A stretch of DNA of 64,000 nucleotides, from the IMG/VR virus record IMGVR_UViG_3300027749_000039, positions 62,001-126,000 of that record. One strand, given 5' to 3'. Made by a program: the position numbers and the translations under genes. This document shows, in pieces, positions 1 to 64,000 of the stretch (within the stretch, counting starts at the first letter, position 1; every line of letters starts with the position of its first letter). The notes below the pieces were generated by a model. That model searched no databases. It saw only the letters and a program-made list of their open reading frames with translations, and was not told where the DNA came from. The stretch is from a virus.

Positions 1-2754
1 GTAGTGACTTCTAGTTCTTATAGTATATTCATGTATGGGTATATTAGTATATTTAAGTTACCATCTACTTTTTGTAATGTAGGTGATATATTACAAATTT
101 CTTGTCAGAGTGTTAAAGCAAATGTTATGATTAACTACGTCTTTTCGGGTTATTATTATGCGTTTAATGACTTCAATCAGTCGATTCTAAACGCTATAAA
201 GAGCAGTAGCACACTTACTATTACTAACTTAAATAAGTTCGAAAATTCGTCTGTATTGCTGTCTAATTTTGAAGCACATCCTATATCTAATGGCTATAAT
301 TTAACTTATGATAGCAATATTTACACTATTGCGCCAAGATTTAATAATTATACTGCTTATAAGTCATTAGAAACCGATATAAATAGCGTATATGGTTCTA
401 TTGCTTATACATCAAGTATGATATATGCTAATACATATAATCTATTTGGATATACTCCAAAGTATAGTTTATTAAATTATTTATCATCTATAAATAGTGG
501 ATTTACTGCAAGTAAAAAATTCTTTACTATGCCAGAATATAGCAATCTTCCTTGTAATCATGCGGGTAGTTTTACTTCAAGTAATATCTACTACGATTCA
601 AATCAACCTATGGTTGGAACTGCAAGTTATCCTAAAAATAAATTATTATTTGGTAATGATTTAAAATTTGAATATGAATCATTATGGATTAATACATTTG
701 TTGATTTAACTTTACATACTGATATGGGTATTTTCACTAAAACAAGAGCTTTAATAACTGATAAGTATTATGATTCTAGTTTTAATGGATGGGCATTAAT
801 TTTTAGCGATAATATAATTAAAACTGATGATGGTATAACACATTATGGTATTTCATTAAATACCATAGATATAATTTCAAGAAATACATTAGATAAAATT
901 TCCGAAGATTTAGAAATATTTAATAATTTAAATAAACCATTAGTATCTAAAAAATACAATTCGGGTTTATATTATATGAATATTTATGATAATCCAATTA
1001 AAACTAAATTAAACACAGATTCTTATACTAAAATATTATTATCCGATGGTGATATTAAGAAATATATAAGTTCAATTATTTATACTAATTCAGGTAATAT
1101 ACTTACATTAAATGTATTAAACATTGCTAAAACCGAAGTTTTAAATATAAATAATACATTTAATGTAAGTAGTAAATTAGCATTAAATACAGTCGGATTG
1201 GACTCAATAAATGGAACACTATTAGGATATATTAATTTTACTGGTGGAACTGGTTCATCACAACAATTAAATCCAAGTTATAATGGTATAAATTCTATTA
1301 CTAAATTAGATAATTATGATGTATTAGTTAATACATCTTATTTGAATATACCTTCTGCATTAGATACTGGAACATTAACAGTTAATATATTTGATCCATT
1401 TTTTAACTATCAGCCAGTTAATCTTTTAGATGTGGGAGATGACGCAATGTATAAAATACCTACTATATTAAATAATTCTAATTTATATTCGTTAGGATTA
1501 ACAAATAGTTTAGTTAATTTGAATACAGATAAACCCGCTTTTAGATTAGTTGATGGTTTAGATATAGATACATTAGCAGCTAATTATCACTGGATTTTAG
1601 AAGCTGAAATATCAGATGCGATAATTGGATTAGATACAAATGGAATAGTTTGGTATAAAGGTATATGGCATTATGGTCGTTGGTTTGGCGGAACTTGGTA
1701 TTCAGGAACTTGGATTACCGGAGATTGGTATAAAGGTAATTGGCATTCAATGGAAATAACTGATAATGTTACTAGTGTTAGCGTAGGCAATTCATCTTAC
1801 GATAATTACAATTCCATATGGTATAATGGACGTTGGTATGATGGTAAATGGGAATCTGGTACATGGCTTAACGGTCGTTGGTATGGTGGAACTTGGACTA
1901 CTGGTTTATGGTATAATGGCGTTTGGAATGACGGAACATGGATGTCTGGTTTATTCTCTGGTGGTGTCTGGGTAAGAGGTAATTGGAAATCAGGAACTTT
2001 TAATTCATTTAACAAACCTGCTTATTGGTTAAATGGTTCATTTTATAATGGAGATTTTCAAAATGGTATGTGGTATAATGGTATTTTTGGTTTAGACTAT
2101 AATATTGTAAATAAATTTGGCTCATTGGCTTCAAATAGTCGTAATGCTATATGGCAAGGAGGTGTTTGGGCTTCGGGTAATTTCTATTCTTATGAAAATA
2201 TAATTGGAGGAACGGTAAGTCCTTCAACAATTCATAAATATTCAACTTGGAAAACAGGCAATTGGAATACAGGTAATTTCTATGGTGGTATAGTATATAA
2301 TACTAATTTTAATAGCGGAAATTGGTATTCAGGCATAAATAAAGACATAGAAGTAATTGGTGTAGATTTATCTACAAATCAATTAACATTAAACGGTATA
2401 TTTAGATTTAATATAGGGGATTATGTTAATGTATTAAGTGATGGAACAACAACTCCTTATTACAATATAGGAAATTATAATAATCCAGGTAGATATAGTG
2501 TTGCTTTAACTGAATATGATTATACAAAAAAATGGACTTATTTAACTTTGAATTATAACTTAGGTAGTCTTAGTATAACTGGAACATATTCAGCAACTGC
2601 AAGCACAAATATAGATACTGGTTTAAGATTAGTAAGTAAATTTACAGCTATACCTTGGTATGGTGGTATATGGGAAAATGGTATTTATGAAAGTGGAACT
2701 TTTTATGGTGGTATGTGGTATAGGGGAGTTTTTGATGGTGTATGGGGAGTTTAA
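1..2754 (+). CDS. Large fibre-like virion protein with aromatic period-5 repeats (5' end outside window)
   Basis: The reading frame is open to the left edge, so the true start is probably upstream; at least 916 residues are visible. The N-terminal half is rich in Asn, Ser, Tyr and Thr with no motif I recognise. From about residue 550 to 740, and again at the C-terminus, the chain becomes a run of five-residue units of the form W-x-x-G-x, for example GTWYSGTWITGDWYKG. This resembles pentapeptide-repeat geometry (small residue, x, large hydrophobic) with Trp or Phe in the core position. The same repeat type occurs in the 2339-aa protein at 33584-40603, so the two are probably paralogous tail or fibre proteins. 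The exact role (fibre, baseplate or capsid decoration) cannot be read from sequence. Confidence 0.75.
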   Translation, partial: VVTSSSYSIFMYGYISIFKLPSTFCNVGDILQISCQSVKANVMINYVFSGYYYAFNDFNQSILNAIKSSSTLTITNLNKFENSSVLLSNFEAHPISNGYNLTYDSNIYTIAPRFNNYTAYKSLETDINSVYGSIAYTSSMIYANTYNLFGYTPKYSLLNYLSSINSGFTASKKFFTMPEYSNLPCNHAGSFTSSNIYYDSNQPMVGTASYPKNKLLFGNDLKFEYESLWINTFVDLTLHTDMGIFTKTRALITDKYYDSSFNGWALIFSDNIIKTDDGITHYGISLNTIDIISRNTLDKISEDLEIFNNLNKPLVSKKYNSGLYYMNIYDNPIKTKLNTDSYTKILLSDGDIKKYISSIIYTNSGNILTLNVLNIAKTEVLNINNTFNVSSKLALNTVGLDSINGTLLGYINFTGGTGSSQQLNPSYNGINSITKLDNYDVLVNTSYLNIPSALDTGTLTVNIFDPFFNYQPVNLLDVGDDAMYKIPTILNNSNLYSLGLTNSLVNLNTDKPAFRLVDGLDIDTLAANYHWILEAEISDAIIGLDTNGIVWYKGIWHYGRWFGGTWYSGTWITGDWYKGNWHSMEITDNVTSVSVGNSSYDNYNSIWYNGRWYDGKWESGTWLNGRWYGGTWTTGLWYNGVWNDGTWMSGLFSGGVWVRGNWKSGTFNSFNKPAYWLNGSFYNGDFQNGMWYNGIFGLDYNIVNKFGSLASNSRNAIWQGGVWASGNFYSYENIIGGTVSPSTIHKYSTWKTGNWNTGNFYGGIVYNTNFNSGNWYSGINKDIEVIGVDLSTNQLTLNGIFRFNIGDYVNVLSDGTTTPYYNIGNYNNPGRYSVALTEYDYTKKWTYLTLNYNLGSLSITGTYSATASTNIDTGLRLVSKFTAIPWYGGIWENGIYESGTFYGGMWYRGVFDGVWGV

Positions 2755-2766
2755 TTTTAAATAATA

Positions 2767-2773
2767 ATATATA
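2767..2773 (+). promoter_or_regulatory. ATATATA box 4 nt before ATG (late-type promoter candidate)
   Basis: ATATATA ends four bases before the ATG at 2778. The same box and spacing precede seven other genes in the window. It resembles the T4 late promoter TATAAATA, which would place the transcript start at or next to the ATG. Confidence 0.5.
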
Positions 2774-2777
2774 GTAT

Positions 2778-3143
2778 ATGAGAAAGTTTACAATCTATTT
2801 AAAAGAGGCTGAAGAAGCAAAAATTGATTCAAATCTTAAAGATGAATTAACAGAAATGATTAAAAAGTCATTAAATACTTCCGATAACAAAACCATTGAA
2901 GATTTTATTTCTGCTTACAAAAAAGATTCAGAAAGAAACCAAATAGAAGGATTGATAAATGATGCTGATGTATATGATTTTTACCTTAAATATATGGACG
3001 AAATAGATAATATCTTATCTGATAATAATTATTATGATGAATCACCAAGAGAATTAAATGTATTTAGTTTATACAAATATGTGGTTATAGGCACAAAAAA
3101 AGCTGTTGATTATATAATCAACAGCTTTGGAGGTGCAGAATAA
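2778..3143 (+). CDS. Small charged protein, possible packaged internal protein
   Basis: A 121-residue soluble protein, rich in Lys, Glu and Asp, without a family I recognise. It starts MRKFTIYLKEAEEAK, which loosely resembles the T4 capsid-targeting peptide MKTYQEFIAEA. The start is supported by an ATATATA box four bases upstream. Its last codons encode a long inverted repeat that works as a terminator for the convergent AAA ATPase gene on the other strand, which begins 4 bases downstream. A virion-internal role is an inference from the N-terminus and promoter class only. Confidence 0.6.
   Translation: MRKFTIYLKEAEEAKIDSNLKDELTEMIKKSLNTSDNKTIEDFISAYKKDSERNQIEGLINDADVYDFYLKYMDEIDNILSDNNYYDESPRELNVFSLYKYVVIGTKKAVDYIINSFGGAE
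3099..3128 (-). terminator. Intrinsic terminator of the AAA ATPase gene, embedded in the 3' coding end of the facing gene
   Basis: A perfect 15-bp inverted repeat (3099-3113 with 3114-3128). Read on the minus strand it is followed by a run of seven T. It therefore terminates the minus-strand ATPase gene while also coding for the C-terminus of the plus-strand gene. Confidence 0.7.
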
Positions 3144-3146
3144 TTT

Positions 3147-4235
3147 CTAACAGATTTTAAAACCTATTGTTGATCTTTTATTTATAACCTCTGCATTTTT
3201 GATAATATCAGCATTATAAATATCACCCAAAGTAGTTTCACCTTTCTTATACTCTTTACCAAGTTTCTCAGCTAATTTAGTTGCTTTTTCTTCTTCTAAA
3301 GCTTTAAACTCATAAGAAGATAGTAATCTACCTTTTCTTAGTAAGGCAACATCAACATTGTCTAATTTTGTATTAAACGTGCATACTATTTGGCATTTTG
3401 CTGATTGACCTATTAATCCATCACTTAAATTAAGTAAAGACGCAATTGGTGAGTTGGTATTTAATTCACGACTAGTGATAATTTTTTCAGCATCTTCTAT
3501 AATAAATATAGAATTAGTATTATCAAGAATTAATTTTAAGAATTGTGGAGAATCCATCATTGGTGCTATTGAATTAGGCACATATATTATATTTTTACTT
3601 ACTAAGTTTGTTAGTGTAGAAATATAAGAAGTTTTACCTGTTCCTGGTATACCATAAAATAGATGTATACCAGATTTTTTAGCATTTAATTCTTTAACAA
3701 TTTTTTCATGATTTTCAGCCAGATCGTCATTGTAATTTTCTTCAGAAAATTCGTATCTTTCTAATGGAATATAAGTGATACCTAACCCGTTTTGTGTTTG
3801 AACAATAACACCAATGCATTTAGCATTCGGCTCTTTTTTGAGTTTAAACGTTTTAATTTTTTCCAATAATTCCGCTGGATATACATTACCATAATTTAGC
3901 GAAAGTCCAGTAGAATCAGCATAACCATTTTCTATCCAAGTTCTTATCATTAAGTCTTCAAAAAAGAAATATTTAGATAATACATTACCCTCATGCGTAA
4001 ATACTTTAGCATCTGGGTATGTATCTATCAAATATTGGTTTATTGATTTTAAATCAAAATAGTCGGTAAATATATGTTTACCTTCTTCGTTTTTTAGTTT
4101 AATTACTTCGACATTACACATATTGCCATAATAATGATAATACATCTCATAGAGATTTTGTGTTGAGTTTTGTGAGCCCTCTAAAGTTATTGAGCCATTT
4201 ATGTTTGCGTTTGCAGGGTTTCTTCTATCTATCAT
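3147..4235 (-). CDS. AAA+ ATPase, Bcs1-like
   Basis: A 362-residue protein with an unassigned N-terminal domain and a C-terminal AAA+ module. The Walker A motif GIPGTGKT lies at residues 195-202, the Walker B motif IFIIED at about 243-248, a sensor TFNT at 286-289 and an arginine-finger-like RKGR near 300-303. These fit the Bcs1-like or phage AAA proteins that remodel other proteins using ATP. It is the last gene of a minus-strand run that starts upstream with the Smr and acidic-repeat genes (gap of 5 bases). The substrate is unknown. Confidence 0.85.
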   Translation of the reverse strand: MIDRRNPANANINGSITLEGSQNSTQNLYEMYYHYYGNMCNVEVIKLKNEEGKHIFTDYFDLKSINQYLIDTYPDAKVFTHEGNVLSKYFFFEDLMIRTWIENGYADSTGLSLNYGNVYPAELLEKIKTFKLKKEPNAKCIGVIVQTQNGLGITYIPLERYEFSEENYNDDLAENHEKIVKELNAKKSGIHLFYGIPGTGKTSYISTLTNLVSKNIIYVPNSIAPMMDSPQFLKLILDNTNSIFIIEDAEKIITSRELNTNSPIASLLNLSDGLIGQSAKCQIVCTFNTKLDNVDVALLRKGRLLSSYEFKALEEEKATKLAEKLGKEYKKGETTLGDIYNADIIKNAEVINKRSTIGFKIC

Positions 4236-4240
4236 AATTA

Positions 4241-4516
4241 TTATTTAAATGTTATTTTTGTACTTCCAAATCCATATAATGGATTATATTCGTTAATGCA
4301 ACTGCCAACGTGTGGATGTTGTTTTGCTATTTTATGAATAGCAGCTTTTAATACACCCGAACCTATTCCGTGTATTACGGTTATTTCAATTTCTCCTAAT
4401 GCAAGCGCCTTATCTAGTTCATATTCAAACATATCTAATTGTATTTGAAGTGAAAAGCGTGGATCATATCCGGGAGAATTAGTAATCTCAGGAGATAAAT
4501 GCAAATCTACTACCAT
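4241..4516 (-). CDS. Stand-alone Smr domain protein
   Basis: A 91-residue protein that is essentially only a Smr domain, the module found at the C-terminus of MutS2. The VDLH motif near the N-terminus, the central IHGIGSGVLKAAI block (the HGxGxGxLr signature) and the YGFGST ending fit the family. Smr domains have DNA- or RNA-nicking activity in known members. The start overlaps the stop of the acidic-repeat gene, suggesting translational coupling. A role in branched-DNA or mRNA cleavage is likely but not proven by sequence. Confidence 0.85.
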   Translation of the reverse strand: MVVDLHLSPEITNSPGYDPRFSLQIQLDMFEYELDKALALGEIEITVIHGIGSGVLKAAIHKIAKQHPHVGSCINEYNPLYGFGSTKITFK

Positions 4517-5196
4517 TTCTTTTTTACGCTGTAGCCAGCTTTATTAAGCTTAGTTCGCATTTCTTCTTTTTCTTCTGGTGTAAAATTAACTTTTACCGGA
4601 AATTCCTTACTATTAGAATCAAAGAAAGTTATTTCATAATCTTCAAATGAACACTCTATACCATAGTCATCTGGTTGATATGGATGCTCCGCACCAATAC
4701 CTTTGCCTTTTTGTACATAAAAATTGGCATCTTCATCGTCTTCTTTTGAATCGTCGGTATTCATAACTTCGTATTCATCTTCGTCCTCATCCTCATCTTC
4801 TTCGTAATCTTCGTTGTCCTCATCGTCTTTTGAATCATCGTCCTCATCTTCTTCGTCATAGTTATCATCGTCCTCATCTTCTTCGTCATAGTTATCATCG
4901 TCCTCATCTTCTTCGTCCTCATCTTCTTCGTCATCGTCCCAACTATCTCCGAAAAAATCTTTATAACCGGGAACATTTTTAAATGTATCCATACCACCCA
5001 TTCCACCAACATCAAATGCTCTACAACACATCTCTAAACATTTAATGAAGTCCTCAAATGACTCATTATTTTTATCAATATATACGATATCTTCGTCATC
5101 ACCGTCAGCATCACCAATCATATAGTTTATATGAACTTTATAGCAGTTCTTATATACTGGTTGTTCTATTTCTTTTTTACCAATTTTTATTTCCAT
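4510..5196 (-). CDS. Acidic Asp/Glu repeat protein
   Basis: A 228-residue protein with an ordinary N-terminal part (about residues 1-85), a middle of roughly 60 residues that is almost wholly Asp and Glu, and an ordinary C-terminal domain (about 160-228). The acidic block is encoded by 30-bp tandem DNA repeats and probably varies in length by slippage. Very acidic linkers of this kind occur in DNA mimics and in nucleic-acid-binding-protein partners, but no specific function is supported. It ends with TAG, overlapping the start of the Smr gene. Confidence 0.7.
   Translation of the reverse strand: MEIKIGKKEIEQPVYKNCYKVHINYMIGDADGDDEDIVYIDKNNESFEDFIKCLEMCCRAFDVGGMGGMDTFKNVPGYKDFFGDSWDDDEEDEDEEDEDDDNYDEEDEDDDNYDEEDEDDDSKDDEDNEDYEEDEDEDEDEYEVMNTDDSKEDDEDANFYVQKGKGIGAEHPYQPDDYGIECSFEDYEITFFDSNSKEFPVKVNFTPEEKEEMRTKLNKAGYSVKKKW
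4835..4922. repeat. 30-bp tandem repeat in the acidic gene
   Basis: Two complete identical 30-bp units (4835-4864 and 4865-4894) and a partial third unit to 4922. They encode alternating Asp/Glu blocks broken by Asn-Tyr. Confidence 0.9.
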
Positions 5197-5200
5197 AATT

Positions 5201-6754
5201 TTAGTTATTTACTTCTTCGTTATTTACTTTATATTGTTTAATTAAATCGCTATACGTTTTTACAATACCATCATTTGTTCTTACACAAATCATAGAAGCA
5301 CCTATTTTCTTTACATCATCTACACCCATAGCACCCATTAATTCTCTTACCTCATGAACTATGTTTTCATGGAAATTAAATACTCTTACACGTTTTTCTT
5401 CTGGGTCAAGTCCTCTTACTAACTTTTTATCTTGTGTAGCTATACCTACTGGGCAAGTATTGTTATTACATTCTCTCGCTTGAATACAACCAAGTGACAT
5501 CATAAATGCTCTTGCGGCATTTACGCCATCTGCACCAAGTGCTAATAGCTTTATTATATCAAAGGAAGTTGTTGCTTTACCAGAAGCGATTACTCTTATA
5601 TCCTTTCTTAGGTTGTATTTAATTAAAACCCGATTAACTTGAATAAGTGCGTCTATAAGTGGAGTTCCAACATAGTTGGTAAATACTAACGGTGCAGCAC
5701 CAGTTCCACCTTCACCACCATCTAATGTTATAAAATCAGGGTAGCAGTCTATCTCTTTCATTTTAGAAACTAATTCATCAAATTGTTCTATATCACCCAA
5801 GCATAATTTTATACCAATAGGTTTACCGCCTGACATGCATCTTAATTTATAGATGAATTGTATCATTTCAACATTATTGCTAAAAGCTGTATGATAAGGT
5901 GGACTCATTACATCGGTTCCAGGAGTTGTATTTCTTATTTTAGATATTTCAGCCGTATTTTTAGCTGCTGGTAATATACCACCGTGTCCAGGTTTGGCAC
6001 CTTGTGATAGCTTTATTTCTATCATCTTAACTTGTGGACGAATAGCATTCTTTTCAAAAATAGCATCATTAAAATAACGCTTACCGTCTTTATCAATTCC
6101 AGAGCCAAAGTATCCTGTTCCTATTTGGAAGCATATATCACCACCATATTCTAAATGGTAGGGAGATAAGCCACCTTCACCGGTATTATGATAGAAATTA
6201 CCCAATTTAGCACCACCATTTAGAGCTTTTACAGCAGCTTCGGATAGTGCACCAAATGACATTGCTGATATATTGTATATTGAGGCGCAATAAGGTTTAG
6301 AGCAGAATTTTGAACCAATTAGAAATCTTGGTTCTTTAATTGAATTGTAATCAATTGGATAGAGATTATGTTTGAGAAACTCATAACCTTTTTCATAGAC
6401 GTTTAATTGTGTACCAAATGGTACGGTGTTTGGATCTTTTTTAGATTTTTGATAAATATCGGAACGTCTTTCCCTATTAATTGGTGTTCCATTTATATTA
6501 TCTTCAATAGCGTATTGTTGTATTTTTGACCTTTCATTTTCAAAAACCCATCTGAGCCTACCAATAATTGGATAATTTCTTAAAATAGAGTGATGAGTTT
6601 GAAATACATCATGTATATAAACTATTAATCCTATACTTAGTATAGCAGTTGTTATATAAGACAGCTCTGTATGTTTAAAATAAAGGTATGTAATTGAAGA
6701 AGCTAATAATACTAATAAATAGATGAGTATTCTTTGTCTCGTTAAGTGGCTCAT
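5201..6754 (-). CDS. FMN-binding glutamate-synthase-like membrane flavoprotein
   Basis: A 517-residue protein with two N-terminal hydrophobic segments (about residues 8-50), followed by the FMN-binding barrel of the glutamate synthase large subunit. Recognisable parts are the FGALSEAAVKALNGGA region, the GQGAKPGHGG-type block (here SQGAKPGHGG), TLDGGEGGTGAAP, and a Cys cluster CIQARECNNNTC near residues 425-440 of the iron-sulfur type. The glutamine amidotransferase domain is absent, as in the 'FMN-binding glutamate synthase family' of bacteria. It would act at the inner membrane on amino-group or redox metabolism. Its start overlaps (ATGA) the stop of the small membrane gene upstream. It is an unusual metabolic gene for a phage. 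Confidence 0.85.
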   Translation of the reverse strand: MSHLTRQRILIYLLVLLASSITYLYFKHTELSYITTAILSIGLIVYIHDVFQTHHSILRNYPIIGRLRWVFENERSKIQQYAIEDNINGTPINRERRSDIYQKSKKDPNTVPFGTQLNVYEKGYEFLKHNLYPIDYNSIKEPRFLIGSKFCSKPYCASIYNISAMSFGALSEAAVKALNGGAKLGNFYHNTGEGGLSPYHLEYGGDICFQIGTGYFGSGIDKDGKRYFNDAIFEKNAIRPQVKMIEIKLSQGAKPGHGGILPAAKNTAEISKIRNTTPGTDVMSPPYHTAFSNNVEMIQFIYKLRCMSGGKPIGIKLCLGDIEQFDELVSKMKEIDCYPDFITLDGGEGGTGAAPLVFTNYVGTPLIDALIQVNRVLIKYNLRKDIRVIASGKATTSFDIIKLLALGADGVNAARAFMMSLGCIQARECNNNTCPVGIATQDKKLVRGLDPEEKRVRVFNFHENIVHEVRELMGAMGVDDVKKIGASMICVRTNDGIVKTYSDLIKQYKVNNEEVNN

Positions 6755-6957
6755 GATTTTCTTTTTAAAAGGTAAAAAAGATGAATTGTAATAATAGCAA
6801 CATTTGTAAATACAATAGGCATGTCATTTTTTAATGCAGCGTATGTAATCCATAATGCACATGCTATACAACTTGTTATCCTTAACTTAAAGATACTCTT
6901 AAAAGTAAAGGATAACAAGGTTATTATAGTGGCGACATATCCTAATATATCAATCAT
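6751..6957 (-). CDS. Small YgjV-like inner-membrane protein
   Basis: A 68-residue protein made almost entirely of membrane segments. The pattern (GYVATIITLLSF, then KLRITSCIACALWITYA, then a final hydrophobic helix with an IHLFYLLKR end) fits the YgjV/CBU_0592-like small membrane proteins, distantly similar to SemiSWEET half transporters. It overlaps by ATGA with both its neighbours, so the 109-aa gene, this gene and the glutamate-synthase-like gene form one coupled unit. A shared membrane role with the flavoprotein is an inference. Confidence 0.6.
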   Translation of the reverse strand: MIDILGYVATIITLLSFTFKSIFKLRITSCIACALWITYAALKNDMPIVFTNVAIITIHLFYLLKRKS

Positions 6958-7283
6958 TTAAATAATTTCATTTTGTAAAAACTATCAATATAGGCTTCTT
7001 CGGTTTCTATATTTAGAAGATTTGGATTTATGACTGAGTCACGTTTGTTATAAAAATCATAATAACCAGATTTTGTTCTTTTAGTCATTTTATTAACAGT
7101 ATTTTCATCCACTTCTTCATCTAAGATAGATAAGTAGTTGTCATAATCCAAAAGTTCATAAAACTTAGTTATTCCCAACTTTAACTTTTCGATGAACTTT
7201 TCATTTCCTTCCTTTACAAGGAAAGTTGTCCAAGTTTCACCTTCATTACCGCAGTATTCTTCTATCTCGATATATGTTTTCAT
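6954..7283 (-). CDS. Hypothetical protein, 109 aa
   Basis: A 109-residue acidic soluble protein of no family I recognise, starting MKTYIEIEEYCGNEGE. It is packed between YqeY (TAATG overlap) and the small membrane protein (ATGA overlap), so it is translated with them. Confidence 0.65.
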   Translation of the reverse strand: MKTYIEIEEYCGNEGETWTTFLVKEGNEKFIEKLKLGITKFYELLDYDNYLSILDEEVDENTVNKMTKRTKSGYYDFYNKRDSVINPNLLNIETEEAYIDSFYKMKLFK

Positions 7284-7723
7284 TATGCCAACATTTTTTT
7301 AGCGATATCTGAAATTGTTTTACCATCTGCTTTACCGATAAGCTTCTTTGAAACTAAGCCTATTACTTTACCCATTTCACGGATAGAAGTTGCACCAGTT
7401 TCGTTAATAGCTGATTTAACTTCAGCTTCGATTTCGGCTTCAGACATTTGTTTAGGTAAAAACTTTTCGATAACAGAAATCTCGAATATTTCTTTATCAG
7501 CCAATTCTTTTCTATTATTTTCATTAAAGATAGTTGCAGATTCTTGACGTTGTTTAACCATCCTCTGCAATTCTTTCATTCTAACATCTTCGGTAATTTC
7601 TTTACCAGAAGTATTTAATGTTAAAAATGCTGCTTTAATACCTCTTAAAGCACCTAATGTTTCTGCGTCTTTTGACTTCATGGCTTCCTTCATGGATTCC
7701 ATTACTTGTGTTTCTAAACTCAT
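7283..7723 (-). CDS. YqeY / GatB-tail-like protein
   Basis: A 146-residue protein matching the YqeY family across its length (KEAMKSKDAETLGALRGIKAA near the start; KFLPKQMSEAEIEA in the middle; GKVIGLVSKKLIGKADG near the end). YqeY resembles the tRNA-binding tail of the GatB subunit of tRNA-dependent amidotransferase. I chose the ATG at 7723 rather than the upstream TTG, which lies inside the end of the neighbouring gene. Its presence beside an archaeal-type AspRS in the same run is suggestive but not proof of a common pathway. Confidence 0.9.
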   Translation of the reverse strand: MSLETQVMESMKEAMKSKDAETLGALRGIKAAFLTLNTSGKEITEDVRMKELQRMVKQRQESATIFNENNRKELADKEIFEISVIEKFLPKQMSEAEIEAEVKSAINETGATSIREMGKVIGLVSKKLIGKADGKTISDIAKKMLA

Positions 7724-7737
7724 ATAATTTGTTTTAT

Positions 7738-8289
7738 TTACCAATTAATAATTGCTACTCTAGTAGAGGTGCCAGTTCTTGAACCTTCACGAAGTTCAGT
7801 TTTAACTGATAATCCTTTGTTTTTTAACTCTTGAACTAATTCTTTACTTACATTATGTTCCGACCGAGAAGTAAATCCATCTTCTTTATCAATTTCAATT
7901 ACTTCTAATATCCTTTCTACTTCAGAATCAATTCTAGCTTTTTCTTTTACAAGACCCTCTTCCGATAGAGAAAGTGTTATATATTCATCCATTCTTATTC
8001 TACCTAGTCTATCACCTTTTTCTCCGTCATTAATTACTTCTTGACGACCTTTTACTTCTAAAATGTTTTCATCATCATTTACATGAAGCTTGTAGGTAAT
8101 TACATACTCTGGATGCCAACCATCACTTAAGTTCCTAGTAGCGCCGCCATTTGCAGCAATAGCCGCTATAATAGATTCGAATGGAACTTCGGCTCCTCTT
8201 GTGCAGCCTTCATACCAACCAACATACTCTTCTTTAAATAAATCGAATAAACCAGCTTTTTTAAGCTCTGTTATATTTTGAATTTTCAT
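7738..8289 (-). CDS. Hypothetical protein, 183 aa
   Basis: A 183-residue soluble protein of mixed charge that I do not recognise. It has its own host-type promoter (8304-8334), so it opens the unit running down to the AAA ATPase gene. The start MKIQNITELKKAGLF follows that promoter closely. Confidence 0.65.
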   Translation of the reverse strand: MKIQNITELKKAGLFDLFKEEYVGWYEGCTRGAEVPFESIIAAIAANGGATRNLSDGWHPEYVITYKLHVNDDENILEVKGRQEVINDGEKGDRLGRIRMDEYITLSLSEEGLVKEKARIDSEVERILEVIEIDKEDGFTSRSEHNVSKELVQELKNKGLSVKTELREGSRTGTSTRVAIINW

Positions 8290-8303
8290 TGATTTAATTT
8301 TAG

Positions 8304-8334
8304 TAAAGATACAAAATTATTTTTAGATAGCAAA
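8304..8334 (-). promoter_or_regulatory. Host-type (Bacteroidetes) promoter
   Basis: On the minus strand: TTTG (8331-8334), 19 bases, then TATCTTTA (8304-8311). It lies 14 bases before the ATG at 8289. Confidence 0.65.
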
Positions 8335-8766
8335 ATTTGTTTCTAAAAGTTGTGTTAAAGTTAAAAATCTATGAAATGATTTTTCTTTTATTTGTTCTAT
8401 GTTTAGAAAACCAGCCCAATCTACTTCTTCTATTTGAAGTTGTTCTATTGGAACAATTTCGGATGCTAAGCCAATTTCAGATAAATCATTTATTTTAACT
8501 AAATAAAGATAAACTATTTTATGTATATCTTTTTTCTTATTATAATAAATAACCTCGATTGGAGTTTCTGTATTTAAAATCATTTTTTCGGTGATAGTAA
8601 TACCTACTTCTTCTTTGGTTTCACGAATAGCAGCTTCTATAAGCTTTTCACCTTCATCAACCCCGCCTTTTGCTGGACTATATGTTCCAACCCAAGAGCC
8701 GTTAGTTGGGTGGCAGAAAAGTATTTTATTTTTATAAATTATACAAGTTCCAGCGGATATTTTCAT
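8323..8766 (-). CDS. Nudix (MutT-like) hydrolase
   Basis: A 147-residue protein with a complete Nudix box: GGVDEGEK, then seven residues, then RETKEEVGI (pattern Gx5Ex7RExxEExG). It would hydrolyse a nucleoside diphosphate linked to another moiety, for example an oxidised dNTP, an alarmone or an NAD-like compound. The longer frame would start at 8817, upstream of the promoter at 8788-8818, so the ATG at 8766 (MKISAGTCI) is taken as the start. Specificity cannot be told from the sequence. Confidence 0.85.
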   Translation of the reverse strand: MKISAGTCIIYKNKILFCHPTNGSWVGTYSPAKGGVDEGEKLIEAAIRETKEEVGITITEKMILNTETPIEVIYYNKKKDIHKIVYLYLVKINDLSEIGLASEIVPIEQLQIEEVDWAGFLNIEQIKEKSFHRFLTLTQLLETNFAI

Positions 8767-8787
8767 TTTCTTTTTCTTTTTATATGA

Positions 8788-8818
8788 CAAAGATACTAAT
8801 TTTATATTGATTTTCAAA
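8788..8818 (-). promoter_or_regulatory. Host-type (Bacteroidetes) promoter for the Nudix gene
   Basis: On the minus strand: TTTG (8815-8818), 19 bases, TATCTTTG (8788-8795), then 21 bases to the ATG at 8766. It excludes the longer upstream start. Confidence 0.8.
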
Positions 8819-8841
8819 ATAAATAATTATTTTTAATTTTA

Positions 8842-9744
8842 TTATATATCTTTATTTTTCCTCTTTTCTAGTATTTTTTCTCTAGAAATTACGAATTTTA
8901 ACTTTTCATTTGGATTAGTATTGCCGTAAGCTACGGTGTTATTAATTCTTTGCTCTGATAATTTTACATATTCTTCATTAATATCTATACCAATGAAGTT
9001 TCTGTTATTCATTTTAGCCATTTTTAATGTTGTTCCAGAACCACACATTGGATCAAAAACTATATCACCTTCATTACTCCAACTTAAAATATGATCCTCA
9101 GCTAATGATTCTGGAAAGGAAGCTGGATGATTATATGATAATTTATCACCACCAAATCCTTTGCCATTATTTACATACCAAACATTATATCTAGTTCCAT
9201 ATTCTCCAACAGTAAATCCTTCTTTCATTTGTTTAATTGAACCATCTTTTTGCCTACTAGATGGTGTGCCAAATGTTTTTGTACCAGCCCATTTATTCGG
9301 TTTATCTTTAATAAGATTAACTGTATTTGGGCGTTTCCCTTTTAAAAAAACAAACATATACTCAAATACTTGATCATATCTACCTGTTTCATGATATGCG
9401 GCTCCATTTTTATGGTAAATCATAGTATCATATAATTTAAATCCAATTTCGATAAACTTCAATGCTTGGCGAAATGAATCACCAGATTCCCCACCATCGA
9501 CAACTTGGTCGTTAATAACCCAAACAACTATGCCACCATCTTTAGTAATTCTAAATAATTGTTTAACTATATCAATAAAGGGGAAAGAAAAATGTTCATC
9601 ATATTTAGTTTCGTCAATGACTCCTTTATATGAGCGAAGTGTGCCGTATGGTGGTGAGGTGACTGTTAAGTCAATTGAGTTGTCGGGTAGTGTTTTCATT
9701 ACATCGACATTATTTCCGTGTATTATATTATTTAATTCATTCAT
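8842..9744 (-). CDS. DNA methyltransferase, N4-cytosine/N6-adenine (TSPPY type)
   Basis: A 300-residue amino-methyltransferase. The catalytic motif TSPPY is at residues 29-33 and the S-adenosylmethionine motif DPMCGSGTT lies near the C-terminus, followed by FIGIDINEEY. This order (catalytic motif first) is the beta class used by many type II and orphan enzymes. A TSPPY motif fits N4-cytosine or N6-adenine methylation. No restriction nuclease gene is adjacent, so it is probably an orphan enzyme protecting phage DNA from host restriction or marking it. Confidence 0.9.
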   Translation of the reverse strand: MNELNNIIHGNNVDVMKTLPDNSIDLTVTSPPYGTLRSYKGVIDETKYDEHFSFPFIDIVKQLFRITKDGGIVVWVINDQVVDGGESGDSFRQALKFIEIGFKLYDTMIYHKNGAAYHETGRYDQVFEYMFVFLKGKRPNTVNLIKDKPNKWAGTKTFGTPSSRQKDGSIKQMKEGFTVGEYGTRYNVWYVNNGKGFGGDKLSYNHPASFPESLAEDHILSWSNEGDIVFDPMCGSGTTLKMAKMNNRNFIGIDINEEYVKLSEQRINNTVAYGNTNPNEKLKFVISREKILEKRKNKDI

Positions 9745-9766
9745 TAAAATTATATTAATGAATATA

Positions 9767-10261
9767 TTAAAGTTTTTTATACCAGAAATGAATATGTCTT
9801 ACAAAAGGGAAAGAACCTTTAACTAATTTTGTTTTAATCCCAAAAGGTCTTTCAAATAAAATCAAATCAAAATCTCCATTTCTTTTTTCAAAAAAATCAA
9901 CGAATAAATCATCAATATATCGAATAACTTCTTTTTGGTTTGTTCCTTCTTTAATCCAAATTATATTTTGTGCTACATCGGTTGGTAGCATATATGGAAA
10001 TTGATTTTCTAAAAATAAAAAATTAGAATTACCAAATTGAATTGTATTCATTAAAGTATCTTTATCTATTGAATGATACTTTTTCTGCATCTCATCTGTT
10101 TTAATAGGAACTAATTTTAAATCACGAATATCCATCTTTGCTTTAAGCAAGTCATCAAATGACTTAAAATCTTCTAGGAAAATAATAAATGGTTGTTCGT
10201 GTGTTTCTTTTTCTAAGATATATTGTGGTGTGAGTAAGTGTAATGCTATTGAATTTAACAT
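9767..10261 (-). CDS. Hypothetical protein, possible DUF3605-like
   Basis: A 164-residue soluble protein. The segments QFPYMLPTDVAQNIIWI and the C-terminal ILFERP ... FPFVRHIHFWYKK recall DUF3605 proteins, in which a Pro-Tyr-Leu-Pro segment and a final His-x-His-aromatic motif are typical. I am not sure of this match. It is separated by one base from the next upstream gene and by 22 bases from the methyltransferase. Confidence 0.6.
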   Translation of the reverse strand: MLNSIALHLLTPQYILEKETHEQPFIIFLEDFKSFDDLLKAKMDIRDLKLVPIKTDEMQKKYHSIDKDTLMNTIQFGNSNFLFLENQFPYMLPTDVAQNIIWIKEGTNQKEVIRYIDDLFVDFFEKRNGDFDLILFERPFGIKTKLVKGSFPFVRHIHFWYKKL

Positions 10262-10262
10262 T

Positions 10263-10592
10263 TTAATTTAATTTAATGACAATAAAGTGAAAATTTTTCC
10301 AATCTCCTTTTGTTTTTCTAACATGGTAAAAAGGATCTTTGTAAGTATTATAGTAAGTATTAGCTCTTTCCATTAAGTAATCTAAAAATGATTGTGCTTC
10401 TTCTTTTGTATTCCATATTTTAACATAATCAAGATTGTCATACCAATTAATAAACTTAATTTTTTCAGTAAATCCAATAAAATTGGACTTACTATTTATT
10501 TTTAAATCGTATTCTTCATCTAGAATTTCCGATATTCTAAAATCTCTTATTTCAGCTAATCTCTCGGCTACATAAATTGCATATTTATCCAT
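10263..10592 (-). CDS. Hypothetical protein, 109 aa
   Basis: A 109-residue soluble protein, unrecognised. It sits downstream of a strong inverted-repeat terminator (10599-10643) and 1 base upstream of the 164-aa gene. No clear promoter of its own was found between the terminator and the ATG. Confidence 0.6.
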   Translation of the reverse strand: MDKYAIYVAERLAEIRDFRISEILDEEYDLKINSKSNFIGFTEKIKFINWYDNLDYVKIWNTKEEAQSFLDYLMERANTYYNTYKDPFYHVRKTKGDWKNFHFIVIKLN

Positions 10593-10598
10593 AAAATA

Positions 10599-10643
10599 AA
10601 AACTCTATTTTTATCTTATATTCATAAGTAAAAATAGAGTTTT
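10599..10643 (-). terminator. Intrinsic terminator, 15-bp stem
   Basis: A perfect 15-bp inverted repeat (10599-10613 with 10629-10643), with A-tract and T-tract flanks, directly after the stop of the gene at 10649. Confidence 0.75.
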
Positions 10644-10648
10644 GTATA

Positions 10649-10963
10649 TTAATCATTTAATATGTCGTCTATGCGTTGTTCCCGCTGTTTAGATAGTAAA
10701 TGCTTTCTAAAAATAGTATCCTTAGTTATTACTATTTCATATATTTTTTGAAACAATTCATCATATGTTTCAAAATATTCAGGCCATAAATCATCAGGTG
10801 AATTGCCAGTTTTGTCATAGATGTTAATTTCATCATACCAAATAAGACAAAATTTTTCATAATGGAAAGTTTTACCAAACCCTTTATCAGCTATAGTGAT
10901 ATAATTACCAGGGTAATTCTCTTTTAAATGCTGATAAACTATTTCTACATCAAATTTTTCCAT
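10649..10963 (-). CDS. Hypothetical protein with a C-terminal RExxIDxILND tail
   Basis: A 104-residue soluble protein of no known family; the ATG at 10963 (MEKFDVEIVYQ) is preferred over the upstream codon. The last residues are QREQRIDDILND. Nearly the same tail ends two otherwise unrelated proteins, at 30067-30582 and 32302-32562. The 5' end overlaps the small membrane gene by 14 bases. Confidence 0.65.
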   Translation of the reverse strand: MEKFDVEIVYQHLKENYPGNYITIADKGFGKTFHYEKFCLIWYDEINIYDKTGNSPDDLWPEYFETYDELFQKIYEIVITKDTIFRKHLLSKQREQRIDDILND

Positions 10964-11102
10964 TATTTTTAAAAAGTATTTGTGACATAACAATTGTTAT
11001 TATAATTAAACCTAGCATCCATGCTGGGACTATGTATATTACTATTGCGAGTTGCATTAGTAATAAAATATAAAATACACTAATTAAAATATATTTTCGC
11101 AT
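10950..11102 (-). CDS. Small two-helix membrane protein, 50 aa
   Basis: A 50-residue reading frame starting MRKYILISVFYILLL and ending in TGA, with two hydrophobic segments of roughly 18 residues each, separated by a short turn around Pro-Ala-Trp. It starts one base after the AspRS stop and overlaps the next gene by 14 bases, filling what would otherwise be a 140-base gap in a tight run. That packing and its hydrophobic character support it being real. Function unknown; small phage membrane proteins often act on lysis or superinfection. Confidence 0.6.
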   Translation of the reverse strand: MRKYILISVFYILLLMQLAIVIYIVPAWMLGLIIITIVMSQILFKNNGKI

Positions 11103-11103
11103 T

Positions 11104-12600
11104 TTAATGTATAAACTTTTCTCTTGTTCTCGGTATTAAAGAAGCTTCATCAGCAACCTGTAAGTTAAGCATTTGTTTTAAAAGTCTTTCGACTCCTAAT
11201 CCCATACCACCATGAGGTGGCATACCAAACTTAAATGGCATCAAATAACTTTCAAAGCTTTCTGGATTTAAACCTTTGCTTTTAATACTTTCGACTAATT
11301 GTTCGTAATTGTGAATACGTTGTCCACCTGAGGTTATTTCCATACCTTTATAAAGTAATTCAAATGTTTCTGAGTCAACACCATTTTCAGATGGCATAGC
11401 GTAAAAAGGTCTTTCGGATAATGGATATTTAGTTATAAATACAAAATCTGATTCATGTTTTGCTTTAACATATTCACAAATTAACTTTTCAGCTTCGGTA
11501 TTTAACCCGATACCTGGTAATTCGTACCCAAATTCAGTTTTAATTATTTCAACTGCTTCATTATAGGTAATTCTTGGAAAAGGTTTAAAGAATTTTAAAT
11601 TTAACCAAGGTTTAAAGTCTATGTTTAAGTATGTTAATTCTTTAGCACATGTTTCATGCACTTTTCTAAAGATGAAGTTTAAAACTCCTTCTTCTATATC
11701 CATAACTTCTTCAACTGAATTAATAAATCCCATTTCAAAGTCAACCCCAATAAATTCGGTAAGATGTTTATTAGTATTTGAACCTTCCGCACGATAAACT
11801 TTACCTACTTCAAAAACTCGTTCAAATACACCAACCATCATTTGTTTATAAAACTGAGGACTCTGTGTTAAAAACATTGGTTGTCCAAAGTAATCAATTT
11901 CAAACATATCAGAGCCACCTTCTAATCCGGCTGCTGAAAGTTTTGTAGAATTAATTTCAGTGAACCCATTTCCTTTTAAATACATTCTATAAGCATTAAT
12001 AACTTCAGATTGTATTTTAAATATACACCTTTCTTTTTCTTTACGCAAAGTTAAAGGTCTAAAAATATTTAGAGTATTAAAAGGTGGTAAACCTTCTTCC
12101 CTAGATATAGGGAAAGGCAAAACTTCGGCATTTGAAATTACATTAAGCGATTCCGCCATAATTTCTACTGTAAAGTCTTTAGATTGATTCGCTTCTTTAA
12201 CTATACCAACAAGTTCAACAACAGATTCTGATAACAAAGACCCAGAAACTTCTTTTGGAACAACAACTTGGCAATATCCAGTTCTATCTCTTAGTATAAG
12301 AAATGACATCTTCTTTAATTCTCTCCAATTAGAGACCCATCCTTTAATAAGGACTTTTTTGCCTATTTTATTAGGTAATTCGCTAACTAAAGTTCTTTCT
12401 AAGATTGGTTCTTCCCAAGCTTTGATTTCAACATGATCAGGCATAATATTATCTGAGCCATCAATAGCCCAAATCAAAGTAATTTTCTCATTATTTACTT
12501 TATATACTTCTCCTGTTATATGTAGTGTATCGAATAATTCGATAGGTTTTAAGTTTCTTGTTAGTTCATACCAATAATGTATGTCAATTACCATGCTCAT
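11104..12600 (-). CDS. aspS: Aspartyl-tRNA synthetase, archaeal/eukaryotic type
   Basis: A 498-residue class II synthetase. After a roughly 85-residue N-terminal extension of unknown origin comes an OB-fold anticodon-binding domain (VLIKGWVSNWRELKKMSF and following). The catalytic core has the SAAGLEGGSDMF segment, the motif 2 region VYRAEGSNTNKHLTEF, and motif 3 GMGLGVERL. The short linker and the form of these motifs are of the archaeal AspS2 type, not the longer bacterial type. It would charge tRNA-Asp, and in non-discriminating members also tRNA-Asn. No tRNA gene is present in the window. It lies directly downstream of greA. Confidence 0.85.
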   Translation of the reverse strand: MSMVIDIHYWYELTRNLKPIELFDTLHITGEVYKVNNEKITLIWAIDGSDNIMPDHVEIKAWEEPILERTLVSELPNKIGKKVLIKGWVSNWRELKKMSFLILRDRTGYCQVVVPKEVSGSLLSESVVELVGIVKEANQSKDFTVEIMAESLNVISNAEVLPFPISREEGLPPFNTLNIFRPLTLRKEKERCIFKIQSEVINAYRMYLKGNGFTEINSTKLSAAGLEGGSDMFEIDYFGQPMFLTQSPQFYKQMMVGVFERVFEVGKVYRAEGSNTNKHLTEFIGVDFEMGFINSVEEVMDIEEGVLNFIFRKVHETCAKELTYLNIDFKPWLNLKFFKPFPRITYNEAVEIIKTEFGYELPGIGLNTEAEKLICEYVKAKHESDFVFITKYPLSERPFYAMPSENGVDSETFELLYKGMEITSGGQRIHNYEQLVESIKSKGLNPESFESYLMPFKFGMPPHGGMGLGVERLLKQMLNLQVADEASLIPRTREKFIH

Positions 12601-12616
12601 ATTTTTATCAATTTAA

Positions 12617-13087
12617 TTATAATGATATATTAAGTATTTCTAATTCTAGTTCGCCATTGGGTGTTGTTACTTTAACAACATCGCCAATTTCTTTACCGAT
12701 TAAAGCTTGTGCTACTGGGCTATTAACTGAAATTCTACCTTCTTTTATATTTGTTTCTAGGTGTGGAACTATTGTGTAGTTCAATTCTTTGTTTAGTTTC
12801 TTATTTTTTAAAGCAACTGTAGTGAGAATTTGCACACTATCGGTATTAACTAATTCTTGATTAATAACAACCGAATTAGTCAATATTTCTGTTAATTTTT
12901 GAATTCTATTATTTACTGTTTCGTATTTTTCTTTAGCTGCATCATATTCAGCATTTTCGGATAAATCACCTTTATCACGAGCTTCAGCAATAGCTTCAAT
13001 ACATTCCTTAACTTCAACATATTTAAGGTGATGTATTTCAGCTTGTAGTTTTTCTATTCCGTCCTTTGTTAAGAGTGTTTTAGACAT
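12617..13087 (-). CDS. greA: Transcript cleavage factor GreA/GreB
   Basis: A 156-residue protein matching GreA throughout: an N-terminal coiled coil with the tip signature GDLSENAEYDAAKE (the acidic residues that enter the RNA polymerase channel), and a C-terminal FKBP-like domain with SPVAQALIGKEIGDVV. It would rescue backtracked host RNA polymerase by stimulating RNA cleavage. It overlaps the preceding 80-aa gene by 8 bases and is followed after 16 bases by AspRS. Phage-encoded Gre factors are uncommon. Confidence 0.93.
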   Translation of the reverse strand: MSKTLLTKDGIEKLQAEIHHLKYVEVKECIEAIAEARDKGDLSENAEYDAAKEKYETVNNRIQKLTEILTNSVVINQELVNTDSVQILTTVALKNKKLNKELNYTIVPHLETNIKEGRISVNSPVAQALIGKEIGDVVKVTTPNGELELEILNISL

Positions 13088-13322
13088 AATTTATGGTTAT
13101 AGTTTTATTATTAGCGTGTTCTTGGCACCAAGATTGTGCTAATTCAATTGTTTGAAAAAACATTGGTGTTGTTCTTATTTTATTACTTAGATGCAAGGCA
13201 TATTTTTCATCTCCTTTCATTTTGGTAATAAAATATTTATCAGTTTGTGATATTTCGCCTATCATTTGGAAGAATGCTGCATATTCAGTGGCATTACTTC
13301 TCCAGTTAATTTTATTTTTCAT
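13080..13322 (-). CDS. Hypothetical protein, 80 aa
   Basis: An 80-residue basic-to-neutral soluble protein, unrecognised, overlapping the greA start by 8 bases. It begins just after a 21-bp perfect inverted repeat terminator, so its own promoter must lie in or near that 120-base gap. Confidence 0.6.
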   Translation of the reverse strand: MKNKINWRSNATEYAAFFQMIGEISQTDKYFITKMKGDEKYALHLSNKIRTTPMFFQTIELAQSWCQEHANNKTITINYV

Positions 13323-13335
13323 AGCATGTATATAA

Positions 13336-13382
13336 GAATAAAATTAAAAGTTGAGTAATTAACTCAACTTTTAATTTTATTC
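13336..13382. terminator. Strong terminator-like inverted repeat, 21-bp stem
   Basis: A perfect 21-bp inverted repeat (13336-13356 with 13362-13382) and a 5-base loop in the gap between the 134-aa and 80-aa genes. It probably ends the transcript of the 134-aa gene. Confidence 0.75.
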
Positions 13383-13441
13383 TTTAGTGATACTCATCTT
13401 CTAAAAGATCGTCAACATCATGATATATATAATACTACTTA

Positions 13442-13846
13442 TTACTCATATACTATAACTGTCTTTGGGACAGCATGAACTTCGCATAAGTTGCCTTGTA
13501 TTTCTAACCCGTCGTAGGACGAGTAATAACCAGCTAGTTTAATATAAACATTATGATCAACAAAATGTCTAACGATATGCCATTCCATGCCATAGGCACC
13601 ATCTTGTAGTTCGGCATAACCACCTTCTTGTTCTACAATTACAATTTTACCAAGACCTTCAATTGTAATTTCCTTATTATCTTCTGATAATTTTTTAATA
13701 AGGGTTTCGTCAATTTGCTCGGCACTTTCACCATCTGCATCATCATCGTCATGATCACCTTCATATTCATCAAATTCTACGCCGGAAAACATTTGTTTGC
13801 TAATGCCGAGACGTTTCATTTCGTCTAAAATTTCTTTAAAATTCAT
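13442..13846 (-). CDS. Hypothetical acidic protein, paralogue of the next gene
   Basis: A 134-residue acidic protein. Its C-terminal domain (VRHFVDHNVYIKLAGYYSSYDG ... EVHAVP) matches that of the 102-aa gene at 13872-14180, so the two are tandem paralogues. The N-terminal part has an Asp-rich stretch. I do not recognise the family beyond it being a small domain common in large phages. Confidence 0.65.
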   Translation of the reverse strand: MNFKEILDEMKRLGISKQMFSGVEFDEYEGDHDDDDADGESAEQIDETLIKKLSEDNKEITIEGLGKIVIVEQEGGYAELQDGAYGMEWHIVRHFVDHNVYIKLAGYYSSYDGLEIQGNLCEVHAVPKTVIVYE

Positions 13847-13871
13847 ACGTTTTTTTATTATAGATTAAAAA

Positions 13872-14180
13872 TTACTTTTTTGGTAAATATTCAGTTTTAG
13901 TCACCTGAGTTGGGAAAACTTCTTCATATTCGGAATTATAAAAATCCGGTCCTCCGTATGAAGAATAATATGCATCAACACGTATATATACATCATGTTC
14001 TTTGAAATATCTTACACTATACCATGTAGAGCCTTGATCTTCACCACCATAACTATCAATTTCTTCTGATTCGCCTAAGCCAAGTTCTTCGGTAGTGATG
14101 TCATCACAAGCGAATTCACTAATTTCTACGTTTGCTTCGTTGAGTTTATCAACAATTTCTTTAAATGTTAATTTTGCCAT
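13872..14180 (-). CDS. Hypothetical acidic protein, paralogue of the previous gene
   Basis: A 102-residue acidic protein with the same domain as its neighbour: a W-x-x-V-R-x-F segment, then HDVYIRVDAYYSSYGG, then a Glu-Val-x-Pro ending. Its 5' end overlaps the 266-aa gene by 20 bases. Function unknown. Confidence 0.65.
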   Translation of the reverse strand: MAKLTFKEIVDKLNEANVEISEFACDDITTEELGLGESEEIDSYGGEDQGSTWYSVRYFKEHDVYIRVDAYYSSYGGPDFYNSEYEEVFPTQVTKTEYLPKK

Positions 14181-14961
14181 TTTTTTTGTTTTTATTTTTT
14201 GTTTTCAAATAACCTTTTTCGTCTATTTTTGACTCGATAAGTTCAACATAATTAATTTTACACCTTTGCATTATCCGATAATTTTGAATTATAAATAATG
14301 CTTCCCACATTGGAGCATGATTGATTATAAATTTTCTTAGCATCCAATTATAAGCTACACGATAATCACGATTGTATAGTCTTTCAAAAGCCATTACATA
14401 TATTTCTTCTCTAGCTAAGTCTAATTTTTCATCAAACGTGAGTTTGTTAAACTTTTCCTCGCTTACATCAACATCAGCTCCGTCTTTCAATACTTTAAGA
14501 TAAAGTGGTGTTGTATTTATATATGTGTGTAAAACGTCATGATCATATGTTGTTAAGGCATTATTGAAAAAATCTTTTGATGCCATATCTAAAACAGACC
14601 TTTTATTTTCGCCATGAAAATCATTCCAGTAAGCGTATAATTCGTCAAATAAAGGACGAATTAGTTTTGCGCCATGTTCTTGTAAAAACACGATGTCATA
14701 CATATGTTTTGACCAGAAAATATCCCAGAAAATATGACTTACTTTTAAGGTATATAAAACATCAGCACTTACGCCTTGTTTAATGTTTTCTGTTATATAC
14801 TTGAATAATACAGGATTTTCGTGATATTCATAAATTGTATTATCTATGTGTTCTGTTGGTAGTTTTTTCTCAACAAGAAAATCAAAATCTTTTGGTTCTC
14901 TTGTGAAGTCTGGAAATATACTTTTTATAGCACGACTACCAATTAGAAATTTTGCGCTCAT
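14161..14961 (-). CDS. Nucleotidyltransferase-like phage protein
   Basis: A 266-residue protein whose N-terminus (GSRAIKSIFPDFTREPKDFDF) has the look of a minimal nucleotidyltransferase, with a Gly-Ser start and an Asp-Phe-Asp metal-site-like motif. The remainder is alpha-helical. Related proteins are common in large phages and poorly characterised; activity is not established. A host-type promoter lies 18 bases upstream of its ATG, so it heads the run with the two acidic paralogues. Confidence 0.6.
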   Translation of the reverse strand: MSAKFLIGSRAIKSIFPDFTREPKDFDFLVEKKLPTEHIDNTIYEYHENPVLFKYITENIKQGVSADVLYTLKVSHIFWDIFWSKHMYDIVFLQEHGAKLIRPLFDELYAYWNDFHGENKRSVLDMASKDFFNNALTTYDHDVLHTYINTTPLYLKVLKDGADVDVSEEKFNKLTFDEKLDLAREEIYVMAFERLYNRDYRVAYNWMLRKFIINHAPMWEALFIIQNYRIMQRCKINYVELIESKIDEKGYLKTKNKNKKNGKINI

Positions 14962-14979
14962 TACTTATGATTTAGATTA

Positions 14980-15010
14980 CAAAGATACAATAATTTTTGA
15001 TAAACACAAA
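14980..15010 (-). promoter_or_regulatory. Host-type (Bacteroidetes) promoter
   Basis: On the minus strand: TTTG (15007-15010), 19 bases, TATCTTTG (14980-14987), 18 bases to the ATG at 14961. Confidence 0.8.
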
Positions 15011-15016
15011 ACTTTT

Positions 15017-15658
15017 TTAGATATTATTTTTAACAACTTGTGTGTCTAAAATATCATTAAATGTTTTAATAAATACATCTTCAATAGCTTTTTCACCGGC
15101 TGGATTTATTTCCCTTGTGCCTATTCCAGCAAAATTTGCGGCTTGAATTTTTGGTGTATCTTTTAATTTGATAAAATCATCAATTATATAAGACCATTTA
15201 AACCAAACTTCTTTCTTTTGGTCAAAAACATAGACAGTTTTACCAGCCTGTATTCCCATTTGAACAGCATAACCTGTGCCACCATCAACAGATGGTGATT
15301 TACAACTAACAACATAACCACTTTTAGAAGTATCGCCTTCTTTAACAATTCTACCGATAGCAAAAATTTCCTCGGAGTATTTTACTTGAGCCCAGTTCCT
15401 AGCTAATAAACTCATATGTTTATCTATACTTTTTCTACCGAGAACTTTATTAGCTTTTTTTATTTTTTCAATACCTTCTTTATAGTCTTCTTCGGATATT
15501 TCTATTTTAGAAATAGTTTTATGACTTTTAGTTTTGTGAGACCAAGCCTTAACTTGTATTCCATACAAGATACAAAATGATTCCCATAGTGTATCTGAAC
15601 CACTAGCACCGCCGCTATGGCATATTATTTCTTCTGGTTTAAAGTTAAAAATGTCCAT
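15017..15658 (-). CDS. SLOG/YpsA-like nucleotide-binding protein
   Basis: A 213-residue protein with the features of a SLOG (Rossmann, DprA/LOG-like) fold: SGGASGSDTLWE near the N-terminus, then SLLARNWAQV, then DGGTGYAVQMGI and AGIGTRE in the second half. SLOG proteins bind or process nucleotide-derived ligands and occur in phage-host conflict systems as well as in metabolism. Its ATG overlaps the stop of the phosphoesterase gene by one base (TAATG), so the two are coupled. Confidence 0.6.
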   Translation of the reverse strand: MDIFNFKPEEIICHSGGASGSDTLWESFCILYGIQVKAWSHKTKSHKTISKIEISEEDYKEGIEKIKKANKVLGRKSIDKHMSLLARNWAQVKYSEEIFAIGRIVKEGDTSKSGYVVSCKSPSVDGGTGYAVQMGIQAGKTVYVFDQKKEVWFKWSYIIDDFIKLKDTPKIQAANFAGIGTREINPAGEKAIEDVFIKTFNDILDTQVVKNNI

Positions 15659-16245
15659 TATTGTGGATTTTTAACTACATGATGGTCTAACTCAGAAATT
15701 TCTTTCTTAGCCATTATATCATTAATTTCTGTTATTGAAAATGGACGATATTTCTTATACAATCTATAGGCAGTATCTATACCGACATCCATAGATTTTC
15801 CAAAATCAGGAATAGAATCATGGCTATGTCCATAAAGATGGATTGTTCCGTGATGTGACGCAGGCCAAACTCTATGAGAGTAGTGTGATATAAAATAATT
15901 TTGACCGTTTATAGTAAAAAAATCAACATCTTTACAACTACTAAATAAATTTTGGTATTCTTCGTTTAATCTTATTTCATCATCATGGTTGCCGTATAAA
16001 AAATTTATATTTTGGCAATTAATTCGCCATCTCAATTCTGGTATTTTCTTTGGATCCCCAAAGGCAAAATCACCTAAAAAATAGAGTGTATCATCAAATT
16101 TTACATATTCATTAATCGTATTAATGATAGTATCATTCATTTCAGGTATAGAGTTAAAATCTCTATAACCTGATTTCCAACGGGATATTTTTGGACCGGC
16201 AATATTCTTATGATTGAAATGCGTGTCTGATGTAAAGTATATCAT
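15658..16245 (-). CDS. Calcineurin-like metallophosphoesterase
   Basis: A 195-residue phosphoesterase with the metal-site motifs in order: SDTHFNHKN (DxH), FLGDFAFGD (GD), YGNHDDE (GNHD), then SHYSHRVWP and LYGHSHD (GHxH). This set fits the small MJ0037-like phosphodiesterases. The substrate (nucleotide, phosphodiester or protein) cannot be inferred. A host-type promoter lies 31 bases upstream. Confidence 0.9.
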   Translation of the reverse strand: MIYFTSDTHFNHKNIAGPKISRWKSGYRDFNSIPEMNDTIINTINEYVKFDDTLYFLGDFAFGDPKKIPELRWRINCQNINFLYGNHDDEIRLNEEYQNLFSSCKDVDFFTINGQNYFISHYSHRVWPASHHGTIHLYGHSHDSIPDFGKSMDVGIDTAYRLYKKYRPFSITEINDIMAKKEISELDHHVVKNPQ

Positions 16246-16276
16246 TTTCTTTTTTCTTTATTTATAATGTTCTTAA

Positions 16277-16308
16277 CAAAAATACAAAGTTTTTCACAGA
16301 CAGACAAA
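16277..16308 (-). promoter_or_regulatory. Host-type (Bacteroidetes) promoter
   Basis: On the minus strand: TTTG (16305-16308), 20 bases, TATTTTTG (16277-16284), ahead of the phosphoesterase ATG at 16245. Confidence 0.65.
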
Positions 16309-16341
16309 TATATTTTTAATATATAAAATAAAAATAAATAT

Positions 16342-16404
16342 TATGAAATGGACTGAACAAGAAATATGTATTTGTTTTCTAAACATAATTTTATTATTTG
16401 TGTA
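16342..16404 (+). CDS. Possible 20-residue peptide (doubtful)
   Basis: ATG to TAA encodes MKWTEQEICICFLNIILLFV. A TATATAA stretch lies 15-20 bases upstream. It could be a leftover start of a lost gene, a leader peptide, or chance. The rest of the 16246-16467 gap holds only promoters. Confidence 0.2.
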
Positions 16405-16456
16405 AAAATACACTAAATTTATTAGTTGACAAAATTATTTCGAAGATTATTATTTA

Positions 16457-16463
16457 ATATATA
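16457..16463 (+). promoter_or_regulatory. ATATATA box 4 nt before ATG (late-type promoter candidate)
   Basis: ATATATA followed by exactly four bases (ACTT) and the ATG at 16468, the same arrangement as at 2767 and six other sites. Confidence 0.5.
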
Positions 16464-16467
16464 ACTT

Positions 16468-16845
16468 ATGAAATATTTAATAAATTTTAAGACTTTTGAA
16501 ACAGTTGGTTTTGGTGATTCGGTGACTGGTATTGGTGCTGATGAAGGCACATTTGATCATACTAATAGTCCTGTCACAAGGCAACATGCTGAGGCTTTTG
16601 TTGATGATTTAATCAAATCACAAGAAAAGTTCCTGTTCAAAGAACTTGGAATTAAAAAACCAAAATTAGATGGTGCCGAATTAGATAGTTTTTATGATCA
16701 AATTAGAGATAAGGCAATTAAATATTTTACAAAACATCCTCATAGAATGATTAATACTAATGAAATGGATGTAAAGGGTATACCTGTCACTAATGGTGCT
16801 ATAAATGATGTAAATGTTATTCCGAAAGTCACACACGGACATTAA
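16468..16845 (+). CDS. Small protein with N-terminal packaging-like signal
   Basis: A 125-residue protein starting MKYLINFKTFETVGFGD. This N-terminus matches those of four or five unrelated proteins in the window and recalls the T4 capsid-targeting peptide; a cleavage after Phe-Glu would fit T4-type prohead protease rules. The rest is soluble and unrecognised. It is preceded by the ATATATA box and its 3' end overlaps the convergent endonuclease gene by 4 bases. Confidence 0.65.
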   Translation: MKYLINFKTFETVGFGDSVTGIGADEGTFDHTNSPVTRQHAEAFVDDLIKSQEKFLFKELGIKKPKLDGAELDSFYDQIRDKAIKYFTKHPHRMINTNEMDVKGIPVTNGAINDVNVIPKVTHGH

Positions 16846-17873
16846 TTTAAAAAAGGAGTGAGAATTTTATCAATATCATTAATTTCATTGTATTTTATTC
16901 TAATTAAATTAATATAATTATCCTCGCAATAATCATTTTTTATTTCATCATTTGTTTTTAACTTCTCGAAAGCTTCTTGTCCACCGAAAAAATCTAATGG
17001 TTCATGATGTTGAATTCCATCAAATTCTATACACATTCTTTTACTAGGTATATAGAAATCAAAAGGTAACTCATATACATTTTTACACCCGCTAAATTTT
17101 TTTTGTCTATCAAAATTAATTTTTAATTTATTTAATAATTTAGCGATAGCTTTTTCACCCTTTGATTCTTTGCAGTAGGGACAACCTCTTCCTCTTAGAT
17201 GGCTATTAGGTAGTTGCTCAAATTCTCCATGTATTTGACATTCTATAATGACTTTTTCTCTATCCGTTTTATATATGGTTTTTGCATAATCAAATATAAA
17301 ATCATGTATTTGATTGGATTCAATTATGAATTGATCTGTGTTCTTCTTTTTATTTAATCTTTCTGGGGCATATTTTAAATGATTATGTGCAGTTTGTTCA
17401 TAAATAATTTCATTTAAAATAATTTTTATTTTAGTATTGGCTGTTTTAAAATTAACTAATGAATAATCATATTTATTGCCCCATCTTTTATGTGCTTTTT
17501 GTAAAAAAACATCTTGATCTAAATATCCTTCAACTGGATATTTTAAGTGGCTACCAGGTAATTGTTCATAAATAATTCCGTCGTGTATTATTTTTATTTT
17601 AGTTCTAGCATCAATATATTTTGTTAGCGAATAGTTATATTTATCGCCCCATATTTCCTTACTATCTTCTATGAATGAATTATTTTCTTTAATACTTGTT
17701 TTCTTTTCTGGACAATTTCCTTTAAGATGTTTAACAACTCTCTGTCTATATATTTGGGTTTTATATTCAAGTTCTATATAATCCATTTGCATAATTATAT
17801 TGGGTAGATTAGTATAATTATATTTATAACCATGTTTTTTTCTTGCCTTTTCTAAAAATACTGTTTTTGTCAT
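16842..17873 (-). CDS. Vsr/EDxHD-type homing endonuclease with repeated DNA-binding units
   Basis: A 343-residue protein. The N-terminal two-thirds contains about four related units of roughly 60 residues (FL.KA...WG.KYDYSLV.......KI...I.YEQ...HLKY), the last ending in a GCPYC zinc-ribbon-like motif. The C-terminal nuclease domain has FDFYIPS, then IEFDGIQHHEP, then a RIKYNEI end, as in Vsr-like EDxHD enzymes such as I-Bth0305I. I chose the ATG at 17873, which follows a TTTATATATAC box by three bases. It sits beside uvsX, a usual target neighbourhood for such genes. Confidence 0.85.
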   Translation of the reverse strand: MTKTVFLEKARKKHGYKYNYTNLPNIIMQMDYIELEYKTQIYRQRVVKHLKGNCPEKKTSIKENNSFIEDSKEIWGDKYNYSLTKYIDARTKIKIIHDGIIYEQLPGSHLKYPVEGYLDQDVFLQKAHKRWGNKYDYSLVNFKTANTKIKIILNEIIYEQTAHNHLKYAPERLNKKKNTDQFIIESNQIHDFIFDYAKTIYKTDREKVIIECQIHGEFEQLPNSHLRGRGCPYCKESKGEKAIAKLLNKLKINFDRQKKFSGCKNVYELPFDFYIPSKRMCIEFDGIQHHEPLDFFGGQEAFEKLKTNDEIKNDYCEDNYINLIRIKYNEINDIDKILTPFLN

Positions 17874-17876
17874 AAG

Positions 17877-17887
17877 GTATATATAAA
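17877..17887 (-). promoter_or_regulatory. TTTATATATAC box (late-type promoter candidate)
   Basis: On the minus strand TTTATATATAC is followed by three bases and the ATG at 17873. The identical 11-base box at identical spacing precedes the genes starting at 23057 and 59049. Confidence 0.6.
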
Positions 17888-17998
17888 AAAACAAATCTCT
17901 TGTTGGATATATATGATATGATTTTTTAATTTGATGTAAATATTTTAAACCACGGAACTTTTTTATAATATATATAATATAAAAAATGATTAATTAAG

Positions 17999-19219
17999 AT
18001 GGCAAAAGCAGTAAAAGAAGTTAAGAAATTTGAATTTTCAAAAGTTGGAACTATATTGGATAATATAGCAAAATCGTTACCTATTGTGATAGAAAAAGAA
18101 GTTAAAGAAAAAAAGTTTATATCAACTGGATGTTATATATTGGATGCGGCACTATCAGCAAGGTTACTAGGCGGAGGAATCGCTACAAATAGAATTACAG
18201 CGTTTGCTGGTGAATCAGGTGCCGGTAAATCTTTCTTAGCGTATTCCGTTTCTAAATCCGCTCAAAAAGAAGGATATTGTGTTATATATATTGATACAGA
18301 ACAAGCAATTGATTTGGAAGATTTACCTAAATTTGGCATTGATAATTCTTTGGATAAGTTTAGACTTATCCGTTCTAATAAGGTTGAAGATGTTAATATG
18401 TTATTAACACAACTATTGGATGAATTAAAAATCCAAAAATTGGAAGGAATTGAGTTGCCTAAAATACTTATAGTGTTAGATTCATTGGGTCAGATGGCTT
18501 CTAATAAAGAAAAAAATGACTTATTGAAAGGCGATCTTAAACAAGATATGACTAAAGCAAAAGCATTAGGTTCTATGTTTAGGTCTATAAATACAGACTT
18601 AGGCTTTTTAGACATACCGATGATAGTGGCAAATCATACATACTTAACATTAGATTTATTTCCCGCTGAAAAGTTAAAGGGCGGTAATGGTTTATTATAT
18701 TCTGCGTCTGTAATTGGATTTATGAGTAAGTCTAAATTAAAAACAGGAGAAGAAGATGATATGGACTTGGGTGCTTCTGGTATTAATGTTCTATTTAAGA
18801 CTTCTAAAAATCGTATGGCTAAACCAAAGAAGATTCGTTTTGATATATCTTTTGCAAATGGTTTAAATCCTTATACTGGATTAGATGCATTTTGTAGAGC
18901 AGAATATTTTGATAAAATTGGTATAGCTCAAGGTAAAATGGAAGTAGATAAGAAGACAGGTGAAATGAGATTTATACCAGGTGCCGGTAAATGGTATGTT
19001 AGACATTTGGATAAGTCTTTCTTTACAAAGAATTTGTTTAATTCTAGTATATTTACTCCAGAGGTTTTAAAAGCTATGGAGCCAATTGTAAATGATTACT
19101 TTAAGTTTAAATCATTAGAAGAAATGGAACAAGTTGCAAAAGAATTTGAAGAAGTAGTAGGTGAAGATGAATTTACTGATTCGGATAATATGGATGCGGG
19201 TGATTTCTTTGAAAATTAA
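17999..19219 (+). CDS. uvsX: UvsX/RecA-type recombinase
   Basis: A 406-residue RecA-superfamily recombinase. Walker A is GESGAGKS at residues 71-78 and Walker B is ILIVLDSLG in the middle. The overall pattern (ISTGCYILDAALS near the start, KGGNGLLYSASVI, an acidic C-terminal tail) is of the T4 UvsX type and not bacterial RecA. It would load on single-stranded phage DNA and drive recombination-dependent replication with the SbcC/gp46-like and RuvC-like proteins encoded at 30615 and 27786. The upstream 100 bases are extremely AT-rich with repeated TATATA. Confidence 0.92.
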   Translation: MAKAVKEVKKFEFSKVGTILDNIAKSLPIVIEKEVKEKKFISTGCYILDAALSARLLGGGIATNRITAFAGESGAGKSFLAYSVSKSAQKEGYCVIYIDTEQAIDLEDLPKFGIDNSLDKFRLIRSNKVEDVNMLLTQLLDELKIQKLEGIELPKILIVLDSLGQMASNKEKNDLLKGDLKQDMTKAKALGSMFRSINTDLGFLDIPMIVANHTYLTLDLFPAEKLKGGNGLLYSASVIGFMSKSKLKTGEEDDMDLGASGINVLFKTSKNRMAKPKKIRFDISFANGLNPYTGLDAFCRAEYFDKIGIAQGKMEVDKKTGEMRFIPGAGKWYVRHLDKSFFTKNLFNSSIFTPEVLKAMEPIVNDYFKFKSLEEMEQVAKEFEEVVGEDEFTDSDNMDAGDFFEN

Positions 19220-19227
19220 TATAAAAT

Positions 19228-19389
19228 ATGAAACAGCCTATATTAAAAACAAAAAAATTAGAAGTAATAAATAGCAAAACAGATATACCAGCATTATCTA
19301 TACAAACAAATGTAGTATGGTATAGAAGAATATGGTATTCAATTACAAATCCTTTTACTTATATCTTTTTTGGATATAGAAGATATTAA
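19228..19389 (+). CDS. Small hypothetical protein, 53 aa
   Basis: A 53-residue reading frame beginning MKQPILKTKKLEV, 8 bases after the uvsX stop and ending in TAA at the edge of a terminator. The C-terminal third is aromatic and hydrophobic (VVWYRRIWYSITNPF). Position between uvsX and its terminator makes it a plausible real gene co-transcribed with uvsX. Function unknown. Confidence 0.5.
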   Translation: MKQPILKTKKLEVINSKTDIPALSIQTNVVWYRRIWYSITNPFTYIFFGYRRY

Positions 19390-19418
19390 AAAAAGCGGCT
19401 CAATTGAGCCGCTTTTTT
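19389..19418. terminator. Bidirectional intrinsic terminator
   Basis: A perfect 15-bp palindrome with A-run and T-run ends between the convergent uvsX unit and the gene at 19422. Confidence 0.9.
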
Positions 19419-19421
19419 ATA

Positions 19422-19907
19422 TTAATTACCTTTGATAATGCTTGCAATAACTTTAGCTCTTTCGATACCAGTTAAAGTGACATCGTCTAATTTCTTTAGG
19501 ACTTCATGCACTTTGAATAAATCTTCATCATATTCATTAATGTTATTTTCCTTCATAAATGCGATTTGGCTATCAATTATAGCCTTTTCTTTTTGAAGTT
19601 CTGTTATCTTCTCGTCTATTGAGTTTTTTGAACTTAACATTTCATCAATGGTTAGTTCTAACATTTCAATATCAGTTAAAAGGAAATTATATGGAAAATC
19701 TGATTTTAGTCTATAGTAGCTACCTAGATGATCAGTGCCACCAGCTTGTGCCATATCTATTTTAAATATAGTTCCTATTGCCATATTATGACCTGCTCTA
19801 TCTCTATTGCTAATTACTTTAGCTTTTTTACCCATTAATGCTTTAGCAACTTCAGCTTGTGAATTTGGTTCAATGCCTCTTTTCTTTAAAAATTCTTGTA
19901 AATTCAT
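19422..19907 (-). CDS. Hypothetical protein, 161 aa
   Basis: The ATG at 19907 (MNLQEFLKKRGIEPN) is chosen because a promoter-like TACTTTTG lies at 19942-19949, inside the longer open frame. The protein is helical, with a coiled-coil-like middle (LTIDEMLSSKNSIDEKITELQ). I do not recognise a family; the N-terminus (EFLKKRGI ... VAKAL) could be a small nucleic-acid-binding motif, but this is weak. Confidence 0.6.
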   Translation of the reverse strand: MNLQEFLKKRGIEPNSQAEVAKALMGKKAKVISNRDRAGHNMAIGTIFKIDMAQAGGTDHLGSYYRLKSDFPYNFLLTDIEMLELTIDEMLSSKNSIDEKITELQKEKAIIDSQIAFMKENNINEYDEDLFKVHEVLKKLDDVTLTGIERAKVIASIIKGN

Positions 19908-19991
19908 TTTTGTTTGTTTTTTATTGTTTAATAATGAATTACAAAAGTAAGTTAATTTTTTGAAAAAACGAAATAATAACATATATTTTTT

Positions 19992-20399
19992 TTATAGTAA
20001 TTTTAGATTAGCTGTAATAGCATCAATTTTTTCAGAATAATGTGGTCCAATAGCAAGACAAGTTTTAGTTGGCACATTATTAAATTCAGTTCTGCCTGAA
20101 TCAACTATCATATGAACGGTCAAATCCGCTTCTTTTGCTTTATTATAGATTTCGTCTAATTCTTCTTCTGAATTGACACCAACACAGATTTTGGTAAAAG
20201 AATTTTGCATCCATTCTTTTGCTTCTTTAAGATTGCTCATACTTGTGTTAATAAATGCTTCGTTATATAGGCAATCTAACGAATCAAAAGTTCCCTTTTT
20301 TGTTAAGAATGCCATAGATGCGTGACTCGCCTGAGCCATTTCTTTTCCCCGCCTCATTTTGAGGTCTTTCCTCATTACTATTACTTGTTTAGTTGCCAT
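19992..20399 (-). CDS. Peptidyl-tRNA hydrolase, PTH2 family
   Basis: A 135-residue protein of the archaeal/eukaryotic PTH2 (Bit1) type, seen from VIVMRKDLKMRRGKEMAQASHA at the N-terminus and DSGRTEFNNVP ... TCLAIGP at the C-terminus. It would release peptides from peptidyl-tRNA, recycling tRNA during heavy phage protein synthesis. Most bacteria use the unrelated PTH1 enzyme. It ends 1 base before its upstream neighbour in a tight minus-strand run. Confidence 0.93.
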   Translation of the reverse strand: MATKQVIVMRKDLKMRRGKEMAQASHASMAFLTKKGTFDSLDCLYNEAFINTSMSNLKEAKEWMQNSFTKICVGVNSEEELDEIYNKAKEADLTVHMIVDSGRTEFNNVPTKTCLAIGPHYSEKIDAITANLKLL

Positions 20400-20400
20400 A

Positions 20401-21138
20401 TTAAATTGTATATAAAATTGTTGGTGAATCTTTTTTTATCTCAACATCATTGAAGATAGGTACTTTTTTTATTATCTGCCTTTCTTTTTTATTACCATAT
20501 TTATCATGTTCTATTATAGTTTCAGTAATAGTTTTGGTTAATAAATCTGGATTAAAACCAGTTGTTATAAAATGAAAACCATTTTTAGTGGGTAAAGTTA
20601 GTAATATAGTTGTAATACTTGCTAAATGATTTTTTACATCATTAAAGATAGTTTTATCATCTACATCAATAACCCACTTTTTCACAGGATCAGAAGCAAA
20701 TTGACCACATGCTGATAGATGTGAATAACGACATAAACTATAATCATTATTAGATATGGCATCAGTTATTACTTTAATTGCTTCTAATGATTTTGCTGGT
20801 TCATCAGTTGCTTGTATTTCAAACTTAGGACGATAGCTACCAGATAAAATCTCTTCGATAGCAATACGAATAGTTTGTAAAGCTATTTTAGTTTCATTCC
20901 TTTTATTGATTCTAATGTAGGCTCTGGCGTTATTTTCGTGGCAAAGTGTAATTATTTCTGCTTTGAATGTATCAAAGTCGTTTATAGAATAAAAAAAGAA
21001 GTTTTTTATTACAGAAACATCTTTTTTTAAGTCGGGATTTTCCTTGCGTCTGCGAAGAATTTGTATGAAATAAAAATCACCTTTATTTAAGGTGTTTTTA
21101 CTAACAAAATCTTTGATTATATCAAAATTATCAGTCAT
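20401..21138 (-). CDS. Primase-like (archaeo-eukaryotic primase fold) candidate
   Basis: A 245-residue protein starting MTDNFDIIKDFVS, after the host-type promoter at 21154-21184. Two motifs fit the catalytic core of the AEP/PrimPol superfamily: WVIDVDD (the D-h-D metal site) and LPTKNGFHFIT (the s-x-H nucleotide site), with a further Asp-rich C-terminal segment. In that case it would make primers for phage replication. The assignment is from motif order only and should be taken as tentative. Confidence 0.45.
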   Translation of the reverse strand: MTDNFDIIKDFVSKNTLNKGDFYFIQILRRRKENPDLKKDVSVIKNFFFYSINDFDTFKAEIITLCHENNARAYIRINKRNETKIALQTIRIAIEEILSGSYRPKFEIQATDEPAKSLEAIKVITDAISNNDYSLCRYSHLSACGQFASDPVKKWVIDVDDKTIFNDVKNHLASITTILLTLPTKNGFHFITTGFNPDLLTKTITETIIEHDKYGNKKERQIIKKVPIFNDVEIKKDSPTILYTI

Positions 21139-21184
21139 ATTTCTTAGTTTAAGCAAAGATAAGAAATTATTTTGAAATTACAAA
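21099..21184. repeat. 86-bp direct repeat, copy 1 (functional promoter and gene start)
   Basis: Identical to 23192-23277 except for one base. It carries the promoter and the first codons of the gene at 20401-21138. Confidence 0.92.
21154..21184 (-). promoter_or_regulatory. Host-type (Bacteroidetes) promoter, copy 1
   Basis: On the minus strand: TTTG (21181-21184), 19 bases, TATCTTTG (21154-21161), 15 bases to the ATG at 21138. Confidence 0.8.
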
Positions 21185-21191
21185 TTTTTAC

Positions 21192-23057
21192 TTAATAGTC
21201 ATAACCCTTACTTATTGCTAATTCAATTACCTCTGGATATGGTCTACTAATACTATCAATCGCTTCTGGATTTTGATTCACCGCAGCTAATTGTATTTTT
21301 TTACTAGGTTCATAAATATAACTAATTAACTCACCGTCTTTACTAACAGCCGCTAATTCAACTTCTTCATCCGGCGTTACATCAAGTTTACTATTATAAT
21401 CAGAACTGTAAAATAATTCAATTACTGATGGATCTTTATTAACAGCCGCTAATTGAACTTCTTTATCCGGACTTTTAATAAATTTAATAGAATTAGGAGT
21501 TTTATTAACCGCAGCTAATTGTAATCTCTTATCCGGATCTTCACCTCCTTTAAGAAAAAAACGAATATATCTACCATCTTGCTGAACAAAATTTAATTGT
21601 AAATAAAATGGCAAACTTAAATAATCCTTACTCTTTTTTAACTTATCATAAATATCCGCTATTTCTAATGCCTTCTCACAAGGATTTTTAATAAATTCTA
21701 TCGGATTAAGAACATATTGAACAAGTTCATAAAAACTTACATTCTTCATAGCCATTATTTGCATATCTTCAGTAGGATTTTCAATATATTTTATGACATT
21801 ACCATTTTGTTTTATAGCCGCTAATTGAATATCTTCTGTAGGATTATTAATATATTGAATAAGTTTCCCATCAGTATTAACAACAGATAAAAGTATATCC
21901 TTAGGTATATTATTCGTATCGCCAAAATAAGCCTGTATATAATACGGATCTCTTTTAATAGACATTAAAATTTTCCTTAAATAAGTAGTTTTCTCACTAT
22001 CTAATAACTTATTAAAGTTATACTTAGTAATAGGAAGACCCGTATCCACATAATTCGTTATCACATCATTATTCAATTTACGATTTTCTAATAACCAATC
22101 AAATTGCTCATTTGTTAATCCATGTCCTCTACCTACATATCTAATCTTATAATCAATAGATAACTCCTTAAACCACTCTAAACTATCATTCTTCTTAGCT
22201 AATATTTTTTCATCCTCAATCTCCTGCTCCGTTTTTGGCTTATGCACTAATAAAGTATCAACAGGAACACCCTTAGACTTTAAATACTTTTTATATCCTT
22301 CTACATTCGTTCCATATTCCGCAACATATCCTGTATTATTCGTAACATCAGTTAATTCAACACCATTCTCAGTATTATCATACACAACCATATGCAAAGG
22401 ATCTTCAAACGGACGATTCTTATCTACTATAAAATAAAATGTAGAAGTTTTTGTATCACGATATAATTGCCATCTATTTTTAGGTAAATAAAGTCCTATA
22501 CAAAACGGATAAGATTTACCAGTTAATGTACCCGGTTGAATATCTGCACCAGTATAACGAATACACTTATCAATTGAATTACCATCATATATGGATATAT
22601 TATTTCCTTCCCATATAGGCGATTCTTTTGTATTAAAATCAATAGTTCCTTTTTCACCTAACATTACTCTAGGCTTTTTTGAATCTAAATACTCATCCAT
22701 TTTTAAATAATCACCATACTTAAATACCTTATCATCTATCTTAACAGAATCCTTAGAATATGATAAAGGTTTAATATATCCCTTCTTAACACACTCAATA
22801 TATTTATTAAATAATTTGGCAATAGATATTTTAGGATTCTGTATTTTATCATTCCATAAAATAGCTATCGGTGCCATATTTTTTTCATTATTATCTAATA
22901 TATTAATAACCTTTTCATCGTCATTAATCCATTTAGATAATGATTTAATCTCATCTAATATAGAAGCATCTAACTGACGAGCCGCTAATATAGCCTTAGC
23001 TTCTGTTTCTGTTTTAATAGATTCAAATATATTCCAATACGTTTTTATATACTGCAT
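21192..23057 (-). CDS. Repeat protein with N-terminal packaging-like signal
   Basis: A 621-residue protein starting MQYIKTYWNIFESIK, which fits the MKYLxxYxxFE signal of the window. The middle (about residues 150-270) is an unassigned globular domain; the C-terminal 250 residues hold about seven copies of a helical repeat of the form P-[TD]-x-[ED]-[IV]-QLAAVN-x-[ND]-[PG], resembling DUF4116-like repeats. A TTTATATATAC box lies three bases before the ATG. It sits exactly between the two 86-bp repeats, so it probably arrived by insertion there. A packaged effector is an inference. Confidence 0.75.
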   Translation of the reverse strand: MQYIKTYWNIFESIKTETEAKAILAARQLDASILDEIKSLSKWINDDEKVINILDNNEKNMAPIAILWNDKIQNPKISIAKLFNKYIECVKKGYIKPLSYSKDSVKIDDKVFKYGDYLKMDEYLDSKKPRVMLGEKGTIDFNTKESPIWEGNNISIYDGNSIDKCIRYTGADIQPGTLTGKSYPFCIGLYLPKNRWQLYRDTKTSTFYFIVDKNRPFEDPLHMVVYDNTENGVELTDVTNNTGYVAEYGTNVEGYKKYLKSKGVPVDTLLVHKPKTEQEIEDEKILAKKNDSLEWFKELSIDYKIRYVGRGHGLTNEQFDWLLENRKLNNDVITNYVDTGLPITKYNFNKLLDSEKTTYLRKILMSIKRDPYYIQAYFGDTNNIPKDILLSVVNTDGKLIQYINNPTEDIQLAAIKQNGNVIKYIENPTEDMQIMAMKNVSFYELVQYVLNPIEFIKNPCEKALEIADIYDKLKKSKDYLSLPFYLQLNFVQQDGRYIRFFLKGGEDPDKRLQLAAVNKTPNSIKFIKSPDKEVQLAAVNKDPSVIELFYSSDYNSKLDVTPDEEVELAAVSKDGELISYIYEPSKKIQLAAVNQNPEAIDSISRPYPEVIELAISKGYDY

Positions 23058-23060
23058 AAT

Positions 23061-23071
23061 GTATATATAAA
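23061..23071 (-). promoter_or_regulatory. TTTATATATAC box (late-type promoter candidate)
   Basis: Same 11-base box and 3-base spacing to the ATG (23057) as at 17877 and 59053. Confidence 0.6.
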
Positions 23072-23231
23072 TTATTTGTTTAATTTTTGAAATTCATCGG
23101 GATAATTTATTTGCATCCATTCATACAAGTCTTTACCATAAAGCAATTTTTCTACAGATTGTTCTTCAAACGAAAACCAATCACCGGTTTCTACTAACAA
23201 AATCTTTGATTATATCAAAATTATCAGTCAT
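23072..23231 (-). pseudogene. Gene remnant fused to a duplicated gene start
   Basis: From the duplicated ATG at 23231 the frame reads MTDNFDIIKDFVS, as in the gene at 20401-21138, then leaves the repeat and stops after RNR. A second frame across the junction encodes about 40 further residues (VETGDWFSFEEQSVEKLLYG ... QKLNK) and ends in TAA at 23072. The latter looks like the C-terminal end of a different gene whose 5' part was lost. Together they mark a recombination joint. Confidence 0.65.
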
Positions 23232-23277
23232 ATTTCTTAGTTTAAGCAAAGATAAGAAATTATTTTGAATTTACAAA
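23192..23277. repeat. 86-bp direct repeat, copy 2
   Basis: Copy of 21099-21184 with one mismatch. It includes a complete TTTG-N19-TATCTTTG promoter (23247-23277, minus strand) and 13 codons of the downstream gene start. Confidence 0.92.
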
Positions 23278-23279
23278 AA

Positions 23280-23984
23280 TTATTTAACATTAACAACCCA
23301 AATCATAGGATTAATTTTAGAAACAATATAATAAGCCATTCTTCTATTTCCACCTAAAATTATATATTTACCATTAATTACTAAAATACTACTGGCTTGT
23401 ATAGATTCTCCTTTTTCAATCTTTTCATCAAATTTATTCCAAGAATTTTTGTAGTAAAGATATAATTGTGCTTTTTGTAAAATATCTTTTAATTCAGGAT
23501 ATTTAGATATTAAACCTGTTTGGTAAATATTTGTTTCATTATTTTTCTTTAAAATTTGCATTACTTCGTCATACGCATTCTTTCTAGACTCTAAAAAATC
23601 TTTTTCTTTAAGAAATTCGTAAAAATCACCTCTTTCAACAGAATTAGAATCTGTTGCTATTTTTTGTATTTTTGATATATCAAATTTTTCTAACTTTCCA
23701 CTATTAAGTAATTCTTGGCATTTTTCAATAAATGGAATATATTTTTTATCAACTTTTTTCATTAATTCTTTAGTTGATAATTTGTCATCAAAAACAGGAT
23801 CTTCGTGTCTTTCAAATAATTCAGGTTCTTCTTTGAATAATTCTGAATCAAAACCTAATTGTTTTGCTACTTCTGGGAATTCTTTAAATATGCGCCAAAA
23901 TTCTTTTATTTCAAAAGCAGGTTTTACAAAATTAACTTTTGTATCTGTTGGTACAAATTCTTCATATATTTTTAGGTATTTCAT
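23280..23984 (-). CDS. ParB/Srx-motif protein with N-terminal packaging-like signal
   Basis: A 234-residue protein starting MKYLKIYEEFVPT, one of the clearest members of the shared N-terminal signal. The body is helical and charged. The C-terminal end (SILVINGKYIILGGNRRMAYY) resembles the ParB/sulfiredoxin-like nucleotide-binding core, where GGNRR or GxHR is the conserved motif. An ATATATA box lies four bases upstream of the ATG, back to back with the promoter of the facing gene. Tentatively a packaged protein with a ParB-like domain. Confidence 0.6.
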   Translation of the reverse strand: MKYLKIYEEFVPTDTKVNFVKPAFEIKEFWRIFKEFPEVAKQLGFDSELFKEEPELFERHEDPVFDDKLSTKELMKKVDKKYIPFIEKCQELLNSGKLEKFDISKIQKIATDSNSVERGDFYEFLKEKDFLESRKNAYDEVMQILKKNNETNIYQTGLISKYPELKDILQKAQLYLYYKNSWNKFDEKIEKGESIQASSILVINGKYIILGGNRRMAYYIVSKINPMIWVVNVK

Positions 23985-23988
23985 AAAC

Positions 23989-23995
23989 TATATAT
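23989..23995 (-). promoter_or_regulatory. ATATATA box 4 nt before ATG (late-type promoter candidate)
   Basis: On the minus strand ATATATA, four bases (GTTT), then the ATG at 23984. Confidence 0.5.
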
Positions 23996-24004
23996 TATTA
24001 TGAC

Positions 24005-24011
24005 ATATAAA
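24005..24011 (+). promoter_or_regulatory. ATATAAA box 4 nt before ATG (late-type promoter candidate)
   Basis: Reads TATAAATA, the T4 late consensus, with ATATAAA ending four bases before the ATG at 24016. It shares a 31-base gap with the opposite promoter at 23989. Confidence 0.55.
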
Positions 24012-24015
24012 TAAT

Positions 24016-26190
24016 ATGGAATTAAACTCAAAAATATATGTAGCTGGACATAATGGGCTTGTAGGCTCAGCAATTGTTAGAAAGCTTAAACAGTTAGGTT
24101 ATACTAATTTGATTTTTAAATCTTCAAAAGAATGTGATTTGAGAAATCAAAATGATGTATTGGAATTGTTTGAATTTGAAAAACCTGAATATATCTTTTT
24201 AGCAGCCGCTAAAGTTGGTGGTATTAAATCAAACTCTTTATATAAAGCTGATTTTATTTATGATAATTTGTTAATACAGACTAATATAATTTCAGCTTCT
24301 AATGGTGTTGGTGTTAAAAAACTTTTATTTTTGGGTAGTAGCTGTTTCCCATCTGGGAATATAGTAGCGATGAATAATTGTGAATTTAAGGATATATCAG
24401 ATGTAAATATAAATGATATTGTAATTGATAGTAGCGGTAATAAACAGTTAGTATCAGCAGTAAATAAGAAAAACATAGAAGAGGATATTCTTCTAATAAA
24501 ACCATTAGGAATGACAGTAATATCTGTTACAAAAGAACATCCATTTTTATTAAAAAATGGTGAATTTATTAATGCTGAAAAACTTATTATAGGTAATAAG
24601 TTAGTTATACCTATTTCTAAATATAAAATAGAAAATTATGTTTCAATAATAAATGATGAATTAGAGATATCAAAAAGAGAAGCATTTAATTACATAAAAA
24701 ATGGTGGAAAATTAACAGAAACTGTAAAAAAATTTAATTTATCCTATTCCACAATAAGTGGATACATTTATAATGATACAAAGCCTAAATCTATGCAAAT
24801 ACCAATTGGTTGTAATATACATGATGTAGCATGGCTTACAGGTGTGTTTTTAGCCGAGGGGTGGCTATCTGGTGTTAAAACAAATAAAAGGGGTGGGAAA
24901 CACATTGTTGCCTTCTCACCTGGGTGTAGTGAAAATTTCAAAAATAAAATAGTTCATAAAATAATTAGTGTTTTCAATATCAAACCTATCGTAACAAAAG
25001 AGAGAACTTCTTATAAAATTACTATAAATAATAAATTTATTTATTCATTTTTCGAAAAATGTTATATTAATTCTGTACACATGTCCTATACAAAGAAAAT
25101 ACCAGATTTTATTTTTAATTCAAATAAAGATTCTGTTATAGAAGTTATAAAGGGGTATTTTGAAGGTGATGGATGTAAACATATCAGAAAAAATAGAAAC
25201 AATCAATATACATGTGTTTCATCCAGTACCTCATATAATTTGACATATGGATTATTTCAGTTAATATCAAGATTAGGTATTTTTGCCAGTATTAACTTTG
25301 TGAAAAAGAAAAATGTAACAATTATTGAAGATAGAAAAGTAAATCAGAGAAATCAATATAGTTTAAGAATAAATGGTAATTGGGCTATAAAATTTTTAAA
25401 TATTGTTTTTGGTGAAAATTTATCCTTAAATAAGGAGATAAATAATGGTGTAGAGTTTGTAGAAGATTGTTTTTATGTTCCCATTACTAAAATAAGCACT
25501 ATAAATTATTCTGGTTATGTATATAATTTTACTGTCGAAGAAACAAATACATATTGTGTAAATAATATTGCAGTGCATAATTGTATTTACCCAAAAATGT
25601 GCCCTCAACCTATTAAAGAAGAATATTTACTTTCGGGATATTTAGAGGAGTCAAATGATGCCTACGCTATTGCAAAAATAGCTGGTATTAAAATGTGTCA
25701 AGCATTTAATCAACAATATAACACTAATTTTATTTCAGTTATGCCTACAAATATGTTTGGTATTGGTGACAATTACCATCCAGAGAATAGCCACGTAATT
25801 CCAGGTCTTATTAGAAGATTTCATGATGCAAAAGTTGCTAATCAAAAAGATGTTATTTGTTGGGGAGACGGAACACCAATGCGAGAGTTTTTATTTAATG
25901 AGGATTTAGCGGATGCATGTATATTTTTAATGAATAATTATAAATCATCTGATATAATAAATATAGGAACAGGTAAAGATATGACTATAAAAGAATTAAC
26001 TGAAATAATAAAGTCAGTAGTTTATCCAGGAGCTAATATAGTATTTAATAATGATGTTAATTTAAATGGAACTCCTAGAAAAGTATTAGATACTACAAAA
26101 ATAAACACCCTCGGATGGAGTCCGAAGGTGTCGTTTGAAGAAGGTGTGAAAATCGCTTATGAAGATTTTTTAAAATCCTTTATTTCTTAA
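24016..26190 (+). CDS. fcl: GDP-L-fucose synthase interrupted by an intein
   Basis: A 724-residue precursor. Residues 1-109 and 523-724 join to a 311-residue GDP-4-keto-6-deoxymannose epimerase/reductase (GDP-fucose synthase), the usual family length. Visible parts are the NADP-binding GHNGLVGSAIV near the N-terminus, KKLLFLGSS followed after splicing by CIYPKMCPQP, and the catalytic SNDAYAIAKIAG (YxxxK). The intein (residues 110-522) sits directly before the Cys equivalent to catalytic Cys109 of the E. coli enzyme, so the precursor should be inactive until spliced. The product would be GDP-L-fucose for glycan synthesis, on virion or host surface. No partner gmd gene is in the window. Confidence 0.93.
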   Translation: MELNSKIYVAGHNGLVGSAIVRKLKQLGYTNLIFKSSKECDLRNQNDVLELFEFEKPEYIFLAAAKVGGIKSNSLYKADFIYDNLLIQTNIISASNGVGVKKLLFLGSSCFPSGNIVAMNNCEFKDISDVNINDIVIDSSGNKQLVSAVNKKNIEEDILLIKPLGMTVISVTKEHPFLLKNGEFINAEKLIIGNKLVIPISKYKIENYVSIINDELEISKREAFNYIKNGGKLTETVKKFNLSYSTISGYIYNDTKPKSMQIPIGCNIHDVAWLTGVFLAEGWLSGVKTNKRGGKHIVAFSPGCSENFKNKIVHKIISVFNIKPIVTKERTSYKITINNKFIYSFFEKCYINSVHMSYTKKIPDFIFNSNKDSVIEVIKGYFEGDGCKHIRKNRNNQYTCVSSSTSYNLTYGLFQLISRLGIFASINFVKKKNVTIIEDRKVNQRNQYSLRINGNWAIKFLNIVFGENLSLNKEINNGVEFVEDCFYVPITKISTINYSGYVYNFTVEETNTYCVNNIAVHNCIYPKMCPQPIKEEYLLSGYLEESNDAYAIAKIAGIKMCQAFNQQYNTNFISVMPTNMFGIGDNYHPENSHVIPGLIRRFHDAKVANQKDVICWGDGTPMREFLFNEDLADACIFLMNNYKSSDIINIGTGKDMTIKELTEIIKSVVYPGANIVFNNDVNLNGTPRKVLDTTKINTLGWSPKVSFEEGVKIAYEDFLKSFIS
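24343..25581 (+). other. Intein with LAGLIDADG homing endonuclease
   Basis: A 413-residue in-frame insert. It starts with Cys (CFPSGNIVAMNN), has a block B motif VTKEHPF (TxxH), and ends VYNFTVEETNTYCVNNIAVHN followed by Cys, giving the His-Asn/Cys splice junction. Between them are two LAGLIDADG motifs (WLTGVFLAEGW and VIKGYFEGDGC) and a helix-turn-helix-like segment (LSYSTISGYIYND). All residues needed for splicing and for an active endonuclease appear intact. Confidence 0.93.
26105..26131 (+). other. Hairpin inside the fcl 3' coding end
   Basis: ACACC-x-TCGGA, a 5-base loop, TCCGA-x-GGTGT. It is GC-rich for this genome. It may be only a coding coincidence or an RNA processing or attenuation signal. 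Confidence 0.35.
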
Positions 26191-26394
26191 ATAAACTTGA
26201 TACATATAATAGGGCCATAATACGGTAAGTAATACTACTACTATATTTATCAATTCTTTATCAGTGAAATCATCTAATTCTTCACCACTTATTACTCGCA
26301 TTGAGTCTATCATCCGTGATATATCATTTGCCATTGATAAAGTGAACATAGAGCCTAATACCAGGTAGTAAAGTATAATTTGTATTAAAATCAT
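26170..26394 (-). CDS. Small membrane protein, 74 aa
   Basis: A 74-residue protein with hydrophobic segments at both ends (residues about 2-22 and 50-68) and a charged middle (SRMIDSMRVISGEELDDFTDKE). The ATG overlaps the stop of the nucleotidyltransferase gene (ATGA), and its 3' end overlaps fcl by 21 bases on the other strand. Function unknown. Confidence 0.65.
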   Translation of the reverse strand: MILIQIILYYLVLGSMFTLSMANDISRMIDSMRVISGEELDDFTDKELINIVVVLLTVLWPYYMYQVYLRNKGF

Positions 26395-27497
26395 ATTAAG
26401 CTTTTGTTAAAATGGTCTGTCCTTATTTTAGTTATGAAATCGGTAATCATTTCTTGATGTTCAAATTTATTTGGTAAATCTGAATTAATGAATATATCAT
26501 ACATTACTTTTAAATCATCTTCAGATTTATCCATTAAAGTTTGTAAGTCATATTTACCACGCCTGATATCTATCAGGTATTCTCTATTTGATCTAAATAT
26601 ATTGATAGTCTTGTCAGTAGGTATTTCCATAGCAGTTTCAATAATTCTTATATTATGAAGAATATTTTTACCATCTATTTGCTGACCATGTCCTTCTATA
26701 TCAACATATCTATCAGTATTTCTTTTTTCCAACCATTCCTGGTATTCTTTATAATACTTACAATGTTGAGAATAAGCATCTTTATGAAAGAATAATATGC
26801 CAATTGGTTTAGCATCTTTTTCTATTTCCGATAAACAAACATCATTAGCATCTTCACCAGAAGTTATACCACGATACATATAAGTAGTAGAATTAAACAA
26901 TAAATAACAATCTCTGAAATGATCTATTTTAGATAGACCACAATTCTCTAATACTAGATTATTTTGTATTAGAAATTGATTTAACTTGATTGCATTAGTT
27001 TCAAACATTTTTTCATCCTGTGAAGGAAAAGAATAAACAGAACACATATCTTCAACAGACTTTCTTTCTGTCCTATCTTTCTCCCAATTCATTTTCTTTT
27101 CTAAACCAGATGCCTTTCTTATTTGGTCTTTAGCATAATTCGCAAAACTATGACGTAGGTTTTTAGTTAAAAACAAATGTTTAAATTTTAGAATTTGCTT
27201 AAAAGTATCGGTTATGTGAACTATGCAATGTTCTGGTGCGTAAAGTAATTCTAATAAAGTTGGATTACCAGTAGAACAAGATAGTAAAAACTTTTCTAAT
27301 TCAAAGTATTTTTCATCTTTGTTTATTTCTAATTCATCTCTATAGCCATTCATATACTTATCATAAGGGTCTTGTATAAAGACACCTTTATAATCGACAT
27401 CCGAACCAGCCTGGGACTCTGTTTTTTCAATGTTAGTGCCATATGATTGGCTACCAACAATAGTTTTAAATAATATTGTATGTCCGTTAATTTTCAT
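26391..27497 (-). CDS. RlaP-like nucleotidyltransferase
   Basis: A 368-residue protein with the nucleotidyltransferase signature GSQSYGTN, followed about 15 residues later by AGSDVDYKGVFI (the Gly-Ser and Asp-x-Asp metal site). This matches the COG3541/RlaP family, associated with RNA repair and phage genomes. The C-terminal two-thirds is helical and family-typical. The substrate (RNA end or protein) is not known. Translationally coupled to the small membrane protein. Confidence 0.8.
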   Translation of the reverse strand: MKINGHTILFKTIVGSQSYGTNIEKTESQAGSDVDYKGVFIQDPYDKYMNGYRDELEINKDEKYFELEKFLLSCSTGNPTLLELLYAPEHCIVHITDTFKQILKFKHLFLTKNLRHSFANYAKDQIRKASGLEKKMNWEKDRTERKSVEDMCSVYSFPSQDEKMFETNAIKLNQFLIQNNLVLENCGLSKIDHFRDCYLLFNSTTYMYRGITSGEDANDVCLSEIEKDAKPIGILFFHKDAYSQHCKYYKEYQEWLEKRNTDRYVDIEGHGQQIDGKNILHNIRIIETAMEIPTDKTINIFRSNREYLIDIRRGKYDLQTLMDKSEDDLKVMYDIFINSDLPNKFEHQEMITDFITKIRTDHFNKSLI

Positions 27498-27502
27498 TTC
27501 TT

Positions 27503-27706
27503 TTATATTGTTAGATTAACAAAATTTCTTGCGTTTGTAAACCGCTCATTCCAATTATATCCGGTAGCTGAATTAGTTTTCTTAACAGAAAAATCACCTA
27601 TTTTTTGGCAAGCTTGTTCAAATGAATTAGCATTAACTAATAATGTGCCAATTCCATTATATCCCAAATGTCGTGAATCGTGTTCGAATTCAATTAAAAA
27701 TTGCAT
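27503..27706 (-). CDS. Hypothetical protein, 67 aa
   Basis: A 67-residue protein. The ATG at 27706 (MQFLIEFEHDSRHLG) is chosen since a host-type promoter sits at 27721-27751 inside the longer frame. It is soluble, ends ARNFVNLTI, and has no family I recognise. It lies five bases upstream of the nucleotidyltransferase gene. Confidence 0.65.
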   Translation of the reverse strand: MQFLIEFEHDSRHLGYNGIGTLLVNANSFEQACQKIGDFSVKKTNSATGYNWNERFTNARNFVNLTI

Positions 27707-27720
27707 AATAAAATTTTTTA

Positions 27721-27751
27721 CAAAAATACGCATTTTTTATCAAAAAACAAA
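27721..27751 (-). promoter_or_regulatory. Host-type (Bacteroidetes) promoter
   Basis: On the minus strand: TTTG (27748-27751), 19 bases, TATTTTTG (27721-27728), 14 bases to the ATG at 27706. Confidence 0.75.
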
Positions 27752-27774
27752 GAAAAGAAGCATAAATGTTTTTG

Positions 27775-27781
27775 ATATATA
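27775..27781 (+). promoter_or_regulatory. ATATATA box 4 nt before ATG (late-type promoter candidate)
   Basis: ATATATA, four bases (AGTT), then the ATG at 27786. Confidence 0.5.
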
Positions 27782-27785
27782 AGTT

Positions 27786-28487
27786 ATGAAATATAATATA
27801 ATAGGTTTAGATCCTAGTTTAATCTCTACTGGTCTTGTAGTAAATGGAAAATTATTTAATTATTGTAGAGAAAAAGACGCTACAAATAAGAGTGGATTAA
27901 GTAAATGGTTTAAGTATGCAGAATCAGAATTAATATTAAGATATATTGATTATAGAGAATATGAAAATTACTCTGATGGTGAATTAATTAAATTAAAAGA
28001 TTATGATGCAATTACTACTTTAATAATTAAAGATATAGAAGAAAATATAGATAAAACTTTACCAACTAAAATTGGTATTGAAGGATATAGTTTTGGTTCA
28101 AACGTTGGTCCATTGATAGATTTAGTGACTTTTTCTACATTATTGAGGAAAAAGTTATTTGATTACATTAGTCAAGATATAACCGTATTTTCCCCTTCAT
28201 CATTAAAGGTAGAAGCTTGTAAATTAACTTATCCACCTATTAATGAGGGTAAGAAAAAAGAAAAGTGGGTTTATAAAAATAATGAGGGTGTATCTGCTGG
28301 TTCTTTTACAAAGCATGGTATGTTTTTAGCAATAGTGGAAAATAATGACTTAAATGATAATTGGAGTAAATTGTGTAAAAGTTTAAAAACTGATATAATG
28401 AGTGCTACTAAGGTTCCAAAGCCATTTGAAGACGTGGATGATGCCTGGCTTCTGTTTAATATCCTCAAAGGGAGTAGGGGATACTAA
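27786..28487 (+). CDS. RuvC-like Holliday junction resolvase (RNase H fold)
   Basis: A 233-residue protein with the acidic catalytic residues of a RuvC-type nuclease: GLDPSLISTG at the N-terminus (Asp9), a central IGIEGYSFGS (Glu near 99), and DVDDAW at the C-terminus. It would cleave branched DNA arising from UvsX-driven recombination before packaging. Preceded by an ATATATA box and followed by a homing endonuclease gene. Confidence 0.85.
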   Translation: MKYNIIGLDPSLISTGLVVNGKLFNYCREKDATNKSGLSKWFKYAESELILRYIDYREYENYSDGELIKLKDYDAITTLIIKDIEENIDKTLPTKIGIEGYSFGSNVGPLIDLVTFSTLLRKKLFDYISQDITVFSPSSLKVEACKLTYPPINEGKKKEKWVYKNNEGVSAGSFTKHGMFLAIVENNDLNDNWSKLCKSLKTDIMSATKVPKPFEDVDDAWLLFNILKGSRGY

Positions 28488-28521
28488 ACTTTTAATATAT
28501 AATTATATACAACAATAGTTT

Positions 28522-29583
28522 ATGATTAAAAATGAATTTATAAAAATAAAAGTATCGTCTGGGCTAAAACAGAATTATTCTGGATTAGGATATGATTTTA
28601 AACAAAAAGAAGTTGATTTTAAGATAAGTGATTTAAAAGAAGTTTCAAATCAAAGAGTAGATGTTATATGCGATTTATGTTCGGAAGAATATAATATTCA
28701 ATATTGTAAATATGTTAAAAATATTAAAAGAAATGGATTTTATTCATGTCAAGGATGTGCCTTAAAAAAGAGGACAGAAATGATGATTAATAATAATTTG
28801 TCTTTAAATCCTGATAGTCAAAAAAAGAAAAAGGAAACTTTCATCAAAAATTACGGTGTTGATAATCCGTCTAAAGCAGAAAAGATAAAAATTAAAAAGA
28901 AAGAAACTTGTTTAAAAAATTACGGTGCTGAGTCGGGATTGCAATTAAGACATAAAGTAAAACAGGGAATGTTGGATAAATATGGTGTAGAATATCCTCT
29001 TCAATCAGAAGTTATAAAGAGTAAAATGTATGAAGATTTGATTGTTAAGTATGGTGTTAGTAATGTTTCTAAACTTATAGATATAAAGAAGAAAAAAGAA
29101 GAAACATGTTTTAAAAATTATGGTGTGAATAGTCCAAGTCAAAATAAAGAAATATCGAAAAAACAAATTATTACATATAAAGAAAATTATTTAGAAAAAT
29201 ATGGCGTTGAACACCCAATGCAAAGAAAAGATATTTTTGAAAAAATGTTATTATCTGCTTATAAAATAGTTTATTATAATGAAGAATTATTTAGTCAAGG
29301 AACATATGAATTAGATTTTTTGAATTATTGTAAAGAAAAAAATATTATAGATTTAGTTTCAAATGGTCCTTCATTAGAATATGAATTAAATAGCAAAAAA
29401 CATGTATACCATGCAGATTTTTATATAGAAAAATATAATTTAATCATAGAGGTCAAATCTAATTATACATATAATGTTGATTTAGAGAAAAATTTAGCAA
29501 AAGAAAAATATTCAAAATTAAATGGTTATAACTTTTTATTCATAATAGATAAAAATTATGATACATTAAAAAATTATAACTAA
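28522..29583 (+). CDS. Homing endonuclease with KNYGV repeats and a PD-(D/E)xK-like nuclease domain
   Basis: A 353-residue protein. An N-terminal zinc-ribbon-like part (CDLCSEEY ... CQGCALKK) leads into about six copies of a 20-30-residue unit with the core K-x-YGV-x-[NSH]-[PV], typical of phage-borne endonucleases where it binds DNA. The C-terminal domain has YELDFLNYC, HADFYIE and LIIEVKSNYTY, which fits a PD-(D/E)xK nuclease. It lies immediately after the RuvC-like gene, a common position for a selfish gene. Confidence 0.8.
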   Translation: MIKNEFIKIKVSSGLKQNYSGLGYDFKQKEVDFKISDLKEVSNQRVDVICDLCSEEYNIQYCKYVKNIKRNGFYSCQGCALKKRTEMMINNNLSLNPDSQKKKKETFIKNYGVDNPSKAEKIKIKKKETCLKNYGAESGLQLRHKVKQGMLDKYGVEYPLQSEVIKSKMYEDLIVKYGVSNVSKLIDIKKKKEETCFKNYGVNSPSQNKEISKKQIITYKENYLEKYGVEHPMQRKDIFEKMLLSAYKIVYYNEELFSQGTYELDFLNYCKEKNIIDLVSNGPSLEYELNSKKHVYHADFYIEKYNLIIEVKSNYTYNVDLEKNLAKEKYSKLNGYNFLFIIDKNYDTLKNYN

Positions 29584-29585
29584 TA

Positions 29586-29792
29586 ATGAAAAAAGGTGAT
29601 AAAGTAATTTGTATAAAAGATTATATTCGTATAACGAAAACGGGAATTATTTTAGACAATTTTAAGAAAAATTCTATATATGAAATAGCAGATATTCATG
29701 GTGATAGAATCTTTGTTTTTAAGGAAAATAATATAGATTTTAGGAGTTTTAAAAAAAGACCTAATTTTTCTAATTATTTTTCTAAAATATAA
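29586..29792 (+). CDS. Small GDxxICxKD protein, paralogue of 32302-32562
   Basis: A 68-residue protein starting MKKGDKVICIKDY. The same opening (GDTLICRKD) and similar following strands occur at 32302, suggesting a small SH3-like beta domain duplicated in the region. It lies 2 bases after the endonuclease stop. Function unknown. Confidence 0.6.
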   Translation: MKKGDKVICIKDYIRITKTGIILDNFKKNSIYEIADIHGDRIFVFKENNIDFRSFKKRPNFSNYFSKI

Positions 29793-29815
29793 TATATAAT
29801 AAAAATAATAAAATT

Positions 29816-30022
29816 ATGAAAGTAAAAAAATTTAATGAAAGTGTTTTTAATACTTTAGTTGACCAACGACTTGATGAGTGTATCTCTATGATAGGTAGTT
29901 CTTTTAATTTAGAAGTTAAAGATAAAGAAGCTGCTAAAAAAGATTTAGTAGAATTGCTTGAAAAGCATTATATTACAATAAACCAAGATGATAGTATGAA
30001 TAGTGGTGAATTTAAATTCTAA
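29816..30022 (+). CDS. Small protein, possible packaged internal protein
   Basis: A 68-residue acidic protein starting MKVKKFNESVFNTL, a looser version of the shared N-terminal signal. TATATAAT lies about 20 bases upstream. It is followed at once by a strong terminator. Unrecognised family. Confidence 0.55.
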   Translation: MKVKKFNESVFNTLVDQRLDECISMIGSSFNLEVKDKEAAKKDLVELLEKHYITINQDDSMNSGEFKF

Positions 30023-30053
30023 AAACAATCCGTAAAACTTACGGATTGTTTTT
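30021..30053 (+). terminator. Intrinsic terminator, 15-bp stem
   Basis: AAAAACAATCCGTAA pairs with its complement at 30039-30053 across a 3-base loop, ending in a T-run. Confidence 0.9.
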
Positions 30054-30066
30054 TTATATAACACCT

Positions 30067-30582
30067 ATGAAGAAAAAGAGAGACAACTTAAAAAAGTATA
30101 TATCTAGAATAATACAGGAATCTCATAATAATAATATGATAAGACAAACTAAATATGTAGATAATTTCTACTATTGCGAATATAATGAGGAAATATCTAA
30201 AAAATTCTATAAGTTTTTAGAATTGGCTTTAAATTTAAAAGTTGATACTACTATCGGTGTGGATAATATATGTTTAAATATAAATTTGTCCGAGTATGAT
30301 AAATCAAATCAAACAGCAAACATAGGTAAAACGGTTAATAGTATATATGATGATAGTTTTATTACTTTTTATATAACAAAAACAAATTTTAAAATTAACC
30401 GGAACCACATGGAAATATGTGGGTATAAAGATAATTTCATATATAACTTATTTAAAGACAAGATTATCCAATCACATGAGCAAAAATCATCTGATATATT
30501 TCATACAACTATTAATGATATTTTAGATAAGGTGCCGCATATTGGTAGAGAATATAAAATAGACGAAATCTTGAACGATTAA
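30067..30582 (+). CDS. Hypothetical protein with a C-terminal RExxIDxILND tail
   Basis: A 171-residue basic-to-neutral protein; the ATG at 30067 (MKKKRDNLKKYI) follows the terminator T-run and a TTATATA box by 6 bases, so it is preferred over the earlier frame start, which lies in the terminator. It ends HIGREYKIDEILND, the tail shared with the proteins ending at 10649 and 32562. No family recognised. Confidence 0.65.
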   Translation: MKKKRDNLKKYISRIIQESHNNNMIRQTKYVDNFYYCEYNEEISKKFYKFLELALNLKVDTTIGVDNICLNINLSEYDKSNQTANIGKTVNSIYDDSFITFYITKTNFKINRNHMEICGYKDNFIYNLFKDKIIQSHEQKSSDIFHTTINDILDKVPHIGREYKIDEILND

Positions 30583-30614
30583 AACTTTTCGCTTAATTTT
30601 ATATATCATCTTAT

Positions 30615-32309
30615 ATGATTATAAGCGAAATCACACTTAAAAACTTTAAATCTTTCGGCAATAACGAGCAAACATTAAAACTAAACACACAAAGCGGTGA
30701 ACTAATACTTTTAGCAGGTTCAAATGGTAATGGTAAATCATCTTTGATTGAATCATTTGAATATGTGCTTTATAACTGCGTTAAAAGTGGTAAAAGTAAA
30801 AAATGGGCTACTTTGTCTTCTCTTCCGAATAGAATTAATGGAGAGTTATTAACTAAAATAAAGTTTAATTCTGGTGGAGTAGAAGTAGATGTTGAAAGAG
30901 GATATGCACCAGCCGTCCTTAAATTGACTGAAAATGGAATTACAAATGAAAGAGCTGGTAAATCTAATCTAAATGATACAATAGAAAAGTATATAGGTTT
31001 CGATGTAGAAACATTTAAGTCATTTATTTCTATGTCAGTTAATAATTTTAAAAACTTTATATCACTTTCTAATGAGGAGAAGCAAATACTTTTAGATAAA
31101 TTATTTAATTTAGAGGTAATAAATATTTTAAATAGTATATTAAAAGATTTAAATAAATCAAATAAAGCTTTAATTTTAAAACATGAAACTGAAATTAATA
31201 CCTTAGAAGGTTCAATTAATTCTATTCGTGTATCTATACAAAAATCTTTGGAAAAAGAACAAGAAGATATACAAGGTGAGATACAAAGTCTTAAAGATTT
31301 AATGGAAGCACAAAAAGGTAAATATGCTGAATTAAAGGAAAAAGTTGAAAAAATTAAATTAAAAGACCAAGAGTTAAAGCAACAAGTAGATAAAGAAAGA
31401 GAGCAGTATATGCTGGTGCAAAATGAGGTTAGAAACACTCAAAAAAGCATTGATTTATATAATTGTGGTAAATGTCCTACATGTGAAACGTCTTTTGATG
31501 GAGAACATTTTGTTAGTTTATTAGAAACTTTAATTGAAAAAAAGAAATCATCTGACGCAATTAAAGGCGAAATGGAAGCAAATATTGTTTCTCTTAAAGA
31601 GAAACAAAAGAAATTGCAAAGTATTTCGGATGAAACTACAAAAGCGTTTAATGATATAACTTATTTGTTGAAGAATTATAAGGCTCAAATTGATAAATTA
31701 CAATTAAAAGCTAATAATGAAACAAAATCTTCTACTTCGGTTCAAGAATTTGAAAATACTATTTTAGAATTAGTTTCAAAAAAAGAACAAAGTCAAGGAA
31801 ATTGTGATTTATTTAAAGAAAAAGAAACATATTATAAAGAATTAACGAAAGTATTTTCAGATGAAGGTGTTAAAAAATCTATTATAGCTGGTATAATTAA
31901 ACCTATTAATCTGTTTATAACAGAGAATATAAAACATATGGGTTTACCTTTTACGGTTCAATTAGACGAAACATTTACTGCTGAAATTAAACAATTTGGA
32001 GTAGTAGTTGAGCATGATTCTCTTTCTACTGGTGAAACAAGAAGGTTAAATCTTGCAATTTTAATTGCTTATTTAAAATTGATTAGGACAAAGAGACATA
32101 TTAATATATTATTTTTGGATGAAGTATTTTCTTCAATAGATTTAGAAGGTATAGAAAGCATTTTATTTTTATTAAAGCAATTTGCTACATCATATAATAT
32201 AAATATATTTGTGGTGCATCATGCAATTATGAATAGAGAGTATTTTGATAGGATAATACAAATAGATAAAAATGTATTTTCGGAAATAAAAGAATTAGTA
32301 AATGAATAA
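30615..32309 (+). CDS. SbcC/Rad50-like ATPase (T4 gp46-like)
   Basis: A 564-residue SMC-like ATPase. Walker A is GSNGNGKSS at about residues 35-43; the middle is a coiled coil with a zinc-hook-like CGKCPTC at about 284-290; the C-terminus has the signature LSTGETRRLN followed by Walker B ILFLDE near residue 500. This is the layout of gp46/Rad50, which works with an Mre11-like nuclease (gp47) to resect phage DNA ends. No clear gp47 gene lies next to it. It overlaps the next gene by 8 bases. Confidence 0.9.
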   Translation: MIISEITLKNFKSFGNNEQTLKLNTQSGELILLAGSNGNGKSSLIESFEYVLYNCVKSGKSKKWATLSSLPNRINGELLTKIKFNSGGVEVDVERGYAPAVLKLTENGITNERAGKSNLNDTIEKYIGFDVETFKSFISMSVNNFKNFISLSNEEKQILLDKLFNLEVINILNSILKDLNKSNKALILKHETEINTLEGSINSIRVSIQKSLEKEQEDIQGEIQSLKDLMEAQKGKYAELKEKVEKIKLKDQELKQQVDKEREQYMLVQNEVRNTQKSIDLYNCGKCPTCETSFDGEHFVSLLETLIEKKKSSDAIKGEMEANIVSLKEKQKKLQSISDETTKAFNDITYLLKNYKAQIDKLQLKANNETKSSTSVQEFENTILELVSKKEQSQGNCDLFKEKETYYKELTKVFSDEGVKKSIIAGIIKPINLFITENIKHMGLPFTVQLDETFTAEIKQFGVVVEHDSLSTGETRRLNLAILIAYLKLIRTKRHINILFLDEVFSSIDLEGIESILFLLKQFATSYNINIFVVHHAIMNREYFDRIIQIDKNVFSEIKELVNE

Positions 32310-32562
32310 ATTAAAAGAAGGTGATACACTAATTTGTCGCAAAGATGTAGTTGATACCATAAGTGGTGATATACTATTTAATATAGGACTTAATTATGTG
32401 ATAGACTATGTAGGTAGGTTAAATATTGAGGTTAAAGATAATAAAAATGATACTTGGGACTTTTTGACAGATGAAACTTATCCTTCTTATATTTATAAGA
32501 CATTTATAACTCTTGCAGACTGGCGGGAAGTTCAAATTGATAATATATTAAATGATGAATAA
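32302..32562 (+). CDS. Small GDxxICxKD protein with a C-terminal RExxIDxILND tail
   Basis: An 86-residue protein starting MNKLKEGDTLICRKD, paralogous in its first 50 residues to the gene at 29586, with an added C-terminus WREVQIDNILNDE. The tail is thus a separable module joined to this domain. Its start overlaps the ATPase stop, its stop overlaps the next gene. Confidence 0.65.
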   Translation: MNKLKEGDTLICRKDVVDTISGDILFNIGLNYVIDYVGRLNIEVKDNKNDTWDFLTDETYPSYIYKTFITLADWREVQIDNILNDE

Positions 32563-32827
32563 GTTTTATAAAATAAAAAGAAGGTGGAAATCTATAAAAA
32601 AGTTTATTATAGTGTTTTTATTATCATTCCTATTAATGGAAATAATAGAGCATAGTATAACTTACTTTTTTAAGATAGATTTACATCAATTGAAATGGGG
32701 TTGGATTGGATTTATATTAATATATGGATTTAAATATCATATATTATGTTGTATAATTCCTGGTATATGGACTACTTATAAGTGTAGGCATAAAAATAAA
32801 TGTGAGCATACTCACTGCGATATATAA
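32552..32827 (+). CDS. Small membrane protein, 91 aa
   Basis: A 90-91-residue protein (ATG at 32552 or 32555) with a basic N-terminus, hydrophobic segments at about 18-40 and 48-75, and a Cys/His-rich tail (KCRHKNKCEHTHCD) that could bind a metal. Overlaps the previous gene and lies 2 bases before the DnaJ-like gene. Unrecognised. Confidence 0.6.
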   Translation: MMNKFYKIKRRWKSIKKFIIVFLLSFLLMEIIEHSITYFFKIDLHQLKWGWIGFILIYGFKYHILCCIIPGIWTTYKCRHKNKCEHTHCDI

Positions 32828-32829
32828 AA

Positions 32830-33567
32830 ATGGATAAATATAAAAATTATTACGGAATACTTGGTGTTAATAAGACAGCTACACCAAAAGAAATTAAAAC
32901 ATCTTATTATGCTATATCTATGGATTCACATCCGGATAAAGGTGGTGATGAAAATATATTTAAAGAAATAACAGAAGCTTATAAAGTGTTATCAAATAAA
33001 ACTACAAAGGATGATTATGATTCTAAATCAAAATTTGGTGCAAATTATGATGAGTTATTAGAGATTTATGATTTTGAGTTTAGTAATGAAACTAAAAATT
33101 ATGAAAGAGATAATGATATGTATCGTGAGTGGAAAGATAAAGAAGAATTAACTATAATTCTTCATATTGATGAAACTTTTAATGGTTCGATTGAATATGA
33201 AAGATATGTTTTGTGTAAGAAATGTGGTGGTTGTGGAAAAGATAATGACTCTAAAATTGCAATTAAAGACGAAACAGGTAAAATTATTAAATATTTTGAT
33301 GCATCTGAAGGTTGTGATTTTTGTGAAGGAACTGGTAAATGGGGTGAATTAGATTGTTTATATTGTTTTGGTGCTGGTAAAGTAAATGGTAAAGATTGTG
33401 ATACTTGTAAAGGCGAAAAAAGAATAAAGGGTAAGCAGAAAATAAATGGTATAAAAATAAAAGCAGATAATAAAGATCATAAAATAGAATTTATGGGTCA
33501 TGTATCAAAAGATATACCAGGAAAAGTAGGACATTTATGGTTAATAATAAAAAAAGCGACTGAATAA
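32830..33567 (+). CDS. DnaJ-like co-chaperone
   Basis: A 245-residue protein with an N-terminal J domain (HPD at residues 34-36) and a four-unit zinc region with CKKCGG, CDFCEGTG, CLYCFGAG and CDTCKGEK. It lacks the Gly/Phe-rich linker and most of the C-terminal substrate-binding domains, so it is shorter than standard DnaJ. It would recruit host DnaK for phage assembly or replication-complex remodelling. It ends at a bidirectional terminator facing the giant fibre gene. Confidence 0.9.
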   Translation: MDKYKNYYGILGVNKTATPKEIKTSYYAISMDSHPDKGGDENIFKEITEAYKVLSNKTTKDDYDSKSKFGANYDELLEIYDFEFSNETKNYERDNDMYREWKDKEELTIILHIDETFNGSIEYERYVLCKKCGGCGKDNDSKIAIKDETGKIIKYFDASEGCDFCEGTGKWGELDCLYCFGAGKVNGKDCDTCKGEKRIKGKQKINGIKIKADNKDHKIEFMGHVSKDIPGKVGHLWLIIKKATE

Positions 33568-33585
33568 GTCGCTTTTTTTATTATT
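33543..33585. terminator. Bidirectional intrinsic terminator, 19-bp stem
   Basis: A perfect 19-bp inverted repeat (33543-33561 with 33567-33585) between two convergent genes, with T-runs on both strands. Confidence 0.93.
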
Positions 33586-36500
33586 AAAAAGTTCTAGTTA
33601 TAGTAGCTGCGGTGTTAGATGCTGGGTTAGTAAACATATTACCACTATTTGCTGGTGTATAAACACTGCTCGAACTACCAATAGTATCTACATCTATTGT
33701 TAATACTATATTACCAACATAGTTGTAATTAGCATTAGTGTAATCAATATAAGGAGCGATAGCTACATATGGATAATATATTGTTTGATCTATATTTGAT
33801 TCTGTTGCATACTGTAAGAACGGAATCATATCTACTTCATAAAAAGACATATTTGTTATAGATGCACTTAAACTACTATACATATATAAATCGAATGATT
33901 TCTTGTTATAAAAGTATTCAGTTTTAGTTAATACGCTAGTTAATGCGTGATTGAATGAACCAGGTGAAGCAGCCCAACCTACGCTCTCATTATAAGAAGT
34001 ATTGAGTATTCTTATATTAGTAGCTTGATGTGGTTCAGTAAATGTCATATCAACTTGGTAATATCTATCAGATTCAGTATTTAATTTAACATTTGTATTG
34101 CTTATAATTAATTCACCACCTTGTAAGTTTAATAGTTCTGAAGTTGGATCAGTCATGTTTGATTCTACATCAGTTGTGCCATATGTATTAGAATATGTCC
34201 AGCTATTATTTAATAAATTATCTAAACCTACATATGCATTAGTAGAAGATACTGGATTTTCAAAATTACCGCTATCTGGTATTAGATTATTGTATATTGT
34301 TGACTTATTACCCAACATATAATTAATATTATTATTACCTATTTTAAAATATGAATTAGAACTTAATATATCATAAGTAGGTGAACCATAAATATTTTGA
34401 TAATTATATGTATAAGGATATTCACCGCCACCACCACTTATAAATGTGCTAAATATAGTGCTTTTTTTATTTAAATTAACTTGTGATTGTGTTGAATAAT
34501 TAACATCAATCCAAGATAGATATAATGAAGAATTTGCTTGACCTACATTATTATCTTTAAATGAGAAATTTTGAACTAATCCAGTATTATATGTAGCAAT
34601 GCCACCAGTTATAGAATAAGTTCCAATAGAAGACATAAAATGCCCACCATCAAATATACCATCTATTAAATGCGAATTAGACATTTCAGCTATATATGGA
34701 TAACCTTTAAATAATCCATAATTCCATATACCACTAAAATAACCACATAAAAATCCACCTGAAAGCCAAACATTTTTGCTTAAGTAAATAAGGTGATTTT
34801 GTGAATCTTTTGTTATTTCAAGTATTGGTGAAGTTAACGTATATTCCAATACTATTGATGAATTATCAACATAAACAACTTTGAACTTATCTTTTAATAA
34901 TTTTCTTATACCATTTACATCTATTCCAATTACATTACCAACACTCACATAATCACCTATATTAAATATAGTTGTTATAGTTGTGTCTATAAATTTTAAT
35001 TGTAATCTATGTGTATATTTGCTAATTTTTATATAAGAAGCTACAGGATATAAATCACAATAAGTTAATGTATCATCATTTCTATAACCATTTTCCCATA
35101 TACCATTTTCCCATACTCCACTATAGAACATACCATTCCCATATTGTAATCCAACACCAATATCACTTGTTAAAGTTAATGCTGGTAAAGATAAAGTTGC
35201 GGTAATAGAAGGTGAAGCACTTGCGCCATATACATTATATAATTTATTATTATATAATGGATTATATGATATAAGAGATTCATTTACGGTAACTGATAAT
35301 ATAGAAACTTGCTCTGCTAATGAATTACCAGAAGAGCTTTTAAGTATCTGTAATTTTGTATTTGTAAATCCGCTAGTCCAGTAATATATATCGTCTTTAG
35401 TATAGCTTTTTGTTATAGTAGATGTTCCTACCGCACAATTTGTATATGAAACAGTATAGCCCATTTGAACTCCTATTTGAACATTATTTGGCATACTTGT
35501 TATAGATAATGTTAGTGGATAGTCAATATGCACTATAACTTTTACAGTATAATTTGCATAATCAGTAAATACATTATTTGAGAACACACCGCCACTTTGA
35601 ATCATTCCAGTCAAAGGATATGATGTATAATTATTTGGTTGATTTAACTTATAATTATTTGCTGGAATTGTAGTCACATTGACATGTGCAAAGGTGTATA
35701 ATCCACCTGAATATGAATGTGCAGGATAATATGTTGTGACAGTATATGTAGATGAATATGTCCATGTGCCTAATACAGCCCAACCTCTATTATCACCACC
35801 TGCAGCATATGTAAATGTAGGATCATATAATACTTCTGGTGAACTTCCTGTGAAGGCATTCATCAAATGTATAGAATTATTATTAGAAGCTGAAGCTATA
35901 TTATATAATACAGATTGTGCCATCGGATCAATAATCTGTAACTGTGTAGAATCTATAGTTGAAGTTCCAAAGTTTGAACCATACCAGTTACCATTTCTCC
36001 ATAAACCAGATTCCCAATATATATTTTCAGCAGTTCCATAATTCCATGTTCCTTTTCTCCAGATTCCACCTAACATATAACCACTGTTAAACTTACCATC
36101 TTTCCACTCCGATATATAGAATGCGCTATTATTAAATACACCATTAATCCAAACACAACTATTATTGAAATTAAATGATAGTGTATTAGAGTTAGTGCCT
36201 CCTGATAAACTTTGATCAATAAAAGGATTAAATGAGCTACTATTAAATTCTCCACTAATGAAAGAACCATTTAACCAAGCACTATTGTAGATAATACCTG
36301 AGCTATGTGAGAAAGTTCCACCTAACCAAAGCATATTTTGGAAAACAACGTTATTTGTGATTTTTTTAGTATCTGTTGCTCTTAATAGCTCTGTGTAAAC
36401 TCTTTGATTGGGATTACCAATATGTGCTTGTGTAACAACATAGCCATCTAACCATATACCATAATAGTTATTAGTAAATGAGTTTACAAAATTGATTTCA

Positions 36501-39500
36501 TTTTTAAAACTCGCTGTTGTTGAACTACCATTAAATTTACCATTTGTAAATACACCTGAATACCAAAATTTACCATTAAATATACCACCATTAAACTCAC
36601 CATCATACCAAGTTGAGTTGGTAACAAATACTGGTTCGCCAAATTGACCTCCGTTAAATTTACCATATTCCCATGAACAATTCTCTACTCTTATATCTGT
36701 ATCTAATGATACTATACTTATAGTAAATCCAGTGCCAGTACTTGTTGTATTTGGTATAGTATTATAATTTCCTATTGCATAATTATTACCTTTTTCGTCT
36801 ATTGTGTAACTTACAATATGTCCGATTGAGTTATTATATAGACTAGTTGAATGTGTAGTTGTTGAAGGTGTATAACCAGTTCCATAAGATGATAGTGTAA
36901 ATGAAGTCACATTACCAATGTAACCCACTGATAGCACTTGACCAGATGCAGGTGTTGTGCCATTACTTATTGTAAATGAATCACCTACTATATAGCCTAA
37001 GCCTGGTGAAACAATAGATGCGTCTATTATTGGACCAGAATTACCACTATAAAGAATAGAGCTATATGTACCCGAAGCTGAAAATCCAAATCCATTGCTT
37101 AATATAGTAAATCCGGTAACAGTTCCGCCAGTACTAACTGATATTCTACCTCTTGTTTGTGAGGTGTTAGAAAAGTTATCAATATAGGCTAATTCGCTAG
37201 AGGTGTAACCAGTTCCGCCAGAATATATATTATATGTTAATATACTAAAAGTAGGTGCGGCACTTACTGTTAATACTCTTAATATAAATCCAGAGCCAGC
37301 AGTATTACCAACTGCATTTATTTGTAAAGTTAGTCCACTAGCATTGCTTACACTATTAATTGTTCCTGTGGCTGTGTTATCACCACCTATTATGCTAAAT
37401 GTATCACCTATATTAAATCCATATCCAGGATTTAATATACTTGTTGAATAATGTGATACATTACTTGAAGTGTAACCATAGTATGATAAAAATTTGCCAT
37501 TATTGAATATACCATTTTTCCATTTAGCAAATCCGTCAAATCTACCTCCATTAAAAGTGCCATTATACCAAGTAGATTGTGCATCATCGCCAAAACTTGT
37601 AAATTCTCCATCGTTAAATACTCCATTATACCAATGTATAGTTGAAGCACCGCCTATTATAGCACTTTCGACAGTTCCGTTATACCAATATGTTTGTGTG
37701 GCACCTACACTTAAATTCGGGTAATAACCCATAGTGGTTATTAAATATGGTGAATTTTTTAATCCCAGTATACCATTATTCCATATACCACCATACCATT
37801 TTGAATTATATAGTCTACCATTATTAAATACACCATCTATCCATACTGAATTATAGAATTGTCCGCTATTAAATATACCATCTCTCCAAGAGCGATAATA
37901 ACCTACGCTATAATCATCATATGATGTTAATGTAATTGACGTATCATCCGAATTTACAAAATAACCATTATTAAAAGTGCTATTCAACCAATATCCGTTA
38001 TTAAATACTCCATTTGAAAAAGTTTGTCCAGAAAATATATTATTAAATGAAATAGCATTATTCCAAGTTGTGTTCAAGATGTGTGATTTATATATAACAC
38101 CACTGTTTATAGCATTGAAATCATCTTTAAATAAAGTATTTATAAATCTTAATTTATCTATATTACTTACAGTTAAGTTTTGATCAGTATTATCAAACGT
38201 AGAATTGTATATTGTTGAATTATTTATTAAAATTGTTTTAAATAAACCAGATTCTATCGTTGAATTTTCTATTTTAAATCTATTTACACTAATATAATTT
38301 GGTAAAAATCCATTTATAGAAAATACACCACCAGGTGTCAGTCCTAATATATTATTAGTTACTTCTGTTAAATACAATTGTCTCCAAGTAGATACAGGTG
38401 TTATATATTCTACTTTAAATGTTCCAGAAAATTTTGTAACATTTGAATAAATATCAGTATAGTCAATACCGTTTAACCATATATAGTCATCTACATCAAA
38501 TGTATCATATTGATTATATACATCAGTAGTTAATCTAATTATTAAAGAATTTGTTGAACCAAATGGCATTGATATGCCTAAATTGTCACCATCTAATTGT
38601 ATTTTAGACGAGATGCTATTAAAACTAGAACCACTTTCCCAAGTAGAGTTTAATAATAATCCACTTTCGAAATCAGCTATGGATAACATAGTATCAGTAA
38701 ATAAATTATTTACTGAATATGGTGTGATAATGCTATTATTAGATGTAATTGTAGAGCCTGATTGATACCATGCTAATGTACTTCCTAAATCAATATCAAT
38801 TGATGGTAGTTCGGTTGTATTTGCTGTATGTGTAGTCGAATAAATAGAACCATCAAAATTTATAGAAGTTTTGTATAAGTTTTCATTTTTATTCTTTCTA
38901 GATACAATTATTGGATCTGTTGATAGTTCTGGATTATTAAAATAGTCTAGTATATACTCATTCTCTATATTTAGATAAACTTTATTTTCATCGTTAAATG
39001 ATGTTAAATATAAATCCTTTTTAATTTTATCAATATGTATAACTTCAAAATTTTGCATCCTTAATAAATCTATTTCGGATATAAATAATTTTAAAATTCC
39101 TCTTAATGAGACTCCATCAATAGTATAACTCCATAAATCTGCCTTTAATATATTTACACCATTTTCGGAATTATATGTACCACTTGCTACACTATTCTTA
39201 ATTTGATTAGAGGATAATCTACTTGTCTGTACTTTGGAATTAATAATATTAGAATCTAATATGCTAGAATTAGATAGCAATGCTGTGTTAAAATCGCAAA
39301 ATTTATAATAACCGCTTTTAGAAGCTATTGAATAAGAATATGATAGTCCATAATATACGTCTAAACTACTTATTCCATAATTAGTTAAACCTATATTACA
39401 ATTATTGAAATTACCATTTATTATACTTGCTTGTTCTATATTAGAATCTATGATATAGTTGAACCCAAACCCTTTGTTATTTGAATAATCAGTTGTTTGT

Positions 39501-40603
39501 ATTGGTACTCCATTTGAATTTATGTAACAATAATAATTTTGTAAAAATTCTGTATCACTAAGATTTGTAGGAGAATTAAAGTTTATGCCTCTAGAAGGTG
39601 TTCCTGAATTTATAGTTGAGTTAACGACAGATACCGGTGTGTTTTCATAAAATTGTGCATTTAATAACGCAGTATTAGCATTACCACTATTGGTATTGTT
39701 ATTATTTGTTTTTGAATTTAATACTCCATTTTTCCAATTAGAATTTATAAAAATACCAGAATTCCATTTAGCTGAATTACCATACCAATTTATTTGGTCT
39801 ATATATGTTCCAAATATACCATCATTCCACGTTCCCTTAAATAATCCATTTCTAAAATTTAATTTAGAAATGTATGGTTTATTTGATGGTATATCAAAGT
39901 TCCATTTATTTAGGGTTTCACTATATGCATATACACCTCTTGATTTTAAAGTTGTATTGTTAAATATAATATCTTCACCTATTATTAGTAATTTTCCATT
40001 ATTTGTAAGTGAATATGTTGGTGATCCAGTAGTTGCAAATGGTATAGAAGAAGTGCCTAAAAAATTTCCTAATTCAAACCATAATGATACACCACTTGAA
40101 TTTGATAATCTTTGATAAAACCCAGAATTTGCAATACCACCATATTCTCCAAATATAGAATTTGTTGACCCAGAAAATGTTGAATCTACAAATGCTATAT
40201 TATTTGATAGTTTATATTCAAATTTATTATAAGTATTGTTACTTACATTATCGTAGGAATTAATGGTGGTATTATTAATATAATCAAATTCTCTTTGAGA
40301 AGATATATGATATACCTTAATATACTCATCTATATTATTTATTGATGAAGGTAAGTTGCCTGTGTAATCTATATCTAATGTTACACGGCATCTATCTATA
40401 TCTAAGATTGTATAACCATCTATTCCAGCTGAATAATTACTGGAAGAAATAAAATTATCAGAATCGTAATTACCATTAATTATAAACACCTTATCACCAA
40501 CTACAAAATTAGTGGCGAATTCAGAATAAAATACAGTTTTCTTATAACCGTTATAATTAACTGAATCAACATAATTAAGTAAGCCAGAAGCAAATTTTCC
40601 CAT
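33584..40603 (-). CDS. Giant fibre-like virion protein with aromatic period-5 repeats
   Basis: A 2339-residue protein, the largest in the window. Long blocks, mostly between about residues 950 and 1500 and near 1850-2050, consist of five-residue units such as NGYWLN, NGVFND and SGVWENGIWENG (small residue, x, Trp/Phe, x, Asn/Gly), which suggests a right-handed beta-helix of pentapeptide type with aromatic core. Between them are copies of a GxGYxxGDxFTI-like motif (about 1120-1290) and beta-rich domains. It is the likely tail-fibre or host-attachment protein and a paralogue of the protein at 1-2754. A TATATATA stretch lies just before the ATG. The codons are strongly Asn/Ser/Thr/Tyr-biased. 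Confidence 0.8.
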   Translation of the reverse strand: MGKFASGLLNYVDSVNYNGYKKTVFYSEFATNFVVGDKVFIINGNYDSDNFISSSNYSAGIDGYTILDIDRCRVTLDIDYTGNLPSSINNIDEYIKVYHISSQREFDYINNTTINSYDNVSNNTYNKFEYKLSNNIAFVDSTFSGSTNSIFGEYGGIANSGFYQRLSNSSGVSLWFELGNFLGTSSIPFATTGSPTYSLTNNGKLLIIGEDIIFNNTTLKSRGVYAYSETLNKWNFDIPSNKPYISKLNFRNGLFKGTWNDGIFGTYIDQINWYGNSAKWNSGIFINSNWKNGVLNSKTNNNNTNSGNANTALLNAQFYENTPVSVVNSTINSGTPSRGINFNSPTNLSDTEFLQNYYCYINSNGVPIQTTDYSNNKGFGFNYIIDSNIEQASIINGNFNNCNIGLTNYGISSLDVYYGLSYSYSIASKSGYYKFCDFNTALLSNSSILDSNIINSKVQTSRLSSNQIKNSVASGTYNSENGVNILKADLWSYTIDGVSLRGILKLFISEIDLLRMQNFEVIHIDKIKKDLYLTSFNDENKVYLNIENEYILDYFNNPELSTDPIIVSRKNKNENLYKTSINFDGSIYSTTHTANTTELPSIDIDLGSTLAWYQSGSTITSNNSIITPYSVNNLFTDTMLSIADFESGLLLNSTWESGSSFNSISSKIQLDGDNLGISMPFGSTNSLIIRLTTDVYNQYDTFDVDDYIWLNGIDYTDIYSNVTKFSGTFKVEYITPVSTWRQLYLTEVTNNILGLTPGGVFSINGFLPNYISVNRFKIENSTIESGLFKTILINNSTIYNSTFDNTDQNLTVSNIDKLRFINTLFKDDFNAINSGVIYKSHILNTTWNNAISFNNIFSGQTFSNGVFNNGYWLNSTFNNGYFVNSDDTSITLTSYDDYSVGYYRSWRDGIFNSGQFYNSVWIDGVFNNGRLYNSKWYGGIWNNGILGLKNSPYLITTMGYYPNLSVGATQTYWYNGTVESAIIGGASTIHWYNGVFNDGEFTSFGDDAQSTWYNGTFNGGRFDGFAKWKNGIFNNGKFLSYYGYTSSNVSHYSTSILNPGYGFNIGDTFSIIGGDNTATGTINSVSNASGLTLQINAVGNTAGSGFILRVLTVSAAPTFSILTYNIYSGGTGYTSSELAYIDNFSNTSQTRGRISVSTGGTVTGFTILSNGFGFSASGTYSSILYSGNSGPIIDASIVSPGLGYIVGDSFTISNGTTPASGQVLSVGYIGNVTSFTLSSYGTGYTPSTTTHSTSLYNNSIGHIVSYTIDEKGNNYAIGNYNTIPNTTSTGTGFTISIVSLDTDIRVENCSWEYGKFNGGQFGEPVFVTNSTWYDGEFNGGIFNGKFWYSGVFTNGKFNGSSTTASFKNEINFVNSFTNNYYGIWLDGYVVTQAHIGNPNQRVYTELLRATDTKKITNNVVFQNMLWLGGTFSHSSGIIYNSAWLNGSFISGEFNSSSFNPFIDQSLSGGTNSNTLSFNFNNSCVWINGVFNNSAFYISEWKDGKFNSGYMLGGIWRKGTWNYGTAENIYWESGLWRNGNWYGSNFGTSTIDSTQLQIIDPMAQSVLYNIASASNNNSIHLMNAFTGSSPEVLYDPTFTYAAGGDNRGWAVLGTWTYSSTYTVTTYYPAHSYSGGLYTFAHVNVTTIPANNYKLNQPNNYTSYPLTGMIQSGGVFSNNVFTDYANYTVKVIVHIDYPLTLSITSMPNNVQIGVQMGYTVSYTNCAVGTSTITKSYTKDDIYYWTSGFTNTKLQILKSSSGNSLAEQVSILSVTVNESLISYNPLYNNKLYNVYGASASPSITATLSLPALTLTSDIGVGLQYGNGMFYSGVWENGIWENGYRNDDTLTYCDLYPVASYIKISKYTHRLQLKFIDTTITTIFNIGDYVSVGNVIGIDVNGIRKLLKDKFKVVYVDNSSIVLEYTLTSPILEITKDSQNHLIYLSKNVWLSGGFLCGYFSGIWNYGLFKGYPYIAEMSNSHLIDGIFDGGHFMSSIGTYSITGGIATYNTGLVQNFSFKDNNVGQANSSLYLSWIDVNYSTQSQVNLNKKSTIFSTFISGGGGEYPYTYNYQNIYGSPTYDILSSNSYFKIGNNNINYMLGNKSTIYNNLIPDSGNFENPVSSTNAYVGLDNLLNNSWTYSNTYGTTDVESNMTDPTSELLNLQGGELIISNTNVKLNTESDRYYQVDMTFTEPHQATNIRILNTSYNESVGWAASPGSFNHALTSVLTKTEYFYNKKSFDLYMYSSLSASITNMSFYEVDMIPFLQYATESNIDQTIYYPYVAIAPYIDYTNANYNYVGNIVLTIDVDTIGSSSSVYTPANSGNMFTNPASNTAATITRTF

Positions 40604-40646
40604 CTTATATATAGACCTTTATTCTATATATAAAATAATACTAGTC

Positions 40647-41210
40647 TTAGTAATTAGATTTTACATATTCCACTAATTTAACTAGATTAGCAGAATTTAA
40701 TGGATATTTATCTACCAAAGATTCCAAGAATTTAGTTCTACCTTCTTTATATAAGTCACCAGCAAATTTATATTCATAATGTATACCGCTTTCCCATTCT
40801 AATAGGGAATCGAAGTCTCTTTCAACAATATTCATATCATATTTGTTAAATTTTTCTGATAAATAATTTTCTCCATTATGTAATGCTGTATCTAAAATAG
40901 CTTGCTTAATATCTAATATGTGAATATCTTTCTTTTCTAAGCATAAAGAGTGAAAAAATTCAGCCGATTTAGTTTCATTATCAGTTCTAGTGGGATCATA
41001 AACTATATCATGAAACAAACTAGCTAATAATAATTTTTCGGTAGTTTTCTCATTTAATTTTCCTGCAATATAATCATTTGTAATCATGTTGTTTAAGTCA
41101 ACTAAATGATTTAGGTTATGATAACCTCTATGTGGTTCGTTCCACATTTCTAAAAGCATATCAAGATTTGCTTTTATTTTATATTTTTCCAAAAGTGTGC
41201 TAAAGTTCAT
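40647..41210 (-). CDS. HD-domain phosphohydrolase
   Basis: A 187-residue protein of the predicted metal-dependent HD hydrolase family (COG4339-like). Motifs are WNEPHRGYHNLNHL near the N-terminus, then LASLFHDIVYD (the HD pair) and DNETKSAEFF. It would hydrolyse a nucleotide or similar phosphate ester. A TATCTTTG element lies at 41250-41257 upstream, though a matching -33 element is not clear. Confidence 0.82.
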   Translation of the reverse strand: MNFSTLLEKYKIKANLDMLLEMWNEPHRGYHNLNHLVDLNNMITNDYIAGKLNEKTTEKLLLASLFHDIVYDPTRTDNETKSAEFFHSLCLEKKDIHILDIKQAILDTALHNGENYLSEKFNKYDMNIVERDFDSLLEWESGIHYEYKFAGDLYKEGRTKFLESLVDKYPLNSANLVKLVEYVKSNY

Positions 41211-41266
41211 AAAATAATTATTTTCTTATATATTTATAATTTAGTTCTACAAAGATACGATTTTAT

Positions 41267-41297
41267 TTTGAAAAGTTAGAATTATTTCTTATTTTTG
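41267..41297 (+). promoter_or_regulatory. Host-type (Bacteroidetes) promoter
   Basis: TTTG (41267-41270), 19 bases, TATTTTTG (41290-41297), 14 bases to the ATG at 41312. Confidence 0.75.
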
Positions 41298-41311
41298 TAA
41301 AAAAATAACTT

Positions 41312-41911
41312 ATGCTTAAAGTAGGACTTACTGGTAATTATTGTTCTGGGGTAGATGAGATTGCTGAGATTTATAAAAACCTTCAAATACCTATATTTGA
41401 AGTTGATTTAATTATAAAATTTATGTTTTATAATAATTCTGAATCAATTAAAAAAATACAAAAAGAATTTGGTAAAATAGTATTTACCAATAACATATTA
41501 GATATGGTTGCTTTTAATGAACCAACTAAATTTAGAAGATTATTAAAAATAATTGAATTAGATTTAATTGTTGCTTATGAAAGATGGAGACAAGTTAATC
41601 AAAAAGCAAAGTTTACTATATTTAAATCATCTATATTATTTGAATCTAATTGGAATAATATAATGAACTTAAACATATCAGTATTTAAACCAAATGGATT
41701 AAGAGTTGAAGCTATACAGCGAAAGAATAAAATGAAGTCATCTGACGCTTATAGCTTAATTGATACTGAAATGGATGTGTTTCAAAAGAATAGATTATCT
41801 GATTATACAATCAATAATTATCCAGCATATTGTGATAGTGTTGAGAAACAAATTATAGCTATTAATAAATCTATAATGACTAAAACATATTCTTCAATTA
41901 TCTCAACATAA
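41312..41911 (+). CDS. Dephospho-CoA kinase/dNMP kinase-like protein with a degenerate P-loop
   Basis: A 199-residue protein that follows the CoaE/phage dNMP kinase plan: GLTGNYCSGVDEIA at the N-terminus, IPIFEVD after it, and the C-terminal RKNKMKSSDAYSLID ... SDYTINNY block (the lid and base-binding region). The P-loop has Gly-Val-Asp where the family has Gly-Lys-Ser/Thr, so the phosphate-gripping Lys is missing. It may have another activity, use a different Lys, or be inactive. Confidence 0.7.
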   Translation: MLKVGLTGNYCSGVDEIAEIYKNLQIPIFEVDLIIKFMFYNNSESIKKIQKEFGKIVFTNNILDMVAFNEPTKFRRLLKIIELDLIVAYERWRQVNQKAKFTIFKSSILFESNWNNIMNLNISVFKPNGLRVEAIQRKNKMKSSDAYSLIDTEMDVFQKNRLSDYTINNYPAYCDSVEKQIIAINKSIMTKTYSSIIST

Positions 41912-41940
41912 AAAAAGCGGCTATATAGCCGCTTTTTTTA
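41909..41940. terminator. Bidirectional intrinsic terminator, 16-bp palindrome
   Basis: A perfect 32-base palindrome with A/T tract ends between two convergent genes. Confidence 0.93.
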
Positions 41941-42216
41941 TTCTGGTTGCTTAATTTTTATTATAAAATCTTCACCTTTCTTAACTTGTTCTTGAAAAGA
42001 ACCTAAAGCCTTTGAAATTAAAGCCCTATCTAAATCATTAAAAATATCAGCATTATCGTAGCATACTTGAACTGCATTGATTATAATATTCAATGCCATA
42101 GTAGTATTAATAGTTGGTGTATTGAGGATTTCTTTTATTTCTTCCATTTGTTGTTTCATTTCTGGTGAAACTTCCATTTCTGGTGCCAATTCGGCGTTTT
42201 GAATTTGTTCGTTCAT
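41938..42216 (-). CDS. Small protein downstream of the portal gene
   Basis: A 92-residue acidic, mostly helical protein with a Glu/Gln/Met-rich N-terminus (ELAPEMEVSPEMKQQM). It follows the portal gene after 18 bases, a place often held by head-assembly proteins, but I see no sequence match to any of them. Confidence 0.6.
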   Translation of the reverse strand: MNEQIQNAELAPEMEVSPEMKQQMEEIKEILNTPTINTTMALNIIINAVQVCYDNADIFNDLDRALISKALGSFQEQVKKGEDFIIKIKQPE

Positions 42217-42234
42217 AAATGTTTATATTTTTAT

Positions 42235-43230
42235 TTATATATCAATTGTTATATTGTCTATATTGAGCCCTAATTTTTCAGCTTGTAGCCTCAGTGGTTT
42301 TCTAATAATCTCTAAGAAGGTTGATTTAATTTTACTCTTAAACTTATTTAGTCTAATTACTTCTCTCATATCATTATTCAAATCACCATTAGAGTTTGGT
42401 AAATAAGATGCCATTCTTAATTTATTATTAAAATAATTTATATCACCTATAAAATCATGTTCAATAGCATTTGGGTTAAGTGTCTCGTAAATAAATTCAC
42501 CACTATCACCCTGTGGTAGAAACACATTTTTATTAAACGGTATTTGTTCAGCTCCATCTATCGTGACTTTACCAGTGTAATTATCAATGTCCCAATTACT
42601 CAGATGTGTTTCTATGAAAGTTCCAATAGATTCTTCAGCTTTTTGTTTAGATAGACCTTTTATCGGAATTTCATATTTATTAGTTGTTGACGATATTTTA
42701 ATATTATACATAATCATACAATTTTCTATCATTGATAATTGATTGTATGGTTTCATTAACCTTTCAACATATGATGTTTCTGAGTCTGAATAGGAAATAA
42801 ATATAACTTGTGAATCATATAGAATTCTTTTTAATTGCTCATCTTCTGGATATTGAATCCAATAATTTCCATGTTCTTTAGCATACGCTGGTACTAACGT
42901 AGCAGGACTTAATCTACTGAATGATAATATGTTTTCTTTTTTATCATCCCATATAATTTCTAATGAAATATAACCATCTATCATTAAATCTCTAAATGTG
43001 TTAGACATATTAATTTCATTATCAAAACCTAATTTTTTAATTAGTTCCTTGAATATTGGACGAATGTTAGCTTCATCTTCGCTGCTAAATGTGCCTAATC
43101 TAATAGAAACATTTATACATTCATTACACATTATGTCTAGATAATATCTAATTTCATCTTTAATCGAATATTCCCTTAATATTCTTTTCTTATCCGCATA
43201 AGATTTGTCTTGGTATGGAATTTGTTTCAT
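42235..43230 (-). CDS. Portal vertex protein, T4 gp20-like
   Basis: A 331-residue protein. The block RLMKPYNQLSMIENCMIM, followed by KYEIPIKGLSKQKAEESI, matches the gp20 region where the portal's stem helices begin (KPYNQL..ED..V.YR). The end MASYLPNSNG ... REVIRLNKFKSKIKSTF matches the gp20 segment that binds the clip. The protein is about 190 residues shorter than T4 gp20, mainly lacking the N-terminal arm and the last 80-100 residues. It would form the dodecameric DNA-entry ring of the head. Confidence 0.8.
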   Translation of the reverse strand: MKQIPYQDKSYADKKRILREYSIKDEIRYYLDIMCNECINVSIRLGTFSSEDEANIRPIFKELIKKLGFDNEINMSNTFRDLMIDGYISLEIIWDDKKENILSFSRLSPATLVPAYAKEHGNYWIQYPEDEQLKRILYDSQVIFISYSDSETSYVERLMKPYNQLSMIENCMIMYNIKISSTTNKYEIPIKGLSKQKAEESIGTFIETHLSNWDIDNYTGKVTIDGAEQIPFNKNVFLPQGDSGEFIYETLNPNAIEHDFIGDINYFNNKLRMASYLPNSNGDLNNDMREVIRLNKFKSKIKSTFLEIIRKPLRLQAEKLGLNIDNITIDI

Positions 43231-43294
43231 TTTATTTCATTTTTATACAATTTTATATTAATTAATTAATTAAAGTTTAAAAAAAGATTAAATG

Positions 43295-43375
43295 GTGTTG
43301 TTTATGATTCGTATCATGACGCTTCAAAAGCATTAAACATCCACATCGTTACAATAAGATGGAGATGTTTAAGCA
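43295..43375. other. Cluster of three hairpins in the portal leader
   Basis: The 171-base gap between thyA and portal holds ATGAT/ATCAT (43304-43317), GCTT/AAGC (43321-43331) and a longer imperfect hairpin with TTAAACATC pairing GATGTTTAA (about 43333-43372). There is no reading frame of note. It could be the 5' leader of the portal mRNA or a small RNA. Confidence 0.45.
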
Positions 43376-43401
43376 AAAACCCTAATTTTATTAATTACAT
43401 A

Positions 43402-44490
43402 TTAATTTGATAATGGTATATCTATTTTTTCCGCAGATTGATAACCAACTAATTTTATATCTTCATATGTTATATCATAAATGGATTTATTTGCTATTAC
43501 TAATTTAGGTAGAGGGTATGTTTTTTGTTTCAATTGTTTTTCTACACCTTCCATTTGATTAAGATAAATATGACAGTCACCGCCAGATAAAATCAATTCA
43601 TCTGGAACCATATTAACTTCTTTTGCTAATAGCTGTAAAAGTAAACCATATGAAGCTATATTAAATGGTAAGCCTAATGGCACATCAATTGATCTCATAT
43701 TGAATTTTAAACTTAATTTTCTTTTTGGAACATTTTGTTGATCTAATTCATAGTCTTTCCAATCAACTTTATATTTTGGATTTTGATACGCTGTGTCAAA
43801 ATACCATTTATTTCTTTCTTCCGTAGACATTTCTCTTGTATAACATTGAAACAAATAGTGGCATGGTGGCAAAACCATTTGTTCTAAATCACCTACATTC
43901 CAAGCGTTTACCATTAATCTTCTTGAATCTGGATTTGTCTTTAAATCTTTGATTAAGTTTGCTATTTGATCTACCTCAAGTGTATGTATCTTCATTTCTG
44001 TATTATCAATACTTGTCCATTTTCTCCATTGTTTACCATAAACTGGTCCTAATTCACCCCATTTAGCGGCAAAATCATTATCAGTTTTTATTTTTTCAAT
44101 AAATTCTTCTCTTGATAAAGGTCTAAAATTAACAAGTTCAGTAGCATGTGCCATAAAAGATAATTCACCAAGTGAATCATATCGCGAATTATGCTCTTTT
44201 GTTGTTTTATTAACATAATTCTTATATGCATCTCCAACCCAAATATAACAACCATTATCTACTAAATATTTTATATTTGTATCACCTTTAAGGAACCAAA
44301 GAAGTTCTACAACCATGGCTTTCCATGCCATCTTTTTTGAAGTCATAAGAGGAAATCCCTCTTGCATATTAAATCTCATATCATAGCTGAACACAGATTT
44401 AGTTCCTGTTCCTGTACGATCTGATTTTTCTGTACCAAATTCTTTTATATGACGGATTAAGTCAAAGTATTGTTTATCTACACTATTCAT
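43402..44490 (-). CDS. thyA: Thymidylate synthase ThyA
   Basis: A 362-residue ThyA; the ATG at 44490 (MNSVDKQYFDLIRHI) is the family-typical start. The catalytic Cys is in PPCHYLFQCY at about residue 210, and RSIDVPLGLPFNIASY and GGDCHIYLNQ follow. An insertion of about 40 residues sits between the catalytic Cys and the RS-x-D motif. It would make dTMP from dUMP with methylene-tetrahydrofolate for phage DNA synthesis. It is flanked by terminators. Confidence 0.93.
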   Translation of the reverse strand: MNSVDKQYFDLIRHIKEFGTEKSDRTGTGTKSVFSYDMRFNMQEGFPLMTSKKMAWKAMVVELLWFLKGDTNIKYLVDNGCYIWVGDAYKNYVNKTTKEHNSRYDSLGELSFMAHATELVNFRPLSREEFIEKIKTDNDFAAKWGELGPVYGKQWRKWTSIDNTEMKIHTLEVDQIANLIKDLKTNPDSRRLMVNAWNVGDLEQMVLPPCHYLFQCYTREMSTEERNKWYFDTAYQNPKYKVDWKDYELDQQNVPKRKLSLKFNMRSIDVPLGLPFNIASYGLLLQLLAKEVNMVPDELILSGGDCHIYLNQMEGVEKQLKQKTYPLPKLVIANKSIYDITYEDIKLVGYQSAEKIDIPLSN

Positions 44491-44529
44491 AAAAATTATA
44501 AGCATAAATGAGAAAAAGTTTAAAAATAA

Positions 44530-44559
44530 AAAAAGCCGCACAAATTTGTGCGGCTTTTT
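44530..44559 (-). terminator. Intrinsic terminator, 15-bp palindrome
   Basis: AAAAAGCCGCACAAA directly followed by its complement, between the S1 gene and thyA; it ends the S1 transcript. Confidence 0.9.
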
Positions 44560-44574
44560 ATTTTGTAATTTAAA

Positions 44575-45702
44575 TTATGCTACTGCTAAGTAAATCTTGC
44601 GATTCATTCTTTCGATAGCTATAACCTTTACTTTTACTGTTTGACCAGCATTGAAAGTTTTTTCAGCTTTTTCTAATTCAGAGTTATGAATCAATCCAAT
44701 TGTTTCATCGTCTAAGAAAATGAGTGTTCCAAATTGTTTGTTTTCTTTCACTTTGCCTGTTAAAGTTTGTCCAATCTTAATATTATCCCACAAAGTTTCT
44801 CTTAAAATTTGAGTTAAGATAATCTTAGAATCCTTTATTATTTCCTTTATGTAGAATTGTATTTCATATCCCGAAGGAATTTGCTTAATCTTTTCTTGCC
44901 ACTCTGGATCTATATTCGTTTTGTGAATCATACCTGTGAGACAAATATCACCATTTGAATTGGAAGCGAATTCAACGAATACGCCGAAATCAGTGGTTCC
45001 TGTTACGCTACCTGTGTAAACTGTATTTGTTTTTAATTCCTTTATTGCTTCTGGAATCAAAGATTGTAAATACTTTCTTCTTGAAACGATGTAAGTTCCT
45101 TCTTCTCTCGAAAAAGATTCTATCATTACCGCAAGTGTTTTACCAACAATTGTTTCTGGTTCAGAAAGTCTGTTAATACCTGCAAGTGTGTTCGGCATAA
45201 ACCCTGGTAAAATAATTGTGTCATATTGTAACTCAACATTGTAACCAGCCGGTGTCATTTCTTTAATGAAGGCGACAATACTATCTTCTTCTTTTAGAGC
45301 TTTAATTGTGTCGTGCGCTCTAGTCTCGTAGAGTTGTGCTACAGAACCTTCGATTAAGTAGTTTCTGTTGTTAACCTTTGAAACTAATAAATCAACTTCA
45401 TCTCCAATATTGAGTGATTTGAAATATTTAAGTTCATTTGGTTTGTTATCAACTCTGACATAATCTTTGAAACCTCCTTCGAACATAAGTGATTCTTTAT
45501 TCATACCAACATAAATTAAGGTATAAACCTCCCCTTCTTGGGGAACATTTACTACCATAGAATCGTAGAGTGAATTAAGTAAGGCTTTTTGTATTAAAAG
45601 CTCTTGATTTGATTTTACCTCGTTATCGAAGTCAAAATCAACGTCTGTGTTGTTGGAAAAATACTTTTTCCTTTTTTCGTTGTAAATAATGGTTTTGCCC
45701 AT
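44575..45702 (-). CDS. Ribosomal protein S1-like protein with four S1 domains
   Basis: A 375-residue protein with four consecutive S1/OB-type domains at about residues 52-120, 137-220, 222-297 and 308-375; the last two are clearest (GSVTGTTDFGVFVEF and GKVKENKQFGTLIF). It has the size and layout of a bacterial S1 fragment or short S1. It would bind mRNA at the 30S subunit and could steer host ribosomes to leaderless or A/U-rich phage messages. S1-like genes are known from some huge phages. Confidence 0.88.
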   Translation of the reverse strand: MGKTIIYNEKRKKYFSNNTDVDFDFDNEVKSNQELLIQKALLNSLYDSMVVNVPQEGEVYTLIYVGMNKESLMFEGGFKDYVRVDNKPNELKYFKSLNIGDEVDLLVSKVNNRNYLIEGSVAQLYETRAHDTIKALKEEDSIVAFIKEMTPAGYNVELQYDTIILPGFMPNTLAGINRLSEPETIVGKTLAVMIESFSREEGTYIVSRRKYLQSLIPEAIKELKTNTVYTGSVTGTTDFGVFVEFASNSNGDICLTGMIHKTNIDPEWQEKIKQIPSGYEIQFYIKEIIKDSKIILTQILRETLWDNIKIGQTLTGKVKENKQFGTLIFLDDETIGLIHNSELEKAEKTFNAGQTVKVKVIAIERMNRKIYLAVA

Positions 45703-45805
45703 TTTTATTTGTTTTTAAAGTGTAATAGCAATATTGCTGTTAATATTTAGTTAAAATTACAGAAAAGTTTTGAAAAAACAAAAGTTTTTAGAATTATTTT
45801 TTTTG

Positions 45806-46177
45806 TTATTCATTTTCTTTCTTTAAACCCATCTTAGCGATATAATCTCGGATGCGGATTGCGTCTTCGTATTTCTCTAATTTAAGACATTCTTCAAGTT
45901 TTTTATTTAAATCCTCTAAAATCTTTTTGGGATTTTTCTTTTTGCTTTTATAAGAATCATCAAAGATATTATAATAATCGTTCATCTCCTCAATATCCTT
46001 AAAAATAGGTATTGGGCTGTCTTCTAAATCACTTAATTTTTCACTTTCGACTAATAATTTAAGGAATAAGTCATTGAATGCCACATTGTCTATAAGATAT
46101 TTGGCTAAATGATTTGGACGATTTTGAAATATTTTTAGTAGTTTTACTAGATTTCTGTATATTCTATCTTCTGACAT
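45806..46177 (-). CDS. Protein with a UVR-like motif
   Basis: A 123-residue protein whose C-terminal 35 residues (LEDLNKKLEECLKLEKYEDA ... RIRDYI) fit the UVR helical hairpin of UvrB/UvrC and of ClpC-type adaptors such as McsA. The N-terminal part is unassigned. It may mediate a protein-protein contact; it is not a repair enzyme by itself. Confidence 0.6.
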   Translation of the reverse strand: MSEDRIYRNLVKLLKIFQNRPNHLAKYLIDNVAFNDLFLKLLVESEKLSDLEDSPIPIFKDIEEMNDYYNIFDDSYKSKKKNPKKILEDLNKKLEECLKLEKYEDAIRIRDYIAKMGLKKENE

Positions 46178-46207
46178 AATTAGTATATTTTTAAGTGCTT
46201 CTAAAGT

Positions 46208-46927
46208 TTAAATCTTTGTAAAATATAAATTATAATAGTAATTATAAGAAAATTTAGAACTAGGTTTCTCTTGATTAAATGTTATAGTATTAACCATTTT
46301 AATGGTATCATTTTTTGCGGTATATATTGATATTAAATTATTTGAATCCGCAATTTTTTCAGTAAATAAATTACTATTTTGTAATAATGGTATATTAATA
46401 TTATAAGTATTATTTCTTATAGGACTATTTAAATCATTATAAGTAATAAATAAATCTATATTGGTTAATTGGTAAAGTTGCACTAAGTTATCAACAACAT
46501 ACTGATTTATGGCATAATTGATGTCGTTATTTAAAGTTATATTATTTGAAACACCTTCAAATGTCCTATACTTTTTAAGAGTTGCAAATAAAAAATTTTT
46601 TAAAATAGCGCCGTAATTTACTGTTAATATCCAAGAAGTGTTTGCGGAAAGTTGTGTGTTCGTTTGTGACTTATTTATTACTAATGAGCTATTAGTAAGT
46701 TTATCCGAATTAGTATTATATATTTTTGGACCTAATAATTGTTCGGCTGTTAAATTTAACTGCTCATTATTAATATTCTGATAGTAAATTATATTTTGAT
46801 TTTCGATAGAAATTGAACTATCAAATTTTACTAATTTTGAGGCAAAAAAAGATTTCTTCTCTTTCATCGAAAGAGTTCCATAAACTTTATTATATGTAAA
46901 TTCTGGTGATATGTGCGTTATTTTCAT
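46208..46927 (-). CDS. Hypothetical virion-type protein, 239 aa
   Basis: A 239-residue Asn/Thr/Ile-rich beta-type protein, one base after the 1288-residue gene in the same direction. Composition and position put it with the virion proteins upstream (46929-54036). No motif recognised. Confidence 0.65.
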   Translation of the reverse strand: MKITHISPEFTYNKVYGTLSMKEKKSFFASKLVKFDSSISIENQNIIYYQNINNEQLNLTAEQLLGPKIYNTNSDKLTNSSLVINKSQTNTQLSANTSWILTVNYGAILKNFLFATLKKYRTFEGVSNNITLNNDINYAINQYVVDNLVQLYQLTNIDLFITYNDLNSPIRNNTYNINIPLLQNSNLFTEKIADSNNLISIYTAKNDTIKMVNTITFNQEKPSSKFSYNYYYNLYFTKI

Positions 46928-46928
46928 A

Positions 46929-49900
46929 TTATGATAAATTTTTTGGTGTTATAGTTATAGGATTAAATGATACAGTAGAATCAATTAATGCTGTTGGTAT
47001 ATTAGTAACAAAAACAGGTATACATTCAGTGTGATATTCAATATCCCAACTAGATTTAAATATAAATATATCTGTTGTAGTATATCCAAATTCATCTAAC
47101 ATAGGATATATTGATTTCAAATTAGGTGAATTTTTCAATTTTAATTGACTACCATTTCTATTTACCTTAGATATTACTGTTTCTTTCAACATACCAAAAT
47201 TGGTAAGGTCAGTGTCAAATATAGTATTAGTAGAATATGTTAATCCTTTTTTAAATAAATCAACAGTTAAAAAGATTGGATCATAATAACCACTATGTCT
47301 ATATAAAGTATTATATATTTGGTTAGTTAATCCTGAATAATTTGGTATAGGTTCTGTATCAAATGTATTTTTCTCAATAACAGAAGCTAAATGTAAATTA
47401 TTATAAAAATTCTTTTTGCTCAAAGATGGCACCGCTCCATTATTTAAAGTTAAACTTGGTTTAATTTGACTTGGTTTTAAAGTCATCGGCACTTTAATTA
47501 AAGAAGAAAAGCGACTTTTAACCATATCTGGTGTATCTATTTTTAGTATAGAACTTATATTATCAAATGATGTTATTTGGTTAAAATCATGTATCTTTAC
47601 TTCATTATCATCAATGATAATATATTTTACCTTATTTATAAATCCATAGTTATTCTGAACATCATTAACTGCACTTATTAAATTATTTGCTGTTAAATTT
47701 GAATATAAATCTTTATATAAATCATCTCTATCTGTATTTGATAAGTTGCCTAATGTATTATCATTTATATAAATATTTAATAAAATATTTTTATATTTTT
47801 TATTGATAAAGATATAAATACCATTATCTAATGTAGAATTATTTATATTACTATTACAAATATAATACCTATTATTAAAATAAATAATGTTATTGGAATT
47901 AACGGAACTACCATATACATAATTAGTGCTAGGTGTAAATGTATATAGCTGTATCCAATCAATAGACGAGTCTGGTGTCACTCCTAATGTTGTTATAGTA
48001 TTGGTATAAAATAATGAATTATTATAAATAACTAAATTACTTGGATAATAGATTTGTATTGGACTCCAAAGATTTACTACGCTCCATTGCACATTTGGGC
48101 TACCAAATGAATCATAGTAATTAGATTTAGTCCAATTATTTGTTGAAGGAGTATATATATTTGAACTAGTATTTGAAATCCAAACTTGATTCTGATATAA
48201 TACTACATCACCTATATTATAAGTTGCACTAGGATTATAAAATGTATTTGTTGTTGTCCCATTATTATAATAATATTCATTATAATTAAACACAATATTT
48301 GATAAACTAGGCGTAGCTCCAGTATATGTAGAGTATGTATTTAATGGTGACCAAAAAATTGTATTAATAGTAGAATAAGTCCAATTAGAACTATTTCCTG
48401 GATTTATATTTGGATCTTGTATAAAAGAATTAGTTATTGACGTATATAATATCTCTTGATAGGTTACAAAGCTTCCTAAATCATATTCTTTCTCATATTT
48501 CCAGTTATCTACAATACTCCAATTCATTAAATTATTTGAATAAGTTAATGATATTTGATTAATATTTGTTGTATCCGTTTCTATTGTTGTATTATTTTTA
48601 GATAATAAAATAGTAAACTTATAATCGTCATAAGTATTATTATTTGTTGTATTAATATTTTGAATTATACCATTTGAAACTTTTACACTACTTACATCAA
48701 ACGCTTTTATTTTTAATCCTTTAAATAAAGTTATATTTGGTATATCACTATCGCCACTATTAAATAATGAAAATTTACTAATATTATCAATTAATGTTGA
48801 ATTATTTAAGTAAACTTTCCTATCAAAAAATATACTAAAATAATCATAACTTAAATCCAAATATTGGTTTATATCAAAATAATAATTTTGATCGATAGAA
48901 TTATTGCTAATTTGTTCTACATGCAGACTATGGAAAGCATAACTAATTGTAGAAGAATTGATTGAATAAAAATAATCTAAATTTCTATTAATTCTTTTTG
49001 GTTGAGTTAAGAAAGTATCCGCTGTTTTATTATGTAATTCGGCTGTAAATGAATTATTTAAATAATATGGATAATCATTACTAGATAATGAATTTTTAAA
49101 TCCCCATTTAGTATGCTGTGAATTTTTTAACCACAATTTATTTAAATTATAATTATTATTCTCATCTTTGTCTATTTTAAAGGTTTCATTATTTGCGGTG
49201 TAATGTGACGAAGCTGGTATATTTGCTACTAAATTATTAACAGTAAAATCTACTTTAGTTCTTGGGAAGTCTATACTTTCCAAGTTCTCCATGTGCATTT
49301 TTGGCTCATCAGTCTGTATAACTGTATTCTCTATTTCATATTCATGGTTTGCAAATTTTGTGTTAACAATAGTTTCGTCAAAATATTTAATATCAGTAAA
49401 CTGTAATTTATAAATTGGAAAAGATACAGGTGTATTATTAGATGTAGTAGAGAGCATATCAATAGTGGTATTATATGCAGGGTCTGGATAGTTTATATAA
49501 TAATTAAGCGTAGTTGAATTTATTTTGAATCCATAGTCAGAATAGATATAATAATCACCATTATCATATTGTAATGTGTGATATTGTTCTCCTATCTTAA
49601 TCAACCATACATCAGCGGTATTCCAATCATCTATTACAAATGAACTACCATCTAAATAAGTTATTTTATTATTAGAGTCTATTGTAATAACACTTTTATT
49701 TATTAAAGCTTGTTTACCAGTCAAATCTATGTCACTTAATATTATCCAATGATATGTATTAAATCCAGCAATATTTACTGGGACTTTTACAACTTCATAA
49801 AAATTACCAAGTATTTCTATGAAAATCTTTGATTGTTCTAATGTCTTATCAGTAAATGGTTTGTTGAAAGTGCTAGTTAGTATATTACCACTAAGTATTT

Positions 49901-50795
49901 CACAATCAGACACAACTATAGAAGCTAAATATGTAGTAACAGATTTAGATAAAATCATATCATCTAAATAAAATCCGCTATATCTATTTATGCTCCAAGG
50001 TCTTAGTGAAGTAGGAGTTGCTGGTGTATCATTAAATAAAAAATTCATGTTGAATATATTTGGATAAACAATATGATTCTTTTTAAATCCGTCATATATA
50101 AACTTTTCCAAATCATGGAATGCATTTTCGTAATCTAGTACATCATCAAAGTAATAAGGGCTTTTTGTATAACCACCTTTTAAATAGTCAATGCCATTCC
50201 AATAAGAAAATTGTAATTTTCTAAAGTCTATTTCAAATCCAGTATCCGGAAAAGCTGTATTATTGGTTATATTATTATATAACCATTGACCTAATTCTGT
50301 TTTATTCGTTAAATCAAATATTTTAACACATTTTAATTTATTTAAAATTTCCGAACTAAAATTATTTTTAGTTACCGTTGTTAGACCAGCGCCATCTATT
50401 CTAAAAATTATAAAATAATTTGGAATACCAGTTTTTGAAGCATATAATGGCGCAAAATATTCAAAATCTTCTGGATAAAATTTATTATCGGCTATATCTT
50501 GGCAACCAGAAATATATAAATCATCTAATTGCTTATCAAAAGAATTAAACATTATATTACTATCATTTTCGTATTTAACAGCAAATGCAATTTCTGGATC
50601 TAAACCATAGAAAAAATTAGGCAAAAGAGCGTCATAATAACTATCTTTATTAAATTGGAAATTCTTGTATATACTATTGGATAAATTACTATTACTTTCT
50701 ATACTATCTAAGTATAAATTATAATTACTATCAACTGTTATTTTGATATTTGTACTTAATCCAACATTTGTCTTTATTAATGAAAATGATCTCAT
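46929..50795 (-). CDS. Large virion protein with carbohydrate-binding-like repeats
   Basis: A 1288-residue Asn/Ser/Tyr-rich protein. Between about residues 780 and 990 there are four or five units of the form W-x5-Y-x2-[GS]-x2-V-x-Y-[NQ]-x2-[LWY]-[YW] ... P-x6-W, for instance YDLGSFVTYQEILYTS and YNIGDVVLYQNQVWIS. This is the pattern of CBM5/12-type chitin/carbohydrate-binding modules. The N-terminal part (DALLPNFFYGLDPEIAFAVKY) is unassigned. It is probably a baseplate or fibre protein that touches surface glycans. The promoter or start signal is not clear. Confidence 0.7.
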   Translation of the reverse strand: MRSFSLIKTNVGLSTNIKITVDSNYNLYLDSIESNSNLSNSIYKNFQFNKDSYYDALLPNFFYGLDPEIAFAVKYENDSNIMFNSFDKQLDDLYISGCQDIADNKFYPEDFEYFAPLYASKTGIPNYFIIFRIDGAGLTTVTKNNFSSEILNKLKCVKIFDLTNKTELGQWLYNNITNNTAFPDTGFEIDFRKLQFSYWNGIDYLKGGYTKSPYYFDDVLDYENAFHDLEKFIYDGFKKNHIVYPNIFNMNFLFNDTPATPTSLRPWSINRYSGFYLDDMILSKSVTTYLASIVVSDCEILSGNILTSTFNKPFTDKTLEQSKIFIEILGNFYEVVKVPVNIAGFNTYHWIILSDIDLTGKQALINKSVITIDSNNKITYLDGSSFVIDDWNTADVWLIKIGEQYHTLQYDNGDYYIYSDYGFKINSTTLNYYINYPDPAYNTTIDMLSTTSNNTPVSFPIYKLQFTDIKYFDETIVNTKFANHEYEIENTVIQTDEPKMHMENLESIDFPRTKVDFTVNNLVANIPASSHYTANNETFKIDKDENNNYNLNKLWLKNSQHTKWGFKNSLSSNDYPYYLNNSFTAELHNKTADTFLTQPKRINRNLDYFYSINSSTISYAFHSLHVEQISNNSIDQNYYFDINQYLDLSYDYFSIFFDRKVYLNNSTLIDNISKFSLFNSGDSDIPNITLFKGLKIKAFDVSSVKVSNGIIQNINTTNNNTYDDYKFTILLSKNNTTIETDTTNINQISLTYSNNLMNWSIVDNWKYEKEYDLGSFVTYQEILYTSITNSFIQDPNINPGNSSNWTYSTINTIFWSPLNTYSTYTGATPSLSNIVFNYNEYYYNNGTTTNTFYNPSATYNIGDVVLYQNQVWISNTSSNIYTPSTNNWTKSNYYDSFGSPNVQWSVVNLWSPIQIYYPSNLVIYNNSLFYTNTITTLGVTPDSSIDWIQLYTFTPSTNYVYGSSVNSNNIIYFNNRYYICNSNINNSTLDNGIYIFINKKYKNILLNIYINDNTLGNLSNTDRDDLYKDLYSNLTANNLISAVNDVQNNYGFINKVKYIIIDDNEVKIHDFNQITSFDNISSILKIDTPDMVKSRFSSLIKVPMTLKPSQIKPSLTLNNGAVPSLSKKNFYNNLHLASVIEKNTFDTEPIPNYSGLTNQIYNTLYRHSGYYDPIFLTVDLFKKGLTYSTNTIFDTDLTNFGMLKETVISKVNRNGSQLKLKNSPNLKSIYPMLDEFGYTTTDIFIFKSSWDIEYHTECIPVFVTNIPTALIDSTVSFNPITITPKNLS

Positions 50796-50817
50796 TTATT
50801 TAATTTAATTTTAATTA

Positions 50818-53800
50818 TTATGCTGTGCGTATAGCGGCATTAGAATTACTTTGAATACTATTTACTCTATTTAGTGTAAACTTAATAGTAAATGTAAATG
50901 GTGAATTATCTGCTTGATTATACATTAGAAATTTCAATTCCTTTATATGTCTAACATTTTGACTTACTCCATTTAATATAATATATTGATAATTTGCACC
51001 ACTTTGACTATTATCTAATGCATTCATTTTAAAATAAATATTTATAGGAATATTTATTGTATTAAGAGATGTTAAATAATGTACTTGTTGTGTATTAGTT
51101 TCTTGTATATTAGTTAATTGTTGAACTGATGGGTGAATACTAGTTAATAATTTATTTGTTGAAGAAATTGAACTAGTTGTATCTATCCATTTTGAGCTAT
51201 CAATCAATGATTTATTATTACCTATAAAGGATAATACAGAAGCATCCGAATATCCTATATTGTATTCAGGTGATGATAATATATCAGTAATTGAGTTATT
51301 ACCATTTGTTGCAAATAAATTACCTATATTTTGACTTAACGGTGTAACTGTTGTTTGATTTACTGAATCATAGTTGACGCTCCAAAAAAATTGATTATCT
51401 ATTTGAGTTTTTGAAACACCAGTTACATCACTAGTTATTAATTCATCTTGGTCATCTACCCAAAATACTTGAGGCACCGCACTATTATACACGTCACTGT
51501 TAACACCAGACGTATATGTAGTGCTAGATAATAAACCTAATGTGCTATTCGGTGTTGAATTAGCAACTGTAATAAAGAAATCCTTAACTACATAAATATT
51601 ATTGGCATAAACTCTACCAGATGGAACACCAGGACCAACAAATGGAAATAAATAATCTTCACAATTAACCGTAAAGTTTAATACAGTATTTTTTTCAACA
51701 ATAAATTTATTGCTATTTTTAAATACCGTAACAACTAATTTGCCTTGTGCATTTGTTATAACTGCTTGTAATTCGGCAATTTTATCGGTTAATGATTTTA
51801 AATAATCCATCAAATCTATTGAATTGCCATTTACATCTTTAAATCCTGATAAAATTTTATCAGAAGATAAATAATAAGTAGAGTTATTAACAACAGTTTT
51901 TTGAGATAATAAATCATTTAATCCATTATTATTTAGAGTGGTTAATAGATTAGCTTTAATTGCCTCTTGTTTAGCATTATCTATTACTGAACTATTGTTA
52001 TTAACTGCGTTTAATAAGTTATCAGGAAATCCAACTGTAATGCTATTAGACCAATCAGAGTATAATGGAGAGTCTGGATAACCAACTTCTGAAATAGATC
52101 TCATTCTAATTAATATTGTTTCATTTTTTTGAATTGGTATATTTAATTGATTAATATTAATACTCTCTGGATTATTCATATCATCAACTACCCAAGTAAA
52201 AGAACCAGAAGAAGCATCATAAACTCTTTTTAATGCGGTAGTGCCTAATTGCTGCCAATTAGAATAAGCTGCTGTTTTTGGAACAGCAGATTTAGAAATT
52301 GTGCTAGATAAACCAACAGATGTATCATATAAAGTAAAAGTTTGTATTGGTGTTTCGCTACCATCTTTACTTAATCTTTTATATTGCACATCAAATTTAA
52401 CAATTTGTTGTGGCTTAACTAAATTAGCTTGCCCAGCATTTGAATATGTTGGTACCATTGCCGCTGGTATAGTCCAGAAACCTCTAACCGCAAATGTAGG
52501 CTCAACAGTTACATTTGTAGTTGATGTGGTTAATATTTGACTATTAACCGAATCTTTTAGATTACTAACTGAATGATATTGCGTATGTAATCCGTTTACA
52601 TCATTTAAAGCTTGTTGTTTATCAGCGTCACTACTAAATCTAGTTACCTGTATTTGCTTATTTTTAGATTGGATTGCATTTGAAATTTGTTGTAATTGAT
52701 TATCCAAACTAGAAACTTGTGAAGCTTGTTGCTTAATTAAATTAGAATTAGCTGTATTAGTTAAATGTAGGTTTGTTTGTATAACCTGAAAATTACTAGA
52801 TACTAAATATGGTGCAGTAGGTGTTATTCCTGTATTAACAGGTTGATTTCTATTAACTAAATCTTTTAAAGCAGCACCATAATCACTAACATTAGCATTA
52901 TAATATTGAGTCATCGATAAGCCATTATTATCATCGTAAGAGCTTAAACTCAAATCATTAGTATAATAACCTATGCCATAACTCCAATTTCTACTTAATA
53001 TGTAGTTTGTGTTATTTAATGCTTTGACAAAAAGAACATTTCTTTCATTATAACCAACTGGTATATTTATAGTTTGATCTGTTAATATAGGTGAATAAAA
53101 TTTCAATGTGTTAGTTCCAATCGGAATTGGTTGATTACCAGTAACAGATGTTAAAGTTATTTTAAAATTAGAAGATGAATTAGATATATTAGTAATTTGG
53201 AATATAGTATTTGCGTTAGCTATATTAACTATTAAAGAATCTCCAATAGCTAATTGCTTTGGTGTATTTGTTAATATTTCTGTATAAGTTAATGTATCTA
53301 TATAATACCATAATATATTATTAGTATCAGTTTCCGCTCTTAATACACTAAATATACCACTATATTGTAATTGATTTGGTGTTAATTGCATTGTTTCTTC
53401 TTTATAATCAGCATTACCCGGTGACAATACTCCCGGTGTTGTTTGCTGCCAACCTAAGAAATCATTCAAAACTATATTTGATTTATTATTAAATAATTGG
53501 TTAAAACTAGTTAACGCAGATGAACCTAAATTAGTTAATGTGCCAGTTGAATCAATTTCAAAAGAAATTACATATCTTCTATATAAGATTTCTTTAGTAT
53601 CCATATCAATTTTACCACTTAAATCAATGTTAATAAATAATTCTGGATCCATTAAAGCATCAAATAAATAATTTCTTTTACTAACAAAAGTAGTTGGAAC
53701 ATTTATTTGAGATATATCAGCTGGTTCTAAATTTAAATCAACTGTTATAATTCTTTGAAAACTATTTGGTCCAGTTTTCATAATAGCTCCATTATTATTT

Positions 53801-54036
53801 AATCCATATAAAGTATTAATATTATTATTCATTCTATTAATCTCCGATTGTAAATAACTAAATGACGGCATACTAACAACAGTTGGCGCACCAGTTGAAT
53901 CAACAACAGTTAAATTAACAGAAGCAGCAGTTGTTGTGGTTAAGCTATTAATGTTATTTAATAGTTGGACTACATTATTATTAAAGTTAATTATTTGTTC
54001 GGCAACCGTATGGTATGAATTATAAGTATTTGGCAT
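50818..54036 (-). CDS. Large virion structural protein, 1072 aa
   Basis: A 1072-residue protein. The first 90 residues are helical and suggest a trimerisation region (VAEQIINFNNNVVQLLNNIN). A central coiled coil (about 430-480) is followed by fibronectin-III-like strands (VKFDVQYKRLSKDG ... ILIRMRSISEVGYP ... YSDWSN), then a beta-rich C-terminus. This is typical of baseplate or neck-appendage proteins in large myoviruses. It is the first gene of the minus-strand virion run. Confidence 0.7.
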   Translation of the reverse strand: MPNTYNSYHTVAEQIINFNNNVVQLLNNINSLTTTTAASVNLTVVDSTGAPTVVSMPSFSYLQSEINRMNNNINTLYGLNNNGAIMKTGPNSFQRIITVDLNLEPADISQINVPTTFVSKRNYLFDALMDPELFINIDLSGKIDMDTKEILYRRYVISFEIDSTGTLTNLGSSALTSFNQLFNNKSNIVLNDFLGWQQTTPGVLSPGNADYKEETMQLTPNQLQYSGIFSVLRAETDTNNILWYYIDTLTYTEILTNTPKQLAIGDSLIVNIANANTIFQITNISNSSSNFKITLTSVTGNQPIPIGTNTLKFYSPILTDQTINIPVGYNERNVLFVKALNNTNYILSRNWSYGIGYYTNDLSLSSYDDNNGLSMTQYYNANVSDYGAALKDLVNRNQPVNTGITPTAPYLVSSNFQVIQTNLHLTNTANSNLIKQQASQVSSLDNQLQQISNAIQSKNKQIQVTRFSSDADKQQALNDVNGLHTQYHSVSNLKDSVNSQILTTSTTNVTVEPTFAVRGFWTIPAAMVPTYSNAGQANLVKPQQIVKFDVQYKRLSKDGSETPIQTFTLYDTSVGLSSTISKSAVPKTAAYSNWQQLGTTALKRVYDASSGSFTWVVDDMNNPESININQLNIPIQKNETILIRMRSISEVGYPDSPLYSDWSNSITVGFPDNLLNAVNNNSSVIDNAKQEAIKANLLTTLNNNGLNDLLSQKTVVNNSTYYLSSDKILSGFKDVNGNSIDLMDYLKSLTDKIAELQAVITNAQGKLVVTVFKNSNKFIVEKNTVLNFTVNCEDYLFPFVGPGVPSGRVYANNIYVVKDFFITVANSTPNSTLGLLSSTTYTSGVNSDVYNSAVPQVFWVDDQDELITSDVTGVSKTQIDNQFFWSVNYDSVNQTTVTPLSQNIGNLFATNGNNSITDILSSPEYNIGYSDASVLSFIGNNKSLIDSSKWIDTTSSISSTNKLLTSIHPSVQQLTNIQETNTQQVHYLTSLNTINIPINIYFKMNALDNSQSGANYQYIILNGVSQNVRHIKELKFLMYNQADNSPFTFTIKFTLNRVNSIQSNSNAAIRTA

Positions 54037-54092
54037 CTTAAAAGATATGTTTTTATTATATATTAAATCTAATACTTTTCTAAAAAAATATT

Positions 54093-54123
54093 TTTGTTTT
54101 TTGAAATCTTTTGCGTATCTTTG
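54093..54123 (+). promoter_or_regulatory. Host-type (Bacteroidetes) promoter for the ligase
   Basis: TTTG (54093-54096), 19 bases, TATCTTTG (54116-54123), 15 bases to the ATG at 54139. It shows that the longer reading frame from 54094 is not the start. Confidence 0.85.
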
Positions 54124-54138
54124 TGTAAAAATATAATT

Positions 54139-55986
54139 ATGTCAATAGTAGAAAATCTAGTTAAACAACTAACTCAATACAATGAGGCGTATCGTTCAGG
54201 TGAAGCACTTATTTCCGATACTGAATATGATTTATTAGTAGAACAGCTCGAAGAATTAGATCCAAATAATTCTTTTTTCGATAATGTTGGTATAAAAGTT
54301 GCCGATAAAGAAAGAGAAAGAAAGTTGCCTATCACAATGGCTTCCATGAATAAGATTAAATCAATGGAAGAAGTTGCTGATTGGTGCCGCTTAAAAGGTA
54401 TACCTATTGATTCATATGTAGTATTAACACCTAAATATGACGGACTTTCATTATGTGTTGATGAAACTAAAAATAATGCTACTACTCGTGGTGATGGTAA
54501 ACTTGGACAAGCATCAGATGAACACTATAAGTTAATCAAAAATCATTTGAGCAATATTAATATGCCAACAGATATTTTTGAATTTACTTACGGTGAGGTA
54601 ATGATGTCAAGAGAAACTTTTAAAACAAAGTATTCTATGAACTTCGCTAATCCAAGAAATCTTGTTGCTGGTTTAATTAATAACAAACAAGCAACCGAAT
54701 CACTTAAAGATACTGAATATATTAAATATGGTGGTGTGTGTGCGGATGGTAATAGAAATCTCTTTGCGTATAAAAATGAAATGCTAACTATGTTAAATAA
54801 CTTGCAAAAGATTCAAGTTCCATTTAAAGTAGTTAAAATATCTGAATTGAACGAAGAATTTTTAGTAAATACATTTAAAGAATGGTCAATAGATTATGAA
54901 ATTGATGGTGTAATTGTAGAAATCAATGACTTAAAATTACAAGAAAAACTTGGACGTGAGCGTTCCGGAAACCCTGTATGGGCAAGAGCATTTAAATCTC
55001 CACAATTTGAGCAATCTGCAATTACTACTGTAATAGGTATATCATGGAATATATCTAAACAAGGTTACTTAAAACCTATTCTTCACATTGACCCAGTGCG
55101 CTTAGATGGTGTTACTGTATCTAATGTAACAGGTAATAATGCACGCTTTGTTAAAGATATGGGTCTTGGTATTGGAGCTAAAATTCGTGTTGTTCGTTCT
55201 GGTATGGTTATTCCTTTAGTTAAAGAGGTAATTGAACCAGTTGAATTTGTTATGCCTGATATTGATAATATTGGTTGGAATGAAAATGAGGTTGAGTTAA
55301 TAACTTTAACTGAAACAAAAGAACAAAAATTCAAGCAATTGGTTTCTTTCTTTGAAATACTTGAAGTAGAAAATGCTGGCGAGGGTGTATTCGCCCAACT
55401 TTGGGATGCTGGATATCAAACTGTTAAGCAAGTATTAGAGCTAAAGCCTGCTAATATGGAAAAACTTGAAGGTTTTGGTAAACGCAAAGCAGAAATTGTA
55501 TATAATGCCATTCAAAGTAGAGTAAATAATGTAGAATTATCTAAACTACAACACGCAACTGGTATATTTAAAATGCTTGGTAGTAAAAAACTTGCATTAT
55601 TAGAAGGCTTTAAGACTAAACCAACACTTGGTGAAGTAATGGCTATTGAAGGATTTGCTGAAAAGTCAGCAGAATCGTATTTAACTGGTTATGATTTATT
55701 TAATGATTTTATCAAAGACCTTCCAATTACTATTTCTGAAAAGAAAGTAGTGCAAAAAGCATCTAACGAATTAGAAGGTAAGTCATTCTGCTTTACAGGT
55801 GTTCGTTGCAAAGATTTAGAACCTATTATAGAAAGCAAAGGTGGCAAAATCGCATCTGGTGTTTCTAAAAGTTTAACTTATTTAGTTGCAAAAGACCCTA
55901 CTTCAGGTAGTTCTAAGTTAGTTAAAGCAGAAGAATTAGGTGTAATATTGTTAAGCGTCCAAGATTTAGAAAATTTATTGAAATAA
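54139..55986 (+). CDS. ligA: NAD-dependent DNA ligase without zinc finger
   Basis: A 615-residue LigA. The N-terminal NAD-binding domain Ia has SDTEYDLL at about 26-33; the nucleotidyl site is KYDG at residues 99-102; RGDG, GEVMM and NPRNLVAGLIN follow; an OB fold, helix-hairpin-helix region (LEGFGKRKAEIV) and a C-terminal BRCT domain (SFCFTGVRCKDLEPII) complete it. The four-Cys zinc finger that normally joins the OB fold to the HhH region is missing: no Cys pairs are present there. It would seal nicks in phage DNA. It overlaps the phosphoesterase gene by one base. Confidence 0.93.
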   Translation: MSIVENLVKQLTQYNEAYRSGEALISDTEYDLLVEQLEELDPNNSFFDNVGIKVADKERERKLPITMASMNKIKSMEEVADWCRLKGIPIDSYVVLTPKYDGLSLCVDETKNNATTRGDGKLGQASDEHYKLIKNHLSNINMPTDIFEFTYGEVMMSRETFKTKYSMNFANPRNLVAGLINNKQATESLKDTEYIKYGGVCADGNRNLFAYKNEMLTMLNNLQKIQVPFKVVKISELNEEFLVNTFKEWSIDYEIDGVIVEINDLKLQEKLGRERSGNPVWARAFKSPQFEQSAITTVIGISWNISKQGYLKPILHIDPVRLDGVTVSNVTGNNARFVKDMGLGIGAKIRVVRSGMVIPLVKEVIEPVEFVMPDIDNIGWNENEVELITLTETKEQKFKQLVSFFEILEVENAGEGVFAQLWDAGYQTVKQVLELKPANMEKLEGFGKRKAEIVYNAIQSRVNNVELSKLQHATGIFKMLGSKKLALLEGFKTKPTLGEVMAIEGFAEKSAESYLTGYDLFNDFIKDLPITISEKKVVQKASNELEGKSFCFTGVRCKDLEPIIESKGGKIASGVSKSLTYLVAKDPTSGSSKLVKAEELGVILLSVQDLENLLK

Positions 55987-56651
55987 TGAAAATAGTAACA
56001 TTTAGTGATACACACAATTGTCACGATCAGGTGGTTTTGCCTGATTGTGACAATTGTATTTTTGGTGGCGACTTATCTGGTAGAGGTAACCGAATAGAAA
56101 CATCTTTCTTTTTTAGATGGTATAATGCACAAACGCAATGTAAACATAAAATTATGATTGTCGGAAATCACGATATATGTTTTCAAGAAAAATTTAATGA
56201 AGAAACACAAGCAAACCGTTGGCTCGAAACATTAATAGCGCAATATCCTGATATAATTGTATTAGATAATAGATACCCAGATGGAGTTAGAATTGAAGGC
56301 ATAAACATATATGGCAGCCCAGCTACACCATGGTATCATGGTGAAAGATGGGCATTTAACTACCATAGACAAGATATAGCAGAAATCTGGAGTAAAATTC
56401 CAACAAATACTGATATTCTTATAACGCATGGACCAGCTTATGGTATTTTAGACAAAACTTTAACAGAAAAAAATGCAGGTTGTCCAGAATTGCTACAAAG
56501 AATAAAAGAAATAAAGCCTAAATATCATATATGTGGGCATATACACGAATCATATGGTGCTCATTATGAGGATGAAACTATGCACATTAATTGCTCAATA
56601 ATTGATAAAGATTATTATCCAACAAATAAGCCAATAGATTTTATCTATTAA
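55986..56651 (+). CDS. Calcineurin-like metallophosphoesterase (MPPED-like)
   Basis: A 221-residue phosphoesterase with SDTHNCHD, FGGDLSGRGN, VGNHD, THGPAYGILD and CGHIHESYG in order, as in the MPPED1/239AB-like group. It is coupled to ligA (TAATG). The partner of the SbcC-like ATPase is usually an Mre11-like enzyme of the same superfamily, but the motif spacing here is not of that type. Confidence 0.9.
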   Translation: MKIVTFSDTHNCHDQVVLPDCDNCIFGGDLSGRGNRIETSFFFRWYNAQTQCKHKIMIVGNHDICFQEKFNEETQANRWLETLIAQYPDIIVLDNRYPDGVRIEGINIYGSPATPWYHGERWAFNYHRQDIAEIWSKIPTNTDILITHGPAYGILDKTLTEKNAGCPELLQRIKEIKPKYHICGHIHESYGAHYEDETMHINCSIIDKDYYPTNKPIDFIY

Positions 56652-56687
56652 ATAAAAAAACTGCTTAATTAAGCAGTTTTTTTATTT
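56650..56687. terminator. Bidirectional intrinsic terminator, 19-bp palindrome
   Basis: A perfect 38-base palindrome with A- and T-runs between convergent genes; it overlaps the last codons of the gene at 56669. Confidence 0.92.
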
Positions 56688-58165
56688 TCAGTATATTTTT
56701 TTCCAGTAGTTCCAGTTATATAATTGTGTTTATAATACTCACCCATGGTTATATATGGATATATTCCTTTTTTTCTATCTCTTTCAACAATTACTAATGC
56801 GTTTAATATATCTTCTTCCAAATGTTTTATCCTATCAAATGATATTCTAACCATAGCTATATTATTTTGTTTACAATAATCATCTTTTAGTTTATCTGAT
56901 TTTTTTCTAGAAGATAAATCCTGATTATTATATACTTTCATAAAATGCGTAGGACCATCATATTCTATAACACAATTTAAATCTGGTAAATAGGTATCTA
57001 ATCTTAAAACTTTTTTATCCTTTAAATCATTAAATGTTTTCTGTGGTATATTAGTTATTTTTAGGATTTTTAATGTTTTTGCTAATACTTTCTCACCGTC
57101 CGTTTCTCTGCAAAATGGACATATACATCCATATAAAATTTTAGAAGGTTTTATTAGTAACTTTTCAATTTCACCCGAAGCATGTTTCTTTTTATTATTA
57201 CATATAACAATAACCTTTTGTTGAGTATTAACATATTTAGTTTCTTCAAAACTAAATTGTGGTATAATCTTACCATTATCATCTATAATAGTTTCAGTAT
57301 TTGCTTCTATGGCTCTATCTAAAAAAACATCTGGATTAATAGTTTTTTTCAAAGCTCTGGTTTTGAACCCACATTCACGACATCCATTTCCTTGCAAAAA
57401 ACTACTAGGTAATATTAAAAAATTTTTAATATTCCCGTCTTTATGCCATTTTTTATTATGGCAGGTAATTAACACCTTGGTATTATTCTTAATATAATTA
57501 ACTTTTTCATAACTATACTGTGGTATAACTTTATCATTATCATCTATAATAGTTTCGTTGTGTGCCTCTTTAGCCTTATTTACAAAATCGTCAGTATTGC
57601 TACTCTGTTTTAATGCCATATTTTTCTTCCCACATTTGGGACAACCCTCACTTCTCAAAAAATTAGAAGGTCTTATTGGAAAATCTTCAATATTTCCGGT
57701 TTTATGATTTTTTTTATTATGACATGTAATAATAACCTTATCTTTAGCTTTAACATAATTAGTTTTTTCATAACTATATTGTGGCACAACACTACCATTA
57801 TCATCTATAATAGTTTCAGTATGTATCTCTTTGGCTTTATTTATGAAATCACTTGTATTAAGTGTGTTTTTTAACGCAACATTTTTTACAGAACATTCAT
57901 TACAACCCTTTCCACTTAAAAATTCATTAGGTGATATTAGAAAATTTTTAATTTTTCTGTCTTTATGCCATTTTTTATTATGACATGTAATAATAACTTT
58001 ATCTTTACTACCAATATAATTTACCTTTTCGTAGCTATATTGTGATGTTTTATTTCCATTATCATCTTCAATAGTTTCAGGATGCTTTAATTTAGCTTTT
58101 TCTATAAACTCATCCTGAGTTAATTTTTTTTTCTCAAATATTTTATACTTAATCAAATACTTCAT
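56669..58165 (-). CDS. Vsr-type endonuclease with N-terminal packaging-like signal
   Basis: A 498-residue protein starting MKYLIKYKIFEKK, the shared packaging-like signal. Then come four tandem units of about 85 residues (F...AK..H.ETI.DDNG...PQYSYEK.NY......VIITC.NKK.H..G.I..F.I.P..FL...GC.EC), each with a Cys pair at its end. The C-terminal nuclease domain has RLDTYLPDLNCVIEYDGPTHF and RISFDRI, as in EDxHD/Vsr-like homing endonucleases. The ATG overlaps the stop of the upstream gene (ATGA) and replaces a GTG two codons earlier. The linkage of a targeting peptide to a nuclease is unusual. Confidence 0.82.
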   Translation of the reverse strand: MKYLIKYKIFEKKKLTQDEFIEKAKLKHPETIEDDNGNKTSQYSYEKVNYIGSKDKVIITCHNKKWHKDRKIKNFLISPNEFLSGKGCNECSVKNVALKNTLNTSDFINKAKEIHTETIIDDNGSVVPQYSYEKTNYVKAKDKVIITCHNKKNHKTGNIEDFPIRPSNFLRSEGCPKCGKKNMALKQSSNTDDFVNKAKEAHNETIIDDNDKVIPQYSYEKVNYIKNNTKVLITCHNKKWHKDGNIKNFLILPSSFLQGNGCRECGFKTRALKKTINPDVFLDRAIEANTETIIDDNGKIIPQFSFEETKYVNTQQKVIVICNNKKKHASGEIEKLLIKPSKILYGCICPFCRETDGEKVLAKTLKILKITNIPQKTFNDLKDKKVLRLDTYLPDLNCVIEYDGPTHFMKVYNNQDLSSRKKSDKLKDDYCKQNNIAMVRISFDRIKHLEEDILNALVIVERDRKKGIYPYITMGEYYKHNYITGTTGKKYTENKKTA

Positions 58166-59049
58166 CTCCACGGATTATTTTCTATTATTTTTATACCACT
58201 CAATCTCACTAATCCATTACCTAACTCTTTCAAATATTTCTTTAACTCACCTATAGTTCTATCACCCTGTTTACCATTAAAACTAATAGTTATTAAAGTA
58301 TTATCATCAATCGCTGCTTTTTGACCATAAATACGAGACTCATTCACTAAACTTAATACCGTATTATACAAATCTATGCCACGTATATTGCGCCAATTGA
58401 TACGCAACATAGCATCATTAAAATTAGTTACTTTAGAATCCCACTCCCTTGCATTAAAAAATTTATCAATAAATACCTTTTTTTTCTTACGATTAACTAT
58501 CTCATCTCCAATTGGTGATTTAGCTATAACATGCGCCGTTTCTATATCTTTTGGTGGATTATTCGCCTTTAAAATAAATTTCTGAAAAGGATTTTCTTTT
58601 AAATTAATTGGTGTATTTAAAGAAGCACCCTTGGAATATTTATTTCTTGGCTCTTCTTTATTTGACCATATCTTATCTAAATACTGACTTCTTACCTTAA
58701 TACCTTTTTTTAAAAAATCTTTACGTTCATTAAAATTATAAAATTGTTTAATCAATTTTATACGGTACGCTTCCTCAATAGGATATAATCTAAATATATC
58801 TAAATCTTTACTAACATAAATAGAAGCATCATTATAATAATTTAATTTCCATATAGATAATAACCACTCTTTATATTCCTCTAATTTATCAGCAAACACA
58901 GTTTCTAAATATAAAAATTGCTGATTAGTCCAATTCTTAAAAGATCCAACATTTTGCTTACGATAATATACCTTATCATTTTTAGCAATAGGCACAATCT
59001 TTACAAATTTAGTAGGCTTCATAGATTCAAATGTTAATAAATACTTCAT
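58162..59049 (-). CDS. Protein with N-terminal packaging-like signal, 295 aa
   Basis: A 295-residue basic protein starting MKYLLTFESMKPTKF. No domain recognised in the rest, which is rich in Lys, Asn and aromatic residues. A TTTATATATAC box lies three bases before the ATG, the third identical case in the window. Its stop overlaps the start of the endonuclease gene, so both signal-bearing proteins are made together. Confidence 0.65.
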   Translation of the reverse strand: MKYLLTFESMKPTKFVKIVPIAKNDKVYYRKQNVGSFKNWTNQQFLYLETVFADKLEEYKEWLLSIWKLNYYNDASIYVSKDLDIFRLYPIEEAYRIKLIKQFYNFNERKDFLKKGIKVRSQYLDKIWSNKEEPRNKYSKGASLNTPINLKENPFQKFILKANNPPKDIETAHVIAKSPIGDEIVNRKKKKVFIDKFFNAREWDSKVTNFNDAMLRINWRNIRGIDLYNTVLSLVNESRIYGQKAAIDDNTLITISFNGKQGDRTIGELKKYLKELGNGLVRLSGIKIIENNPWR

Positions 59050-59052
59050 ATG

Positions 59053-59063
59053 GTATATATAAA
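59053..59063 (-). promoter_or_regulatory. TTTATATATAC box (late-type promoter candidate)
   Basis: On the minus strand TTTATATATAC, three bases, then the ATG at 59049; identical to the boxes at 17877 and 23061. Confidence 0.6.
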
Positions 59064-59134
59064 AATGTGTATTTTATTTTAAGAAATATTAACCTTAGAT
59101 TTTATCTATTAAACAGAAAAAAATATGTTAATTA

Positions 59135-59166
59135 TTTGTTAAACACAAAAAATTGTCGTATCTTTA
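59135..59166 (+). promoter_or_regulatory. Host-type (Bacteroidetes) promoter for the sigma-factor gene
   Basis: TTTG (59135-59138), 20 bases, TATCTTTA (59159-59166), about 135 bases before the ATG at 59301, giving an unusually long leader for this genome. Confidence 0.6.
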
Positions 59167-59241
59167 ATAGATAAAAATAAATATACAGAATTTTTATAAT
59201 TTGTTAAAAAAAAGTTAAAATTTTTACAACTTTTTTAAACT

Positions 59242-59264
59242 TTAATTATATAATATATAATTAA
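59242..59264. promoter_or_regulatory. Perfect AT palindrome upstream of the sigma-factor gene
   Basis: TTAATTATAT, AAT, ATATAATTAA: ten-base arms around three bases, 36 bases before the sigma-factor ATG. It contains TATATAAT and could be a late promoter or an operator. The remaining gap is AT-rich and holds no reading frame. Confidence 0.45.
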
Positions 59265-59300
59265 GCGATAAAAAGCAAATTATAAAAATTAACGGCAAAA

Positions 59301-59918
59301 ATGGCAATTAACACAACAACTTCACAACAGGAATCCCTCTTTAAAGAACGCACAGGCGAATCATTCGCATTTTTCTACGAAAAATTCTATCCAAGATTAG
59401 TTTACAACATTAACGGTATAACACAAGACGAAGTCCTAGCTGAGGACGTAGCTACCGAAGCGTTTATCAAAGCATTTGAAAAAATTGACCAGTATGAAAA
59501 AGGTAAAGCGCAGTTTTCAACATGGTTATTCACAATCGCAAGACACTTAGCATTACAAGAATTAAAACAAAGCAGGAAAGTATCTTCAATTGACTCCGAA
59601 GTAGATGAAGAAGGAACTACTATGAAAGACTTCTTACAAGAAGAAGACAATAATGATGAATTCTTATTTACATTAAATAACAAAAAGGCAGCACTAATCA
59701 AAAAATATATCGGTGAATTAAAACAACCATATAGAATGGTAATTGAAATGAGAGAAATAAAAAAGATGCAATATAAAGATATTGCGGATGAATTAGGTAG
59801 AAATCTTTCAACAGTAAAATCACAAATTAGACAAGGAAGAAATCTTCTAATTAAAGCATCTGAAAAGGAATTTAAATTATTAGATGAGCAAGGCTTAGAA
59901 GGTGAAATTTATTGCTAA
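59301..59918 (+). CDS. ECF-type sigma factor
   Basis: A 205-residue sigma-70-family protein with only regions 2 and 4. Region 2 (about residues 20-100) shows FFYEKFYPRLVYNI, LAEDVATEAFIKAFE and FSTWLFTIARHLAL; region 4 (about 140-190) shows LKQPYRMVIEMREI and YKDIADELGRNLSTVKSQI, a helix-turn-helix. It would redirect host RNA polymerase to a phage promoter class, most simply the ATATATA boxes of the late-type genes, as T4 gp55 does. It is preceded by a host-type promoter. Confidence 0.9.
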   Translation: MAINTTTSQQESLFKERTGESFAFFYEKFYPRLVYNINGITQDEVLAEDVATEAFIKAFEKIDQYEKGKAQFSTWLFTIARHLALQELKQSRKVSSIDSEVDEEGTTMKDFLQEEDNNDEFLFTLNNKKAALIKKYIGELKQPYRMVIEMREIKKMQYKDIADELGRNLSTVKSQIRQGRNLLIKASEKEFKLLDEQGLEGEIYC

Positions 59919-59960
59919 TAAAAAATCGTTAATGTTAAAAAACATTAACGATTTTTTATT
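59917..59960 (+). terminator. Intrinsic terminator, 20-bp stem
   Basis: A perfect 20-bp inverted repeat (59917-59936 with 59941-59960), loop AAAA, T-rich end, after the sigma-factor stop. Confidence 0.9.
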
Positions 59961-59975
59961 TTAAGAATTATTTTG

Positions 59976-59983
59976 TATCTTTG
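59976..59983 (+). promoter_or_regulatory. Host-type -7 element TATCTTTG
   Basis: TATCTTTG five bases before the ATG at 59989; the matching -33 position is T-rich but lacks a clear TTTG. Confidence 0.5.
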
Positions 59984-59988
59984 AGCTT

Positions 59989-60732
59989 ATGAAAAAGCTT
60001 ATATTCTTATCATTATTGGCGAATAGCGTATTCGCACAAGACACGACCACATTTAAAGGTAATGTGACATTATTGGGTAATTATTCATCTGGTAATTATA
60101 ATGCAATTACAATAGGCGGTAAATTAAATTGTATTTATAATCGCAAGCATAATTTAGCAGAATTAACTTCCGCATATAGATATACTAAAATAGATGATAA
60201 ATGCTCACCAAAAGAAGATGAAAAATATGCGTTATTTTCATATTCACATCGTGTAAATAACATAAAAATAATTGGTGTAAGCGAAAATGAGATATCCTAT
60301 GTCAGGCAAATTGATTTAAGAGCTACAATAGGTTCTGGATTTGGCTATAAATTTATAAATACTAAAAAAACAGAACTTGAAATAAGTGAAGTTTTATTAT
60401 TTGAAGATATAAAATATTATAATAAAGAATATAACATATCAACATTAAGGTATTCTACAAGAATAAAATTTACTTATACAAATTATCCATTCAATTTTTC
60501 AACTATATGGTTAGTTCAGCCGCCAATATGGCAAACACAACCTATATCTCCTATTAATAATGGATATAAAGATAATTTTAATATGAGAAGTAATACAACA
60601 ATAGATATAAATCTATCTAAAAAGATAGTTATTGGCATATCAGATGAATTTATAATGCAAACTTATGTTAAACAATTTGGTAAAAAACCTGCCGATAATT
60701 CAGTTAACTTTTATATAAAATATTCATTTTAA
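59989..60732 (+). CDS. Outer-membrane beta-barrel protein, DUF481-like
   Basis: A 247-residue protein with a signal peptide (MKKLIFLSLLANSVFA then QDTTT) and a body of alternating amphipathic strands: KGNVTLLGNYSSGNYN, AELTSAYRYTK, and a C-terminal SVNFYIKYSF ending in Phe, as outer-membrane barrels do. The pattern is of the DUF481 type. Placed in the host outer membrane it could alter phage adsorption (superinfection exclusion) or permeability. Confidence 0.75.
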   Translation: MKKLIFLSLLANSVFAQDTTTFKGNVTLLGNYSSGNYNAITIGGKLNCIYNRKHNLAELTSAYRYTKIDDKCSPKEDEKYALFSYSHRVNNIKIIGVSENEISYVRQIDLRATIGSGFGYKFINTKKTELEISEVLLFEDIKYYNKEYNISTLRYSTRIKFTYTNYPFNFSTIWLVQPPIWQTQPISPINNGYKDNFNMRSNTTIDINLSKKIVIGISDEFIMQTYVKQFGKKPADNSVNFYIKYSF

Positions 60733-61386
60733 ATGTCAAAAATAATACCAGTAATCCATACTATTAATTTGGAACAAGTTCAATATAACGTCAATTTATG
60801 CCAGGCTAACGGTATAAATGACGTTTTCCTCATTTCACACAAAGTCCGTAATTGGAAAAAAGCAGTTTTTGATTTTCAACTATATTTAGATTGGATTAGA
60901 ACTACATATCCTACTATAAAAGTAGGAGTTAATTTCCTACAACTAGATACTTTACCTGCTGTTGCGGAATCTTCTATACTTGGTTTTGATTATTTGTGGG
61001 CGGATAAATCTTACTTACAAAATAAATCAACTTTATATATTGCTGAAGAGATTGCTGAAAATAAAATTACACCTTATTTTGGTTGTGTCGCTTTTAAATA
61101 TCAAAAGCCAGAAGAAGATTTAGAATGGAGTTGTCTTAAAGCAAAAGAATTAATAGATGTAGTTGTTACTTCTGGTGATGGCACTTCATATGCGCCAGAT
61201 ATTGAGAAAATTAAAACTATAAAAAGATTTATTGGTGATAAACCATTAGCAATAGCAAGTGGTATATCACCGGAAAATAAATCTATGTATAAAGAGTGGG
61301 TAGATTACTTTATGGTAGCATCTAGTATAACAGATAACTATGAAAACATAATAGAATCAAGATTGAAAGATTTAATCAACTTTTAA
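60733..61386 (+). CDS. BtpA-like TIM-barrel protein
   Basis: A 217-residue protein starting directly after the previous stop. It opens IPVIHTINLEQVQYN with a Gln/Asn pattern, then DVFLISH, later VVVTSGDGTSYAP and LAIASGISPEN, followed by VDYFMVASSI. This series of strands ending in Ser-Gly or Asp residues fits BtpA-like and related phosphate-binding TIM barrels. Function in a phage is unknown. Confidence 0.55.
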   Translation: MSKIIPVIHTINLEQVQYNVNLCQANGINDVFLISHKVRNWKKAVFDFQLYLDWIRTTYPTIKVGVNFLQLDTLPAVAESSILGFDYLWADKSYLQNKSTLYIAEEIAENKITPYFGCVAFKYQKPEEDLEWSCLKAKELIDVVVTSGDGTSYAPDIEKIKTIKRFIGDKPLAIASGISPENKSMYKEWVDYFMVASSITDNYENIIESRLKDLINF

Positions 61387-61423
61387 TACTTGCATTTGTA
61401 TAAAAATAAAAATAACAATAAAT

Positions 61424-61747
61424 ATGATTTTAGAAGTAAAAGACGGTAATTTAGAAGAAATTATTAAAGAAGGAGTCGCACTTGTTGATTTATGGGCACC
61501 ATGGTGTGGACCTTGTAGAGTATTAGGTCCAATTGTAGATGGTTTAGCTGTTGATTTAGAAATGGCTGGTTCCGCTATAAAAGTAGCTAAAATGAATGTA
61601 GACGAGAATAGAGATGTTGCAGTTGAATTAGGAGTCACAAGTATTCCAACTATTCTTATTTACAAAGACGGTGTAATTGTAGATAGAGCAATTGGTGTGA
61701 CTCAAAAGCCAAAATTGATGGAAATGTTAGAAAAATATACTAACTAA
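61424..61747 (+). CDS. Thioredoxin
   Basis: A 107-residue thioredoxin with WCGPC at residues 27-31, the cis-Pro segment TSIPTILIYKDG, and the normal length. It would reduce disulfides, for example in ribonucleotide reductase, or serve as a polymerase clamp as in T7. No other redox genes adjoin it. Confidence 0.95.
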   Translation: MILEVKDGNLEEIIKEGVALVDLWAPWCGPCRVLGPIVDGLAVDLEMAGSAIKVAKMNVDENRDVAVELGVTSIPTILIYKDGVIVDRAIGVTQKPKLMEMLEKYTN

Positions 61748-61755
61748 TAAAAAAT

Positions 61756-61786
61756 TTTGTTTTTCGATTTTTATTTCTTATCTTTG
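61756..61786 (+). promoter_or_regulatory. Host-type (Bacteroidetes) promoter
   Basis: TTTG (61756-61759), 19 bases, TATCTTTG (61779-61786), 15 bases to the ATG at 61802. Confidence 0.85.
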
Positions 61787-61801
61787 TAAAAAGAATAAAA
61801 A

Positions 61802-62878
61802 ATGAACTTTTTAGACGAATTTCTCAAATTAACTGCATATACTACGCCATTTAAGCAAGAATCTGATTTAGAAGACTATCTTAATAGCAAAATCCCTGGT
61901 CTTATGAAAGACGCAATCGGTAATTATCATAAAATTATTGGTGATAGTGAAACACTTTTTACTTGCCATCTAGATAATTATTGCCGAGATAAAAGAGCTG
62001 TCACGCATGTTATAGAAGATAATATAATTTGCACTGATGGACTAACTATACTAGGAGCTGATAATAAAGCAGGTGTATTAGTTCTTATATACCTTATAAG
62101 CAATAATGTCCCTGGGCATTATTGCTTCTTTATTGGTGAAGAACCAATTGAATCTGGTGGACTTTATGGTTCTACTTTATTTGCTAAATATTATAAAGAT
62201 ATTAAAAAATTTAAAAGAGCTATTGCTTTTGATAGAAAAGCTACTGGTTCAATTATTACTAGGCAAATGGCTCAAACATGTTGTTCTAATGATTTTGCCC
62301 TTGCTCTTTGTAAAGAATTTAATGATTATGGATTATGGATGGAACCAGACGAAACTGGGTATTATACAGATACAGCTGCATTTTTAGAGCTAATACCAGA
62401 ATGCACTAATATATCTGTTGGCGTATATGACGAACATTCTACAGAAGAATCCATAGATATAGAATATCTAGAAACAATAGCCAAGACAGCCGTCCTAATA
62501 GATTGGGAATATCTACCTACACATAGAACACCAAATTCTTGGATGCCCCTCGAAAATGAGGGTGATGCTATTGTTGCACCTCATATCGAAACGGTGAATC
62601 AAACTTTATATAAAGCAGTTAAATCTATTTTATCTAATTTTAATTTCCGGTGCATGAATAAACTAGACTTTAAAAGTGGTAAAACAATGATGTTTAATAA
62701 TTGGTTTTATGATCTACCATTAACCGTAATTATTAGAAATGCTATTATTACTATAAATGGTAATAGAATACCTATACATGTTGGGCGGAATCAGTTTATT
62801 GATCCACAAGATATACAACATATAATAGAAGGTACAGTAGAAGTAGAGAATATTAACAATTTTGATTGGGATTTTTAA
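61802..62878 (+). CDS. Zinc peptidase-like hydrolase (M20/M28/M42 type)
   Basis: A 358-residue protein with the two-zinc pattern TCHLDNY (H-x-D), LGADNKAGV (bridging Asp), FIGEEPIESGG (Glu-Glu), AFDRKA and a late DEHSTEESID (His). It matches co-catalytic metallopeptidases of the M20/M28/M42 clan. The C-terminal 100 residues are an extra domain not usual in the family. It is probably an aminopeptidase or deacetylase-like enzyme. It begins the small run that ends with smpB. Confidence 0.8.
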   Translation: MNFLDEFLKLTAYTTPFKQESDLEDYLNSKIPGLMKDAIGNYHKIIGDSETLFTCHLDNYCRDKRAVTHVIEDNIICTDGLTILGADNKAGVLVLIYLISNNVPGHYCFFIGEEPIESGGLYGSTLFAKYYKDIKKFKRAIAFDRKATGSIITRQMAQTCCSNDFALALCKEFNDYGLWMEPDETGYYTDTAAFLELIPECTNISVGVYDEHSTEESIDIEYLETIAKTAVLIDWEYLPTHRTPNSWMPLENEGDAIVAPHIETVNQTLYKAVKSILSNFNFRCMNKLDFKSGKTMMFNNWFYDLPLTVIIRNAIITINGNRIPIHVGRNQFIDPQDIQHIIEGTVEVENINNFDWDF

Positions 62879-62880
62879 AA

Positions 62881-63318
62881 ATGAGTATAAATAACAAAAA
62901 AGCATATTACGAGTATTCTATATTAGAAGAATATGTAGCTGGGCTTAAATTATTAGGTTCAGAAGTTAAAGCATTGCGTGAAGGTAATGGCAATATTAAC
63001 GATACATATGTTCTTATAATGGACGATGAAGTATATGTAAGAGGCATGTATATTGCTAAACATAAAGAGTCATCTTGGATGAATCATGAAGAAGTTCGTG
63101 ATAGGAAACTGCTTTTAACTAAAAAGCAAATCAACGATTTAAAAAAAGATTTGAAAGTTAATGGTATTACCATTGTTCCTATTAGCCTATTTACTATGGG
63201 TGGTAAGTTTAAACTTAAAATAGGTGTAGCAAAGGGCAAAAAGAATTATGATAAGAAACAATCTATCAAAGAAAAGGATATTAAACGTCAAACTGATAGA
63301 GATTTAAATAATTACTAA
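62881..63318 (+). CDS. smpB: SsrA-binding protein SmpB
   Basis: A 145-residue SmpB. The ATG at 62881 (MSINNKKAYYEYSI) fits the family start. Key blocks are YVAGLKLLGSEVKALREG, NINDTYVLI, the RDRKLLLTKKQI segment and GKFKLKIGVAKGKKNYDKKQ with the basic tail that enters the ribosome. It is a partner of tmRNA in trans-translation. A phage smpB is unusual, and no tmRNA gene is visible in the window. Confidence 0.93.
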   Translation: MSINNKKAYYEYSILEEYVAGLKLLGSEVKALREGNGNINDTYVLIMDDEVYVRGMYIAKHKESSWMNHEEVRDRKLLLTKKQINDLKKDLKVNGITIVPISLFTMGGKFKLKIGVAKGKKNYDKKQSIKEKDIKRQTDRDLNNY

Positions 63319-63555
63319 ATGAAACATACAGAAAAACTAATCCCATTTGGATGGGATGACTGGGAAGAACATGATATATTACTTAATTCTTATTATAATG
63401 TTGAATTTACAGAAGATTTTGGTGAATTTAAAAAAGGTGAGAAATTTTCCTCAATTACTGTAGATTACATTAAAGGTATAATCGAAGCATTTATTGGTTC
63501 TCCTAGTGATGATTTAAAAATAAAAACAGTTGCCTTTAAAGCAACACCTATTTAA
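63319..63555 (+). CDS. Hypothetical protein, 78 aa
   Basis: A 78-residue protein starting directly after the smpB stop. It is acidic and aromatic (LIPFGWDDWEEHDILL) with no family I recognise. It is the last gene before the two structured RNA elements. Confidence 0.65.
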   Translation: MKHTEKLIPFGWDDWEEHDILLNSYYNVEFTEDFGEFKKGEKFSSITVDYIKGIIEAFIGSPSDDLKIKTVAFKATPI

Positions 63556-63558
63556 AAA

Positions 63559-63645
63559 ACGAATGTTAAACCACTTGATCATGGGATAGTAGGATTGGTA
63601 TCAATCCAAGATTAATGGCTTCTCAACCCATTTCTATCTATTCGT
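63559..63645 (+). ncRNA. Structured RNA element 1 (tandem pair)
   Basis: Outer helix ACGAAT/ATTCGT (63559-63564 with 63640-63645), second helix GATAG/CTATC (63585-63589 with 63634-63638), a hairpin GGATTG-GTAT-CAATCC (63592-63607) and a hairpin AATGG/CCATT (63614-63618 with 63628-63632). It aligns with element 2 around GAYAGTAGG and CTRTCTATT. The second helix shows compensating changes between copies. Family unknown to me. Confidence 0.6.
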
Positions 63646-63649
63646 TTAT

Positions 63650-63730
63650 AAAGCAAATATGACAGTAGGCTAAGCCAAAGTGCCGAGATAATTGGTAAGG
63701 CACACCAATTCTGTCTATTTGCTTTTTTTA
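63650..63730 (+). ncRNA. Structured RNA element 2 with pseudoknot, ending in a terminator
   Basis: Outer helix AAAGCAAAT/ATTTGCTTT (63650-63658 with 63717-63725), helix GACAG/CTGTC (63661-63665 with 63711-63715), a hairpin AATTGGT/ACCAATT (63690-63696 with 63704-63710) whose loop contains GGCAC (63699-63703), which can pair with GTGCC at 63680-63684 to form an H-type pseudoknot. The outer helix runs into TTTTTTT, so it also serves as terminator of the smpB run. Confidence 0.65.
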
Positions 63731-63731
63731 T

Positions 63732-63762
63732 TTTGTAAAGTCAAATATTTTTCGTATCTTTG
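63732..63762 (+). promoter_or_regulatory. Host-type (Bacteroidetes) promoter for LeuRS
   Basis: TTTG (63732-63735), 19 bases, TATCTTTG (63755-63762), 14 bases to the ATG at 63777. Confidence 0.85.
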
Positions 63763-63776
63763 TAAAAATTACAAAA

Positions 63777-64000
63777 ATGAACAAATATATTACAGTCATG
63801 TTTCCTTATCCGTCTGGTGACGGGTTGCACATAGGACATGTATATAATTACGCAATAATGGACTCATATTGTCGCTATATGCGATATATGGGCAACGAAG
63901 TATATCAGCCTTTTGGGTTTGATGCCTTTGGTTTGCCTGCAGAAAATTATGCTAAAAAAGTAGGTAGAGATCCAAAAGATGTCACTTATGAAAACATAGA
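63777..64000 (+). CDS. leuS: Leucyl-tRNA synthetase (start only; runs off the window)
   Basis: The first 74 codons of a class I synthetase: MNKYITVMFPYPSGDGLHIGH with the HIGH motif, then VYQPFGFDAFGLPAENYA, which is characteristic of LeuRS. The frame is open to the right edge. It would charge host or phage tRNA-Leu. It stands alone behind its own host-type promoter, after the terminator of the smpB run. Confidence 0.92.
   Translation, partial: MNKYITVMFPYPSGDGLHIGHVYNYAIMDSYCRYMRYMGNEVYQPFGFDAFGLPAENYAKKVGRDPKDVTYENI

What the first reader, a model, noticed from the sequence alone, without database searches (positions are those of the whole stretch)
63559..63730. Two tandem copies of an undescribed structured RNA with a pseudoknot, between smpB and leuS
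The two elements align at GAYAGTAGG and CTRTCTATT. Helix GATAG/CTATC in copy 1 becomes GACAG/CTGTC in copy 2, a compensatory change that supports the pairing. Copy 2 can form an H-type pseudoknot between GTGCC and the GGCAC loop of the AATTGGT hairpin. They close the smpB transcript or form separate RNAs. The nearness to smpB, which binds structured RNA, is suggestive. I could not match them to a known riboswitch, ribozyme or tmRNA.
Basis: partly seen in the sequence, partly recalled or inferred. Interest (0 to 1): 0.72.

Follow-up and report, generated by a model that had tools for sequence, protein, structure and literature searches.

The report
Duplicated RNA hairpin ending the smpB operon
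Downstream of a phage ribosome-rescue gene lie two related folded-RNA segments, one of which very probably works as the stop signal for transcription; no relative was found in any collection searched, so the finding is real but modest.

Summary
The two elements are real. Their cores (62 and 63 nt) align with a single 1-nt gap, better than 4,991 of 5,000 shuffled pairs, and both can form a three-way junction inside an outer stem. The "compensatory change" exists, but with only two sequences it proves little. The pseudoknot is found only in copy 2 and leaves no linker to cross its first stem, so it is unlikely as drawn. Neither copy prefers the shared fold thermodynamically.

Rfam, ARAGORN, pattern scans of IMG/VR and GTDB species genomes, phage and plasmid BLAST, and a covariance model run over the 190-kb genome and 20 related phage records found no third copy. 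It is not tmRNA; three related phages do carry real tmRNAs, and these do not match.

The best reading is a duplicated 3'-UTR module of the smpB operon. Copy 2 is an intrinsic terminator with a folded domain in its loop, placed directly before the leuS promoter. Two close relatives have a plain terminator followed by a promoter between smpB and leuS. The SmpB-partner idea is not excluded but has no support.

A larger discovery lies just outside the window: the phage's tRNA operons carry leader peptides whose codons match the tRNAs that follow, conserved in related phages.

The parts
61802..62878 (+). Peptidase-like gene, first gene of the presumed smpB operon; a TTG-N-TAnnTTTG promoter motif lies at about 61757
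   Evidence: PHROG 4191 peptidase, E 5e-53; promoter motif G000 123757
62881..63318 (+). smpB
   Evidence: Pfam PF01668, E 1.4e-49
63319..63555 (+). 78-aa ORF between smpB and the elements, with no detectable relative
   Evidence: no hit in Pfam, PHROGs, IMG/VR or phage tblastn
63557..63647 (+). Element copy 1: outer stem AAACGAAT (63557-63564)/ATTCGTTT (63640-63647); P1 GATAG (63585-63589)/CTATC (63634-63638); P2 hairpin GGATTGGTATCAATCC (63592-63607); P3 AATGG (63614-63618)/CCATT (63628-63632); extra 20-nt 5' segment 63565-63584
   Evidence: sequence; alignment A1/A2; RNAalifold; P2 and P3 probabilities 0.98 and 0.78-0.96, P1 0.08
63650..63729 (+). Element copy 2 with terminator: outer stem AAAGCAAATA (63650-63659)/TATTTGCTTT (63716-63725); P1 GACAG (63661-63665)/CTGTC (63711-63715); P2 GGCTAAGCC (63668-63676); P3 AATTGGT (63690-63696)/ACCAATT (63704-63710); T7 tract 63723-63729
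   Evidence: sequence; z = -4.3; outer stem and P1 probabilities about 1 apart from the last outer pairs
63680..63703 (+). Proposed pseudoknot strands GTGCC (63680-63684) and GGCAC (63699-63703); present in copy 2 only, with 0 nt between GGCAC and the 3' strand of P3
   Evidence: sequence; the loop letters differ in copy 1
63733..63762 (+). Bacteroidota-type promoter of leuS: TTG (63733-63735), 19 nt, TATCTTTG (63755-63762)
   Evidence: motif scan
63777..64000 (+). leuS, start of gene; continues past the window
   Evidence: Pfam tRNA-synt_1g and tRNA-synt_1; 39 phage relatives

Best explanation
The pair is a locally duplicated, structured 3'-end module of the smpB operon. Copy 2 acts as an intrinsic (Rho-independent) terminator: a 15-bp A/T-rich stem with one bulge, closed over a separately folding inner domain instead of a short loop, and followed by seven T. 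It insulates the smpB transcript from the leuS promoter directly downstream. Copy 1 is a diverged duplicate just upstream, without a T tract; it would add a second hairpin that slows 3'-to-5' decay or helps termination. Shown: the sequences, the shared junction, the T tract, the promoter directly downstream, and terminators followed by promoters between smpB and leuS in relatives. Inferred: that transcription stops at copy 2, that copy 1 stabilises the RNA end, and that duplication was the origin.
For: Copy 2's outer stem plus P1 form with probability near 1 and run straight into TTTTTTT. Copy 2's z-score (-4.1) falls in the range of other intergenic hairpins of this phage, many of them plain terminators; it ranks 28th. 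The leuS promoter's TTG box begins 3 nt after the T run. In G004 (L042) smpB is followed at once by TTAGCAAATTGCTAA-T8 and then a promoter. In G001 (L043) TCAGCAATATTGCTGA-T7 and a promoter lie just before the short ORF that precedes leuS. Duplication: 38 of 62 letters shared, one 1-nt gap, 9 of 5,000 shuffles as good.
Against: The loop of copy 2 is far longer than in textbook terminators, and the terminator scan does not list it because its loop limit is 8 nt. Copy 1 has no T tract, so termination does not explain why it is there. The G+C of the module (38-43% in 60-nt steps over the cores; genome 28%) is higher than a plain terminator needs. No transcript data exist.
Confidence: 0.55

Rival explanations
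1. An undescribed small structured RNA, processed from the 3' end of the smpB operon or transcribed separately, that works in trans. The two copies are paralogous RNA domains.
For: G+C well above the genome average; the same three-way junction is found unaided in both copies; no Rfam family fits.
Against: No promoter motif directly upstream; no homolog in any collection searched; the shared fold is not the minimum-energy fold of either copy.
Confidence: 0.2
2. A decaying insertion without RNA function: the orphan 78-aa ORF and the two hairpins arrived together between smpB and the leuS promoter, and the hairpins are DNA-level inverted repeats or relics.
For: The whole 63319-63727 stretch is absent from the closest relatives at this place; ORF78 has no relatives.
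Against: The T tract and promoter directly after copy 2 make a transcriptional role likely; the inner helices are kept in both copies despite about 39% differing positions.
Confidence: 0.18
3. A decoy or partner RNA for the phage SmpB, replacing or modulating tmRNA.
For: The module lies one short ORF downstream of smpB; this phage record has smpB but no detectable tmRNA. A phage tmRNA reduced to little more than its tRNA-like domain is known in mycobacteriophage DS6A, and a similar molecule inhibits tmRNA (PMC4131195).
Against: No T-arm, acceptor or CCA features, and no tmRNA match even at E up to 5. Real phage tmRNAs in G007, G012 and G014 do not match the model. The closest smpB-bearing relatives lack it. 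The genome is a fragment, so a tmRNA could lie elsewhere.
Confidence: 0.05
4. A translation-coupled switch: a small ORF starting at 63563 (MLNHLIMG, then TAG TAG, then open to a TAA at 63671) lets ribosomes that read through both amber codons unwind copy 1 and the 5' arm of the copy 2 terminator.
For: The ATG lies 7 nt after the stop of ORF78; the frame has no TAA or TGA for 36 codons; the phage carries an amber-suppressor tRNA and probably a second next to it.
Against: An open frame of this length is likely by chance in this composition; long ORFs give no sign that TAG is read as sense; leuS has its own promoter downstream.
Confidence: 0.02

Closest known systems
Rho-independent (intrinsic) terminator
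   Same: Stable stem followed directly by a T tract, placed between one operon's end and the next operon's promoter
   Different: Loop of about 45 nt that folds into its own domain; a diverged copy without a T tract sits just upstream
tmRNA (Rfam RF00023) with SmpB
   Same: Lies near smpB; contains more than one structured segment
   Different: No tRNA-like domain, no tag frame, no Rfam match; true phage tmRNAs found in three relatives are unrelated
Type III toxin-antitoxin RNA repeats (ToxI-like; from general knowledge)
   Same: Tandem structured repeats followed by a terminator
   Different: The next gene is leuS, not a ToxN-like endonuclease; the pseudoknot is not shared by the copies

Membership tests
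Intrinsic terminator | Stable stem followed immediately by a run of T/U | tested here: met
   Outer stem plus P1 probabilities near 1, then T7
Intrinsic terminator | Short loop (3-8 nt) | tested here: not met
   About 45 nt enclosed by P1; not listed by the terminator scan. Structured insertions in terminator loops are tolerated in principle (general knowledge), so this is claimed as 'works like a terminator', not as a textbook member
Intrinsic terminator | Transcripts end at the T tract | not testable with these tools
   No RNA data
tmRNA (RF00023) | Match to the covariance model | tested here: not met
   No match in the window and none at E up to 5 in 63300-63800; elsewhere in G000 only tRNA-like fragments below the cut-off
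tmRNA (RF00023) | tRNA-like acceptor plus T-arm | tested here: not met
   T-arm plus acceptor scan gives nothing at 63557-63730; ARAGORN finds nothing in the window
tRNA (RF00005) | Cloverleaf match | tested here: not met
H-type pseudoknot RNA | Crossing helices shared by both copies with feasible loops | tested here: not met
   GTGCC/GGCAC only in copy 2; 0 nt between 63703 and 63704
Ribosome-mediated attenuator | Own promoter, leader ORF rich in the relevant codons, terminator, then the controlled gene | tested here: not met
   The leuS promoter lies downstream of the terminator; the only nearby short frame is not Leu-rich
Type III toxin-antitoxin | ToxN-like endonuclease gene directly downstream | tested here: not met
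   The downstream gene is leuS
Any of 4,227 Rfam 15 families | Score above the gathering cut-off | tested here: not met
   nothing below E = 1 locally

The most novel reading that the evidence does not exclude
The two copies are domains of a new phage small RNA, made from the 3' end of the smpB operon, that binds the phage SmpB or the ribosome and changes ribosome rescue during infection.
Probability: 0.07. Interest if true: 0.65.

Novelty: new variant of a known kind. Interest (0 to 1): 0.25.

Why it matters
If the reading is right, it shows a phage terminator that has acquired and duplicated a folded domain, which is a small point. If the RNA were instead a stable product acting with SmpB, it would be a new way for a phage to adjust ribosome rescue. 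The same genome holds a more important pattern outside the window: tRNA operons preceded by leader peptides written in the codons those tRNAs read.

Tried and rejected
- Rfam at gathering cut-offs on the window and at relaxed E-value on the locus: nothing.
- Degenerate-pattern scans of IMG/VR and GTDB species genomes: no match shows both the stems and the junction.
- Covariance model R1, built from only two sequences and therefore weak at long range: only the two known copies in G000. In 20 related phage records the best hit has E = 0.8, and in further loci E = 0.26 or worse. These are treated as chance.
- blastn against phage and plasmid records: no match.
- tmRNA hypothesis: tested by ARAGORN, Rfam and a custom acceptor plus T-arm scan, and rejected.
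- TAG recoding: TAG ends only 8 of 180 long ORFs, but the long ORFs opened by reading TAG as sense look like neighbouring genes or non-coding tails, so the 36-codon frame over copy 1 was not taken as a gene.
- Using ORF78 to find relatives of the cassette: no relatives.
- Two scripts failed or were cut short by a coordinate slip; copy 2's energies come from the corrected run.

Full report
What the place is. The window is bases 62001-126000 of a 190,602-base virus record with 27.9% G+C and 46 tRNA genes found by ARAGORN. Promoter motifs of the Bacteroidota type (TTG-N17-23-TAnnTTTG) are frequent. At the right edge of the window a peptidase-like gene (61802-62878), smpB (62881-63318) and an orphan 78-aa ORF (63319-63555) form what looks like one operon. 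The two elements follow, then the promoter of leuS (TTG 63733, TATCTTTG 63755) and leuS itself (63777 on).

Checking the observation. Aligning the cores gives 38 identical letters of 62, with a single 1-nt gap. Only 9 of 5,000 pairs of dinucleotide-shuffled sequences score as well, so common descent is likely but not overwhelming. RNAalifold, given the two sequences, returns a three-way junction by itself: P1 GAYAG/CTRTC, P2 GG/CC and P3 AWTGG/CCAWT, with two double changes.

Limits of the structural claim. Two sequences cannot carry a covariation argument: 121 of 500 shuffles do as well. In the nearest-neighbour ensemble copy 1 forms its outer stem, P2 and P3, but P1 only 8% of the time. Copy 2 forms its outer stem and P1 almost always but P3 only 1% of the time, the three-way junction being 2.7-3.5 kcal/mol above its best fold. 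The H-type pseudoknot in copy 2 would need zero nucleotides to cross a 5-bp stem and has no counterpart in copy 1, where the loop reads CTTCTCAAC. A shorter 3-bp version is possible but untested.

Relatives. leuS has 39 relatives in IMG/VR and smpB six. The two records closest in both genes, G004 and G001, lack the element. In G004 smpB is followed directly by a plain terminator and a promoter; in G001 a plain terminator and a promoter lie just before the short ORF preceding leuS. A covariance model of the two copies finds nothing else in the 190-kb record, in 20 related phage records including a 635-kb phage, or in further loci. Pattern scans of IMG/VR and GTDB genomes and blastn against phages and plasmids also fail. 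Conservation is therefore untested rather than disproved.

Is it tmRNA? SmpB's partner was the obvious candidate. Ten of 17 related records have smpB, and three (G007, G012, G014) have a tmRNA above Rfam's cut-off; ARAGORN reads a tag in G007's. Huge phages with tmRNA and SmpB are known (PMC7162821). The window's elements have no T-arm, acceptor or tag, no Rfam match, and no similarity to those tmRNAs.

Best explanation. Copy 2 has the anatomy and position of an intrinsic terminator with a folded insertion in its loop; copy 1 is a diverged duplicate that lacks the T tract. Termination is inferred, not shown. The role of copy 1 is the weakest part of the account.

Side finding, outside the window. 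Seven tRNA operons of this phage are preceded by a short leader ORF and a terminator hairpin, and the leader's codons match the tRNAs that follow. Examples: MKHFSSHKHSFKFWF... before His/Trp/Phe/Lys tRNAs; MKTISSSSRSSLTLEIQR before Ser/Arg/Ser tRNAs...AYEAGYAYEG... before Tyr/Glu/Gly/Ala tRNAs; MKNINRNNNTINLVINNVNTLCVIRG... before Leu/Ile/Arg/Val/Asn/Thr/Cys tRNAs; MKNINLNMNLLNLMETL... before Leu/Met tRNAs...PQQPQVDVDQDPD... before Asp tRNAs; MKNLTLQQQQQMIKLD before three Gln tRNAs. Similar leaders occur in G001, G004, G007 and LR745206. Reassigning leaders to operons at random within each genome never reaches the observed match (0 of 200,000; this phage alone, 1 of 5,040, the true order itself). 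Three relatives also have a Leu-rich leader (for example MKQNAKSLLLLLL) and a terminator before leuS. This looks like ribosome-mediated attenuation of phage tRNA operons. The paper searches made here found no description of it, but the library is incomplete. Caveats: the leaders were first noticed by eye, the later script used loose rules, and the permutation test reuses leaders chosen by inspection and counts homologous leaders from several phages as separate cases.

Noticed in passing
Right of the window: G000 129632-129721 (L052:4133-4222), 133410-133466 (L052:7911-7967), 142662-142760 (L052:17163-17261), 157809-157910 (L053:12809-12910), about 161035-161103 (L053:16035-16103), 171086-171181 (L054:6086-6181), 172519-172569 (L054:7519-7569): Leader ORFs whose codons match the tRNAs of the operon that follows, each with a terminator hairpin before the first tRNA; similar leaders in related phage records G001, G004, G007 and LR745206. 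Looks like ribosome-mediated attenuation of phage tRNA operons; 0 of 200,000 random reassignments match as well.
   Followed up: partly
L004, L010 and L002, just upstream of leuS: Leu-rich leader ORFs (MKQNAKSLLLLLL, MNTNLLLLADS, MINNNVNILLLPLT) followed by a terminator hairpin before the phage leuS gene; absent upstream of leuS in this window.
   Followed up: partly
G000 54412-54485 and 54492-54572 (L050:14412-14485, 14492-14572): An amber-suppressor tRNA (anticodon CTA) and, directly after it, a second tRNA-like gene that also seems to carry CTA; TAG ends only 8 of 180 long ORFs.
   Followed up: partly
G007 59955-60348 (L199), G012 223297-223699 (L198), G014 205630-205983 (L200): tmRNA genes above the Rfam cut-off in three large related phage records, in G007 with tag AKSKTTATQVEELEIA; smpB is present in G007 and G012 but far from the tmRNA, and was not found in G014.
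   Followed up: partly
G000 129863-129980 (L052:4364-4481): A 118-nt element with a tRNA-type acceptor (GAAAAGG/CCTTTTC) and T-arm but a long A/T-rich interior; ARAGORN does not call it.
   Followed up: no
window 63563-63673: A 36-codon frame with two adjacent in-frame TAG codons overlaps copy 1 and the start of copy 2, starting 7 nt after the 78-aa ORF.
   Followed up: partly
G000 133744-133833 (L052:8245-8334): A tRNA with an apparent four-base anticodon (ctga) within the Ser/Arg tRNA operon.
   Followed up: no
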